Source: a secondary endosymbiont of Heteropsylla cubana (GTDB lineage Bacteria; Pseudomonadota; Gammaproteobacteria; Enterobacterales; Enterobacteriaceae). From it: a DNA stretch of 64,000 bases. The stretch spans positions 620,001-684,000 of the forward strand of contig NC_018420.1 in the NCBI RefSeq assembly GCF_000287355.1, read 5' to 3'. Numbering within the stretch: the first letter of the stretch is position 1; every line of letters starts with the position of its first letter. The translations under genes were made by a program, and so were the position numbers. Below, in pieces: positions 1-64,000 of this stretch. The notes beneath the pieces are model-generated. The model worked only from the letters and a program-made list of their open reading frames with translations, was not told the origin of the DNA and ran no database searches.

Positions 1-259
1 TTGCTGACTTTAGAGTGCAGAGCTAAAAATAAGAAAATTGGTTATAAACAACTAAAAAATTTATATTTGCGTTAAGTGTTTTATTTTAAAATAGATTTAC
101 GATTAATAACTAAAATTGATCTAATTATAGTAAATATCTATATAAATATGATATAATACCATATATTTTTTTTAATTTTAACTAAAAAATACACTTGTTT
201 TTTTATAAAAGAAAAAAAATCAAGATATAGTTTTATACGGAAAGTTAATCTTCTATTTG

Positions 260-472
260 TTATTTTTCTTTTGGTATCTTAAAACGCTTGTTGAATCGGT
301 CAATACGACCCCCAGTATTAATGACACGTTGCGTTCCGGTATAAAACGGATGACACGAACTGCATACGTCTAAGCTCAAATTATGTTCGATGGTAGAACG
401 AATCTCTATAATATTGCCGCAAGAACAAGTGGCAAGAATTTTTTTATAAATTGGATGAATGTTTTTTTTCAT
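260..472 (-). CDS. rpmE: 50S ribosomal protein L31
   Basis: L31 of the large ribosomal subunit, 70 residues as in enteric bacteria. It is the zinc-binding form: Cys16, Cys18, Cys37 and Cys40 make a CxC...CxxC site (C-S-C-G near the start, C-S-S-C-H in the middle). An AGAGG Shine-Dalgarno lies just upstream of the ATG. The gene is divergent from priA across about 180 bases, the same arrangement as in E. coli. No zinc-independent paralogue is visible here. Confidence 0.96.
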
Positions 473-652
473 ATAAACCTCTTGGTCAACTGATATTAAT
501 GTCTATAGATAATTATAGATTTTTATAAAAAAGTAGAGTCCATTATAAAACTGAAAAACATCAAATTGCATATAAAATGCATCATATTATACAAAAACGC
601 AAGAAGATATTCAAATAGAATTAATAAAAACAATGCTTAGGATTATTAATTT

Positions 653-2854
653 ATGCCTTTTATTAAAGTTGTATTACCTATTCCTGTAGTCCGGATTTTT
701 GATTATCTTGCACCAGATAACATAGTACCGCCGATTGGCGGGAGAGTACTAGTTCCATTTGGTCAACGTCAGATTATTGGGATTGTTATAGCTTTAACCG
801 ATCATAGTAAGGTAGCTTTGACTTACTTAAAACCTATTACGGACATCGTTGATAACGAGTCTCTGTTTTCCAGTAACCTTTGGCGTACTTTAGTTTGGGC
901 TATAACTTATTACCATCATCCCCCAGGCGCAGTATTATTTCACACTTTACCTGTTTTGCTTCGCCAAGGAGAACCTATAAAAAAAACACCACTTCAGGAG
1001 TGGTTTATTACAGAAAAAGGACAAAGCGTATCTCTTGATAGTTTAAACGGGCTTCCGAAACAGAAAAAAGCTCTAAAAGCTCTTTGTCAAAAATCAATAT
1101 ATCATCATCAGATATGTGAGTTAAAATTGGCGAAGAGCAATATAACGTCATTGCGTGACAAAGGTTTATGTAATTTTCGATTCATAGAAAAAGATGGGTG
1201 CGATTGGAGTTCTGACTTCCAAGTAAATAACAAAAATTTTCAGTTTCAATTAAATGCTGAACAATCTAAAGCGATACATGCTATTTGCAGTGTAGAAAAA
1301 AAGTTTTTTGTCTGGCTCTTAGTTGGGGTTACTGGTTCTGGAAAAACTGAAGTCTATTTAAAAGTACTCGAAACAATTTTAAGTAAAGGTCAGCAAGCTT
1401 TAGTGCTTGTGCCAGAAATCGGTTTGATACCTCAAACTATTTCTCGGTTTCGCAAGCGTTTTAATGTTCTTATTGAAGTTTTACACTCCGGGTTAAGTGA
1501 TAGTAAACGTTTATCTGTTTGGAAACACGCTCGTTACGGTCAATGCGCCATTGTTATCGGAACTCGATCGGCATTGTTTACTTCATTTTTTCAACTAGGC
1601 ATGATTATTGTTGATGAGGAACATGATAGCTCTTACAAACAACATGTAGGGTGGAGATATCACGCCAGAGATTTGGCAGTTTTTCGGGCTCGGGAGGAAA
1701 ATATACCAATTGTTTTGGGGACCGCTACTCCTTCTTTAGAGGCGTTGTATAATGTGTATAAAAGAAAATATCGACAACTGACATTAGGTAAACGTGTCGG
1801 TAGTGCTAAATTACCGATGCAGAAGCTAATAGATATTAAAGGTTTAGAGTTAACATGTGGACTTTCAGTGTTGTTGCTAAAAAAAATGCGTATGCATTTA
1901 TCACAAGGCAATCAGGTTATGTTATTTCTTAACCGACGTGGTTTTTCTCCAATATTACTCTGTCATGAATGTGGTTGGATAGCTAAATGTCTACGATGTG
2001 ATCTGAATCATATCTTACATCAACATTGTCGTCAATTGCGTTGTCATAACTGCAGCACGCACCAGTCTCTACCATTTTCATGTCTTCAATGCGGCTCTAC
2101 TCAGCTTGTTGCTTTTGGAGTAGGTACAGAGCAATTAGAAATAGGATTGTCGTCTTTATTTCCTAATATAGAAATAACACGTATTGATCGCGACACAACG
2201 GCGCGTCAAAACTCCTTAGAAAATTTTTTAGTTAATATAAAACGAGGTGGAGCGCGTATTTTAATTGGCACTCAAATGCTAGCAAAAGGGCATCATTTCC
2301 CAGATGTTACACTTGTTGCTTTATTAGAGGTAGATGGAGTGCTATGTTCTTCTGACTTTAGAGCCACTGAACGTTTTGCTCAGTTATATACTCAAGTTGC
2401 AGGTCGGGCGGGGCGTGCGAAAAAATTAGGAGAAGTATTGTTGCAAACATATTATCCAGAACATCCTTTTCTAAAAATGTTGCTGGATTATGGTTATATG
2501 CAATGTGCGCAAGAGATTTTAAAAGAACGGCGAGAAGTTGGTTTGCCTCCTTTCACCAAAAATATCTTGTTTCGTGCAGATTCTTATGATGATTATCAGG
2601 CAGGGTTATTTTTAGAGCAATTGCGTCAGGTGTTGATCAATAGTTCTTTATTTGATAATACCTTATGGTTTATAGGCCCCACCCCTGCATTACCACCAAA
2701 GCGTCGGGGGCTTTTTCGATATCAATTATTTTTATTTCACCCTTCGCGTATAAGATTGCAACGCTTAATTTCTATTAATTTGCCAAAAATACGTGCTCTA
2801 CCATTGGGGAATAAAGTAAAATGGTCATTAGATATAGATCCTATTGATATCTAA
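653..2854 (+). CDS. priA: Primosomal replication-restart helicase PriA
   Basis: PriA is the 3'-5' superfamily 2 helicase that recognises stalled forks and reloads DnaB. At 733 residues it is full length (E. coli 732). Visible: an N-terminal DNA-binding domain, Walker A GVTGSGKTEVYL near residue 224, Walker B DEEH near 320, and a zinc-binding insertion from about 437 (CHECGWIAKCLRCD, then CHNC and CLQCG). The late helicase motif QVAGRAGRA is intact. It is divergent from rpmE. In E. coli cytR and ftsN follow on the same strand; neither is recognisable here. Keeping restart machinery while mutS is dead fits a reduced but replicating genome. Confidence 0.97.
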   Translation: MPFIKVVLPIPVVRIFDYLAPDNIVPPIGGRVLVPFGQRQIIGIVIALTDHSKVALTYLKPITDIVDNESLFSSNLWRTLVWAITYYHHPPGAVLFHTLPVLLRQGEPIKKTPLQEWFITEKGQSVSLDSLNGLPKQKKALKALCQKSIYHHQICELKLAKSNITSLRDKGLCNFRFIEKDGCDWSSDFQVNNKNFQFQLNAEQSKAIHAICSVEKKFFVWLLVGVTGSGKTEVYLKVLETILSKGQQALVLVPEIGLIPQTISRFRKRFNVLIEVLHSGLSDSKRLSVWKHARYGQCAIVIGTRSALFTSFFQLGMIIVDEEHDSSYKQHVGWRYHARDLAVFRAREENIPIVLGTATPSLEALYNVYKRKYRQLTLGKRVGSAKLPMQKLIDIKGLELTCGLSVLLLKKMRMHLSQGNQVMLFLNRRGFSPILLCHECGWIAKCLRCDLNHILHQHCRQLRCHNCSTHQSLPFSCLQCGSTQLVAFGVGTEQLEIGLSSLFPNIEITRIDRDTTARQNSLENFLVNIKRGGARILIGTQMLAKGHHFPDVTLVALLEVDGVLCSSDFRATERFAQLYTQVAGRAGRAKKLGEVLLQTYYPEHPFLKMLLDYGYMQCAQEILKERREVGLPPFTKNILFRADSYDDYQAGLFLEQLRQVLINSSLFDNTLWFIGPTPALPPKRRGLFRYQLFLFHPSRIRLQRLISINLPKIRALPLGNKVKWSLDIDPIDI

Positions 2855-3243
2855 AGAAGCCTTGTTTTATTATAAGGAACAAACGTGTTATTCGATAATT
2901 GAAGATTTTCAATCTAGAGAAAACTTTTTATATACCAAGAGAATTCTAGTTAATAAAAGAAGCATACTCTTTGGATTATAAATTATTAGACTAGTTTTAA
3001 TTTTTACTTAGTCATTCTTGAGCTAAATATATCACTAAAAAATAATTTTAATAGATTATAAAATTATACTGATTAGTGTAGTTTTAAGTAGAATAGTAGT
3101 CCTGTAGTCCTTTTTTTATTACATCCACTAGATATTTAACCTTATTACTATTTTTTTTATAAAAAAAACGACACTTGATACGTAAAATTAATTAGATATC
3201 AATAGGTTAAAATATATTGCTCGCTATTATATTAATGATGGTT
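2855..3243. other. AT-rich spacer between priA and nadC
   Basis: The two genes converge on this spacer. cytR would be expected after priA, but I see no convincing trace of it. No clear terminator, repeat or RNA gene is visible. Confidence 0.5.
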
Positions 3244-4185
<942 letters not shown>

Positions 4186-4387
4186 TTAGTTATCATGACG
4201 AGTGAGTATTTTAATAAATAAAGTAAATTTACTTCGCGATTAAATTTATAGATAGATTTATTGCGTAAAAAAATTTGATAATTTTTATTTTTTTTAGAGA
4301 CTATTATTATTTTAACTTTTAAGGGTTTTTTCTTTGGTATTCATGAAAACAATCATTGGAAGTAAAATATATTTTACTGATAAGATA

Positions 4388-5835
4388 ATGCTTAAGTAAG
4401 AATGGATCCTTCGTTAGATACTTAGATGATTCATCTGATATTAAAAAAATAAAGAGAAATTTTAAGTATTTATAAAATATTTTATTATTAAGTTGTAGCT
4501 ACATTTATTTTAAATAAATGATAAAGTCATTTTATCCTTCTCTATTTGAGGCGTATTAGGTCTAATTAATTTTAATTTTTCATAAAGCAGAAAATTTAAT
4601 AAAATTGTATAAATCATTTCTTTATTAATAAATGTATGCAGAACAAAGAAACTTGTGTTATCAACATCATCCATAGACTAATATTTAATTTTTTTTGAAA
4701 AATAAACAATATAGACATAAAGTCGTAAAAATCTAATAGTAGAATGCTGTGTTAAGAAAATAAAGAGTAGTCAGCATTTATACTTAAATAGTATATACTC
4801 TGTAACAGAGGGTTTGTTATAAGATTTGTTTTATATATAATTTAAAGCTAATTTTTCATTATTTTAATAAATTAGATCTTATGAAAAGCTAAATAGACCT
4901 TGAAGTATAATTTTTATTATAAAGTCGAATGTTCATTGCTCTGATCACCTTAATTTTATAAAAGACGCAGATCATTAGAAATGATTAAAATAATAAATTT
5001 TAACAGCATCAGCTGTTTTTATTAATTACTTTTAATAATATTTATTATTTAATTGTTGAAGTTTAATTGAACATTTTTTTTAAATTGCGAAAAAATATTT
5101 AGTTGGACTTAATTTATAGCAAATAAATTAACAAAATTATTTGCGTAAAAATATTAAAACCATCTTAAATGATTTAATAATTAATTAATATGATAATATT
5201 ACTTTTTTTATAAAAACATTCTATTTTTATCGACATTAAAATAATTATTAAAATATTTCATGTTGTTAGTGTAGAAAAGAAAATAATATTTTTAAATCTT
5301 TAGTTTTAAAGGATTTTATATAATTCAAATATGGTAAGTAGTTTATATTGGGGTATTTTTTATTTTATTTTGTAATAATTTATTTGGTATTTTCTTTTTT
5401 TTTAAGAGTTTAGTATTTTGATAAACGTAATGATTGAATATTTATTTTTTTTGCTTTACAGTAAACAATTTAGTAATTTTATATAATGTTACTGATGTAC
5501 TTTGTATTCCCCGACAAGTCGTCAGCAATTCGTCTATCAGATATTTGTGGAACCGTAAAAATATTAGTACAGGCCTTTTTCTGGTTTTTAGGAAGCTTAA
5601 TAGATGATGTTTTTTTAGTTGATGTTGTGCGTGTTATTATTCATCATGTTTCTAATCTTCAACCTGTTAATATATCTCGTTTTATCAGTTTATTAATTTC
5701 TAATTTACAGTGCTTGTTATTTATTTTTTTATCATAATAAGTTACAAACTGAAGTTTGTGTTGATTACGATGCTAGCTATCTTTATAGCTGTCTTTGTTT
5801 TTGCGCCAATTATTGTCACTAAAAAAAATTTATAA
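4388..5835 (+). pseudogene. ampE: Probable remnant of ampD-ampE
   Basis: In enteric genomes ampD-ampE lies divergent from nadC. Here, on that strand and at that distance, an open stretch at 5486-5737 reads LVQAFFWFLGS and then HHVSNLQPVNISRFISLLIS. This matches the AmpE pattern 'LAPLFWLIVGG ... HVLDWVPVRLAGVVYALIG', with about 22 residues missing between the two blocks. A further frame (5704-5835) encodes two hydrophobic segments like the AmpE C-terminal membrane helix. ampD is much weaker: a possible start at 4388 (MLK-stop-EW) and an HCSD...KDAD trace near 4930 resembling its zinc-ligand region, but spacing between the blocks is inconsistent. The ampE assignment is moderate and ampD is tentative. 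Confidence 0.4.
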
Positions 5836-7550
5836 AACAAAATCAATAAGATGAAGTATTAGTTTAGTATTAGATAACCTCTATTTACAAATGCTTGTTA
5901 TATTTCTTATCTTGATTGTTAGTCAATGGACTAGTATTTTATTAAGGTGTTCAATGTAATTTAGTATGATCTTTTATATTAGCAGTATTGTTAAATAGAT
6001 TAAGAAATTTAATTTCAGCTTTTTAATCTATCTATACGTCTATATATGTTATTATATAAGGTGTAATTTTTATTACTTATATTTAATAGCAACTTAAAAT
6101 GTATTCATATCTCACTTATATTATATAAATTTACCATAGCTTATTAATTGTTTTTTCTCTATATTTATGCTTAACTTAAATTAGTTCGATTATTTCAAAC
6201 TCAAATATTATTTTAATATTTAGTTAATTAAATCTTTAATTGTTATCATTTTAATTTTATTAATCTGATTAATATAATAAATACTTAATAAATAATTATA
6301 TTATTTTATTGTGCAGCGCAATAATGTAAATAGTATTTTCTGTCTTAATTTAAATTTAAAAATATATGCATCTTATGTTGGTTAGGAGGTTCAATTAAAT
6401 AATTTAAAGATTTTAATATAGTTAATTTAATATTGACTATTAATGAACTCATCTATACAGACTTAATAATAAATTAAAAACGAGGTTTAATTTAGCTCAT
6501 TTTTTATATAGTGTCTTTTAAAAAAAATAGTTATTAACTATATTATAAATAAAATATTTATAAGTACGTTATATAAATTTTAATAAATTTATTTTTTAGT
6601 GTTTTGAGCGATCTAAAAAAACCAATAACTTTTTCAGATCACAGGATATTTAATATTTATTAAAAATTATCTATTTTTTAAAATTAAACGATGAGTATTG
6701 TGAATTAGGGGTAATTTATTTAACTGGATTTTAATTAATTTTTCTTTACTATAAATACTTAGATATATTTAAAGTATCTTGTTAATTTAGTTTGAATATT
6801 TTTTAAAAATGAAGAAGGAATCGATAATATTTTTTTGATTTATAGCGCATTAAATAATTTTATTCTTGAGTAAGAATATCAATAGATATTATCTTTTTTA
6901 GGAGAAAAAATTATTAGGGTTCAAATAACATTGAGTATTGTATGAATCACTAAAAATTGACATGCTTTATGTTATAAATTATCTAGATGAATATATTATT
7001 ATTTTAATAATAATTGATTGAAAGCTTTTCTCTTATCTTCATACTGTAGATTGTTAATACCGTTTTGGCAATGATATAGGGATGTAAGTTTTATTTAAAA
7101 GCATATTTTTTGTGCAATGGGAGTTGTTTTTTTAGTGAATGGATTTCTAGATAGCACAATTTAGGGTTTTTTTAAGTGAAACTGGTATCCTATTAAAAAT
7201 AGGAATAAGAAAATGACTTTAATATAAATTATTTATAACAATATAATACAAGTATGATTATGTTTATGAAGCAAATTTTTCGTAGCGTTTAGTTTGTTTT
7301 ATTATATTTAGACAACATTGATGAATACATTTTTTTGCGATATTATCGTAGTTAAACTATGTTACAATTAAATAAATCAATTGTTGTAAAATATTGCTGT
7401 TTTCGTAGGACCAATCTTAAAAACAAGCATGGGATTTTTTTAGAGATTCTTGCTTATAAATTTAACTTATTAAACAAAACAAGCTGTAGAGAATAGTAAT
7501 CATTAGTTATTATAATGCTGAATTATACTTCTAAATTTTTGTGAGGGAAA
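5836..7550. other. Long AT-rich non-coding stretch before serC
   Basis: About 1.7 kb with no open frame of note and stops in all frames. Small hairpins occur, for example TCCTATT/AATAGGA at 7188-7204, with no gene attached. pdhR-aceEF would be the ancestral neighbours of ampE, but I could not see them. Confidence 0.5.
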
Positions 7551-8639
7551 ATGATTCAGGTGTTTAATTTTAGCGCCGGTCCATCAATGTTGCCTATAGA
7601 GGTTTTGCATCAAGCAAAGCGAGATTTATGTAATTGGTGTGGTCTGGGAACATCTGTGATGGAAGTTAGTCATCGTAGTAAAGAGTTTCAAGAAGTAGCT
7701 CAGTCTTCCGAAGAAGATATACGTGAATTATTAGCAATTCCAGATAATTATAAAGTCTTATTTTGTCACGGGGGAGCACGTGCACAATTTTCTGCGGTAC
7801 CAATGAATTTGCTTGGGAAAGCTACGTGTGCTGATTATATCGATAGTGGTTATTGGGGGCGAAGTGCTATAAAAGAAGCAAAAAAATATTGTAATCCAAA
7901 AGTTATTAATGTTGTTACAAAAATAGATGGTCTTCGGGCAATTAAACCAATGTGCGAATGGAAATTGTCTCCTAATAGCGCCTATGTACATTATTGTCCT
8001 AATGAAACCATTGATGGTATTGCTATCCATGAAGTTCCGAATTTTCGGGATAAGGTGATTGTAGGTGATTTTTCCTCCACGATTTTATCTCATCCATTAG
8101 ATGTCCGTCGATTTGGAATAATTTATGCTGGAGCTCAGAAAAATATTGGTCCTGCTGGTCTTGCGTTAGTTATCGTGCGTGAAGATCTATTGGGTCGAGC
8201 TAATAGAGCAACTCCATCTATTCTAGATTATACAGTTTTAGCTAAAAATCATTCTATGTTTAACACTCCTCCAACATTTTCATGGTATTTGTCGGGTTTA
8301 GTGTTTAAATGGTTAAAACTTCAAGGAGGTCTAGAAGAAATGGACAAACGTAATCAGGTTAAGTCATCTCTATTATATCGTGCAATTGATGAAAGTAATT
8401 TTTATCGCAATACTGTTGCACCAGCTAATCGTTCTCGAACTAATGTACCATTTCAATTAGAATACCAAGAACAAGAAAAACTTTTTTTAGATGAGTCCTT
8501 TAATGTTGGTTTACGTGCGTTAAAAGGACATAGAGTGGCAGGTGGTATGCGTGCGTCTCTTTATAATGCTCTTCCACTAGAAGGTGTTCAGGCACTAGTA
8601 AATTTTATGTATAATTTTTCTCGTCGATATAGGAGGTAG
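7551..8639 (+). CDS. serC: Phosphoserine aminotransferase
   Basis: SerC is a PLP enzyme making 3-phosphoserine for serine synthesis, and also 4-phosphohydroxy-threonine for the DXP-dependent PLP route. It has 362 residues, the family length, beginning [11 protein letters not shown]. The catalytic lysine is in [12 protein letters not shown] near residue 197, and HGGARAQF binds the cofactor phosphate. GAGGG precedes the ATG. In enteric bacteria serC forms an operon with aroA; here aroA is at best a ghost. glyA, the next serine-using enzyme, is intact elsewhere in the window. Confidence 0.97.
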
Positions 8640-8649
8640 TTTGTTGTCT

Positions 8650-9720
8650 TCTCATCGTAAGGGAGAGCCGGGATTAGCGTAATTATTAGATTTATGAATT
8701 AAATATATTACAGAATCATCAGAGTCATCGCGCTCATAGAGAAAATAAATTATTTTGTTATTTACTTTTTTATTATAAATAAAAGTTTTTTAATTTTTTT
8801 AACACTAACATAAGTGCTCTAGTAAGTAATCTAGATCGGTAGTTGGATATAGTATCACGTATTTGCTCACGCGAATAGAATTATATTCTATAAATATAAA
8901 TAATTTAATTTAAAAGTTTTTAATAAGTGAATTATAAAAAATATAACTATATCCTTGTCTAAAATTAAACACAAAATAGACTTCACTAAATTTAAAGATA
9001 TAAAAATTATATTATACATATGTAGCATAAACCACTTAAAGATTTCAGGGAAATAGTGAAATCTTAGGAAGCAAGATATTCATCATCTTTTGTAATAGTC
9101 ATAGACTGAATAAAAAATTTAGCATCACATAATTTATAATTAATATTAATTTAGTTAAAAAGATGAGGATTGTTTTATTTTACACAAATGGTAGAAATAA
9201 ACAAGTCACTTACTTACCATTATAGAAAAATCTTGATAAAAGTAAGTTGCCTATTATCAGTTAGTTAATAATTAAAAGTTTACCAAAAACAGTAATATTT
9301 AGATAAAAATTATTTTTTATTGATAATTAAATTCGCGTGTAGTTTATTTCTATGAACTAGATTCATTCATAAATCTTTTAGTCTAACTAAATAATGATAG
9401 TAAAATAATGAACTATTAAAAAAATAGTTAATAACTTTATTTTTTTGGAGATTTTATAACAGATTAATTTCTAAAATATAAAAATAATCTAATTTTTTAT
9501 AAAAATATGTAATTATTTTATTTATACAATAGAATTAATTTATAGAGAAAAATTAGTTTTTTAAGATATATCTGTTCGAAACAATGAAAGAAAGTTTATA
9601 AATGACATTTAATCATTCTGAAATTATAAGAAGATTAGTAGAGTGTTATTTATGATTGTATTAATGACCATTAGATTAATAATATTATAGATAAATATTA
9701 TTTAAATATTAATGCAATAT
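8650..9720 (+). pseudogene. aroA: Possible aroA (EPSP synthase) ghost
   Basis: aroA follows serC in enteric genomes. Immediately after serC one frame gives NILQNHQSHRAH, resembling INLPGSKSVSNRAL of EPSP synthase at the expected offset. Near 9600 another gives ERKFINDI-stop-SF, resembling EIATYNDHRMAM near the C terminus. An intermediate trace (SALVSNLDR) fits the HMLNALTALG helix. The spacing is about 190 bases shorter than a full gene, so internal deletion is implied. The similarity is short and broken by stops. An alternative is chance similarity in ordinary spacer. Confidence 0.35.
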
Positions 9721-9777
9721 AAGTAACAGTTTTTATTAGAAGGTACAACAATTCTTACTACCTGCGGGAGTATTTTA

Positions 9778-11193
9778 ATGTTTTTACAGAAAATAGGCGT
9801 CATCGGTATGGGAGTGATGGGGAGAAACTTAGCAATTAATATTGAGAGTCGTGGTTACAGTGTATCGATTTTCAATCGTTCTAAAAAAAAGACAGATGAT
9901 GTGGTAGCGAGTAATTTAGGAAAAAAATTAATACCTTATTATAACTTAAAAGAATTTGTAAGTTCACTAGAAAAACCGCGCTGCATTCTATTAATGGTAC
10001 CAGCGGGTAAAGATACAGATAAAAGTATTGACTCATTAAGACCTTTCTTGGAAAGAGGTGATATACTAATAGATGGTGGTAATACATTTTATAAAGATAC
10101 CATTAGTCGTACTAAGACTTTGTTAAAAGAAGGAGTGTACCTGATTGGCATGGGTATTTCTGGAGGTGAAGAGGGCGCCTTGAAAGGACCTTCTTTAATG
10201 CCAAGTGGTTCAAAACAAGCTTATGAGCATATATCACCCATTTTAAAAAAAATCGCTGCACGATTCAATGGGGAACCTTGTGTTACATATATTGGTTCCG
10301 CTGGTTCTGGTCATTATGTAAAAATGGTGCATAATGGTATTGAGTATGGGGATATGCAATTAATTGCCGAATCTTATTCGGTTTTAAAAAATGGATTAGA
10401 GTTAAATAATGATGAGTTATCAAGTATATTTAATAAGTGGAATGAAGGAGAGTTGAACAGTTATCTAATAGGTATTACAAAAAATATTCTTATAAAGAAA
10501 GATAAATATGGATGTTATCTGCTCGACTTTATTCGAGACGAAGCAGAAAATAAAGGTACTGGACAATGGATTTCTCAAAGCGCTTTAGAATTAGAGGAAC
10601 CATTAAGTTTGATTACGGAATCAGTATTTGCTCGTCATCTCTCTTTATTTAAACAGCAGCGGATCACTGCTTCTAAAGTCCTGATCGGTCCTAAGAAAAA
10701 AGTATTTTTCGGTGAAAAGTCATCATTTATTGAAAAAGTGCGTCGTGCGCTTTATTTAGGAAAAATTGTTTCTTATTCTCAAGGTTTTTCTCAACTAAAA
10801 TCAGCTTCTGAAAAAAATAGTTGGAATGTAAATTACGCAAATATTGCGAGAATATTTCGATCTGGTTGCATTATTCAGGCTCAGTTTCTTCAAAAAATTG
10901 TTGATGTCTATATCGTAGATCCGGAAACTAGTAACTTAATTTTGGCTCCCTACTTTAAAAAAATTACTAATGACTATCAGAAGGCATTACGTGATGTAGT
11001 AATCTATGCCATTGAAAATGGTATACCAATGCCGACTTTTTCTTCAGCTATTGCTTATTATGATAGTTATAGATCTGCAATCTTGCCTGCTAATCTTATT
11101 CAGGCTCAACGAGACTATTTTGGTTCTCATACATATAAGCGTATTGATCAAGAAGGAGATTTTCATACGCAATGGTTATTATCAGGCGAGTAA
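9778..11193 (+). CDS. gnd: 6-phosphogluconate dehydrogenase (decarboxylating)
   Basis: Gnd oxidises 6-phosphogluconate to ribulose 5-phosphate with NADPH production, supplying pentose and reducing power. It has 471 residues (E. coli 468). The N-terminal Rossmann motif is [26 protein letters not shown] and the catalytic [16 protein letters not shown] (around residue 180) are intact, and the C-terminal tail with GSHTYKRID is present. GGGAG lies seven bases before the ATG. It stands alone, flanked by decayed DNA. Confidence 0.97.
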
Positions 11194-11199
11194 TCTTTT

Positions 11200-11920
11200 T
11201 AAATTAGATATAATAATATATAGTACATAAAAATTAATAGATTATATGTCTTTAGATACTTTATAAAAAAATAACATCATTATAATAATGATCTGATGAG
11301 CTAACTCTAATTATTTATGGAGGATGGGTTATGAAAATGATTGTTTAAAATACAGTAAAACAATGAATGTTATAAACTTTATAAAAGTTAACTGATTAAA
11401 TTTCAGTTGTTTTTGATTTTTTATATAACATATAAATATATGCCGTGTTTTTCTTGATTTGAAAAATTGATTAATTAGTATGTTATAAAAGCACGTTTAT
11501 TAAAAACGAATGTGTGAAGGTGCCGTAATTCATAAGAAATTACTAATAAAAATAATTTCTTAAAAAGATGGGGTTGTAGTTGGTCTATAGGCTATAAGCC
11601 TAATATAGCTTATAATTTTAAATTATAGTAGTAGATGTGTTGCTATTTATATCCCATTCTTCGGTTAGATTTTAAGAAATAGTGGTGAAATTATAATATT
11701 CAGTGGAACCTGTATAAAGAATTGTATTTTAATTTTGATGTTATGTATAGGAAATACCCTTCTCTCTACCATATAGAAAGAATTAAAATCTAATTTTAAT
11801 GTTATTAAGAATGCTAATAATTAATTAAGTGTTTTTCAATAAAACAATTAAAAAAAGTTATAGGTTCAAATAAGGATATCCAGTTAAGTGGATATATTTT
11901 ACTATACCCTAAAGACTTGA
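11200..11920 (+). pseudogene. ybeZ: Truncated, frameshifted ybeZ (PhoH-like ATPase) ghost
   Basis: ybeZ lies directly upstream of ybeY in enteric genomes. Three traces occur in the right order and at about the right spacing: DCLKYSKTMNVI near 11350, aligned with the Walker A GPAGTGKTYLAV; VVGL-stop-AISL near 11575, aligned with EVAPLAYMRGRTL; and GEIIIFSGTCIKN near 11700, aligned with KAVITGDVTQID. The first part of the gene is missing, since it would fall inside gnd. This also explains the tempting GGAGG-ATGAAAATGATTGTTTAA at 11321-11348, which is not a real leader peptide. Similarity was judged by eye. Confidence 0.5.
11876..11895 (+). other. Hairpin upstream of ybeY
   Basis: ATATCCA (11876-11882) and TGGATAT (11889-11895) pair around a six-base loop, about 30 bases before the ybeY ATG. 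ybeY has no good Shine-Dalgarno, so the hairpin may influence its 5' end; it could equally be chance. Confidence 0.3.
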
Positions 11921-11924
11921 ATAT

Positions 11925-12386
11925 ATGAACTACATAAGACTAAATTTACAAATGGCTTGTGAGGAAGTTAATGGTGTGCCTAAAAAAAGAGATTTTCTTC
12001 GCTGGCTTTATGGAATGCTTTCATTATTCAAAAAACAGGTTGAAATTACAATTCGGGTTGTAGATGAACCTGAAATCTACGCGTTAAATATGATGTATCG
12101 TGGTAAAAATCAGACAACTAATGTGTTATCCTTTCCATGTAATGTATTTGAAGAAATTAAACTGCCGTTGTTAGGAGATCTAGTGATTTGTCGTCAAATA
12201 GTAGAACGCCAAGCATATCAGCAAGAAAAATTGCTAGAATCGCATTGGGCTCATATGGTTATTCATGGTTCGCTTCATTTATTAGGATATGATCACGTTA
12301 AGATTAAAGAAGCATACAATATGGAATCATTGGAAATTAAGATAATGAATGAGCTTGGTTATCAAAATCCTTATTATTTAAAATAA
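11925..12386 (+). CDS. ybeY: Endoribonuclease YbeY (16S rRNA 3'-end maturation)
   Basis: YbeY is the single-strand endoribonuclease for 16S rRNA 3' maturation and 70S quality control. It has 153 residues (E. coli 155). The zinc motif HGSLHLLGYDH starts near residue 114, and TNVLSFPCN is the conserved block before it. No strong ribosome-binding site is visible; the start was chosen because MNYIRLNLQ matches the family N-terminus. Its usual partner ybeZ is apparently decayed just upstream, so YbeY is the survivor of a former ybeZYX-lnt operon. Confidence 0.95.
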   Translation: MNYIRLNLQMACEEVNGVPKKRDFLRWLYGMLSLFKKQVEITIRVVDEPEIYALNMMYRGKNQTTNVLSFPCNVFEEIKLPLLGDLVICRQIVERQAYQQEKLLESHWAHMVIHGSLHLLGYDHVKIKEAYNMESLEIKIMNELGYQNPYYLK

Positions 12387-13221
12387 TCGCTGTATTTTCT
12401 AAAATAATAATTCAAGCATTTATACTAGATATGTTGTTTGTTTTTCATAACATTAGTATCATAATAATATTGTTATTTTAAGAGTTTAATTTTAAATTAC
12501 AGCATGAATTTTTAGAAATCAATACATTGATTAAGGATAAAATTCTTAAAAGAATTAAGTTTTTCTCAATGTTCTTATTTAATAAATTTTATTATTTTTC
12601 TATTTGCATAAATACTCAATGCTGATACTTATTGTTCATATACTAATGTAAATATCAACTGAATTGACATTAAAAAGTATATTTTTACAAATTTCTTTTT
12701 ATATGTGAAAAGGGTTACTAATTAATTTAATCTACCGAGTTCTTTGATGAGAGAGTTGCTAGATATTTTCTTAAAAAAATCACCCTAGAACTTAAAATAA
12801 ATATAAAAGAAGGAATGTAATTTCTACTTTATAAGGTTAACAGGGGAAAAATATTTTTACTTGGTATAGTAAAGTAATTTATGTGATTCAATTAATAGAA
12901 GAAAAACTTTATAAGTTAGATGTTGATTTTTAATAGAAAAGTGATAGCTTTTTTTATCAATTCAACTATATAGATATAGTCTAATTCCAATTACGATTTT
13001 TTTATAAAAAAATAATTTTTATTTTTTAAAAATAAAAATATCACTAATATATAAATGTATTATTTTTTTCTGTTTTCAGAAAAATAAAATAACTTTAGCT
13101 ACATTCTTTTTTTTGTAGCGTCTATCGCTTAAATTTTATCTAAGTGTTTTAATTTTTCCTTTTTATCTAAAGTTTTTTTACTGCCAGGATAGTATTTTTT
13201 TTCTTATTAGGAGATTACTTC
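12387..13221. other. Spacer between ybeY and ygfZ, possible sdhE trace
   Basis: No intact gene. In enteric bacteria sdhE is divergent from ygfZ. On the minus strand near 12730-12830 a frame reads NYIPSF then RVIFLRKYL, faintly like the SdhE segment IMPFF...RIFIRLL, at roughly the expected distance. This is weak and is not called as a pseudogene. No trace of ybeX is visible after ybeY. Confidence 0.25.
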
Positions 13222-14205
13222 ATGTTATATCAACCTCCTTTTCCTTCACGTTTACCTTCGCATTCTGCCGAGCTTCCATTAACTCTAATTTCTCTAGAAG
13301 ATTGGGTATTAGTTATGTTGAATGGTAAAGATACTATTAAGTATCTTCAAGGGCAGTTGACCTGTGATGTTTGTTCATTAAAAGGCAACCAATTTTGTTT
13401 TTCAGCTCACTGTAACCCTAAAGGTAAAATGTTAAGTTATCTATGTGTATTTCATTATTATGATGGAATTGGATTATTTGAACGACGTAGTGTACTAGAC
13501 TTTCAGTTAAAAGAAATGAAAAAATATGCCGTTTTTTCTAAAACTAGAATCATTGTTAATGATAGTGTTGTATTATTAGGTTTAGCTGGTTTTCAAGCAA
13601 GGGTTGCAATGAATAAATTGTTTACTGTTTTACCCGATATCAGTTGTCCTGTTGTATATCATCAGAATACAACAGTTCTTTATTTTAATCTTCCAAAGCC
13701 GCGTTTTTTATTAATAACAACGCCAACTATATGTGATATGTTTCAAAAAATACTGATGGGGCAAGTTCAACTGAATAATAGTCAACAATGGTTATCTTTA
13801 GAAATAGAAGCAGGTTATCCAATAATCGATAGTGCTAATGTCGAAGAATTTATTCCTCAAGCGGTTAATATACAAGCACTTGGTGGTATCAGCTTTACAA
13901 AGGGGTGTTATATAGGACAAGAAATAGTCGCAAGAGCTAAATATCGTGGAGCTAATAATCGCGCTCTTTATTGGTGTTCAGGTGTTTCTAGCTATCTTCC
14001 TGATATTGGTGACAGTTTAGAACTTAAAATAGGAAACAATTGGAAACCTACGGGTAAGGTGTTGGCAGCTTGTCGATTAAAAAATAATATAATCTATGTG
14101 CAAGTTGTATTAAATAATACATTATTATACGATAGCATTTTAAGGGTAGTTGGCGACAATGCCTGTACCCTCTTCGTTCAGACCTTACCTTACATGCTTT
14201 GTTAA
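13222..14205 (+). CDS. ygfZ: Folate-binding tRNA-modifying / Fe-S maturation protein YgfZ
   Basis: YgfZ is a tetrahydrofolate-binding GcvT-like protein that supports Fe-S enzymes such as MiaB. It has 327 residues (E. coli 326). The signature KGCYIGQE near residue 228, with its essential cysteine, is intact and followed by IVARAKYRG. The N-terminal NGKDTIKYLQGQLTCD block is typical. AGGAG lies eight bases before the ATG. Retention suggests that Fe-S enzymes or a tRNA thiomethylation step still matter in this cell. Confidence 0.96.
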   Translation: MLYQPPFPSRLPSHSAELPLTLISLEDWVLVMLNGKDTIKYLQGQLTCDVCSLKGNQFCFSAHCNPKGKMLSYLCVFHYYDGIGLFERRSVLDFQLKEMKKYAVFSKTRIIVNDSVVLLGLAGFQARVAMNKLFTVLPDISCPVVYHQNTTVLYFNLPKPRFLLITTPTICDMFQKILMGQVQLNNSQQWLSLEIEAGYPIIDSANVEEFIPQAVNIQALGGISFTKGCYIGQEIVARAKYRGANNRALYWCSGVSSYLPDIGDSLELKIGNNWKPTGKVLAACRLKNNIIYVQVVLNNTLLYDSILRVVGDNACTLFVQTLPYMLC

Positions 14206-14400
14206 TTAAATTTGTGCATCTGTCCATATAAAGATGCTTTTTAGCAAAAGTACTTCTTCTATTCAACCATATAATAATTTTGATATTAATTTTTCTTGCA
14301 TTCTTCTTGATAATGTTATTTCTGATAACAAAAGTAGGTTCATGTGGGGGAAGTATTAATTTTTCCTATAAAAAAGAAGCATTAAAATTTTTTTTAAAAG

Positions 14401-14414
14401 AGCACTAAAGTGCT
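14401..14414. terminator. Possible terminator between convergent ygfZ and map
   Basis: AGCAC-TAAA-GTGCT hairpin between the two convergent genes. On the minus strand (map direction) it is followed by CTTTT. It is short, so only suggestive. Confidence 0.35.
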
Positions 14415-14530
14415 TGTTCTTGGTTTTAAAAACTGAGACTATTTAGCAGTTTTGTCCTGCATGGATAAAAAAATGACTTAGCATGTTCTCTCTAAGAGAA
14501 AAACACACTAAAAATAGATTTATAAAACTT

Positions 14531-15325
14531 TTAGATAGAATGATAAATTACTGATGGTAAGGTGTCATCAGTGCTTATTGTCATGATTTCACAACCATTT
14601 TTTATTACTACGACTGTATGCTCATACTGTGCCGATAAACTATGATCCTTGGTTTTGACAGTCCAGCCATCTTTCATGATACGAATACGGCGATCACCTG
14701 CATTTACCATAGGTTCAATAGTAAAAGCCATGCCGGGTTCTAATATCACGCCACCGTCTTCTGCATCATAATGCAACACCTGCGGCTCTTCATGAAATTT
14801 TTTTCCAATACCATGGCCACAGTACTCCCGAACTAGTGAGAAATTTCTTTCTTCAACAAATTTTTGTATAGCTTTACCTAATGATCGCAATCGGATACCT
14901 GGTTTAATCATACGAATTGCAAGATAAAGACTATCTTTGGTTACCTGGCATAAACGTTTTCCCATGATAGTTGGTCTCCCTACAAAGAACATTCGAGATG
15001 CGTCTCCATGAAACCCGTCTTTTATAACGGTGACATCAATATTAAGAATATCACCTTCTTTAAGTTTTTTTTTATCACTGGGAATTCCGTGACAAACAAC
15101 TTCATTAACCGAAATACAAACTGATTTTGGAAAAGAGTGATAGCCCAGCGAAGCGGAAATAGCATGTTGTTTCTCAGTAATATATTGATGACATAAACGA
15201 TCTAATTCTCCAGTACTAATATTAGGTTTGATATAAGGTTTAATCATATCTAATACTTCAGCAGCTAGTTGGCCAGCAACGCGCATTTTTTCGATATCAT
15301 GTGTTGTTTTTATAGAAATAGCCAT
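14531..15325 (-). CDS. map: Methionine aminopeptidase, type I
   Basis: Map removes the initiator methionine from nascent proteins. It has 264 residues, exactly the E. coli length. All metal and substrate ligands are visible: His79 in CHGIPSD, the two aspartates in NIDVTVIKDGFHGDASRMF, the histidine in GHGIGKKFHEEP, and the glutamates in FTIEPMV and QYEHTVVV. In enteric bacteria map is divergent from rpsB-tsf. That operon is not at this locus, so a rearrangement or loss has separated them. Confidence 0.97.
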   Translation of the reverse strand: MAISIKTTHDIEKMRVAGQLAAEVLDMIKPYIKPNISTGELDRLCHQYITEKQHAISASLGYHSFPKSVCISVNEVVCHGIPSDKKKLKEGDILNIDVTVIKDGFHGDASRMFFVGRPTIMGKRLCQVTKDSLYLAIRMIKPGIRLRSLGKAIQKFVEERNFSLVREYCGHGIGKKFHEEPQVLHYDAEDGGVILEPGMAFTIEPMVNAGDRRIRIMKDGWTVKTKDHSLSAQYEHTVVVIKNGCEIMTISTDDTLPSVIYHSI

Positions 15326-15337
15326 AATAAAGACCTA

Positions 15338-15390
15338 CATTCGCTATTAATTTAAATAATGATAAATAATATCGAATAAATTAGCGAATG
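15338..15390 (-). promoter_or_regulatory. Inverted repeat in the map leader
   Basis: CATTCGCTA (15338-15346) and TAGCGAATG (15382-15390) form a nine-base stem around 35 bases. In the map mRNA the stem ends directly before TAGGTC, the only Shine-Dalgarno-like element, about eight bases upstream of the ATG. A translational role is inferred, not known. Confidence 0.4.
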
Positions 15391-16339
15391 AGATTAATGT
15401 TTGTTTGATTGAATTAACTAAATAATTTTTATTTTATGGCAACCATATGATTCTTGTAATTTTTAGAGATTATTATCTGAATACAATACTTTTTTTTATT
15501 GTAACAGTGCTTTATTTATAAAATATCTGTTTAAGTAAAACATTTTTATAATATTTTTTAATAATTTCAAAATTATATTAGTTAACTAAAATCTCCAAAT
15601 GAGATACTTGTCGATTTTTCTAATTAAATGTATTGATAAATAAGTATGTGAATACTATAGTGCTTATATAAGTTTAAAATAGTTCTATTGAATTTGTTTT
15701 AAGCAGATAAAGTTTATATTATAACATTTAGGTATAAAAATGTAGCTGTAATAAACCCGATCTTTTATGTCGATTATATCATAATTTAAATTGTTTTATG
15801 AAGGTAATAAGAGAGAATTTATCAAAAGATTAATTGACGGATCTAAAATCAGATCGTAATCACATAGAAGTAGAAGATAATATAAAACATGAGATTTTTT
15901 ATTGGCTTCAGAGAATGATTTGAAAAGAATTAATTAGTATTTATAGTTCTTTTTAAGAAAATGTTTTTTAATTAAGAAGAAGAAAGTTATTTTTTCTTAT
16001 ATTTAAGATAATTAGTATAATTTTTGATAAAAATAATGCTTTAAATAAAAAAGTTATTAATTTTAATAAATTAATAAAAAGATTGAATATACAACAAAGA
16101 AAAGTATATTTTTTTTAAATTTTTGTTATATTTAATTTTTAAAATTTTTATAGAAGATCTCTTCTATAATAAAGAAAAAAATGCTTAATATCATGTTAAT
16201 AATTTATTCTTACATTGGTAAGAATAAAAACTATTGCTAAAAAATGTTATAATTAGCGGAAGTGAAATTGTGATCAATATAACTGGATAAAGATTTTTTT
16301 TTAATTATTGTTTTTTTTTTGAGAAATTGATTCTTTTTA
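15391..16339. other. AT-rich spacer between map and ibaG
   Basis: No intact gene. rpsB-tsf (next to map in relatives) and mlaC-mlaD (upstream of ibaG) are not convincingly recognisable. Confidence 0.5.
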
Positions 16340-16600
16340 GATAAGTTTTTTTAATCAAAAAAATATTAATTTATATAATTAATAATTAAAATAAATTAAC
16401 TTTAATTTAGGCATAGTGCATTTGTTATGTTACCTATATTTTCTATTATTTATACTGTTTGATCTTTGAATATCCTGATCTCACAAAAGTCGTCGGTATT
16501 TTATCTATAGATAACAAATATAAATGATGTTTCATATTATCTACTATTTAGTACTACAGTTAATTGTTTTTTTTAAAACGTGATCCACTTAATTGGCTAA
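16340..16600 (+). pseudogene. mlaB: Probable mlaB (phospholipid transport STAS protein) ghost
   Basis: mlaB precedes ibaG in enteric genomes. Here a frame reads SAFVMLPIFSII, aligned with DQDVLLPLWEM of MlaB. After a frameshift DLTKVVGI follows, aligned with DLSRVSRV, at the right spacing. Stops interrupt both frames. The trace is short (about 100 bases of readable similarity). The rest of mlaFEDC is not visible. Confidence 0.4.
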
Positions 16601-16633
16601 TTAATCTTTTTTTTTAAAACTGTAAAATATTAT

Positions 16634-16891
16634 ATGGACAAAAGTGAAATAAAATTAATACTAATGAAAGCTTTAGTATTAGATGAAGTGCATGTGAGTG
16701 GAAATGGTAATCATTTTCATGTTATCGCTGTTAGTGAGCAATTTAATGGTATGAGTGAGGTAAAAAAACAGAAGATAATATATGCACCATTAGTAAAGTA
16801 TATTTTAGATAATCGCATCCATGCTTTAACAATTAAGGCATGTACTCCTAATGAGTGGAAGGGTGATAGTAATAATCGAAATAGTTTTTAA
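16634..16891 (+). CDS. ibaG: BolA-family protein IbaG (YrbA)
   Basis: IbaG is a small BolA-fold protein that partners monothiol glutaredoxin in Fe-S handling and acid resistance. It has 85 residues (E. coli 84). The family core [21 protein letters not shown] and the C-terminal [14 protein letters not shown] are conserved; [12 protein letters not shown] carries the invariant histidine. No clear Shine-Dalgarno is present. It lies 55 bases before murA, the conserved ibaG-murA pair. Confidence 0.94.
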
Positions 16892-16913
16892 ATGCAATCT
16901 TTTTTTTAATTAA

Positions 16914-18195
<1,282 letters not shown>

Positions 18196-18197
<2 letters not shown>

Positions 18198-18214
18198 TAG
18201 ATAGTAAATCTACT
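18196..18214 (+). terminator. murA terminator-like hairpin
   Basis: AGTAGAT-AGTAA-ATCTACT overlaps the murA stop codon and is followed within about 20 bases by T-rich DNA (TTTTTATTTTTTTT). Stem of seven, no GC clamp. Confidence 0.45.
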
Positions 18215-18455
18215 TTCTATTAAGAAGTTTTTATTTTTTTTATTCTAGCATATTTGTGCAATTGTTTGTTAATTTTTACTGGATATTTTCCATATCACTT
18301 GTACGATCTGTATGCATCAAATATATAAAAATATTTTTAACTATTTTTGAGTTCAACGTAATCATTAATTTAATATGAGTTGAAAATATCAATTAATAAA
18401 ATAGATTTATTATATTAGGCATTTTCAATAGAAATGTTATAATATGTTATTTTAT

Positions 18456-19200
18456 TTAAATTGATCGATTTACTTGGAAATTTATTGTTTTTATAAATAA
18501 AGTCAATAGACTGTTAATAAACAAATAAAGAATGACCGTGATGTAGAAAATTATTCCATCATAAGTGCGATCATACAGGATTTGACTTTGTCAAATAATA
18601 TCTATGAGAGTAATAATGTAGAACAATACAGTATTTTAAAAGATTATCACCATATTTTTATTAAAGAAATCTGAAAAATACGTTTAATAATAAGTGGCGG
18701 TAGAAGATATACCGGTTGACATGCACTTTTTTCGTAGTTCAGCGTAAGATTACCATTGTTCAGGTGGAATAGTGCTCATTATACGAAAAAAATAGTTAGG
18801 TTCTATAAAAATCAATGTTTAATGATAACGTGATTGTGTTGCACATATCTAATTTTGATAAAGTAATCTTTAGAATTAAGGAATTTTATATGAGCCAAAA
18901 ATTGGCTATGTTCGTAGTATATTAACGATTTGTTTTATATTAATTATAGGGTTTTAGTGAAGATTGCGATATAGATAGTGATGAGCTTTGACAACAAAAA
19001 CATGCGCATTATTCGAATAATGATAAAAATATCATTAATAGTAATGACATTACTATAAAATCATAATCGAGAGAGACAAGTTGATAGGGATTTAAGATAA
19101 TATTTTTAATGAATAATAAATTATTTAAATACTTTTAAAGCGATTGGTTCTTCAATTTGAGTTTTTAATAACACGTGGTAACAAAGAATAATAAGTAAAT
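18456..19200 (-). pseudogene. artM: artM ghost (arginine ABC transporter permease)
   Basis: On the minus strand, frames broken by stops read IMSTIPPEQW-stop-SYAELRKK (ArtM: AIRAIPEGQWQSCSALGMSKK), then LLPPLIIKR (LLPYAFKR), DRTYDGIIF (GRTYDVMVF) and finally INSLLTLFIKTINF with a stop at 18456 (VNGLLTLMMRLIER). Block order and spacing match a full-length ArtM to its C terminus. It is the last gene of the ghost artPIQM operon. Inactivation is by many point changes and small indels, without a large deletion. Confidence 0.75.
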
Positions 19201-19239
19201 AAATATCAACCATTGTTCACATACCAATTAAAAGATTAT

Positions 19240-19900
19240 TGGGTTACTATAATAATAGTTTTTTTATTTAAAACATTACTTCGCTGACGCCAATTAATAA
19301 TATAAAATCAATATTTATCAATGAAGTAATCTATTGGTCCTCGAAATAGATAATAATGTTATATCATATTTTTATAGTAAAGTTATTTAGAAGTACGTTG
19401 CAACATTAGTTATTTTTTTAATCGCTTATTTTTTTTTTGATTTCCATCACTTTTATCTACTTTTCAATAGATTTTATAGCCATATTTGATAGGCGCCTAA
19501 GATCCATATAATAATGTTAATGTGACAAATTTAAAAAAATGACTAGTATCAAAAATTTTAACTGAATAACGAAATCATAATAAATAAATCTTAATTTTGT
19601 TATTATGTTTATTACTAAAATAATTAATAATTTTAATATTACAAAATAAATAAATATTATTAATAATACTTTATATAAAGTCTTATGGTATCATTATAAA
19701 TGTTCTAGTTTTAATCTAAAAAATATTATATCAATTCTAGAGGTAGGATTTTAATAACTAAAATAAGTCTGATTACCATTGAATTTATAGCTAGCAAATT
19801 AGTTATTTCTAGTAGTGATAGTAATGAGTTTTTATCAAGATAATTTATTTAGTAGACCATATTTTAAAGGTATAATAACCAATGTTATTTTTTTAGGTGT
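19240..19900 (-). pseudogene. artQ: artQ ghost (arginine ABC transporter permease)
   Basis: Minus-strand traces: EITNLLAINSMVIRLILV then IKILPLEL (ArtQ: ESAKWRPVAWAGSALVTI, LRGLPEIL), near 19750-19820; TLLYGS-stop-API near 19500 (TLRGALKAVP); SISRTNRLLH near 19340 (SIATRTQEPFT). The last gives a good local match to the segment before the final membrane helix. Spacing agrees with a full-length gene between artI and artM. Weaker than artP and artI but supported by position. Confidence 0.6.
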
Positions 19901-20593
19901 TCTAACATATTCTGTTAAAATTATTTAGCAACGTTATATTATTAAGTTAAACTTAGATACTAAGATCCTATCTAAAAATAATCTTTATTTTTTACTCTTT
20001 CTGAAAAGGTTATAAAGTTGTGATGTTTGATTAAATCTTCATTGATAACAGCAATGTCTTTAAATACGCTTTATATCCGCCTATTTCATAAACTAAAATA
20101 GAATTTTATTAACTATATCATATGATATCAAAATAATTTTCAGGATGTTTTTTTTATATTGGGTGTTTCTGAATGGTGGAGTTGTTTTGTGTTTCGAAAC
20201 TTTAACCAGATAGAGATGACTGTTTCTTAATGCATCTTTCTTGGTGATGAAAGGTGCTGAGTTTTTATGGTGTAGGTCTATAAAGGTTATTTGTTTCAGC
20301 CTATCTAAAGTAATATCTCTATCAGAAATTATATTGTCATATCGATAAAAGTAGAAACTAGAATTTAATAAATAAATACCTGATTACTGAAAGTGTAATT
20401 TGTTTGTGTTTTTTATATAGGCATTTAGCTTAGCTTAATACTAAAACCATGGTTCTATTATTAAAACCTATAGACTCAAATGGTTTATGAATTGCTTCAG
20501 AAAGAAAAACGTAGAGTTTTTTTGTGGAGCTGTTAGTCTTCATACACATAGTAATCAATAATATACTAAAGAAGATTTATTTATTTTTGACAT
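19900..20593 (-). pseudogene. artI: artI/artJ ghost (periplasmic arginine-binding protein)
   Basis: Readable blocks in three frames: EAIHKPFESIGFNN (ArtI: EASYPPFESIDANN), NYTFSNQVF (ATCTFSNQAF), SDRDITLDRLKQITF (AGMDITPEREKQVLF), and IFKDIAVINEDLIKH (VFGDTAVVTEWLKDN). A probable start at 20593 opens a deg­raded signal-peptide region. In E. coli both artI and artJ encode such proteins; single-copy operons in related genera have one. With artP just upstream this is certainly the arginine-type transporter. Confidence 0.75.
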
Positions 20594-20599
20594 TTTTTC

Positions 20600-21350
20600 T
20601 AGAAAAGATTAATTAGGTGACTACTGATAATCACTAATGTTTATTACTATTAAAAAGATCTTTATCATCTTATTCTATAATGGATTTATTTTTTATATAC
20701 TTACTCGGATAATTACTTGCATTTGACCCTCTGCTTAATGAGCAACAATTATTTAAGTGATGCATATTCTAAATCTTATGCATGATGTTGACCATTTTAA
20801 CTAGTATAGTCGGTTTCAGAGTTAATGTTAGTTCATTAAATAATAAAATTTTGGTTCTATCATGACTTCCTTAGCAATAGCTAATCGTTATTTCTCTATC
20901 CAGATGGATGTAATGAAAAACATTTAGTATAATTGATTAGATAAAGACCTTTCAGCAATTTGTTTGCGAATATGTTAGCTTTGTAACGTTTTAGTCCACA
21001 ATCTTATCAAGATGTGGTAATAAAAATTATGGCGAATTATTAAAATGGTCCATAAATAGCATCTGTTGAAATACTATTTTAATAATTTTGCGTAGTGTTT
21101 GCGGATAAATTTAAAATCGAGGGGGGGGGTAAGGTTAAAATTGAAATACTTATTAGTATTCTAATTTTTAGTTCATTGCTGTTGGGGATTTTTAGCAAAC
21201 TAAAGACATGTAAGAGTAAATTGTTTCCGGAAGTGATCGGGCTCATTTATACTAATGTATCTCCTTCTTGGAAGATTAAATTGATATAAAAAGTACTTGA
21301 TAGGATTATTAAAAATAATTGATATATTTGAGTCGAATGCTAATTAGCAT
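20600..21350 (-). pseudogene. artP: artP ghost (arginine ABC transporter ATPase)
   Basis: The ghost begins at an ATG (21350) with MLISIRLKYINYF, aligned with ArtP MSIQLNGINCFYG. It continues with ANKLLKGLYLINYTKC then FSLHPSG (AEKLLERLRLKPYSDR, YPLHLSG), RLAIAKEVMIEPKFLLF (RVAIARALMMEPQVLLF) and LKPTILVKMVNIMHKI (LDPEITAQIVSIIREL). Walker A has been destroyed, the Walker B aspartate is now Asn (LLFNE), and in-frame stops occur, including one in the ABC signature. A nine-base G run (21121-21129) lies inside it. Length matches the live gene. Confidence 0.8.
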
Positions 21351-22560
21351 GGACTTAAAAACCATTAGAAATGACAACGTTTCTTTTTTTTTAATAAATA
21401 TAAATTATATTCTATTGGATTTGAATAAGATAATAGAGTATAATTTATATTTCTAATTATAAATACGGTGATTTTTCTTGTAGAGACGTTTAGATGATTT
21501 TGAAAAAATGTTAATTTTTTAAATAGATATAAAAAAATATACGGAAAAATTTCTTGTTTTATCGTTTTTATATTTATAAAACTATTGATCTAAATAATGT
21601 TGAATGGTTTATTTTTTTATAATTTAGACATGTTGATTGACGTTATTTTTAATAATACTTAAACTGGTACTAAAAATTTAGATTTCTAATTAATGAGAAT
21701 GCAAATAAAAATTTTACTTTTAAATAAAAATTAATTTTTATGTAGAAGATTAAAGTTACTTTCTTCATTAGAAGAATTAAGAAGTAAATAAATAAAAGGT
21801 AATAGTACAGTTTTATTTAAAAAAACAAAATAAAGTAAAATATCATTTTAAGAAATATTAAATAATCAAATTATTTATTGTGATAGTTCTTATTTTTTAG
21901 GTTGATATAATACATTAAATTAAAAATGTTATAATACTAATATAAAGATATTGTAAAATAAATACGACTGTTAATGCGGATTATTTTTCTGAATAAGGGT
22001 CAAAATGTATATTAATGGTTTTAGCATTGATACAAGAATATTCGGAAATAATAACATTCAGAATAAAATCGAATTATCATCAATGATATGAGGATTTATT
22101 TTAAAAACAGATATATGTTTATTAAATATCGTTATTATAAACAAAAGTAGATTTTATGCTATAAAAAAATAAATTAGTGAAATAATTAACTTCATTAAAA
22201 AAAACACTGTTTTTGTAAAAATATAGCAAGATGGATATTTTTTTTAAAAAACTATTAGATAGTAATTACTTTCAATGAATTTTTCTTTAAAAATGTGTTT
22301 TTTTACATAAAAATATGTTTTAAGTTAGTTTATTGCTAAATTTTCTTACGATTTATCTTATAGACAAGAAAAGAGACGATATGTCGTTCGACAATATATT
22401 TTATATGGCTGTTTACATATTTTTAATATATAAATAAAAGTCTATTTAATAGATAGGATTTACTAAAATAAATTACCAATCAGAAAAAAAATATATCTAT
22501 TCCATTATTAAAAATATAAGAGTATATTAATAAGAATTTATTTAAGTAGCATGTAAATAT
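21351..22560. other. AT-rich spacer between artP ghost and tRNA-Val
   Basis: No gene, repeat or clear structure seen. ybjP would lie upstream of artP in E. coli but is not recognisable. Confidence 0.5.
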
Positions 22561-22637
22561 ACATCCGTAGCTCAGTTGGTTAGAGTGCTATCTTGACATG
22601 GTAGAGGGCGGTGGTTCAAATCCACTCGGATGTACCA
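22561..22637 (+). tRNA. tRNA-Val (GAC)
   Basis: A 77-base cloverleaf with encoded CCA. The acceptor stem is ACATCCG/CGGATGT, the anticodon stem CTATC/GGTAG (one T-G pair), and the loop TTGACAT gives anticodon GAC (valine). The T arm GGTGG-TTCAAAT-CCACT is standard. The D stem has one G-T wobble (GCTC/GAGT). It resembles E. coli valV/valW. Those are a tandem pair in E. coli; only one copy is visible here. It stands in a long region without intact genes. Confidence 0.97.
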
Positions 22638-24488
22638 GTTGTTCTTTTTCAGATGTATCTGACTTGATCAATTTATTAAAGAATGTCATACATTTATAGT
22701 TTTATTTTTAACAAAATATTAACGTTTTCAATATCTATTATGTGAATTGATTATGCGTTTTTCGTCAGTATTAATTAAAAATTATGCTTATTTCTTATAT
22801 CGTCATTAAACCTTTGACGTATTTTTTTTATGACTATTCTTTTTTTTCTGATTATTTTAAATAATAAGGAAATGGTTTTTTTTTAAAGGGTATTGATTTC
22901 ATTCTTATGGCGCTTTTTTAAAAAAATAATTTTTTTTGTTTTTCTAATAACTAAATTGTGATAATGAGAGATGTAAATTTAAATTTATTGGTCAGTTATC
23001 TTTTAAATTTTAATTAAATCTCTATTTTTTTTATTTCTATGGCGCATCATTTAGCGATTAGTTAATATAGATAATCGAAATATATAATATGATATGTTAT
23101 CAATATTATTTTTTTTAAAATAAACACCTTTATATTAATAAAATATTTTATTTAAATTAAACAACTAAAAAAAGAATTTAGTCATTGATAGTTCTTTTAT
23201 ATTTTTTTAAATAAAGATATTACCTGCTAATAGTAACTGTTTTAATTTTTTTCTTAAAAATTATATTTTTTTAATAAAAACTAATTTTTAATAATATTAT
23301 TATTTTTTCATTTAAAATTTAGAAGTAATGTTGAGAATTAAGACGATAAGTTTATTGATTTGATATTTTTAAATTAGTAGAGTACTTTTTCTTATAAAAT
23401 ATTTTTTTATTTAATTTATTTTTATATAAAATTTAAAAATCGTTAAATAATTTAAATATAATCTTAATATTTTTATGTATATAGATATTGCTTTAAAGTT
23501 TATTATAACTTTAGTCTTTTTTTTCTTTTTAAGTATTGGAAGATGTGTTAATTTTTTTAAATTGTATTTAATTCACATTAAACTAATAGTTTTTAATAAT
23601 ATTTTTTGTTAGATCAGAATGAGAGCGATTAAAATCGTAAAAATAGATGTACAATTAATTGTTTTTTTTAGAAGATTAAAGTTGGAAAAAATAAAAATTT
23701 TTAGAAATTAGTATAAAAATTAATATTTATGTTTTTATCATAAGAGTGGGATATACAATTAAGTGATATATGTTTATATATAAATTATAATTTATAAGAT
23801 TAACGTGTATTAATGTGTTTCTCTGCTACTGGAATGTTGACTCTCTACCAGAGCATAAGCCCTAATACGTCAGTATTTGGTAAAATAGTTGAATGAAATT
23901 AAATAAAAATATTTAATATTGTCTGTTATCCTGAATTAATCATTAAATAGAAAAATCTAATTTCTTGTAAGAAATGTCACTTAAAAAATAATATAATTTA
24001 TTACTGCAATAGTAAACAAATTTTTGCAAGTAAGCGTATTAATAAGCGATAATATTCCGTTATAAAAGAAAATTAATTTACTTATTTTTTATTATTTTAT
24101 GTAACTACGCTGTATATATAACGTTTATAGAATGACGACAACTTTAAAAAAATAAATTTTTTATATTTTAATCAAATAGAAAGTTTTATCAAATATAAGA
24201 TTTACCCTCTTAGGGAGTAGGATAACTTATTGTAGAGGTATATATAAAAATTAAAGCTATTCATATAAATAATTGTTTCCATGCAGGGAAAATTAAATTA
24301 ATATTAGGATTTTTTTTATTAACTGCTTCCTTGAAGGGAGCACTAGAGCATTAAGATATCAAATAAAAATATTTCATATTTTTTTAAAAGATCAATATTT
24401 ATAATGTTGTATTATCTGAAGTCTTTAAAAAATAAAAAATTGTTTTACTTTCAATGTAAAGTTTAAGTAAGGATGGGTGTTATATATC
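22638..24488. other. AT-rich spacer after tRNA-Val
   Basis: No intact gene. cpxP and cpxRA would precede fieF-pfkA in enteric ancestors; I could not find convincing traces. A somewhat GC-richer patch at 23820-23880 remains unassigned. Confidence 0.45.
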
Positions 24489-25430
24489 ATGTTCAGATGA
24501 TTTAATGATTATCGCCATATATATAAAAAGATATCTTTATTATTTAGTTTATTAATTAATAACTTGAATAAAAATTATAATTTGTCTTCTTTAAAAGAAG
24601 ACCTATGTTTATCTATTTTAGATGTTCTAGAAAGATTATTACAGATTGTTTAGGACATGACAGAGATTTTATTAAAAAATCTTTAGATCACTCATTAATA
24701 ATTAATTAAAAATAGTGTAAGTTAATTTAGAAATGCTTTTTTTTCTAAATAAATATTATCTATTTAACCACTTAGATGCAATATTTATAATTATTTATGC
24801 AAATAAATGAACAGATCGATGAGGGGATTTTATTTAAACCGATATTTTCAAAACAAGGTATATACTTGCTTCTACGTAAAATAAGAGAATTATATTCTCT
24901 TAATATTTTTTAGGTGTATAGTTTTATTTTTTTATTTAAATGTTTAAGTAACTTTAGCTAAACATATTGATTCTATTTTTGGCTGCAATGGTGTGCCTAT
25001 GAATTAATAAAATTGACCTAGTGTTCATTGATAAGGTACGCATTAATATGAATTAAAATAGAATGATGATTCTAATCAATCTAAATCAGAGTTAAGTTTT
25101 AATTAAAAATAAGAAATTTAGATAAATTGAATATTGTATGAGTAATAGCTGTAATAGATATATTTTATTTTACTGATAATAGGTATAACTACATTTATTT
25201 AATTACATATATTAAATATTAAGGTTATGAAAATAATAAAATCACTTAATATGAATAACAATCATATAACCAATAAACAAAATTGAATATAATAATTTAT
25301 CTACTAACAGAAGAGCGTGATTACTATATTTCTTTATGCAACAAATTGAAATAGCTCTCTTACATTGAAATATATTTAACATTTTTATTTTCCAATTGAA
25401 GAATAAAAAATTCTTTTATCTAAATCTATT
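24489..25430 (+). pseudogene. fieF: fieF (ferrous-iron/zinc efflux pump) ghost
   Basis: fieF lies directly upstream of pfkA in E. coli. Here, on the same strand, frames read IYFRCSRKIITDCLGH then DRDFIKKSLDHSLII, aligned with FieF LVVRYSLQPADDNHSFGH, GKAESLAALAQSMFI. IIIYLLTEERDYYISL aligns with IQIHLEMEDSLPLVQA, and QIEIALLH with QVEQAILR. Order, spacing and total length (about 900 bases) fit. Frameshifts and stops are frequent. A perfect palindrome GTCTTCTTT-A-AAAGAAGAC (24584-24602) falls inside it. Loss of a metal-efflux pump fits a host-sheltered lifestyle. Confidence 0.65.
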
Positions 25431-25547
25431 TAATTTCGGGTATTTATTATACTCTTTCTTTTGAAGTTCCGGTATTTTTTTTGGAAAAACAGATACTGAA
25501 AAACGTGCTGTATTCTAAAGATCGGTATTTTAAGTTAAGAGGTAAAT

Positions 25548-26510
25548 ATGATTAAAAAAATTGGTATACTGACAAGTGGTGGTGATTCACCGGGAATGAA
25601 TGCAGCTATCCGAGGAGTTGTACGGGCATGGCTATCTGAAGGTTTAGAAGTTTACGGCATTTACGATGGCTATTTAGGTCTTTTTCAAGATCGTATGGAA
25701 AAATTAGATCGTTATAGTGTCTCAGATATGATTAACCGTGGTGGCACTTTTCTCGGTTCTGCGCGGTTTCCAGAATTTAAAGAAGAAAAAATTCGACTTG
25801 TTGCTATTCAAAATATGAGAAAACGTGGTCTAGATGCGTTGGTTGTCATTGGGGGAGATGGATCTTATATGGGGGCTAAACGATTGACGGAAATGGGTTT
25901 TCCTTGTATTGGATTGCCGGGTACAATTGATAATGATGTAGCTGGTACCGATTATACTATTGGTTATTTCACTGCTTTAGAAACTGTCGTTGAAGCGATA
26001 GATCGACTTCGTGATACGTCTACATCACATCAACGTATTTCTATAGTCGAAGTTATGGGGCGGCATTGTGGGGACCTAACAATGGCGGCAGCTATTGCAG
26101 GCGGATGCGAATTTATTATTTTGCCTGAAGAAGAATTTAAACCAGAAAACTTAGTATACGAAATTAAGGCGGGTATCGCTAAGGGTAAAAAACATGCTAT
26201 TGTTGCTATTACTGAGCATATCTGTGATGTTTCCAAATTAGCACAATATCTTGAACAAAAAACAGGGCGGGAAACACGTGCAACCGTATTAGGTCATATC
26301 CAACGCGGTGGTAGCCCAGTCGCTTATGATCGTATTTTAGCATCTCGTATGGGTGCATATTCTATTGAATTGTTATTACAGGGTTACGGTGGTCGGTGTG
26401 TTGGGGTGCAAAATGAGCAATTAGTGCATCATAATATTGTTGATGCTTTAAAAAAAATGAAACGTCCTTTCCGTAAAGACATCCTAAAAATAGCAAAAAA
26501 GCTTTTTTGA
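25548..26510 (+). CDS. pfkA: 6-phosphofructokinase I
   Basis: PfkA makes the committed ATP-dependent phosphorylation of fructose 6-phosphate in glycolysis. It has 320 residues (E. coli 320). The ATP site is [13 protein letters not shown] near residue 11 and [12 protein letters not shown] near 102. The catalytic Asp is in [15 protein letters not shown], and [17 protein letters not shown] and GHIQRGGSP complete the substrate site. AGAGGT lies five bases upstream of the ATG. fieF upstream is a ghost, so pfkA is now alone. Confidence 0.97.
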
Positions 26511-27559
26511 TTTTTTTCTTTAACTTAATTTTTTAATGTAAGTGTAATTGCTGCATTGAGATAGATTTATCTATACAACTATGCTCTAATGTTTAGAGGA
26601 ATATGTTTATCTAAAATTAGATTCATTTTAAAAATAATTATTTATGATAGAAAATTGACATGAATTTTTTCTAAAGATAGAGTTGCTCATAGTAAGTCTT
26701 AACAGTATTTTTATATAAAGTTTTTATGTTTCTTCTAACTTATCATATGACGATAATTGCATAGATTTGTTAAAAGCGATAAAAAATACAACGACTTTTC
26801 TTTATCTTTGGACATAAAATAAATAAAAATTTGAATTGTCGTTAATTTTGATGATAATTTTATTTAAAACCCCTTGGTCTGAATTTAAAATTATTATGTT
26901 ATATCATCTTATTTTTAGAGGATGATTATTTTTTTACTTAGGTTTTATTGATTCAGATTTTTACAAATAAACATTAATGATATTGTTATTGTTTTTTTAA
27001 TAAAAACCGATTATCAATATACTATTGATCCATTTCATACATAAATAAATTTATTATTTTATGATATAATAATACCACAAAATTAATCTAAAGTAAAAAT
27101 AAGTTGTTCTAAGAACATATACAATTGTTTTTAGTTTAAAATTAAGAAAGTGAGTAATGAATGACCAAAATAACCACTTTTTAAAAAAAGATTAATGTTA
27201 AGGATTCTTTGAGCATATTTTAGGAATGGGTACAACAATAATTGTTTTTATAGCATAAAAACATTATGGTCGTAATCATAACATGCTTTATACTATAAAC
27301 TTTTTAAAAACTTTCTTATATTAAGAAATGTTGTAAATTAAAATCACTTAACAATATCGCCACTGAAGTGGCGACATTAGTTTTCCATAATGTTTATTAG
27401 ATAATAAGTTATTTGATTAGTAGCATTAATTTAGTAAATTACATTATTTGTTTAGATTTTACTTTCTTTTACTTTAAAATTGCATTTGTTTGCAATTGAA
27501 TGGCGTTCAACTTTAATAGCTAGGATACAGCGGCCTACAAATAAAAGTTTTATCAAAAC
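26511..27559. other. Spacer between convergent pfkA and zapB
   Basis: No intact gene. A TCGCCAC-TGAA-GTGGCGA hairpin at 27357-27374, unusually GC-rich for this region, lies 185 bases downstream of zapB; it may be a decayed terminator. sbp, tpiA and rraA, expected nearby in relatives, were not recognised. Confidence 0.45.
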
Positions 27560-27799
27560 TCAAACTTCATCCATCTTATTTAATAGGCAACGTAGACGAT
27601 CTTGCCAGATGTTTTGTTCTTCTCTAAGTTGTTCATTTTCGCTAACTAGCGTTTCTTGGTTTGTTTTTAACCATTCCATCTCTTTGTTTAGACACTTATT
27701 TTTTTCTTTTAGATCTTCTATCTCCATTTGTAAAAGCGTTATTGTGTCAATTGCTTGCTGAACTTTAATTTCTAATTTTTCAAATACTTCAAATGTCAT
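27560..27799 (-). CDS. zapB: Cell division protein ZapB
   Basis: ZapB is a coiled-coil protein that binds ZapA and stabilises the FtsZ ring. It has 79 residues (E. coli 81). [20 protein letters not shown] is near identical to the family N-terminus, and the whole protein is a heptad-rich coiled coil ending in [15 protein letters not shown] lies just upstream of the ATG. It is kept although ftsB, a divisome component, is a pseudogene in the same window. Its neighbour rraA was not found. Confidence 0.95.
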
Positions 27800-29489
27800 T
27801 TATTTTTCCTCAAAAAATAAGAGATTTTGATCAGTGGTGTTGAGGTATTTTTTTATAACTTAAATCACTAGACCGTTAGGTATATCTTTATCTATACTTT
27901 ACTAATTTATATTAGATGAGAAGTAATTGTATTCTTCCTATATTTATAAAAATTATCGTAATTAAGAACATTATATTCCTTGTCATGATTTTTTTTTGTT
28001 TTTTTTGCTAGAAAAGCTTTGTTTTTTTAATAGAGATTTTAGCCAAATTGTTTTTATTTTCTAAATAGTTAACAGTCAAGAATAAAGATTAATTTATTTA
28101 ACACGACGAATAATGAAAAAGTATAATAATTAATGTATATTAAAATTATTATGTTTATAACATAACTAACATATTCTATTTCACTGCATTGTTTTAGTTA
28201 GAGATAAGGTTGTTATATTGTTTTTATAATCTTCTTACTTAAATCATTTTATAATAGATTCATGATTGCATGGATCCATATTTCAAAAAAAAATCGCTAA
28301 ATGATTACATCAAGCTAGATTTATTCAGTGTGTTTAAGAATTAAATTGTTCTTGTTGATTTAAAATAATATTTTATGATAAATGTCATATAGTCTATGTT
28401 TATTCATAGATATAAGGTTTAAATGATGTTTTTTTTAGAATAGAACTTTTAAGTTATCAATTAGTTATGTGATTTAAATTAAGAACGATATGACAATTAT
28501 TTTTTTAAATCATTTAAGTTTTTATATGTTTTCTTTATGTGCCATAAGTTAAATTATTTTTTTTAAACTCATTGAAATTGTATATATATTATTGAATAAT
28601 AAAAGATGTCTATCTATTTTTTTATTATCGAAAAAATGCAGTTTAACATATTGGCTATTAATCTGTTTTATTTCGAATTTTTCGAGTAGAATAAATTATT
28701 AAATTAGATAACAGCGTAATGTGAATTTTATGAATAGACGATTAATTAACATAAATAACTTCATTTTTTTAGACTTCTTATATTTACACACTAATTTATA
28801 GTGAAGTTGTTTTTTTTAATCAATTCTATTTAATTATTTATCTATCCAAGTAAAATTTTATCAATGTTTAATATAATCAACATTCTTAATACTTTGATCA
28901 CTAAGAATATATACTTTTTAAGTATTTTGTTGTTTGCTTTTGATTTTGTTTTCATATTTTTTAGAACATAAAAACATCAAATAAGTCTTTTAGTTTTAGA
29001 GAGCTGATATAAAAACTTTATCTGAAAAAAAATAATTAAAGTTTTTAGATATATTTTATATTTTATTAATAAATATAGTAAGGTTATTAAATTTATATAT
29101 TAAAAAATTTATTTTATATAAAAATTGTGCTATTAAGTAGATTTTTTTATTCGGTAGATTTTTATCATAGAATATTTAACAATATATACTGCCGTGTATT
29201 TAATATGATTTAAATATATTTTTAATGAAATATAACTTTATTTCTGTTAACATTAATATTTAATAAGCGTACTCATAATGTCTAATAAATATTAGACGTT
29301 GTAAGAAAATAATGGTTTTTATATAAAATCAACTGCTAGAAATATGTTTTTTTAATGAAAACGATACTCAATAAACGTATAGCTTTAGTAAAATATATCG
29401 GCATTATTATCGATAATGAGTAACATTTAAGATAATAATCTTATCATCAGGTTTATTGTTTATAAATTACTAATTTATTTATAATATTT
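27800..29489. other. AT-rich spacer between zapB and the mutS ghost
   Basis: About 1.7 kb without intact genes. glpF (next to zapB) or rpoS (facing mutS) might be expected from relatives, but I recognised neither. Confidence 0.5.
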
Positions 29490-32020
29490 TTAGCTCATAA
29501 AGCTAAATTAGGGCTTGATTTGAAGAAATAGTATCAGGTTCTAGTGTATTCAATAACTCGATTACCGGTATTATAAATTTATTTTTTTTTGTGAAATAAG
29601 TGATGACTCTTGGAAGGTATGTGAATCTTTACTTGCAATTCTATATAGATGGTTTTTCTGGTTGGTTGAGTTTTGTTTTAGCAAGAGTTTAATTACTTCA
29701 GTGGGTATTCCGGCTAAAGTTGCCACTGATATTCCATAGTTTTTATTAACTACCTACCCCTTCTATGTTATGCATAAAATCTATTTTGCTATCATATTCT
29801 ACTGCGTTTAAGTATAAATTACTTACACTTTTTGCTTTTTCCGATAAAGTAGTTATCTCAAAGTAATGTGTAGCAAATAAAGTCATGGATTTAATATGCA
29901 TAGTAAGGTGTTTTGAGTGCAAGCCCAGGCTAATGATAAACCATCATAAGTCGATATATTTCGTCCTATTCATCTATTAGTACTGCGCTTTGGTTTATTG
30001 CATTGTGTGAAATATTAGAAGTTTAAGTCATCTCAACCATACATGTAGAGCGACTAGAACTGAGATTATCAGTAGCGCTAATCCATATAAAAATTTAATC
30101 TATTAGTCCAATAGATTCTTCATCAGCTGGGATAAAACTTTCTATATATGCAAGAATAACAATTAAAACTATTTGTCGCACATAGGTGCTTTTACCGTTT
30201 ATGTTAGGGCTACTGATAAAATAAACATACGTCGCGTATCTGATAAAAACAATGGATTGGGTATAAAAGGTGTTATTAAAAATTTTTCCACAACTGGATG
30301 GCGACCATTTTTTAATATGTATTCCTGGATTGCTGACAATGGTTGGACAGACATAGTTCATTGTTTCTGCGCACTCGACTAAATTAGTTAGTGCATCTAG
30401 TGCTTCTAGTGCAGAAGAACTTTTTTTATAACGTTCTTATATGTGGCAAAAATAGCTAAAGCAGTTCTGTGTATAGCACTTTTCCAGTACTAATGATTTA
30501 TGTTTCGACATAAAAACTTTACCTTCAAATTCTTTCAATTCTGAAACAATACATCGTTCAGAATGTTTTAAAGCCTGACAATAAGTATAATAGATGGGTG
30601 CTAGGTGGCTTTGAGTTCGATTAAGTTCAATAAAATATTTATGTATTGAATTAAATCGAACTTTAAGTATTTCTATAATTGAGTTGTTTTTCGTTCTCGA
30701 ATTTCTAGATGATTTAGATAATCGCTAGCTTCCGAAGACAAGGTGCGTCACTTATCTAGTTTATAGTTATAACTAGGAGCAATAAGACCCTCCATCGAGT
30801 AGTAGAATTGGTGGTGTATCTGTGATAGCTTGAACTAATAGGCTATGCAGCATTCCAAATAAGCTTATTCTATCTAACAATTTTTTTAAATAAAGCCTTT
30901 TTCTTTGCGAAGGAGAAAATGAATGCGTGGTAATTGTAGAAAAACATTCGGTATCTTCGCTAGATCTGGAGGAGTTGATGAGCAGAGTGCTAAACGAGAA
31001 CATATTTGCTCGAGATTACCAACTTGATGAAGGAGAGATTATAATGCAAATGTATAATCGTATAGTAAAATAATAATCTCTTGACGATTTGTTAAGATCT
31101 TAATGTCTCGTGTCGGGTTTTGTAGCTAGTGTTTTAGCATCCGGCTTCCCATCGGGGTTTCTGTGTGACCTAAAATATTTATTAGGGTATGTTTTTGATT
31201 TTCACTTAGATTTTTCGTTAATTCTAAATTTTTCTGTGTTGCGGAATCTATGATTATAACGTCCTTTGAGTTCTGTAAGACAATAGTTTGAATATGAATA
31301 AGAGATTTTTTTTGAGTATTTTTAGCGTATTGTACTACATTGCCAGCAGCGCGCAGTGCTAGTCAAGATTTTTCAACGGAAAATCCGGTGAGATCTTTAG
31401 TACCAAACTGTAAAACAAGCTGATAATAGAATGTGTCGAGATTAAATTCCTAAGTAGGTCGACGTCGTAATCCTCGACGATCTATAATGAGTGTTATATC
31501 TTGTAGGGTTTTTTTTTTGGGCACAAAAGTTCAGAGGGATCAATATGTTCTAATTCTTTTGCCATAGTTTCACGGTTGGCAGGTTTAGATATAAAAAACG
31601 ACCTGAGGTAAGATCTAATGTAGTGTAACCAAATCTTTATTGTGATCCCCAAAAAGCAGCTAAGAGATTATCTTATCTTTCATTTAATAAAGATTCTTCA
31701 CTGAAAGCACCCAAGGTTACGATTCGTACTACACAAAACTCTAAGAGTCTTGTTTTTTTTTTGCATCTTTTGTTTGTTCACAAATGGCGATTGATTGTTC
31801 ATATGCAACTAGATTAGCTAAATAATTGTCTACTGAATTCTATGGAACTCCAGCCATTGGAATTGGTTTTCCGGCGGAAGTTTTTCGTTGAGTTAGATAA
31901 ATATCCATGAGTTGTGATGCACGTCTTGACATCATCATAAAATAGTTCATAAAAATGTCCCATTCGATAGAATATTAATATATCTGGATGCTGTGCTGTT
32001 GCATCATGGGTACATGTGAA
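29490..32020 (-). pseudogene. mutS: mutS (mismatch-recognition ATPase) pseudogene
   Basis: A near full-length ghost of MutS. N-terminal block [20 protein letters not shown] (MutS: [20 protein letters not shown]) at about 31940-32010; LVQAITDTPPILLLDGG (LERAIIDTPPVLVRDGG) near 30780; NYVCPTIVSNPGI (NYTCPTFIDKPGI) and a Walker A remnant PNINGKSTYVRQ (PNMGGKSTYMRQ) near 30200-30350; and a C-terminal frame ELLNTLEPDTISSNQALI near 29500. Blocks are in different frames with stops between, so no active protein can be made. Mismatch repair loss would favour homopolymer indels of the kind seen throughout this window. Confidence 0.93.
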
Positions 32021-32029
32021 TTCAAATTT

Positions 32030-33964
32030 GTAACATAAATTATTGATATAGTTAAAATAATACAAAATTAATTATATTAATCAAATAGTTATATAACTAT
32101 AGTGTTATATTATGCATTGAGTTTTTAAGCAACTATATATTTATTATTAATGTAAGTGTAACACTTAAAATTTTAGAACAGAGAAAAAGTTTAAAATAAC
32201 AAAAAAAACAGTTTATTTATATGATATATAATTTTATTAGTTGGATTTTAATAAAAAAATAATTTGATGAATTAGTATTTAAAATTTTTTTGCTAGATAA
32301 AAAGAATTTGAGAAGATAAAAACCATATTGGTGTTTAAAGATAATTATGAGCCACTGTGAACAGTAAAATCTATACTTTATTTTTAGTTTGATATAGTTC
32401 CCTTGTTTATTATTAAATATCTTGTTCACTAAGTTATTAAGATAACTAGATACTTAAATAGAGAAACAATTTGACATAAAAATATCTATTTTATATTAAC
32501 AAATAAGATTTTTAATGTTAATTGAACATATTTAAAATTATTTTTTTTAATTAACGTAAAATAAGATAAAATATCATTACTCAATAATAATAGAATGTAT
32601 ATTCTTAAGAAGTTGTGAATATAAATGCTGTTTTTCAACCTTAGTTGCAAACCAAATGTTTTTTTTGGTGTAAATGTAAATTTACAAGATTTTTTATATT
32701 AATTAAGAATTAAATTAATTAAAACAAAAAGGAAGATGAGTTAATGATACTTGAAACCCTTGCGATATTTTTGGTTGATCAATATAAAGATGCTAAAAAA
32801 TATTTAATAGGCTCGTTAAAGTAGATTATTATGATGGGGTTTGGAGGGTAATATAAGATCTGGGTTTTTCATTGGTATTCTTTAAAGCGTTATTTTTATT
32901 ATAATTTATCATTATCTTATGCATACCATGTTTTCAGATAAACTATCTGATATGTTTTAGATATTTTTTAAGTTATCATTACGTTTTTTTTAGAAAAAAC
33001 GAATAATTTTTATTTAAAATACGATTTTTACAAAAATATACTTTTTGTTCCGAATATTTAATAAAACATCTGATTAGTAGAATAAATTTTAAAGGATTAA
33101 AATGAATGCAAGGATATATCTTTCATCTCTATATAAAAAGAATATTATGAAATGTTTAATTATTAAAAATTTAAGGAAAGAAATATATTGAATCTTTTTT
33201 AGTTTTTATGAATATATCGTTCATTTTATTTTTTATTAAACAATTTTATTATTGTGTATCAGGTTTAAAATAGAATCATTTACTTTTTTGTTATCAAAAG
33301 ATAAAATTTATACGAAAAAGCAATCTTCTAAAGATTATTTAATCTATTTTAAACAAACATGTTGAAAATAATAACAATGATTAATGTGGTGTATTATACA
33401 AGTAAAAAAATAAAATAGCTTGCTTATTTAAGCAAATATTGTAATATTTCTTATACTATTATAAACAAGTTGTTCAAATTGAATTTGAATTGTAATGTTT
33501 TTATATAATAAAATTAGTTGATATAATATATGATTAGTTTATGTAGTATTTGAAATATTTTTTTTAAAAGATCTTTAAAAGTAAAGTTCTTTATAAAATT
33601 AGAGAAGATTTACAATTTGTAACTAATAGTTCAATAAAAGTGTTTATTTTTCTTTATATAAACAATGTGACGAAATATTTTTTTTCTAGCAATAAAATAT
33701 TAAACATTAAGAATAAAATAGAGTAAATATTAATTAACATACTAAAATAGTTTCACTTTTGTTAAAAAGTGATTGTTTTCGATAGACTGATAAAATATCG
33801 TTTTCTATTTTTTTATATATTAAAGAGAATATATATCGTATCAGGCGGGAAATAAAAAAATGAAAAATAAATATTAGAAAAATAGAAAGTAATCTATTAA
33901 TAGTGATGTTTTTTCATAATAGTTTTAGTGAAAATTTTTTTAATGCTTAAAGTATATACTATCG
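32030..33964. other. AT-rich spacer between mutS ghost and glyA
   Basis: About 1.9 kb with no gene, RNA or repeat that I can support. Short open frames here have no codon or family signal. Confidence 0.5.
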
Positions 33965-35215
33965 TTAGTATACAGGGTGATGTGCACATATGTCTAACAC
34001 TTTATTTTTAATGCTTTGGATTAAAGCATCATCGTCTATATTATCTAATATATCACAAATCCATTGTGCTACATCACTTACTTCAGATTCGTTGAATCCT
34101 CGTCGAGTTACAGCTGGTGTGCCTATACGTAAACCAGAAGTAATAAATGGACTTTGCGGATCATTAGGTATGCTATTTTTATTTACGGTAATATTGGCTC
34201 GACCAAGAGCCGCATCAGCTGTTTTTCCGGTTAAATTTTTACCTATAAAGTTTAGGAGAAACATATGATTAAAAGTGTTTCCAGAAACAATATTAAATTT
34301 TCGTGATAAAAAAACTTTTACCATTTCTGTGGAATTTTTAATTACTTGCTGTTGATAAAGTTTAAAACTTGGCTCTGTTGCTTCTTTTAATGCAATAGCT
34401 TTCGCAGCAATAATATGCATCAAAGGACCACCTTGTGTACCAGGAAATACACTAGAATCAAGTTTTTTATATAGAGCTTTATTGCCACCATTAGCTAAAA
34501 TCAAGCCACCGCGTGGACCAGCTAACGTTTTGTGAGTAGTAGTAGTGACAACATGGGCATGTAGAACTGGATTCGGATATATTCCTGCAGCGACCAGACC
34601 TGCTACATGCGCCATATCTACAAAGAAATATGCATTAATGTTATCAGCAATCAAGCGTATTTTAGCCCAATCAGCTACGCCAGAATAGGCTGAAAAACCA
34701 GCAATAATCATTTTTGGTCTATGGAGTATAGCGAGGTCTTCTAGTTGATCATAATTAATTTGACCAGATTTATTTGTTCCATAAGATACTATATTATATA
34801 GTTGCCCGGAAAAGTTAATTGGGGATCCATGAGTTAAGTGGCCCCCGTGAGACAGACTCATCCCAAGTACGGTATCTCCTGGTTTTAATAAAGCAGCATA
34901 AACAGCAAAGTTAGCCTGAGATCCTGAATGAGGTTGTACATTTGCATAATCGGATCCGAAAAGAATTTTTGCGCGGTTGATAGCTAGTTGCTCTATTATA
35001 TCAACATATTCGCATCCACCGTAGTAACGATATCCAGGGTAACCTTCAGCGTATTTGTTGGTGAGCTGTGATCCCTGTGCTTGCATAACATGTGAACTGG
35101 TATAATTTTCAGATGCGATAAGTTCAATATGCTCTTCTTGGCGTGTAAACTCTAGTTTCATAACCCGCCATAATTCAGGATCATAATACTCAATACCTTT
35201 ATTAGACTTTAACAT
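33965..35215 (-). CDS. glyA: Serine hydroxymethyltransferase
   Basis: GlyA interconverts serine and glycine, charging tetrahydrofolate with one-carbon units; it is PLP dependent. The frame is open to 35257, but the ATG at 35215 ([12 protein letters not shown]) matches the family and gives 416 residues (E. coli 417), with TAGGA upstream. Key blocks: [29 protein letters not shown], the PLP lysine in [14 protein letters not shown], and the C-terminal [15 protein letters not shown]. Links functionally to serC and to folate users such as ygfZ. Confidence 0.97.
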
Positions 35216-36303
35216 ATTTTTCCTACAATTACAATTAACATAAATAATAAATTTCAATAAATATTAACATCAGAAATGTAAAATTAAGTCATTATGTTTT
35301 TATTTGTGCTATAAATTAATTTTTATATTATTTTAGAATAAGTATAGATAATTCTATCAATCTGTATTGAATAATTCTTTTTTAATGATCTTTGTTATTT
35401 GAGGCGATGTATTTTTTTAGTTATCTAAACCGAAACGCTTTCTAGCGAGAAAGCAATCATAATAAATTGGGTTTAGATAATAAAGATCTTCTTTTTCTTT
35501 GTTGATATGTCAATTTTCCATGATTAAAATTTTATATTTACTATAAATAAATTAGTGATCTTATTTTTTTTCGGAAATCACGACGATATATATTATAAAT
35601 ATTGTTAACCGATAATTTTTATTCTTTTTTTTTGAAAGAAATGTATTATATTGAGTTTAAAGTATTAATCGTGATTTTTACAAACAATACTATGTGTTAT
35701 TTTTACATAATTTAGTTCACAAAAATAGGTTTGTTAGAACAGTTTTTCCTATATTTGATGCTTTTATTAATTGTTTTACTATTGATTATAGTAATAAATA
35801 AAAATAATATTTTTATATTATTAATTTCAGATTGTGTATATTTTTAATTTTCAACGGTTTAGTAATTTTACTATATTAAATAGTAGTCATCTTAAGACAT
35901 TCAATTAAATTTATGGGGTTTTTGAAGTGTTGTAACAAAATTAAATGTTTTGAAGATTAATAAGGTGGTAATTAGAATTATTAATAATATATTGCTTGTT
36001 CAATAGATTAAGCATTATTTTATATGTTTTCATAGAAAGAAGTTGTGTGGGTTATTGATAAAAATAATATTTAATTAAACGTAATTTTGTAAAAAGCTAA
36101 TTTTTTTGGTTTAAATTTTCAAATGATAGCCATATACCCTAATAATGTTAGCTAAAAACCTAATTTTGTAAAATATGGTTAATCTTTTTTTAACTATATT
36201 TTAAGTTTCTATAGAATGTAGAATTTTAATTCTATCTAAAATTCTTTTTTTTAAGATTATATACTAATACAAATAATATACTTAGATTATAGAAAAATTA
36301 AAC
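35216..36303. other. AT-rich spacer between glyA and rnpB
   Basis: About 1.1 kb upstream of glyA. hmp is divergent from glyA in E. coli but no trace was seen. A GCTTTCT-AGCG-AGAAAGC hairpin occurs at 35437-35454, role unknown. Confidence 0.45.
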
Positions 36304-36680
36304 TTCTGAAGTTAACCGTAAGCCGGGTTCTGTCGTGGACAGTCATTCATCTAGACCACTACTCACGTAGTGGCTCAAGCGACCTACCCGAGTTCAGTGC
36401 GGGCCGCACTATGTGAACTCCTATTTGGCCTTGCTCCGAGTGGAGTTTACCATGCCGCGAGAACTGTTACCAGTTGCGCGGTGCGCTCTTACCGCACCTT
36501 TTCACCCTTACCTCATTACGCCGTTTGGCTAAGGCGGTTTTTTTTCTGTTGCACTTGTCGTGGATTTTCACCCCCCAGGTGTTACCTGGCACCCATACCC
36601 TGTGGAGCCCGGACTTTCCTCCCCTTGATATATTGTTCTATTTAATGAATATAAAAAGCAGCGACTGTCTGGTTAACTTC
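36304..36680 (-). ncRNA. rnpB: RNase P RNA (M1 RNA)
   Basis: Catalytic RNA of RNase P, which matures tRNA 5' ends; type A. The 5' end GAAGTTAACCAGACAGTCGC (36661-36680) pairs over ten bases with GGTTAACTTC at the 3' end (36308-36317), giving helix P1. The conserved cores are clear: GGAGGAAAGTCCGGGCTCC, GGTAAGGGTGAAAAGGTGCG, and CTAGATGAATGACTGTCC. Length is about 377 bases, as in E. coli. It is a GC-rich island in AT-rich DNA; open frames across it are artefacts. The 3' end is placed by analogy, within about five bases. Confidence 0.97.
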
Positions 36681-37056
36681 ACTATTTATTATAGACATTT
36701 TATAATATTTATCATCTTTTATTATCGATAATATTATAAAAGAAAATTTTTTTGTATTTTAACGTTTATTAACAAAAGATATCGTTTATGTAAATTAGAT
36801 AATTGCATAATTAGCTTTAATCTAACTTATTTTTTTTGTGAAAATTTCAAGCTTATTAAAAGTATTAATTTTCTTATTAAGATTCTGTGAAAACAAAATA
36901 GTATATAAAATTTATATGAACGAATTTTTTATTTATTTTTAGCATGAATAGCGATAAATAGTTATTTTTGTTTTTCTTTGTATTTCTTGAATACAAATAT
37001 ATTATTATAATAATAAAACTAGATTTGCATATTAAAAAAAGTTTCAACTATTTTTT
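36681..37056. other. Spacer upstream of rnpB and downstream of ispF
   Basis: Would hold the rnpB promoter and, in relatives, the start of truD. I see no convincing truD trace and no clear promoter. Confidence 0.4.
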
Positions 37057-37560
37057 TTATATCAATTTGTCTACTATTTTATTATTATAAGCTTTTAACA
37101 GCAATGTAACAGCTTCGCAAGCAATTCCTTCACCTCGACCGATAAAACCTAATTGCTCAGTAGTTGTCGCTTTAATATTAATATTAGTTATGTGACAATT
37201 GAGATCTTGTGAGACATTTAATCGCATTTGATGAATGTATGGTGTTATTTTTGGAAACTGAGCAATCAGGGTAATGTCAAGATTACCTAGATGATAATCT
37301 TTATCAGAAATTTTTTTCCAGATTTTTCGCAGAAGCATACGACTATTAGATCCTTTAAAAGCAGGATTATTGTCTGAGAAATGTGTTCCTATGTCACCCA
37401 ACGCAGCAGCACCAAGAAGAGCATCAATAGTAGCATGTAACGCAATATCTCCGTCAGAATGAGCTAGTAGGCCATGACTTTCAGAAATGTGAACTCCACA
37501 AATGATCAGTGGATTGTCTCCACCGAATTTATGTACATCAAAACCGTGTCCGATACGCAT
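37057..37560 (-). CDS. ispF: 2-C-methyl-D-erythritol 2,4-cyclodiphosphate synthase
   Basis: IspF cyclises CDP-ME 2-phosphate in the MEP isoprenoid pathway; it is a zinc enzyme trimer. It has 167 residues (E. coli 159). Metal and active-site motifs: [11 protein letters not shown] (Asp8, His10), [10 protein letters not shown] (His42), and the C-terminal [19 protein letters not shown] lies nine bases upstream. Its start is buried within the run-on 3' end of ispD (55 bases overlap). The C-terminus is about eight residues longer than in E. coli. Confidence 0.96.
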
Positions 37561-38285
37561 GTAAACCTACTCCTGATTAGTTGATTGAAAAAAAAACGAG
37601 CGAGAGCTAAATCTTCCGGGTAGGTTACTTTAATGTTATCTGAGCGCCCTGGTATAAGTAGAGGCGAATAACCACAATACTCTAAAGCTGAGGCTTCGTC
37701 TGTAAGATATGCTCGCTCTAATAATCCTCTTTTAAGACAATTTATTAGTAAGTCTCGCATAAAAATTTGTGGAGTTAATGCATGCCATAAATCCTCACGT
37801 TTAACTGTATTAGAAATAATTTTTGATCCAGGATGAGAGCGCTTCATAGTATCACGCACCGGTATTGCTAGGAGTCCACCTATTTCGGTATATGCAGTTA
37901 TCGAGAGTAGTCGACAGAGATCGTCTTGATGTAGGCAAGGGCGTACAGCATCATGTATTAATACCCATGATACTGAACTATTTTTAACGTAATTCAAAGC
38001 AGCCATAACTGATTCGGCCCGTATTGACCCACCTGTTACAATGCTTACGCGTGAATTGCAAGCAACTGGTAATTTATGAAACCATCGATCTGATACACTG
38101 ATTACAACAACAACTTCACGAATAGAGGGATGATAAAGCAGTGAATCAATAGCATGTTCAACTAAAGTTTTGTTATCAATAATAAAATATTGTTTTGGCA
38201 AAGCAGTTTGCATGCGTCTTCCTATTCCGGCTGCCGGCAATATACCAATCACATCTGGATTATGTGTTATTGATGTACTTGTCAT
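37506..38285 (-). CDS. ispD: 2-C-methyl-D-erythritol 4-phosphate cytidylyltransferase with frameshifted C-terminus
   Basis: IspD couples MEP to CTP in the isoprenoid pathway. It has 259 residues (E. coli 236). Nucleotide-binding [19 protein letters not shown] and the C-terminal [12 protein letters not shown] are intact. After ARFF the frame passes through a nine-T tract (A9 at 37588-37596) and continues 20-odd extra residues across the ispF start. One extra T would give FFFQSTNQE and a stop, closely like the E. coli tail TIHQENT. One fewer T gives FFSIN and a stop. So the extension is probably a homopolymer indel, or is corrected by slippage. The catalytic domain should be unaffected. Confidence 0.93.
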
Positions 38286-38310
38286 ATGATTTTCTTATTG
38301 TTTTATGTTG

Positions 38311-38602
38311 CTATTTTTTATTTTTTGAATTTTTTAGTAATAGGCGATAGGAGCTCTCTTCTTGTTTAATCATGCAAAGTATGTTTCGTGCACGTTCTTC
38401 TATAGCTTCTTTGTTATCATTTAAATTTGCAATTTCTATAAAAAGTTGATTGTTAAGGTTTTTTTGAGTTTTTCATTGCAATGTGTTTGTATTGCAACAT
38501 CTTTTTTATAGGTAATAAGTCGTTTATACCATTTTTACCTTGCCATGGTGAATATTATGTCCATCCAAACATGGATATTAATAATAACGTCAGTTTGTGC
38601 AT
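38311..38602 (-). pseudogene. ftsB: ftsB (divisome protein) pseudogene
   Basis: ftsB precedes ispD in enteric bacteria. Here MHKLTLLLISMFGWT, stop, YSPWQGKNGIND aligns with FtsB [20 protein letters not shown]...GKNGIHD: codon 16 (Gln) has become TAA. Then [13 protein letters not shown] and, in a third frame, [20 protein letters not shown] with [12 protein letters not shown] complete the coiled coil. The two frameshifts fall in runs of six and seven A. Slippage could repair the A runs but not the nonsense codon. Confidence 0.9.
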
Positions 38603-40080
38603 AGTTTTCCTTAATTCTTTCTAAAATTATTCCATCATATTCTTTTAGAATGTATAGTAACTAAAAATAGCTTTAATATTTTACGGGTTGATTGTATAAG
38701 ATTAGATCTTATCCACCTAAGTTGTATTACTTAAATCAATAATCACACATATACTGGATTATAAAAAAATTAATAAAGTATTAATTTTTATTAAAAATAT
38801 TTTATTATTCTAGTCTATTAACTTATTTTTTAATATAGTTATATAGCTTTATATTATCTATATAAATAATAAAAATGAAAGCATAACTTGTGTTTGTTAA
38901 GTAAACATAGACTTTAAATTTTTATTTAGATGTTATTACACCTAAGATACCTTAACAATCAATATTATATTGAAAATATCAACCTGATTGATCATTATTT
39001 TAAACAGGAAATCAGTTTGTATAATTAAAGAATAAATTTATGAGCATTAAGCAGTTTGTTTAAAAGTTTTAATTGTTTTCTAATGTAAGTTACTAGAACA
39101 AATAGAGACTACATATTAATCATTAATATGATGTTGTAAAATTAACCTGATATAATTTTATGTGTTATTAGTTATATTTATATACAAGGTACTGGAGGTT
39201 GTGATTATTAAAATCAAATGCAACATTTTAATGTATCCTCAATGAGGATCTCTAGTCGGATATTTTTGACAGGTAATTGTTATAATTGATTTAAAATAGA
39301 TGTTTTTATAACGATGTAAATTATTTTTTTAATTTTTTTAAGTAGTTAGTTATATTTTGTATTTAATTAAGATTAAATCAAAGTTAGTTAATAGTAGTCT
39401 ATAAATGTTTCAAGTAAAAAAAAATAAAAAAATTTTTATTTAGTATTAAAATGATTATCAGCTATTTTTATTAAATTTAGATTTAAATTAATTTAATAAA
39501 AATATGGGTTGATAACTAAATAAAAAGATCTTAAGAGGCCATGCTATAGAAGATATAACTTAAAATGTACTATAATAATAGTATTAACTTTTTTTTGAAT
39601 GCTGTTCTAGATAATAAATTTGTTAACGTTATATTTTATATATATTAGATTTATTAAAATATTTAGCATGTATTAATTAAACATGCGCACCATATTTATG
39701 GTATGTCTCATAAAGTAAAGAGATAAAAATCGCTTATTATTTTATATAATTTAGAAGGCATATCAATAGCTATTATCTCTATTAAGTCATTACAATTACC
39801 TAAAAATAATATTTAAATAAATAGTCAAATGTTAAAATCTTATTAATTAATATTCTGATATTATCATTTTTCAGTATAGCTGGTGCTATTTATAGCAATT
39901 AGGCAGAGATTGTAATAAAAATATAAATATTTTAATAACAATACTATTGTTAATGATAAAATCTATTTTATATAATTTTTATTAAAACTTATTGTATATA
40001 ATATTTATATTAGTAAGAAATAATATGTAAAAAAACAATGATTATTTGCAGTGTAAATAACTTGTTTAGATATTTTAAGT
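38603..40080. other. AT-rich spacer between ftsB ghost and ihfA
   Basis: About 1.5 kb. btuC-btuD follow ihfA in E. coli; none recognised. A small ATCCTCA/TGAGGAT inverted repeat lies near 39236-39250. Otherwise nothing supported. Confidence 0.45.
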
Positions 40081-40110
40081 TAGAATTCTGATCATGAAAT
40101 CAGAATTCTA
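40081..40110 (-). terminator. Strong hairpin at the end of the pheST-ihfA operon
   Basis: TAGAATTCTGAT (40081-40092) and ATCAGAATTCTA (40099-40110) form a perfect 12-base stem with a six-base loop, about 62 bases after the ihfA stop. No T run follows on the transcribed strand, so it may protect the mRNA 3' end more than terminate. Confidence 0.55.
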
Positions 40111-40171
40111 TTAAGTAAGGTTAGATATTAAAATTATTTAGTAAAGGTAATGTCTCAAAAGCTTGTTATTT

Positions 40172-40468
40172 TTATTTTTTTTGAAAAGTATTTTCGATTC
40201 GTTTTTTTAGTTTTTGACCTGAACGAAATGTTACTACCCGACGTGCAGTGATTAGAACCTTTTCACCTGTTTTTGGATTTCGTCCTGGTCGCTGGTTTTT
40301 ATCACGGACATCAAAATTACCAAATCCTGATAATTTTATCTGTTCGCCGCTTTCTAAGGCCTTGCGCATTTCTTCAAAAAAAAGCTCTACAATTGTTTTT
40401 GCGTTCCGTTTACTAAATTTAAGTTTTTTAAAAAGATATTCTGATATCTTAGCTTTTGTGAGTGTCAT
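40172..40468 (-). CDS. ihfA: Integration host factor, alpha subunit
   Basis: IHF alpha binds and bends DNA as a heterodimer with IhfB, shaping nucleoid and promoter architecture. It has 98 residues (E. coli 99). [20 protein letters not shown] contains the proline-tipped DNA-binding arm. AAGGAG lies just before the ATG and overlaps the pheT stop; only four bases separate the genes, as in the conserved pheST-ihfA operon. ihfB is not in this window. Confidence 0.97.
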
Positions 40469-40472
40469 AAAT

Positions 40473-42872
40473 TTAACTCCTTAAAGATGCAGCAAATCGC
40501 TGTTTTAATATTGAGATGCATTTTGTAACTATACTGCTAATTTCCTTTTCTTTAAGTGTACGAGTGATATCTTGTAAGATTAAGCTAACACCTACACTCT
40601 TAAATCCGACTTGCACACCCGGACCTCTATATACATCAAATATATTTATATTAACTAATTGATTTTTTATTATTTTTTTGCATTCTTTTATAATCGCAGC
40701 TGCAGTTACATCATCAGGAACTAATAAAGAAATATCTCGTCGATTAGCAGGAAAGCGTGAAATTTTGTTCGCCATAGTCAATTTATATGTAGTAAGTTTC
40801 TTCCATATAAGTTCGAAAACTATTGTAGGATTATTTAAATTTAGTCTTTTCTCCAGCTCAGGATGAATAACTCCGATAAATCCAATAGATTCGTTATTTA
40901 AATAAATTTCAGCGCTTTGTCCTGGATGAAGCGCTGAATGTTTTGTGATTTTGAAATCAATATCATCTACTTTGCAAGTAAGATCAAGTATCGCTTCTAG
41001 ATCACCTTTAGCGTCATAAAAATCTAAATTTTGATGTGGTTGATCCCAATGATTATTAAATCGAGAGCCAGAAATAACAGCTCCTACCATCAAATCTTGA
41101 CGAATACCAAAATCTTCTGCATCATCGGGAATAAAGCAAAAACCTGTTTCAAATAAGCGAATACGATGTTGCTGTCGATTCTGGTTATAGAGAAGAGCTC
41201 CGATTAGTCCAGTCCAGAGTGATAAACGCATAGCTGACATATCTTGAGATATTGGATTAGCGACTATTAATTGCTTTTGCTGAAAATGTAGTAACGACTG
41301 AATTTTTGGATCGACAAAACTATAAGTAATAGCTTCTTGATAGTCACGATCTACCAGCAACGTTTTAACTCGCGCCATTGGAAGAACATTATCACACTTG
41401 TTTTTTGAGTTTAGTTGTTCTGTGTTTACCTTTATGATAGGAATTGCTTCGTAACCGTATATTCGAGCAATCTCTTCTATTAAATCTTCTTCGATAGACA
41501 AATCAAAACGCCAGCTTGGCCCGATAATTTGCCAACCTTCAGAGACATAACTTACCTGACAACCAAGATGTTTGAGGATTTTTATTACATCTTCATCTGA
41601 AATTACATGACCAATTAAGCGATCAAGAGTAGCTCGACGCAAAGTGATATTGGTTAATTGAGGATAGGTAGATAATGAAGTTATGTTGATAACTGGACCT
41701 GGTTGACCACCACAAATACTAATTAATAGATCCGTTACTCGTTCCATAGCATGCGGCTGTAGAGTTGGGTCTACACCCCGTTCGTATCGTTGAGATGAAT
41801 ATGTATGAAGTCCATAATGGCGAGCATATCCTATAATAGCTGATGGGTTAAAAAAAGCACATTCTAAGATTATGTCAATAGTATTTTCGGATATTGTTGC
41901 AGCAGATCCGCTGAAAATTCCTGCTATTGATATAACTTGGCTGTAATCAGTAATTACTAAGGTATCTGGTAAAAGTTTCAGTTCTTTCCCATCAAGCAAC
42001 TTCATTGTTTCACCATCTTTAGCATGACGGACCACAATGCGTTGTTCGACATGTGCTAAATCAAAAACATGAAAAGGTTGTCCTAGTTCAAGAAGTACAT
42101 AATTCATAATGTCTGTTATAACATCTACGATAAAAATGCCACATCGACGTAGTTTCTCTTGCATCCAGAGTGGTGTTTTAACATGTATATCAATGTTTTT
42201 TATAATCCTACTTAAATATTGTGGGCAAGCCTTGATTGCATCGACTTGGATAGGGAGTGTATCAATAACTTCTGGAGGAATCATTTTGATTGTTGGCATT
42301 TGAATAGGGAGATGATTATATGATGCAACATCACGAGCAATCCCTAGTAATCCTAGACAATCTGCACGATTTGGTGTAACATTAATATTGATAGATTTAT
42401 CGTTAAGTTGTAAATAAGTATGTATATCTTGTCCTATAGGTGCTGCATCTGGAAGTTCAATAATCACATTATTAGGATGATGATTATAATTAATACCTAG
42501 TTCTGAAAATGAGCAAAGCATGCCTTCTGATAGCTCACCACGTATTATAGTAGACTTAATTTTCACATTTCCAGGTAAAATAGCGCCCGGAATAGCAACT
42601 GCCACATGAAGGTAAAGGCAGCAATTCTTCGCACCACAGACGATGTTTAACAAATTTTTTTTTCCGATGTCTACTTTAGTAATGCGTAACTTATCTGCTG
42701 TAGGATGTTGTTGGCATCCAACAATACGACCGATCACTACGTTAGAAAAGTAACCAGAAACTGGTTCAACACTTTCTACTTCTAGTCCTAACATTGTTAT
42801 TTGATCAACTAATTCCTCGCTGTTTATATCTGGATTTATCCATTCACGTAGCCAACGTTCACTGACTTTCAT
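40473..42872 (-). CDS. pheT: Phenylalanyl-tRNA synthetase, beta chain
   Basis: Beta chain of the (alpha-beta)2 PheRS. It has 799 residues (E. coli 795). Domains run in order: N-terminal tRNA-binding OB fold (about 39-150, [23 protein letters not shown]), B3/B4 editing module (about 210-390), B5 domain (about 400-475, [20 protein letters not shown]), catalytic-like core, and the C-terminal RRM-like FDX-ACB domain (from about 705, [14 protein letters not shown]). Fifteen bases follow the pheS stop. It makes an essential complex with the adjacent pheS. Confidence 0.97.
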
Positions 42873-42887
42873 TTATTAATCCCACTT

Positions 42888-43871
42888 TTATTTAAATTGC
42901 TTAAGGAAACGCAAATCATTTTCAAAAAAAGCACGCAAATCAGTAATACCGTGACGTAGCATGGTTAGTCGTTCGACTCCCATACCAAACGCGAAGCCAG
43001 AGTAGATATCTGGATCTATACTAACATTGCGTAAGACAGTTGGATGTACCATCCCACATCCCAACACTTCTAGCCAACGACCATCTTCTCCTAATATGTC
43101 TACTTCGGCAGAGGGTTCGGTAAATGGGAAATAAGACGGACGGAAACGTATCTTTAGTTTTTTTTCAAAAAAAATATGCAGAAAATCATGTAATATTCCT
43201 TTTAGGGCGCTGAAACTAATATGGTTATCAACCATAAGACCTTCCACCTGATGGAACATTGGTGTGTGTGTTTGATCGTAATCGTTTCGATATACTCGAC
43301 CTGGTGAAATAATTCGAATTGGAGGCTTTTGTTCCTTCATAGTACGAATCTGTACTCCTGAAGTCTGAGTTCGCAACAGCCGATTAGTATCAAACCAAAA
43401 GGTATCATTATCCGTCCGCGCGGGATGATAAGGAGGAATATTGAGCGCATCAAAATTATGGTAGTTGTTTTCAATTTCTGGCCCAGTTATTACTGCAAAA
43501 CCTAATTTTTCGAAAAAACATTCAATGCGTGAAATACTTGTCGACACTGGATGAAAACTTCCATTTCCGATGAAGCGTCCTGGTAGTGAAACATCTAACA
43601 TTTCAACAGAAAGTCGTTTTTGTAGAGTTAATTTTTCTATTGTTTGTTTTCGATCGGTTAATGCTTTTTGAATCGTTTCTTTTGCTTTGTTAATGATAAG
43701 ACCTAATGGTGCTCGTTCGTTTGCTTTAACATTTTTTAATATTTTAATTTTTTTATTAAGCAACCCTTTTTTTCCTAAATATGCAATTCGAATTAGGTCT
43801 AAAGTTTCAAGATCATTGGATCTTTCGATATCTATCTTAGCCTTCATAATAAAATCTGTAAGATGTGGCAT
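42888..43871 (-). CDS. pheS: Phenylalanyl-tRNA synthetase, alpha chain
   Basis: Catalytic alpha chain of PheRS, 327 residues, exactly the E. coli length. Class II motifs are visible: motif 1 around [17 protein letters not shown], motif 2 with RVYRND, and motif 3 [18 protein letters not shown]. Residues 1-90 form the tRNA-binding coiled coil. GAGGGA lies upstream of the ATG. A 1.1 kb leader separates it from the attenuator-like hairpin, far longer than in E. coli. Confidence 0.97.
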
Positions 43872-44930
43872 TATTTCCCTCTTATTTTTATCGCAGATAA
43901 CATCTCAAGAATTGGGTAAGAGGAACATTGATTAATTAATTTCATTATATAAAAAAACACTATTAAGCAGTTCCTCTTAAAAGATTTATTTTGACATGTT
44001 ATGCTCTTATATTTTTTTTATATATATGCTATGTATGTTAAATATTTTATCTTTAGAATCTTTAATGATATGCAGTTTTTCTTGTTAATTTTATGTATAT
44101 TTTAACAATGTTGATTATTAACTGGTCTATTTTTATTATATTGATTCTTAAAAATATTGACCTTTTTCTTATCAAAAAAATAGAAGTAGTTTGCTTTGTA
44201 TGTCGGCAATATATCCTAATATATAACAGGTATAGCAAGCATTACTAATTTGAGGTGTTTAATTCGTTATATTAATCTTATAGATTAGATCGGTGCATGG
44301 TTTTGATTTCCGTTATAGCTTCAGATGAAGAGGTGTAAGTTAAATCTCATAAGTTATATTATATAGAGCTATAAACTGCATATAATTTACAGTTTTTTTA
44401 TCCTATCTTTAGAATTATTTTAATTTGAATTTTTTTTGCATATTTTGTTAAAGATTTTTTAATTTGTTGTTTGTTTTTAACAATTTGTTCGATAGGATTA
44501 TTGTAGTTATTATGTTTATAATTATTTCAATTGTTTAAATAAGGTATTATGTCATAAAGTAATCTAAATATTTTATTAATAATTATTTTATATTTAAACA
44601 AATTAATTAATAAAATTACATAGATAAAATTAGAATTAAATACTTGTTTAATCAATAAAATAGTACTCGAAATTTGCATTCGATAGACTAACGAGTCATT
44701 TTTTTTGTGTAAGGGTTTCTTCTTTTTATTTCACGTAGGGTTGATCAATTTAAGCGTCATAGTCAATTACAGATAGATTTTTATAAAATCTTCTAGATGT
44801 TAATTAGACTACTTGATTCCTCTATTCTTTTATAAAATATACTGTGAAATTGCTTGATGTAATTAGTTTCTAATTTTCTAAAAAGTGAATTATTTAAAAA
44901 GACCTTGTTGTTTATAACTTTATTTCTATG
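43872..44930. other. Extended pheS leader region
   Basis: About 1.06 kb between pheS and the attenuator-like hairpins; in E. coli this interval is near 0.2 kb. No gene, repeat or RNA is recognisable. It may be inserted or expanded spacer. Confidence 0.4.
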
Positions 44931-44968
44931 AAAAAACCTCAATCTATATTAAAAGAGAGAGGTTTTTT
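44931..44968 (-). terminator. Second hairpin with T tract in the pheS leader
   Basis: AAAAAACCTC (44931-44940) pairs with GAGGTTTTTT (44959-44968). On the rplT-to-pheS strand the 3' arm ends in six T residues, as in an intrinsic terminator. It directly follows the attenuator-like hairpin. Confidence 0.45.
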
Positions 44969-44977
44969 AGTTTTATT

Positions 44978-45013
44978 AACTAGTAAGCCTCCAATTAAGG
45001 AGGCTTACTAGTT
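44978..45013 (-). promoter_or_regulatory. pheST attenuator-like hairpin
   Basis: AACTAGTAAGCCTCC (44978-44992) and GGAGGCTTACTAGTT (44999-45013) form a perfect 15-base stem with a six-base loop, between rplT and pheS. The E. coli pheST attenuator carries the same AAGCCTCC/GGAGGCTT core at this place. The Phe-rich PheM leader peptide is not clearly preserved: the nearest frame, MYRFRSYISACFRYINKKEK, has only two Phe codons and runs into the stem. So the hairpin may now be a simple terminator/processing site. Confidence 0.6.
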
Positions 45014-45184
45014 TTTTCCTTTTTGTTAATATATCGAAAACATGCAGAGATATAACTTCTAAAACGATACATAGAGAGTGGCATACGTATATTTTTATTA
45101 CCTTTTGCAGTATAGTAAGCAATTTAGATAGTATTGAAATCGATAAACAAAAGGAATTAAATTTCTAATTTTTGAAATGTTTTC

Positions 45185-45541
45185 TTATGCCAAGGCACTT
45201 TTAGCTGTATCTGTTAAAACAGAAAAAGCAAGTGTGTCAGATATAGCTATATCAGAAAGTACTTTACGGTCTATTTTAATAGAAGCTTTTTTTAAGCCAT
45301 TAATAAATTGACTGTAAGAAATATTGTTTTTATGGGCTGCAGCATTAATACGAGTAATCCACAGTTGACGGAACTGACGTTTCTTTTGACGACGATCACG
45401 ATAAGCGTATTGACCTGCTTTGATAATCGCTTGGAAGGCAACGCGGTAAACACGTGAACGAGCTCCATAATAACCTTTCGCTTTTTTCAATATCTTTTTG
45501 TGACGTGCATGTGCTACAACACCGCGTTTTACGCGCGCCAT
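45185..45541 (-). CDS. rplT: 50S ribosomal protein L20
   Basis: L20 is an early assembly protein of the large subunit and, in E. coli, the repressor of the rpmI-rplT cistrons. It has 118 residues, exactly the E. coli length. The basic N-terminal extension [20 protein letters not shown] and the globular ALRS-type C-terminus are intact. AGGAG precedes the ATG. It lies 44 bases after rpmI in the infC-rpmI-rplT operon. Confidence 0.97.
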
Positions 45542-45585
45542 ATAGTTTCTCCTAAAGTCTTATCCAAACCGAATTTAAATGATCC

Positions 45586-45783
45586 TTATGCGTAGGGAAG
45601 GCAACGAATAACTAACCCTATATCACATTTTGAAACAATAGATTTTGGACGAAGATGCCGCTTTCGCTTGGAGGATTTTTTGGTCAAAATATGACGCAGA
45701 TTAGCGTGCTTATATTTAAATCCGCTTGAAGATGTTTTCTTAAAGCGCTTTGAAGCACTACGTATTGTCTTAACTTTTGGCAT
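45586..45783 (-). CDS. rpmI: 50S ribosomal protein L35
   Basis: L35, a small very basic large-subunit protein, 65 residues as in E. coli. [20 protein letters not shown] and the [10 protein letters not shown] segment are typical. GGAG lies 13 bases upstream of the ATG, a long spacing that may reflect the structured L20-controlled leader known in E. coli. Between infC and rplT. Confidence 0.96.
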
Positions 45784-45859
45784 GAGTGATCTTTACTCCG
45801 AATTATAAATAATATGAATCAGTGAGGAAAACTAATTAGCTTTAAACAACATCGAATGT

Positions 45860-46408
45860 TCATGCCTTAGTGTGTTTTTTAGGTACGAGAACCATGATCA
45901 TCTGTCGACCTTCAATTTTAGAGGGGAAAGATTCAATTATTGCTAGTTCACTCAGATCATCGCGAACGCGTTTTAGCATTTCGATACCACTTTGTTGATG
46001 CGCCATTTCACGCCCTCGGAACCGGAGGGTAATTTTAGTTTTATCGCCGTCTTTTAAAAAACGAACAAGGTTGCGTAGTTTTACTTGGTAGTCGTTTTCA
46101 TCGGTACCAGGACGGAATTTAATTTCTTTCACTTGAATTATTTTTTGCTTTTTTTTCTGTTCTTTACTTGATTTACTCTTTTGATACAGGAACTTTCCAT
46201 AATCCATTATTCGGCAAACTGGTGGTTCGGCGTTAGGGCTAATTTCCACTAAATCGATGCCAGCTGCTTCTGCTTTTTCGAGTGCTTCTTTTAAGCTGAC
46301 AATACTAATTGGTTCTCCGTTAATACCTGTGAGTCGAACTTCTGAGGCTCGGATTTCTTTGTTGATTCGATTGGGTCGTGTTGATTGAACTCGTTTTCCA
46401 CCTTTAAT
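45860..46408 (-). CDS. infC: Translation initiation factor IF-3, AUU start
   Basis: IF-3 blocks subunit joining and checks the start codon. The first ATG in frame is deep inside the protein (46249). The real start is the ATT at 46406-46408: it gives (M)[20 protein letters not shown], the full family N-terminus, and 182 residues (E. coli 180). GGAGGGA sits ten bases upstream. The AUU start, by which IF-3 represses its own synthesis in E. coli, is thus preserved. The N-domain, linker and C-domain ([13 protein letters not shown]) are complete. The ribosome-binding site overlaps the thrS stop codon, three bases before the ATT. Confidence 0.96.
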
Positions 46409-46411
46409 ACT

Positions 46412-48340
46412 TTATCCCTCCAGTTGATGAAGATTACGGCTGTGAATTTCTTTCTTCAGTTTAGCTATAATTTCGTGAACATTGATACTACCAAGGTCTA
46501 TACCTCGACGGGTACGTACGGATACTTTTTCGGTTTGCATTTCTTTATCCCCACAAATAAAAATGTAAGGTATACGACGAAGAGTATGTTCCCTGATTTT
46601 AAAACCTATTGTTTCATTTCTCAAGTCTGCTTTTACTCTAATATTAGCTGTGAATAGCTTTTCTGTCACTTTTTCGACATATTTAGATTGATTTTTAGTT
46701 ATGTTAATTACTACAACCTGTATTGGAGATAACCAGGTTGGATAAAATCCTTCATATTCTTCTGTGAGAATACCAATAAATCGTTCCATAGAACCTAAAA
46801 TAGCACGGTGAATCATGACTGGTACGAGCCATTTGTTATTTTCAGAGACAAAAAAAGCATTTAAGCGATTAGGTAGTGAGAAGTCGAGTTGTACTGTACC
46901 ACATTGCCAAGCACGTTCGAGAGAATCAAGAAGTATAAATTCTATTTTAGGTCCGTAAAACGCTCCTTCTCCTGGTTGGTATTTGAATGGAATATTGTTG
47001 TTTGTTAAAGCTGTCGCTAAATCTTTTTCAGCTCTATCCCAGATATTATCACTTCCGATGCGTTTTTTTGGTCGAGTAGATAATTTTACTGCAATATTTT
47101 TAAAGCCAAATACGCTGTACACATCATAGACCATTTTAATACAGCCATTTATTTCCGTAGGTACTTGGTCTTCACTGCAAAATATATGAGCATCATCTTG
47201 TGTAAATTCGCGCACTCGCATTAAACCATGCAATGAACCAGATGGTTCGTTACGGTGACAACTACCAAATTCGGCAATTCGAAAAGGAAGATCGCGATAA
47301 GATTTTAGACCTTGATTGAAAATTTGTACGTGTCCAGGACAGTTCATTGGTTTGATACAGTATTCTTTATTTTCAGATGATGTGGTAAAAATATGTTCGC
47401 TATAGTTTTCCCAATGTCCGGTTTTTTTCCAGAGAGAACAGTCTATCAAAAAAGGGCTCTTTACTTCCTCATAGTGGTAAGCTGTAAATTTCATACGAAT
47501 AAATTTTTTTAGTTCTCGAAACAGGGTCCAACCGTTATTATGCCAAAATATCATTCCAGGAGATTCTTCTTGTATATGATACAAGTCAAGTTGCTTACCT
47601 ATTTTACGATGATCGCGTTTTTCTGCTTCTGCTAAATGTTTTATGTATATATCAAGATGTTGTTTGTCTTGCCACGCAGTACCGTAAATACGCTGTAGCA
47701 TTTTGTTATTTTTATCGCCTCGCCAGTAAGCACCGGAAACTTTTTGAAGATTGAAGTGATGACAAAAGCGCATGTTAGGTACATGGGGTCCTCGACACAT
47801 ATCAATATATTCTTCATGGTGATATAGCCCAGGATGTTCTTTCATGCAAATATTTTCATCAAGTAAAGCAACTTTATAGTCTTCACCTCGTTCTATAAAA
47901 ATATCTCTGGCTTTTTTCCAAGTTACTATCTCTTTAATAACATCGTAATTTTTTTCGGCTAGTTCATGCATTCGTTTCTCGAGGATTTTAAGATCATCTT
48001 TCGTTAAAATATGGTCAAGATCGACATCATAGAAAAAGCCTTTATTAGTCACTGGACCAATAGCCATTTTCGTTTGGGGCCACAGTTGTTTTATGGCATG
48101 TCCAAGTAAGTGTGCACAAGAATGACGAATAATGTTGAGAGCTTCTTCATCTTTGCTGGTAATGAGAGTCAGTCTAGAATCTTGATTAATTAGATCAACA
48201 GCATCAATAAAAGTTCCATTAATTCGGCCAGCAATACAGATTTTGGCTAGAGTAGGTTTTATCTTAGAAGCGATATCAAGGGGAGAGATAGGATTAGAAA
48301 AATATTGTTGACTTCCGTCAGGAAAAGTTATAATAGGCAT
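46412..48340 (-). CDS. thrS: Threonyl-tRNA synthetase
   Basis: Class II ThrRS, 642 residues, identical in length to E. coli. Order: TGS domain (1-62), SAD editing domain with [14 protein letters not shown] (His73/His77 type), catalytic core with the zinc-binding [12 protein letters not shown], motif 2 ([15 protein letters not shown]), motif 3 ([18 protein letters not shown]), and the C-terminal anticodon-binding domain ([12 protein letters not shown]). AAGGAAA lies upstream. First gene of the thrS-infC-rpmI-rplT-pheST-ihfA cluster, complete and in ancestral order. Confidence 0.97.
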
Positions 48341-48365
48341 GATTGGTTTCCTTTATATATAAAAT

Positions 48366-48387
48366 TTGTTGCATAAAATAGCAACAA
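48366..48387 (-). promoter_or_regulatory. Hairpin in the thrS leader
   Basis: TTGTTGC (48366-48372) and GCAACAA (48381-48387) form a seven-base stem with an eight-base loop, starting about 26 bases upstream of the thrS ATG, just beyond the Shine-Dalgarno. In E. coli an anticodon-arm mimic at about this position lets ThrRS repress its mRNA. Here the loop (TATTTTAT on the mRNA strand) lacks a CGU-type threonine anticodon, so regulation may be lost. Confidence 0.4.
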
Positions 48388-49447
48388 TCTTTCCCTTAAT
48401 AAGCAATGTTTTTATCTGCATACTGCTTCTTTTTTCTAATAATATTTTTTTATTTTAGGTGTTATTATTGCTATAGTTTTAGTTATTTGAAGTTTATATG
48501 TCATATGAACTTAAATATATTCATAAAAGTGTTAATTAGATTATAGTAGTATAAATCACTGAGTTGCAATAATGATTTATTTTTTTTTAAAATTTTATCA
48601 TGATAAAAGTAGTAATTTTTTGGATTATTGAACTGATCATAGAGCTATGAAAAGCTTTTCTTTAATATTTTTAACTCATTAATTATAATTGTTCCGGATA
48701 TATTAACCTCCTTCCTTTTATACTGTATAGGTTTTTCAATAACCTACTTTATTGGTTTAGGTGTAGTCTGAATATCAGTTATTAAATTTAATAGAGATAA
48801 AAAAAATAAAAAAATACAATATTTTCTACATAAAACGATCTGCCTATATTATAGTATCCTATACACAATTTTTATTAAAGTGGAGAAAAATCTTTTATTT
48901 TAATTCAACCTTAAAAAAGACATCGTATCTTGTGTAAAATATAAGTAATGATGTAATTTTTTTATAATGAGATTTCTTGTATTATTCTAAACTGTTTGAT
49001 TTTCTTATGAACTTAGTTAATAACCTTATTTAAATTACTTAAATTGCAGTATTATTATATATTTAAGTGCAAAGTTAAAAGTGGTTCTTAATCTTAAAAG
49101 ATAAGCTAAATAGAAATTTTATCATTAAAATATCAGTAAGATATATGTCTTTATTGTAAAAAAACAGATGATGACTATAGTATATATTTTTGATAGATGT
49201 CTATATAAGCTTTTTAAGCGACCAAATATTTCTCTCAAAGAGTTATTTTCTTCAAGAGTTTATTATAAACACATCCATATATTATCAATAGACGTGTGCG
49301 TGCTATAGAACACTCGACTTTAAAGTGATATTAGCATTATAAGTAAACAATTTTCTAGAAATTAGCGTGATGCAACTAATTTATAATATGAGTTATATCG
49401 TTCTTTTTAAAAGAACAAATGATTTCACGATCATATCGTAACGTTTA
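48388..49447. other. AT-rich spacer between aroK and thrS
   Basis: aroB follows aroK in enteric bacteria and this gap is about its length. I tested the minus-strand frames by eye against AroB and found no convincing match. No other gene seen. Confidence 0.4.
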
Positions 49448-49969
49448 TTATATATTTTCTAATAGATGAATAATTTGGTTAACAACAATTTTAGCGCTTT
49501 GTTCATCAGTTCGGATAGTGATGTCTGCGATTTCTTCATACAAAGGATTACGTACAGAAGCTAAGGTTGTAAGGACTGAACGTGCTGGTGTTTCAAATTG
49601 CAATAGAGGACGTTTTTTATCTCGCTGTGTACGAGCCAACTGTTTTTCAATGGTAGTTTCAAGATAAACAACAACTCCTCGAGCTGAAAGGCGATTACGT
49701 GTGATCTTAGAGCTTATAGAACCACCTCCCGTCGCTAATACAATTCCTTGTTTCGTGGTAATCTCATTAATGATTTTTTCTTCTCGACTACGGAACCCGT
49801 CTTCTCCTTCCACATCAAATACCCAGCTTATATCAGCTCCAGTGCGTCTCTCAATCTCTTGATCTGAATCGATAAAGTCTACATTAAGTTGTTGAGCTAA
49901 TTGACGACCAATAGTGCTTTTACCTGCTCCTATAGGTCCAATCAGAAAGATGTTACGTTTTTCTGCCAT
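49448..49969 (-). CDS. aroK: Shikimate kinase I
   Basis: AroK phosphorylates shikimate with ATP in the chorismate pathway. The frame extends to 50002, but the ATG at 49969 gives [20 protein letters not shown], the family start, and 173 residues, exactly E. coli AroK. The Walker A is GPIGAGKST, the shikimate site has [11 protein letters not shown] and ATGGGS, and the lid carries [10 protein letters not shown]. The Shine-Dalgarno is poor. The downstream aroB is not visible and aroA is probably a ghost, so its pathway context is uncertain. Confidence 0.95.
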
Positions 49970-50002
49970 GTTCTTTTTACTAAAATGATTTGTTAATGAC
50001 AA

Positions 50003-50031
50003 CCCGCCCCGCCAATCAAATTAGCAGCGGG
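50003..50031 (-). promoter_or_regulatory. GC-rich hairpin upstream of aroK
   Basis: CCCGC (50003-50007) and GCGGG (50027-50031) can pair across 19 bases in a stretch far richer in GC than its surroundings, about 34 bases upstream of the chosen aroK start. It may be a retained leader structure or an upstream terminator relic. Confidence 0.35.
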
Positions 50032-52342
50032 ACCTAAAGTGAATTCGCATAAGCATTAATGCAAGAATTAAGTGAAAATTATCTCAATACTTCGGGTTAT
50101 TTGGCAATCGATTAAATCGATATCCATACGATAAATAAAATTCTTCATATTATTGTTTATATTACTATTATGAGTAAAAAAAATATCCTCCTGTTTTTTA
50201 TGTTTATTCAAAGGTTGAAAAGTCATCAATATTTTTAATGACGTTGTTTTTTTTAGAAATCATACCCTTGCTATTATTATAGATAGTACCACTATGTTTT
50301 AGTTATGCGAACTGAAACATAGTTCGATAAGAGTTGTGAGGTAGAAAATACTTTGTATATCTACTAAAAACTCTTTGTTTCGTTTTTTTAGAAATAGTTA
50401 TTTTACCTTGATTATTTATAAAAAAATCAGTTCATCTACTCTATGATATTACATTTATTAATGTTGTATTTTATCTTTATTTAAAGAACATATATTTATT
50501 TAATATGTTTTACGGCATTATAGATAATGTCTTTATGGTAATAATTTTTTAATTTTAATTAGCTTGATTTCTTAAAATATTATGGTTTTAGTATTGTTAC
50601 TATCGATTTTTTTGATAAAAGTAAGAAAAGTTAGTTTGATTTCAATTAACTCTAAGATCCATTTAAGCGCAATTCTCCTCATGATGTTTTATATTGGTAC
50701 ATTTTTACTGGTTACCACTACAGATGTTTAATTTTATAGTTAATGAGCATGAAATGTAAGCTTAATATAATATAGATATTGTTTTAATGTAAACTTATCA
50801 GTTTTACTGATAAAAAGAAAATAATCACGACATTTTAATAAAATTTTATCTAGATTAAAAAGAATTTCAGAACAGTTTTTATCGCATGAAAAAGGCTAAA
50901 ATAGTAGCTATATCAAGCGATATGTAATATACCAGAATACATACAATAAAGGATTTGAGGTATCTACGTATTCGTTGAGCTGTTTTATATATATTATAAA
51001 AGTTATTTTATATGAATATTTTTTGTTACTTTTAAAATCTAACATCAAATAGACAAAGAAGAAACTAGAACAATAAAGATTGTTTTACTAACTAAGGAAT
51101 TATTTTAAATAAAACTGATACTGAATTGTGTGTCTTATGTTGTTTAGATGTTAAATATTATAGATAGAAAAAACTATTAAACTTTTTTAACTGTAACTAT
51201 ACAGCAGTATCTTGCTACTAGATATATTTATATTTTTAATATTCAGGTAGTTTTTTTGTTAGTTTAAAATTTTTTTTCACATTGCTGATTTTCATATAGA
51301 TATTAATAAATAATTTTAGTAGATGTTTATGATATTTATAAATTGTCAGAATATTTGATTTCAGACTTTGAGAGATCTCTAAATAAACAGTATAACTAAG
51401 ATTATAGCTCTTTTTGTAAAGACAGCACAAAAAAAAATCAACAACGTATTTATTAGTACATAAGAATATACTTGAGTTTTTAGAAAAAAGTACTGTTTAG
51501 TTCGGTAGATAAGATTACTTATCCTAATTTATATTAGTAGTAAAATTAATAGTAAAGATTACTTTGTTTTTATTAACTATTTATTGTAGTAATTATTAAC
51601 AACTAATTAGTTGATAGTGATTATTATATCAGCGTTTTTTTTTGTATGATCGCTTGTTGATAAACATAGATCAAACTTTAAGCTCTACTATTTAATGGTT
51701 ATATTGATTATAAGTTATATTCAATTAATTGAATCATTTTTTTTAATATCGAAGATATTAAAGATGAATAATAACATTTATATAAAAAAAGTCTATTACG
51801 ATTCAGTATATAGTAGGTGAAATATATATTTAAAAAATCCTTAAGAAGAGGGTCTGCACTTTAATGAATCTAAACTAATAAGAAACTTGTATTTTTAATT
51901 GATATAAATGCTTTTAAAAAAAATATTTTTATAAAAATACGCACTAGATGAGAGATGTGTATTGAATACTAATTCATTAGTAGATAGTAGTTATTAACTT
52001 TTTATAAGAAAAAATATATAGTAAATTATATAATATAATAAATATTAAAATATATTTTTAATAATTCTTATTTTAATATATTAAAAAATAACAATTAATA
52101 ATGTATTTTTTTATAAATATTTTTAACGTAAATAATATTATTATAAATGATAATATCATTTACAATAATATGCTCATAACTTAAATTGTAGGTATATTCA
52201 GGAATATATCATTATATATAGAACAATCTGGAAAAATTATTATATCTTCGATGTTGTAAGGTCGCTATTTTATAGTAAAACTTAATTTAGAAGTAAATTT
52301 CTTTTTTTATCAGTATGGCTCAGAACAACCAAAATAGAATTT
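50032..52342. other. Long AT-rich spacer between rpoD and aroK
   Basis: About 2.3 kb, extremely AT-rich, with no gene, RNA or supported ghost. hofQ and mrcA lie near aroK in E. coli but were not recognised. Confidence 0.5.
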
Positions 52343-54190
52343 TTAATCATCTAAGAAACTGCGAAGAACTTCAGAACGGCTTGGATGACGTAACTTGCGG
52401 AGTGCTTTTGCTTCGATTTGACGAATACGTTCTCGCGTAACGTCAAACTGTTTTCCTACTTCTTCTAAAGTATGGTCAGTATTCATATCAATTCCGAATC
52501 GCATGCGTAAAACTTTTGCTTCACGCGTAGTCAGACCGGCAAGTACGTCATGTGTAGCTGAACGAAGACTGTCTGACGTAGCAGAATCTAACGGTAATTC
52601 AAGAGAGGTGTCCTCGATAAAATCTCCTAGATGTGAATCTTCATCATCGCCGATAGGCGTTTCCATCGAGATAGGTTCTTTAGCAATCTTAAGCACTTTC
52701 CGAATTTTCTCTTCTGGCATAAGCATACGTTCTGCGAGTTCTTCTGGCGTTGCTTCACGCCCCATTTCTTGCAACATTTGTCTAGATATGCGATTAAGTT
52801 TGTTGATTGTTTCTATCATATGTACTGGAATGCGGATAGTACGGGCTTGATCAGCGATAGATCGAGTAATGGCTTGACGGATCCACCAGGTGGCATAAGT
52901 AGAAAACTTGTAACCACGACGATATTCAAACTTATCTACAGCTTTCATCAAACCAATATTGCCTTCTTGAATCAAGTCTAAAAACTGGAGACCACGGTTG
53001 GTATATTTTTTAGCGATAGAAATAACCAAACGTAGATTTGCTTCGACCATTTCTTTTTTTGCTCGTCGTGCTTTGGCTTCTCCAATTGACATGCGGCGGT
53101 TAATATCTTTGACTTGCCCAATACTTAAACCTGTTTCTTCTTCAATTTGGCGCAATTTTTTCATTCTTTTTAGTACGTCTGCATCAACTTCATGTAGATT
53201 TTTAGACCAAGGCTTATTCATCATCAAAGCAGATTGAAACCAACTTGTGCTTGTTTCATGTCCAGAAAACAACATGATAAAATTTTTCTTTGGCATCTTG
53301 CTTATTTCTACGCAAGATTTCATAATTAAGCGTTCTTGAATACGGACGCGATCCATCATGCTGCGCATTTTATTTACTAGGTGTTCAAATTGTTTCGGTA
53401 CCAAGCGAAACTCTTTAAATACTTCGGAAAGATTCAAAATTTCAGAAGCAGATTTAGGATGGCTTCGTCCTCTAGTTTTGATGACGTGACAAGTAATTTC
53501 ATATTGTTTTCGTAATGCAACAAATTTTTTTTGCGCTAATATTGGATCAATACTATTATCATCGTCTGTATTTTCATCTTCGTTATCTTCTTCATCCTCT
53601 TCACTGTGATTAGAAAGTGAATCAGGTGAAAGTTCATTTGCGATCTGATCTACAATAGAGGGGATATCTTCTTTTGCATTAGGGTCTACAAATCCAATAA
53701 TCAGATCAGATAGCCGTGCGTCGCCAGATTCGACACGATCGTACTGATCGAGTAAATATGTGATAGCCTCAGGATACTCTGCTACGGAGCACTGTACCTG
53801 ATTGATTCCATCTTCAATGCGTTTAGCAATATCGATCTCACCCTCTCGAGTCAGAAGTTCTACAGTACCCATTTCGCGCATGTACATACGTATGGGATCA
53901 GTTGTTCGCCCAAGTTCGGCTTCTACGCTAGATAAAACCTGCGCGGCAGCTTCTGCTGCATCTTCGTCTGCATCAGATGTAGTTTCAGCTAATAAAAGAT
54001 CATCAGCATCAGGTGCTTCTTCCATTACCTGGATGCCCATGTCATTTATCATTTGTATGATATCTTCAATCTGATCGGAATCGACGATATCTTCGGGAAG
54101 ATGGTCATTGACTTCCGAAAAGGTTAAATACCCTTGCTCCTTACCACGCGTGACAAGTAGTTTGAGCTGTGACTGCGGGTTTTGCTCCAT
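52343..54190 (-). CDS. rpoD: RNA polymerase primary sigma factor (sigma 70)
   Basis: Housekeeping sigma factor, 615 residues (E. coli 613). Region 1.1 is at the N terminus, followed by region 1.2 ([20 protein letters not shown]), the nonconserved insert with an acidic patch ([15 protein letters not shown]), and region 2 ([20 protein letters not shown], then [19 protein letters not shown]). Region 3 follows, then region 4 with the -35 helix-turn-helix ([20 protein letters not shown]). Last gene of the rpsU-dnaG-rpoD macromolecular-synthesis operon. Because -10 recognition is intact, normal TATAAT-like promoters are expected. Confidence 0.98.
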
Positions 54191-54345
54191 AAGACAGTAT
54201 CCACACTTCAGAGTAATATTCTGTATTAGTTCATCTATTATAACGAACCATCATTAAGAGAACGACACGTTTTTCTAGCCGAAGATCAATATGGCATTTT
54301 TCAGGTTTTTATTCCATTAAATATAGGTAATGTAACTTGTTTTTT

Positions 54346-56097
54346 TTAATGTTTTTTTGCTAATTCTTGGTTTAGCGACCAGAGTTCTAGACGTTCGTTA
54401 GTTGTTAATCCTCGTGTTCTATCGCGAGCAATCAGCGTTTCTTGATGGTGTTCAAGTATAGAATCGTAAAAATTTTTTAGGGTATCGACAAATGTTGTTT
54501 CAATCATTTCATCTATAATTAAGTGGTTCCAAGTTGCCAAGGTTTCAAGTTGGGAGTAGGTTCTATATCCTCGATAGCATTCTAGTAGTTGACCGTTTGT
54601 TAATTTTGGTTGAGACTGGCATATGTTTACTAAACTAATAAATAGCGCAATGCCGGGTATATCTATCCTATCTAGCCCTTCTACGCTAGGAACTAAGGTA
54701 GAAAGTTGTGGATTTTGCAGTAGCAACGCTATTAAAGTACGCATAGTTGTGCGTTTTATTTTTGGTTGCTGGAAGTTATTTACCTGAATAGTGGATTTGG
54801 GTAGTAACTTTTCCAGTCGAGCATCATCAAGGATTCCAAGTTTATATCCTAACTGTTGGCGTAGGTAAAGCCGTAACGTATTACCTGGAACTTGTTTTAT
54901 TAGTGGTAGTGCTAGTGTACTTAATTTAGCTCGGCCTTCTTGGCTGCTTAAATCTATTTGTCGCATGAGAGTTTCAAATAAGAAGGTCGAGAGTGATTTG
55001 GCTTTTTCAATATATTGCTGAAAAGCGTTTTTACCAATTTTACGTACTAGCGTGTCGGGATCTTCTCCTCTCGGTAAAAACATAAATCGTAATTGACGGC
55101 CATCAGTTAATGATGGTAGTGCATATTTTAACGCACGCCATGCCGCTTTTTGCCCAGCTTCATCACCGTCATAACAACAGATTACTTGATCAGTGACACG
55201 ATAAAGTAGTTGGATATGCTCCTTAGTAGTCGAGGTTCCTAATAACGCTACCGCGTAGTTAATGCCAAATTGTGTTAGAGACACTACATCTATATATCCT
55301 TCAACTACAAGTAGACGCGATAATTTTTGATTTTTTTGTTGTGTTTCATATAGTCCATAGAGTTCGTGTCCTTTATGAAAAATATCACTTTCGGTGGAGT
55401 TTAAATATTTCGGTTGCCTTGTTTTGTCGAAAATTCTTCCTCCAAAAGCAATAACTCGCCCACGTTTATCTCGGATAGGAAACATGATGCGATTACGAAA
55501 TCGATCATAGGTATGTCCATGGTGATTTACCACTAGCATTCCGGTATGCTGGAGTAAATCCTTGTCTTCACCTAAACAGATAAAATGTTTGTAGAGATTA
55601 TTCCAGCCTGGCGGTGCATATCCGATAGAAAAATAGTTAATTATTTTTTCACTTATTCCTCGTTGTTTTAAATAGTGACGTGCATCTGATGCCGTTTGTG
55701 TCTGTAAAGATTGTTGGTAAAATTGATTAAATTTATCCATCAGATCGTATAGATTTTTTCTTCGATAGAGTTTTTCTTGATTCGATTCAACATTTCCTTC
55801 ATAAGGAACTTCTAGTCCTTGTTGGGTAGCTAGCTCTTCAATAGAATCTATAAATTTTAATTTTTCATAATGCATAAGGAAATCAATGGCATTACCATGA
55901 GCACCGCAGCCAAAACAATAGTAAAATTGTTTTTCTCTTTTTACAGTAAACGACGGTGTTTTTTCATGATGAAACGGACAGCATGCCTGAAAGTTTTTTC
56001 CCTGCTTTTTAAGCTTTACTCGTGCGTTAATTAAATCGACAATATCGGTTTTAGCTAACAATTCATTAATAAAAACACGTGGGATTTTTCTAACCAT
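54346..56097 (-). CDS. dnaG: DNA primase
   Basis: DnaG synthesises RNA primers for replication. It has 583 residues (E. coli 581). The CHC2 zinc domain shows CPFHHEKTPSF and YYCFGCGAHG. The TOPRIM core has VVEGYIDVVSL and the metal-binding CYDGDEAGQKA. The C-terminal DnaB-interacting domain runs from about 450. The Shine-Dalgarno is weak, as in E. coli where dnaG output is kept low. It lies 126 bases after rpsU and 155 bases before rpoD. Confidence 0.97.
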   Translation of the reverse strand: MVRKIPRVFINELLAKTDIVDLINARVKLKKQGKNFQACCPFHHEKTPSFTVKREKQFYYCFGCGAHGNAIDFLMHYEKLKFIDSIEELATQQGLEVPYEGNVESNQEKLYRRKNLYDLMDKFNQFYQQSLQTQTASDARHYLKQRGISEKIINYFSIGYAPPGWNNLYKHFICLGEDKDLLQHTGMLVVNHHGHTYDRFRNRIMFPIRDKRGRVIAFGGRIFDKTRQPKYLNSTESDIFHKGHELYGLYETQQKNQKLSRLLVVEGYIDVVSLTQFGINYAVALLGTSTTKEHIQLLYRVTDQVICCYDGDEAGQKAAWRALKYALPSLTDGRQLRFMFLPRGEDPDTLVRKIGKNAFQQYIEKAKSLSTFLFETLMRQIDLSSQEGRAKLSTLALPLIKQVPGNTLRLYLRQQLGYKLGILDDARLEKLLPKSTIQVNNFQQPKIKRTTMRTLIALLLQNPQLSTLVPSVEGLDRIDIPGIALFISLVNICQSQPKLTNGQLLECYRGYRTYSQLETLATWNHLIIDEMIETTFVDTLKNFYDSILEHHQETLIARDRTRGLTTNERLELWSLNQELAKKH

Positions 56098-56223
56098 AAG
56101 CTATGTACATTCAGCATTTAAAAAATAAATGCCAATCCATCTAAAATGGACAGCTTGATTTTGTTTGCAACATGTAGGTTGTTTGTTATTCATGTTGACA
56201 AGATTTGTCAGATTACTGATAAT
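56098..56223 (-). promoter_or_regulatory. rpsU-dnaG intercistronic region with small hairpins
   Basis: On the mRNA strand three short stems occur: TGACAA-ATC-TTGTCA, TCCAT-TTTAG-ATGGA, and GCATTT/AAATGC with a T-rich loop. In E. coli this interval holds an attenuating terminator that lowers dnaG. A similar role is inferred here; none has a clear T run. Confidence 0.35.
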
Positions 56224-56445
<222 letters not shown>

Positions 56446-56631
56446 TTACCTCAATGCTATGTGAAAACTCTTCGTTAATCTATAGTTTTTTATAATTTAC
56501 TTAATTATACTCTAGTTTTTGAAGTTATAAAACATAATTTTCTTGCGATCTATCTAAAAAAATATTTTTTTTAATATCAGGTTTATATTATTACACTAAT
56601 TTGAGTATGTCTAAATATTATTTTTTTAAAA

Positions 56632-57670
56632 ATGAATATTTTCGATGCTATCTTCATAAAAAATATCTTGGGTTGATTTATTTGTTTAAATTGGTAATTT
56701 AAATTAATAAAAATTTTAAAATATTCTATAAATATTATAGTTTTATGAGTTAGAGAAATTGTTCTGTGGATAAAATTCGTTAGTGTATTATACTGATGAG
56801 CTTGCCAGTGTTCGTTATAGTAATTTTTCAAAATTATTATAGGCTTGAAGAAATAATGATTATTAGTTTATTTTTTTTAAATTTATTAAATACTTTTAAA
56901 GTGCCACTTTTATATTAATCAGGTATCATTTAATTTTTTTTAAGGAAGTGTTATATGGACAAATATAGATTTTAAGGTGTTTTTATTAGATAAAAAAACT
57001 TTATTAGATATTTTATGCATGTGTTATTTGAAATATTTTAACATTAATTATTAATTAAAATAATTTCATAGCAATACAAACACCTTTAGTTTCTTTGGTA
57101 GTTGATTTTTTAGGTAGAATACATGTTATTATATTAAAGTTTTTAATTGTTCTAATAAACTTGATTTAAAATAAGGCTCGAATTTAAGCATTGTTATAGA
57201 ATTAAGTAATAACCATAAATCTTAAAAATGCTTTTAATTGAACTTCGTTTTAGGAGATTTATTTAGTTTATACTCGATTTGTATTGACAAGTAGTACAAT
57301 TATGCATATTATTTAGGGTTAATAAGGCTAGTTACATATTTCTTTAGATTGGGATTAAAATAATTTATTTAAATTTTAGTCAGGTTTTTAACTATTATTA
57401 TGGTCTAATAATATATATTTATTATAGGTCTGGGTGTTTAGGGTCACAACTAGTTAAGATGTGTAAAATTGATTTAGAAAAAACCTAAACACATCTAAAA
57501 ATAAAGAGTAATTAACATATGCATTATATAATAAAAATGCAGATCGACAAATTAGACACATATATCATACAATGATATAAAGTAAAAACAAATTCTGGCG
57601 CATTTTAAATAATCTTAATGTTGTGATATTAACTCATACTTAATTTATGAAACTTAGATAAAAATTATTA
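56632..57670 (+). pseudogene. tsaD: tsaD (t6A synthesis) ghost
   Basis: tsaD is divergent from rpsU in enteric bacteria. The gap matches its length, and the blocks appear in order: DELASVRYSNFSKLL at about 56795 (TsaD PELASRDHVRKTVPLI); PLVSLVVDF, then H-V-I-I near 57085 (PFVALLVSGGHTQLI); GLGV-stop-GHN-stop-LR near 57430 (AGGVSANRTLR); and STN-stop-THISYNDI near 57545 (TDNGAMIAYAGMV). Several stops and frame changes intervene. TsaD makes N6-threonylcarbamoyladenosine in ANN-decoding tRNAs and is essential in many bacteria, so its decay here is notable. Confidence 0.7.
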
Positions 57671-57727
57671 AACACCTAATTTATCTATTCAATTTTTAAC
57701 GAAATAACGATGGTTATAAACATCGCA

Positions 57728-58480
57728 TTAAGCCGGATTAGGAATGTCGATAAAATTTGTATCTAATCCATGTTCATCCCGCAACCAGTTACCTAATGCA
57801 CGAACTCCTCCACGTTCGGTAGCGTGGTGTCCTGCGGCATAAAAATGCAGACATTCTTCTCGGGCTACATGAATTGTTTTTTCAGAAACTTCTCCGGTAA
57901 TAAATGCATCAATACCACCTGCTAATACTGCTAACTCAATAAGATTTTGACCCGCACCGGTACACCAGGCTACTTCTGAGATTTTTTTTGGTGACTTGTT
58001 GTTCCAGGAATGCAACACATGACGCCCTAATCGCTTTTCAAGAAGTACTCGTAGATTGTTCCCACTAATAGGTTGTTCGAGTGTTCCGAAAAATACAAAA
58101 GGAGAGTTTAGTTTTTTTTTCACCTTAATGTTCAGGTCTTTTGCAAGCTGCGCGTTATTGCCTATTTCCATGTGGATATCTAGCGGGATATGCCAAGCGT
58201 ATAAGTTTATATCGTTAGCTAGGAGCATTTTCAACCGTTGACGTTTCATTCCGCTAATAATCTGCGATTCGTTTTTCCAAAAAAAACCATGATGTACAAT
58301 AACTGCATCAGCACAATATGTAATAGCACTTTCTAGTAGTGCTTGACATGCAGTGACACCAGTGACAATACGATGTATTTCTTCACGCCCTTCTACTTGT
58401 AAGCCGTTAGGAGCATAATCTTCCAAACTATTGCTTCTGAGTTTTTCGTTAATAACTTTTTCTAGTGTTTTATTATGCAT
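57728..58480 (-). CDS. ybgI: YbgI/NIF3-family metal-binding hydrolase-like protein
   Basis: DUF34/NIF3 family protein with a dinuclear metal site; the family has been linked to GTP cyclohydrolase-like and tetrahydrofolate-related chemistry, but the role is not settled. It has 250 residues (E. coli 247). Metal ligands are visible in VIVHHGFFW and HIPLDIH, and in the C-terminal AAGHHATERGGVRALG. The Shine-Dalgarno is weak. No functional neighbours remain. Retention in such a reduced genome argues for a core role. Confidence 0.94.
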   Translation of the reverse strand: MHNKTLEKVINEKLRSNSLEDYAPNGLQVEGREEIHRIVTGVTACQALLESAITYCADAVIVHHGFFWKNESQIISGMKRQRLKMLLANDINLYAWHIPLDIHMEIGNNAQLAKDLNIKVKKKLNSPFVFFGTLEQPISGNNLRVLLEKRLGRHVLHSWNNKSPKKISEVAWCTGAGQNLIELAVLAGGIDAFITGEVSEKTIHVAREECLHFYAAGHHATERGGVRALGNWLRDEHGLDTNFIDIPNPA

Positions 58481-59275
58481 TGTAGAGTTAGTTTACTACT
58501 CAATCTTATTGAGATAGATAATAAATGAATTTATAGAAATAGTCAACATGTGATCTATGGTTGCTCAGTTTCTTTTTTTTTAGAGATAAATTAAGATTAT
58601 TTCTTAACCCTAATGAAAATCTATATGCTTAATCATATTCTATATTTTTTTGTAAGAGTTGTTTTACATTGGGTGATAATTCAATAAAGATGAAAATAAA
58701 ATAATTTTTATAAATTATTTTATTTTTAAAAAATTAGAAGAAGTTATATATTAGAGATTCTTAATTGATAGTTTAAATTAATATTAAGACCCTTAGTCTA
58801 AGAAAAAGCACGACCACCTTTATATATAAATTAAAAAAGATAAAATATTATCTCATAATAATTTTATTAATATAAACAATACTATATAAAATCGCTTTTT
58901 TTTTTGTGTTCACAAATGTTATTTGTGACTATTTTTATAGTTATTTTTTTCGTGAATGTATAGATCACTTTAAAAGTAAAAGTGATAAAAATTGCGCTCT
59001 AGACGTCAATAGACACATCTCTGTATGTATTAGCAAAGATCATAAAAAATATTTAATACCAATGTGGTAAAAATAAAATTTTAATGCATGCTGTAACTTT
59101 ACTCTTATAAAACTTAGAACGTTGATCTGAAGTTATGAAGAATTTTATGAATAAATTGACATTTACATAGAATTAAATTTTCGTAGTCAACAATAACAAT
59201 ATGCATAACAGGCGAGATTTTAAAAAAAACGTTTTGAGACGTTATCAGAATTCGTTTAATCAAGTTTAATTGTAG
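58481..59275. other. AT-rich spacer between ftnA and ybgI
   Basis: No gene seen. A perfect TCACAAAT-GTT-ATTTGTGA palindrome lies at 58911-58929 beside a T run; it has no gene attached. Confidence 0.45.
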
Positions 59276-59308
59276 AAGGGTTAGTTACTAATAAGTAAAA
59301 AAACCCTT
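59276..59308. terminator. Hairpin 3' of ftnA
   Basis: AAGGGTT (59276-59282) pairs with AACCCTT (59302-59308), 24 bases after the ftnA stop. A T run follows on the plus strand (TATTTTTTTT), none on the minus strand. Probably the ftnA end, perhaps bidirectional. Confidence 0.45.
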
Positions 59309-59331
59309 TATTTTTTTTAATTATTTAAAAA

Positions 59332-59841
59332 CTAAATTGTTGTGTTGTTATTCATGCTCATTTTCTTCATGTCTTGATCTATGAACATCAGTCCACTAGA
59401 ATTATTGTTTACTAGAGCTAGTTTATCAATGACAGATTTAAACATTTTCTCTTCTTCGTGTTGTTCAGCAATATACCATTGCAAGAAGTGAAAAGTAGAA
59501 TAGTCTTGTAATGTCAAAGCTACATGAACTAAATTGTTAATTTTTATTGTAATCATTTGTTCATGTTCGTAGGCACTCTTAATCAGTTTAGATAGAGAAG
59601 AAAAATTAACAAGGGGAGCGTCAAGAGCTGTTAGTGTTGGCATAATACCGCTATCGCCAAGATAATCGAATAAGCGGCGCATATGATCCATTTCCTCATT
59701 GGACTGCATTTTAAAAAAATAGTTAGCACCTTCTAACCCTTTATCATTGCACCAAGCGCTCATTTGCAGATATAGGTTTGCAGAAAATAATTCAAGATTT
59801 AATTGTTCATTAAGTTTTTTAGCCATTTCTTCTTTTAACAT
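59332..59841 (-). CDS. ftnA: Non-heme ferritin A
   Basis: FtnA forms 24-mer shells storing iron as ferric mineral. It has 169 residues (E. coli 165). Ferroxidase ligands are in place: Glu17 region (LNLELFSANLYLQM), Glu50/His53 in NEEMDHMRRLFDYL, and the second helix pair with AEQHEEEKMFKSVIDKL. GAGGA lies nine bases upstream. Iron storage is kept while the metal-efflux gene fieF has decayed in the same window, suggesting a need to hold iron, not export it. Confidence 0.96.
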   Translation of the reverse strand: MLKEEMAKKLNEQLNLELFSANLYLQMSAWCNDKGLEGANYFFKMQSNEEMDHMRRLFDYLGDSGIMPTLTALDAPLVNFSSLSKLIKSAYEHEQMITIKINNLVHVALTLQDYSTFHFLQWYIAEQHEEEKMFKSVIDKLALVNNNSSGLMFIDQDMKKMSMNNNTTI

Positions 59842-59899
59842 TAATTAGTGTCCTCATGTAACATTTGTATAATAAACTTTTTATAATAACTAGGTTAAA

Positions 59900-60205
59900 A
59901 AAACAAATTACTGAATGCAAGAAGAAAACAGATTATTTGATGTATAGAGAAAGTCTGTATTAAAGGATTAATTTTTACAATTTAATGATAGCTTAATGAA
60001 AGAATTTTATTTATTGTTTTTTGATAAAAAATCTTGTCCATACTACTTGGGAAAGGTAATAAAAATTTTTTAGTAGTAACAAATAAATGATTAGTTTATT
60101 TTAAAGGACTTTTTTAGCATGAATATGGGAGTGTTTTTTTTGTATGATAAAACATTTGAGGTAATTAAAGCTCCTTATTTAAGTAGAGAGCAGATTAATA
60201 AGTAA
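59900..60205 (+). pseudogene. nrdR: nrdR (ribonucleotide reductase repressor) ghost, N-terminally eroded
   Basis: nrdR precedes ribD in enteric bacteria. Just upstream of ribD one frame reads VFFLYDKTFEVIKAP, ungapped against NrdR RFASVYRSFEDIKEF, and continues to a stop at 60203-60205 near the expected C terminus. Before it RKSVLKD-stop-FLQFND matches RSGMLRALEKRPVS. The N-terminal zinc ribbon (CPFC...CxxC) is not visible and would overlap the ftnA start region, so the 5' part is lost. Confidence 0.6.
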
Positions 60206-60296
60206 TTTTTTATTACAGTTACCACTTTCAAAAAAGTTACTTATATCTTATTTTTGTTATTGTATTGTGATTTTAGATACGATATCAAGATATCCT

Positions 60297-60327
60297 TGAG
60301 TTTTTTTAAACTAGCTTAGCTATAATA
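60297..60327 (+). promoter_or_regulatory. Possible ribD promoter
   Basis: TTGAGT and TATAAT separated by 19 bases, about 50 bases before the ribD GTG. The spacing is longer than ideal for sigma 70. No FMN riboswitch is seen. Confidence 0.3.
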
Positions 60328-60374
60328 TAGCTATATTCATTTTAGATAAACTCGACTAAGGAGGACTATATACC

Positions 60375-61502
60375 GTGAATCACGATGAGTTCTATCTTAC
60401 GCGTGCTTTTTTACTTGCTCGCAAGGGACGTTTTACTACATCTCCAAATCCTAATGTTGGTTGCGTTATTGTCCGCAATGGATACATTGTTGGTGAAGGT
60501 TACCATCAGTGCGCTGGTACTGAGCATGCTGAAGTGCATGCTTTGCGTCAGGCCAAAGATGATTCGCGTGGTGCCACTGCTTATGTTACCCTTGAACCTT
60601 GTAACCACCAAGGCCGTACTCCATCTTGCACCCATGCTTTAATAAATGCTGGAGTGAAAGAAGTTATATCTACGATACCTGATCCAAACCCTCAAGTCGC
60701 CGGCTCTGGTTTTCGTCGATTACAAGAGGCGGGGGTAAAAGTACGATATGGTCTCATGCAATCGGAAGCAGAGGCTTTGAATCCTGGATTTCTTAAACGT
60801 ATGCGCACTGGTTTTCCATGGATCAGACTTAAGCTGGCAGCATCTATTGATGGTCGGACTGCCATGGAATCCGGGGCAAGCCAATGGATTACTTCTTTAG
60901 AGTCTCGGCAAGATGTTCAATGCTGGCGTGCTGAAAGCGATGCTATTCTTTCAACCGCTGCTACAGTTTTGGCAGACAATCCCGCTTTGACTGTACGTTG
61001 GGCTTCATTACCTAAAAGTGTTAAATTTCTTTATCCTGAAAAACGATTGCGTCAACCTTTGCGAGTGATTATTGATACAGCGAACCGAGTGAAACCATTC
61101 TGTCGCGTTATTAAAGAAGAGGGTTTGACATGGCTAGCACGTATTGTTCCAGATGATTTAACATGGTCATCTTCGGTAAAACAGCTTTTATTTCCAACTT
61201 TTCATGGAACACATATTCAGTCTCTTGATTTAATTTCACTGATGACTTATTTAGGTCACTATCAGATTAACAGTTTATGGGTAGAAGCTGGTCCCAGTCT
61301 TGCCGGTGCCTTGTTAAGTTTGGAGTTGATAGATGAGTTGATACTCTATCAGGCACCTAAATTGCTAGGTTCTAACGCGCGTCCACTCTTTTTCCTTTCT
61401 AAGCCTATAGATCTTAGTGAGGCACCAGCTTTTACGATTCTAGACATGAAACAGTTAGGACCCGATATTCGATTCTGCTTGAAACCAATAAAAAATTCTT
61501 AA
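60375..61502 (+). CDS. ribD: Bifunctional riboflavin deaminase/reductase RibD
   Basis: RibD performs two early riboflavin steps: deamination of the pyrimidine and reduction of its ribosyl side chain. It has 375 residues (E. coli 367). The N-terminal deaminase zinc motif is HAEVHAL then PCNHQGRTPSC. The reductase domain starts near 150 (RLKLAASIDGRTAM) and carries the NADPH site near WVEAGPSLAGALL. The start is a GTG with AAGGAGGA ten bases upstream. First gene of the surviving ribD-ribH-nusB cluster. Confidence 0.96.
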   Translation: MNHDEFYLTRAFLLARKGRFTTSPNPNVGCVIVRNGYIVGEGYHQCAGTEHAEVHALRQAKDDSRGATAYVTLEPCNHQGRTPSCTHALINAGVKEVISTIPDPNPQVAGSGFRRLQEAGVKVRYGLMQSEAEALNPGFLKRMRTGFPWIRLKLAASIDGRTAMESGASQWITSLESRQDVQCWRAESDAILSTAATVLADNPALTVRWASLPKSVKFLYPEKRLRQPLRVIIDTANRVKPFCRVIKEEGLTWLARIVPDDLTWSSSVKQLLFPTFHGTHIQSLDLISLMTYLGHYQINSLWVEAGPSLAGALLSLELIDELILYQAPKLLGSNARPLFFLSKPIDLSEAPAFTILDMKQLGPDIRFCLKPIKNS

Positions 61503-61583
61503 TTGTTTTTAGCAGTATGAAAAATTATGTTAAGATGTAATTTAAAATAGTTTAACTATATTCTATTCTATCAACGGAGAACT

Positions 61584-62054
61584 ATGAACATTATTGCAGG
61601 TGTTGTTTCTGCTCCTGATGCGCGTGTTGCAATTGCAATTGCCCGTTTTAATCATTTTGTAAATGATAGCTTACTTAACGGTGCTGTTGATGTTTTAAAG
61701 CGTATTGGTCAAGTTAAAGACGAAAATATTACAGTGATATGGGTCCCAGGAGCATATGAATTACCATTAATAGTTAATGTGTTAGCGGACAGTAAAAAAT
61801 ACGACGGTATTGTGGCGCTAGGTACAGTGATCCGTGGTGGGACCGCTCATTTCGACTTAGTTGCAGGAGATTGTAGTGCTGGTCTTTCTTCTGTTGCATC
61901 ACGTTGTGCATTACCGGTAGGTTTTGGAGTGTTAACTACCGAAAGCATTGAACAAGCTATTGATCGTGCTGGAATTAAAGCAGGAAACAAGGGAGCAGAA
62001 ACCGCATTGAGCGTTCTCGAAATGATTAATATTCTTCTAGAAATTAAAAGATAA
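61584..62054 (+). CDS. ribH: 6,7-dimethyl-8-ribityllumazine synthase
   Basis: Lumazine synthase (RibH, called RibE in E. coli) condenses the ribityl pyrimidine with dihydroxybutanone phosphate, the penultimate riboflavin step. It has 156 residues, the E. coli length. Active-site blocks: [33 protein letters not shown] with the catalytic histidine, and [17 protein letters not shown] precedes the ATG. Its C-terminus lies 13 bases before nusB. Confidence 0.97.
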
Positions 62055-62067
62055 AAGGGGCAACTTT

Positions 62068-62505
62068 GTGAAACCTGCCGCTCGTCGAAGAGCTCGTGAA
62101 TGCGCTGTGCAAACTCTTTACTCATGGCAAATATCACATAATGATATTACTGATATTGCAGTGCAGTTTTTAGAGGAATTAGATACGTCAGATATAGATA
62201 TTTCTTATTTTTATGAGTTACATGAAGGTACAGCAAAGAATGCTGGGGAATTAGATAAACTAATGGAACCTTACCTTTCGCGTCGACTAACAGAACTTGG
62301 GTACGTTGAGCGTGCTGTGTTACGTATTGCACTTTTTGAGCTAAGTAAGCGTTATGATGTTCCTTATAAAGTAGCGATTAATGAAGCTGTTGAGTTAGCA
62401 AAAACTTTTGGTGCAGTAGATAGTTATAAATTCATTAACGGTGTTTTAGATAAAATAGTGCCTAAGATTCGTATAAATAAAAAATCTTCCTGTAAGAAAA
62501 ATTAA
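62068..62505 (+). CDS. nusB: Transcription antitermination protein NusB
   Basis: NusB with NusE (S10) binds boxA RNA in rRNA antitermination. It has 145 residues (E. coli 139). The all-helical fold signature is present: [15 protein letters not shown] at the N terminus, [12 protein letters not shown] and [18 protein letters not shown] further on. The start is GTG, as in E. coli, with AAAGGGG upstream. thiL, next in relatives, is a ghost immediately downstream. Confidence 0.97.
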
Positions 62506-62526
62506 TTTTTCACAACATATTAATTT

Positions 62527-63460
62527 TGAATTTGTTAAAAATTTATTTTAGTATACGAAATTCTATCATTTTAATTAAGTAATTTAAGCTCTAAAGCTTG
62601 GTCATTTTTGTTATAAAAAACTATCAGTTTCGAAGAATTGATAAGTTTTTAAATTTCTTTTAATTTAATTGCATAAAATCATTTCGTTATTATTTTTTTT
62701 GTATTAGTTGTTTTAAATTGCAAGAAAAAACGTAAAAATTAAACATGTTAATAGTTTTTAACTAGAATATAATTAACTAAAATATTTATGCTGAGTGATT
62801 TTACATATTTTATTTTTTTATCAATCTTGATCACCGTTATTTGTTAGAAGGTATTAATTTAGAGAGGATTTACCTATTAAATTATTAGATTATTTTATAC
62901 TATAATTTTATAAAAATTAATAGATTTATAAAGCGTATGATTTCTGCATTTTTAGTAAGTTTAATTTGTTAAATTAGATAAGGTTTTTTTAGTTGGGTCT
63001 CTCTCTAAGAGATCAGTCGGTATAGATAATATTATGGATTATACAATATTTATCTATTCAGATTGTACGCTCAATTCTATAATTATATAGAGCCGTTATT
63101 TTTGTAGTTTTTTATTTTTTTCCTTCGACGACAAATTCTTAATTTTATTATATCTAAGAGAAAATACACCAGATTAACATTAAGATGTTCATATAGATCC
63201 GAATTGTTTTTTTTATTAGTATACCAATCAGTTTTATAAATAAAAGAAGTTGGATTTATTTGAAATAAATAAATGAGGTAAAAATCAAATAACGTAATTT
63301 TACAGTTAAAAAAAATAAATTTTAAACATTAAATATGTGACTAGAAATCTGATTTAAGAAGAACTATTTTTTCCTAGAAAAGTCGTTAAGTATGTTGTTG
63401 AGGCATGCGGTGTTACTTTTGATTTCTCGGACCATTTTCTTAAAAAAATCCCGAAGTTGA
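62527..63460 (+). pseudogene. thiL: thiL (thiamine-phosphate kinase) ghost
   Basis: thiL follows nusB in enteric bacteria. The end is best: VEACGVTFDFSDHF at about 63395-63440 aligns with the ThiL C-terminus DGEPVTLDWKGYDHF. Near 62840-62890 a frame giving SILITVIC-stop-KVLI-stop-RG fits SLFDLLNYYDMQLIGG. EFVKNLF near 62530 fits the N-terminal GEFSLIARYF. Total length agrees with about 930-980 bases. The middle is unreadable by eye. Confidence 0.5.
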
Positions 63461-64000
63461 TTCGATAAACTGATTGTTTAGTAACAGTATGGATATTTTC
63501 AACAACTATTCTTAGATATAATCTGATCTGGATTATAATAAAATAACTTTACCATAGTATCTATTTATAACGATAAGAGTTTTAACATAACAATATAAAT
63601 AACTATTAATAAAAACTTATTTTCTGTCTAATATTTTAGATAACGATTTGATCATTAGATCAGTATTATTTTAATCTTTACAATTTATGAAAAATTTAAA
63701 ATTATAAATTTAGTTTAGTTAAAAAAATAGAGATTAAATGATTTTTTTATAACATGGTTTGCTAAATTATAAGTTTTAAAAGAATTTAGAAAAGAATATT
63801 TATATAATATTATTTAAACTTTTTTTTTAAACATAAAAAATATTGTAAGTTTTTAAGTAATGAACTTCATATTTACATTTTGTTAGATTTAGAAGGTATT
63901 TTTATCTTTAATTTTTAATAACAATGGGAGATTTTATAAAAAAAATATTTTGAAAAACTTATTCAGTTGAGAAATACACAATACAATTTAAATTAATTTG
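63461..64000. other. Spacer at the window end, possible pgpA trace
   Basis: pgpA follows thiL in enteric bacteria. A weak N-S-M-D-I-F-N-N-Y-S frame near 63485 is at the position of NPWHLLAVGF of PgpA, but this is too little to call. No other gene seen. Confidence 0.25.

Follow-up and report, generated by a model that had tools for sequence, protein, structure and literature searches.

Is the hairpin between rplT and pheS in a secondary endosymbiont of Heteropsylla cubana still part of a pheST attenuator, and if not, what does it do? The genome is a single contig of 1,121,596 bases, and the stretch analyzed here (the window) covers 64,000 nucleotides of it, from 620001 to 684000; positions below are those of the window. 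The E. coli K-12 gene order thrS-infC-rpmI-rplT-spacer-pheS-pheT-ihfA is also present here, and the rplT-pheS spacer extends from 43872 to 45184 (1,313 nt; Table 1). The original prediction, made from these letters, was that the attenuator stem had been kept, the leader peptide eroded, and the leader expanded to 1 kb. Among 118 relatives, the closest PheS proteins show 68 to 69% identity (L090 to L093). Genome-wide comparisons used a sample of 384 kb, consisting of the window and sixteen 20-kb stretches (L169 to L184). In infC (45860 to 46408, minus strand), the reading frame stays open back to an ATT codon at 46408, which lies 54 codons before the GTG given in the ORF list; E. coli infC starts at AUU, and this unusual start seems to have been retained.

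Table 1. Features in and around the rplT-pheS spacer (window positions)
Feature	Position	Strand	Basis
rplT (L20), last gene of the thrS-infC-rpmI-rplT unit	45185..45541	-	ORF; same gene order as E. coli K-12
Shine-Dalgarno-like AAGGTAAT, near the relatives' distance between pheM ribosome-binding site and stem	45097..45104	-	Sequence and alignment; chosen after the fact, suggestive only
29-codon ORF, placed at the pheM offset but with 2 Phe and implausible as a leader peptide	44995..45084	-	pheM profile rank 39 of 5436
H1, perfect 15-bp stem closing a 6-nt loop, derived by sequence comparison from the pheST attenuator terminator; T-run on the + strand only	44978..45013	-	Folding, pattern search, comparison
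H2, 10-bp outer stem AAAAAACCTC/GAGGTTTTTT, T6 on either strand, candidate terminator	44931..44968	-	-13.4 kcal/mol; shuffles
A+T-rich spacer from H2 to pheS, without recognizable gene	43872..44930		~21 to 24% G+C over most of its length
pheS, first gene of pheS-pheT-ihfA	42888..43871	-	ORF

The stem at the center of the original prediction, a perfect 15-bp helix with the E. coli GCCTCC core, is present as H1. Its folding energy on the pheS strand is -26.8 kcal/mol (z -9.1), and none of 200 shuffles folds as well. Nothing else in the 384-kb sample, whether 50-nt fold or perfect stem, is as stable as H1 (-25.8 as scored in the stem scan, where the runner-up reaches -14.9). The pattern GCCTCCN{3,10}GGAGGC has a single occurrence in the 1,121,596 bases, at H1, which excludes a dispersed repeat, and its GCCTCC/GGAGGC core is identical to that of E. 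coli (L119). On the pheS strand the G+C-rich stem is present, but a U-tract directly after it is absent. The site of the relatives' T-run is occupied by TTAATAAAA, and this new 3' flank is fully complementary to the left one, which gives the 15 bp. Neither the missing sense U-tract nor the second hairpin, H2, figured in the original prediction. Of 119 gene 3' ends in the sample, just 6 have a stem of at least 7 bp, two of them with a U-tract (shuffles: mean 0.41, maximum 3), so strong hairpins are rare in the sampled genome. Four of these six stems have no U-tract, and stems may thus outlast U-tracts genome-wide. The second-strongest perfect stem of the sample, one of 12 bp at 40081 to 40110 and without a U-tract on the gene strand, sits 61 nt past the ihfA stop, where the pheST-ihfA unit ends.

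In free-living-size relatives the junction has two hairpins: T1, just after rplT, and T2, the attenuator terminator, ~90 nt past the pheM start codon. T1 is found in 34 and T2 in all of 36 loci, a set in which one genome (G045, from another family of the same order) is counted twice (L103, L143) and one genome is of 2.2 Mb (L111). T1 is missing from the window. H1 matches T2 in position, core, and spacing, and on this sequence evidence it is a descendant of the pheST attenuator terminator, as had been proposed. A T2-type stem of at least 12 bp appeared in 0 of 1,000 shuffles of the 300-nt leader. Counted by eye, the leader from AAGGTAAT to the stem measures ~100 nt here and ~106 nt in the nearest relatives (e.g., L090). 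Because of this distance and the complete core, H1 rather than H2 is probably the T2 orthologue; the reverse is conceivable. With the E. coli pheM-pheST attenuator (RF01859, Phe_leader), the locus shares the placement between rplT and pheS on their strand, the GCCTCC/GGAGGC terminator core, and a similar distance from a Shine-Dalgarno-like site. Unlike it, the locus has no Phe-rich peptide, no antiterminator, and no U-tract after H1, whereas it has an additional second hairpin and a stem lengthened to 15 perfect bp. The RF01859 covariance model gives 25.6 bits on the pheS strand and 26.9 on the other, below the gathering score of 55; E. coli and four nearer relatives score 60.6 to 75.

The claim that the leader itself had grown to 1 kb is not supported, given its length of ~100 nt. 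While pheS does begin more than 1 kb from the stem (1,106 nt), the surplus DNA lies downstream of the stem, between H2 and pheS, outside the leader proper. If every ORF of at least 90 aa is taken as coding, a rough rule, then 47% of the 384-kb sample is coding and the median spacer is 834 nt; 70 of 154 spacers exceed 1 kb, and 1,313 nt falls at the 64th percentile, so the rplT-pheS spacer is ordinary for this genome. Searched against the whole genome, the spacer gave eight weak matches beyond itself, the best (E 3e-7) being its own reverse strand, and five short spacer translations showed no Pfam family above the cut-off; on these results, a repeat or a dead gene was rejected. A reduced relative (L210, genome G195) has a rplT-pheS spacer of 1,360 nt with neither T1 nor T2.

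The sensing half of the attenuator is gone. As predicted, a Phe-rich leader peptide is not evident: no such ORF was found and no candidate stands out. The 29-codon ORF in Table 1 ranks 39th of the 5,436 M-started 13-mers in 384 kb against the pheM profile. A possible leader-peptide relic, MPLSMYRFRSYISACF, aligned by eye with pheM of L090 (7 of 16 residues identical), was rejected because of that rank, a different alignment by MAFFT, and the lack of a DNA-profile match. The DNA profile, built from the leaders of nine relatives, has no match on the window leader, and 85 of 1,000 shuffles do match. The antiterminator has also decayed: between the left arm of H1 and the 70 nt upstream, the best pairing reaches -4.0 kcal/mol (z +1.5), in contrast to a median of -21.6 kcal/mol in free-living-size loci (36/36 at -10 or lower). 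Among the 22 reduced genomes tested, the median is -7.4 kcal/mol, with 4 at -10 or lower. Neither the Phe-codon run nor the competing antiterminator that define a pheST attenuator is thus found in the window. With the antiterminator and the U-tract of H1 gone, attenuation in the known manner is no longer possible; sequence and predicted folding together indicate that H1 cannot respond to charged tRNA-Phe and that the switch is dead.

H2 is likewise T2-type and starts 9 nt past H1. A hairpin like it occurs in none of 2,000 shuffles of the spacer, and on the pheS strand it has the anatomy of an intrinsic terminator, a stem followed directly by a U-tract (T6). Its outer stem contains only 4 G-C pairs, and T6 is itself paired with A6; its strength as a terminator is uncertain. 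H1 and H2 are not a tandem duplication, since Tandem Repeats Finder reports none and 598 of 2,000 shuffles align equally well.

The case for selection on the hairpin comes from relatives. The reduced set comprises 82 genomes of the same family, of 2.1 Mb or less and with rplT next to pheS, a subset of the small genomes found. Under the main rule, which tolerates G-U and demands pairing of five core pairs, a T2-type hairpin stands at the rplT-pheS junction in 35 of the 82 (19 of 51 genera; related genomes are included and are not independent events), whereas 100 sets of shuffled spacers give a mean of 0.15 and a maximum of 2. A stricter earlier rule, allowing no G-U in four core pairs and applied to 62 of the 82 genomes, found stem plus U-tract in 22 (shuffled mean 0.14), one of them with 5 or more Phe; its 39 free-living-size loci also contain G045 twice. 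The sense U-tract is present in 33 of the 35 T2-bearing reduced genomes and the upstream A-run (an antisense T-run) in 18. At least 5 Phe within 8 residues of an ORF are seen in 1 of the 35 (3 more have 4), compared with 34 of 36 free-living-size loci. The comparison demonstrates, at the sequence level, the same outcome across many symbiont lineages: terminator kept, sensor lost. The arms of T2 vary compensatorily: both sides have changed, with G-U pairs as intermediates. At the first core pair, 28 of the 35 have G-C, 5 A-T, and 2 G-T; at the third, 19 have T-A, 15 C-G, and 1 T-G. The percentage paired is uninformative because the search rule demands core pairing; the pair types are nevertheless real. 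Retention in the reduced relatives supports the view, already put forward in the original prediction, that the hairpin is likely under selection.

This retention takes different forms. In the genera g83 (5/5 genomes) and g77 (3/3), T2 is the recognizable element of spacers of ~90 to 180 nt; in g77 (L155, L227, L228) its stem is 21 to 22 bp long and the surrounding spacer is otherwise scrambled. Most T2-bearing relatives have stems of only 7 to 12 bp with a sense U-tract. The T2-type stem is absent from 47 of the 82 genomes; 17 have T1 only, 29 T2 only, 6 both, and 30 neither, so the boundary is dispensable. T1 and T2 are not strict alternatives, the trend having a Fisher p of 0.08 with genomes that are not independent; symbionts tend to keep one of the two formerly stacked terminators (p 0.08). 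Loci were dropped when the stretch contained no rplT (L130 of G015, L146, L147, L150), when genome size fell between the classes at 2.4 to 2.5 Mb (G063, G039, G116), when the genome came from another family (G114, G058), or when pheS was truncated (G126, G169). An initial scan of 80 named loci included none from small symbionts, and most of these were not used further.

The best reading of these data is an attenuator reduced to a constitutive boundary between the rplT unit and pheST, with a putative function as terminator and/or processing hairpin. We lean, with limited confidence, toward H1 being the ancestral attenuator terminator whose sensor decayed and whose hairpin was kept as the boundary of the rplT and pheST-ihfA units. 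The Phe-rich peptide and the antiterminator arm have decayed, ending the response to charged tRNA-Phe, and H1 would have been kept to mark off thrS-infC-rpmI-rplT from pheST-ihfA. Transcription coming from rplT would pass H1, which is very stable, before reaching H2, where the U6 tail could end it. Termination at H2 would give the message a 3' end under hairpin protection, H1 acting as a strong 3'-end hairpin. Expression of pheST would depend on read-through or on promoters within the A+T-rich spacer; for E. coli, an alternate promoter located ~45 bp ahead of pheS has been suggested (PMC4082710). The bias toward the sense U-tract and the position of the hairpin suggest that transcription between the ribosomal-protein unit and pheST-ihfA is ended or thinned without a sensor. 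The genes rho and pnp are both present in this genome, so Rho-dependent ends are possible. What counts against a boundary terminator is that H1 has no sense U-tract, counter to 33 of 35 relatives. A tentative extension, which we think possible but would not favor, is that the hairpin was re-used as a sensor-free boundary in many symbionts, and that here and in g77 the stem then grew into a long perfect double-stranded RNA acting by RNA processing or 3'-end protection, with the free U-tract dispensable.

The main rival to the boundary reading, unlikely in our judgment, is processing by RNase III, in which a cut in the double-stranded RNA would separate the rplT and pheST messages and set their decay. 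Cutting of the hairpin would explain why stems lengthen (15 bp here, 21 to 22 bp in g77) and why a free U-tract is dispensable; long perfect stems do occur here and in three g77 species, and rnc was found here and in all eight of the other genomes searched. A stem of 15 bp is, however, a short substrate for RNase III, and the 7- to 12-bp stems with a sense U-tract in most relatives have the anatomy of a terminator. There is a precedent in E. coli, where the enzyme cuts the pheM termination structure and initiates decay of the downstream message, according to the portion of the report drawn on here (PMC5371410). The homologous hairpin thus has a second role there as a processing site; in our locus the stem is perfect, longer, and without a leader peptide, and cleavage is putative. 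H1 might also be a neutral relic, a stem not yet decayed whose perfection came from templated (hairpin-copying) mutation in the absence of selection. Outside the ancestral core, the extended part of the stem is also perfectly paired, which is what a templated event would produce, and T2 has been lost in 47 of 82 relatives; but H1 is intact amid randomized surroundings, relatives retain the hairpin far above chance, and its arms change compensatorily, which makes a neutral relic improbable.

Slightly less probable still is an antisense insulator, with H1 on the + strand stopping stray spacer transcripts before they enter rplT-rpmI-infC-thrS in antisense. The run TTTTCCTTTTT after H1 on the + strand forms the only strong terminator-like site of that strand in the spacer, and H2 also has T6 on the + strand. 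Yet there is no + strand gene, promoter-like matches number 90 against a chance expectation of 81.7 (sd 8.6), and relatives keep the U-tract more on the sense side than on the antisense side. Hardly tenable is a working attenuator, with the 29-codon ORF as a cryptic leader peptide and H1 and H2 as a four-arm switch. The ORF does start at offset +100, close to where pheM starts in relatives (mostly +97 to +125), and an antiterminator duplex of -9.9 kcal/mol with H2 is possible. Masking the left arm of H1, however, leaves H2 intact (P 0.999) and fails to bring out the antiterminator (0.006 expected pairs), which rules out the four-arm arrangement; 38 other 13-mers in 384 kb outrank the ORF on the pheM profile, and it has two Phe codons.

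The literature search, which left most subscription journals outside its scope, found nothing joining pheST attenuation with endosymbionts, or pheM, pheST, and rplT with one another. The consulted portion of a study of Buchnera spacer terminators (PMC3164680) describes a comparable situation, intrinsic terminators conserved at orthologous places in a reduced genome, and within that portion there is no mention of pheS, rplT, or attenuation; here, the kept hairpin is the part of an attenuator left without its sensor, a pattern seen in 19 genera. For Buchnera genes, one paper states in the passage drawn on that leader sequences are absent and attenuation is unused (PMC3091783), and the excerpt used of another does not touch on retention of the pheST attenuator hairpin (PMC3571970). 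Taken by itself, the finding in the window is modest, an ordinary 1-kb spacer in which only the stem is exceptional. The comparison dissects the death of a regulatory RNA: peptide and antiterminator are lost first, and the terminator goes last and is retained in many lineages. Which parts of RNA regulation remain useful once regulation is lost has thereby become a testable question. Regulation need not survive where a symbiont genome still has a hairpin of known regulatory descent, and the wider pattern, in which terminators outlive their sensors, is the part worth following.
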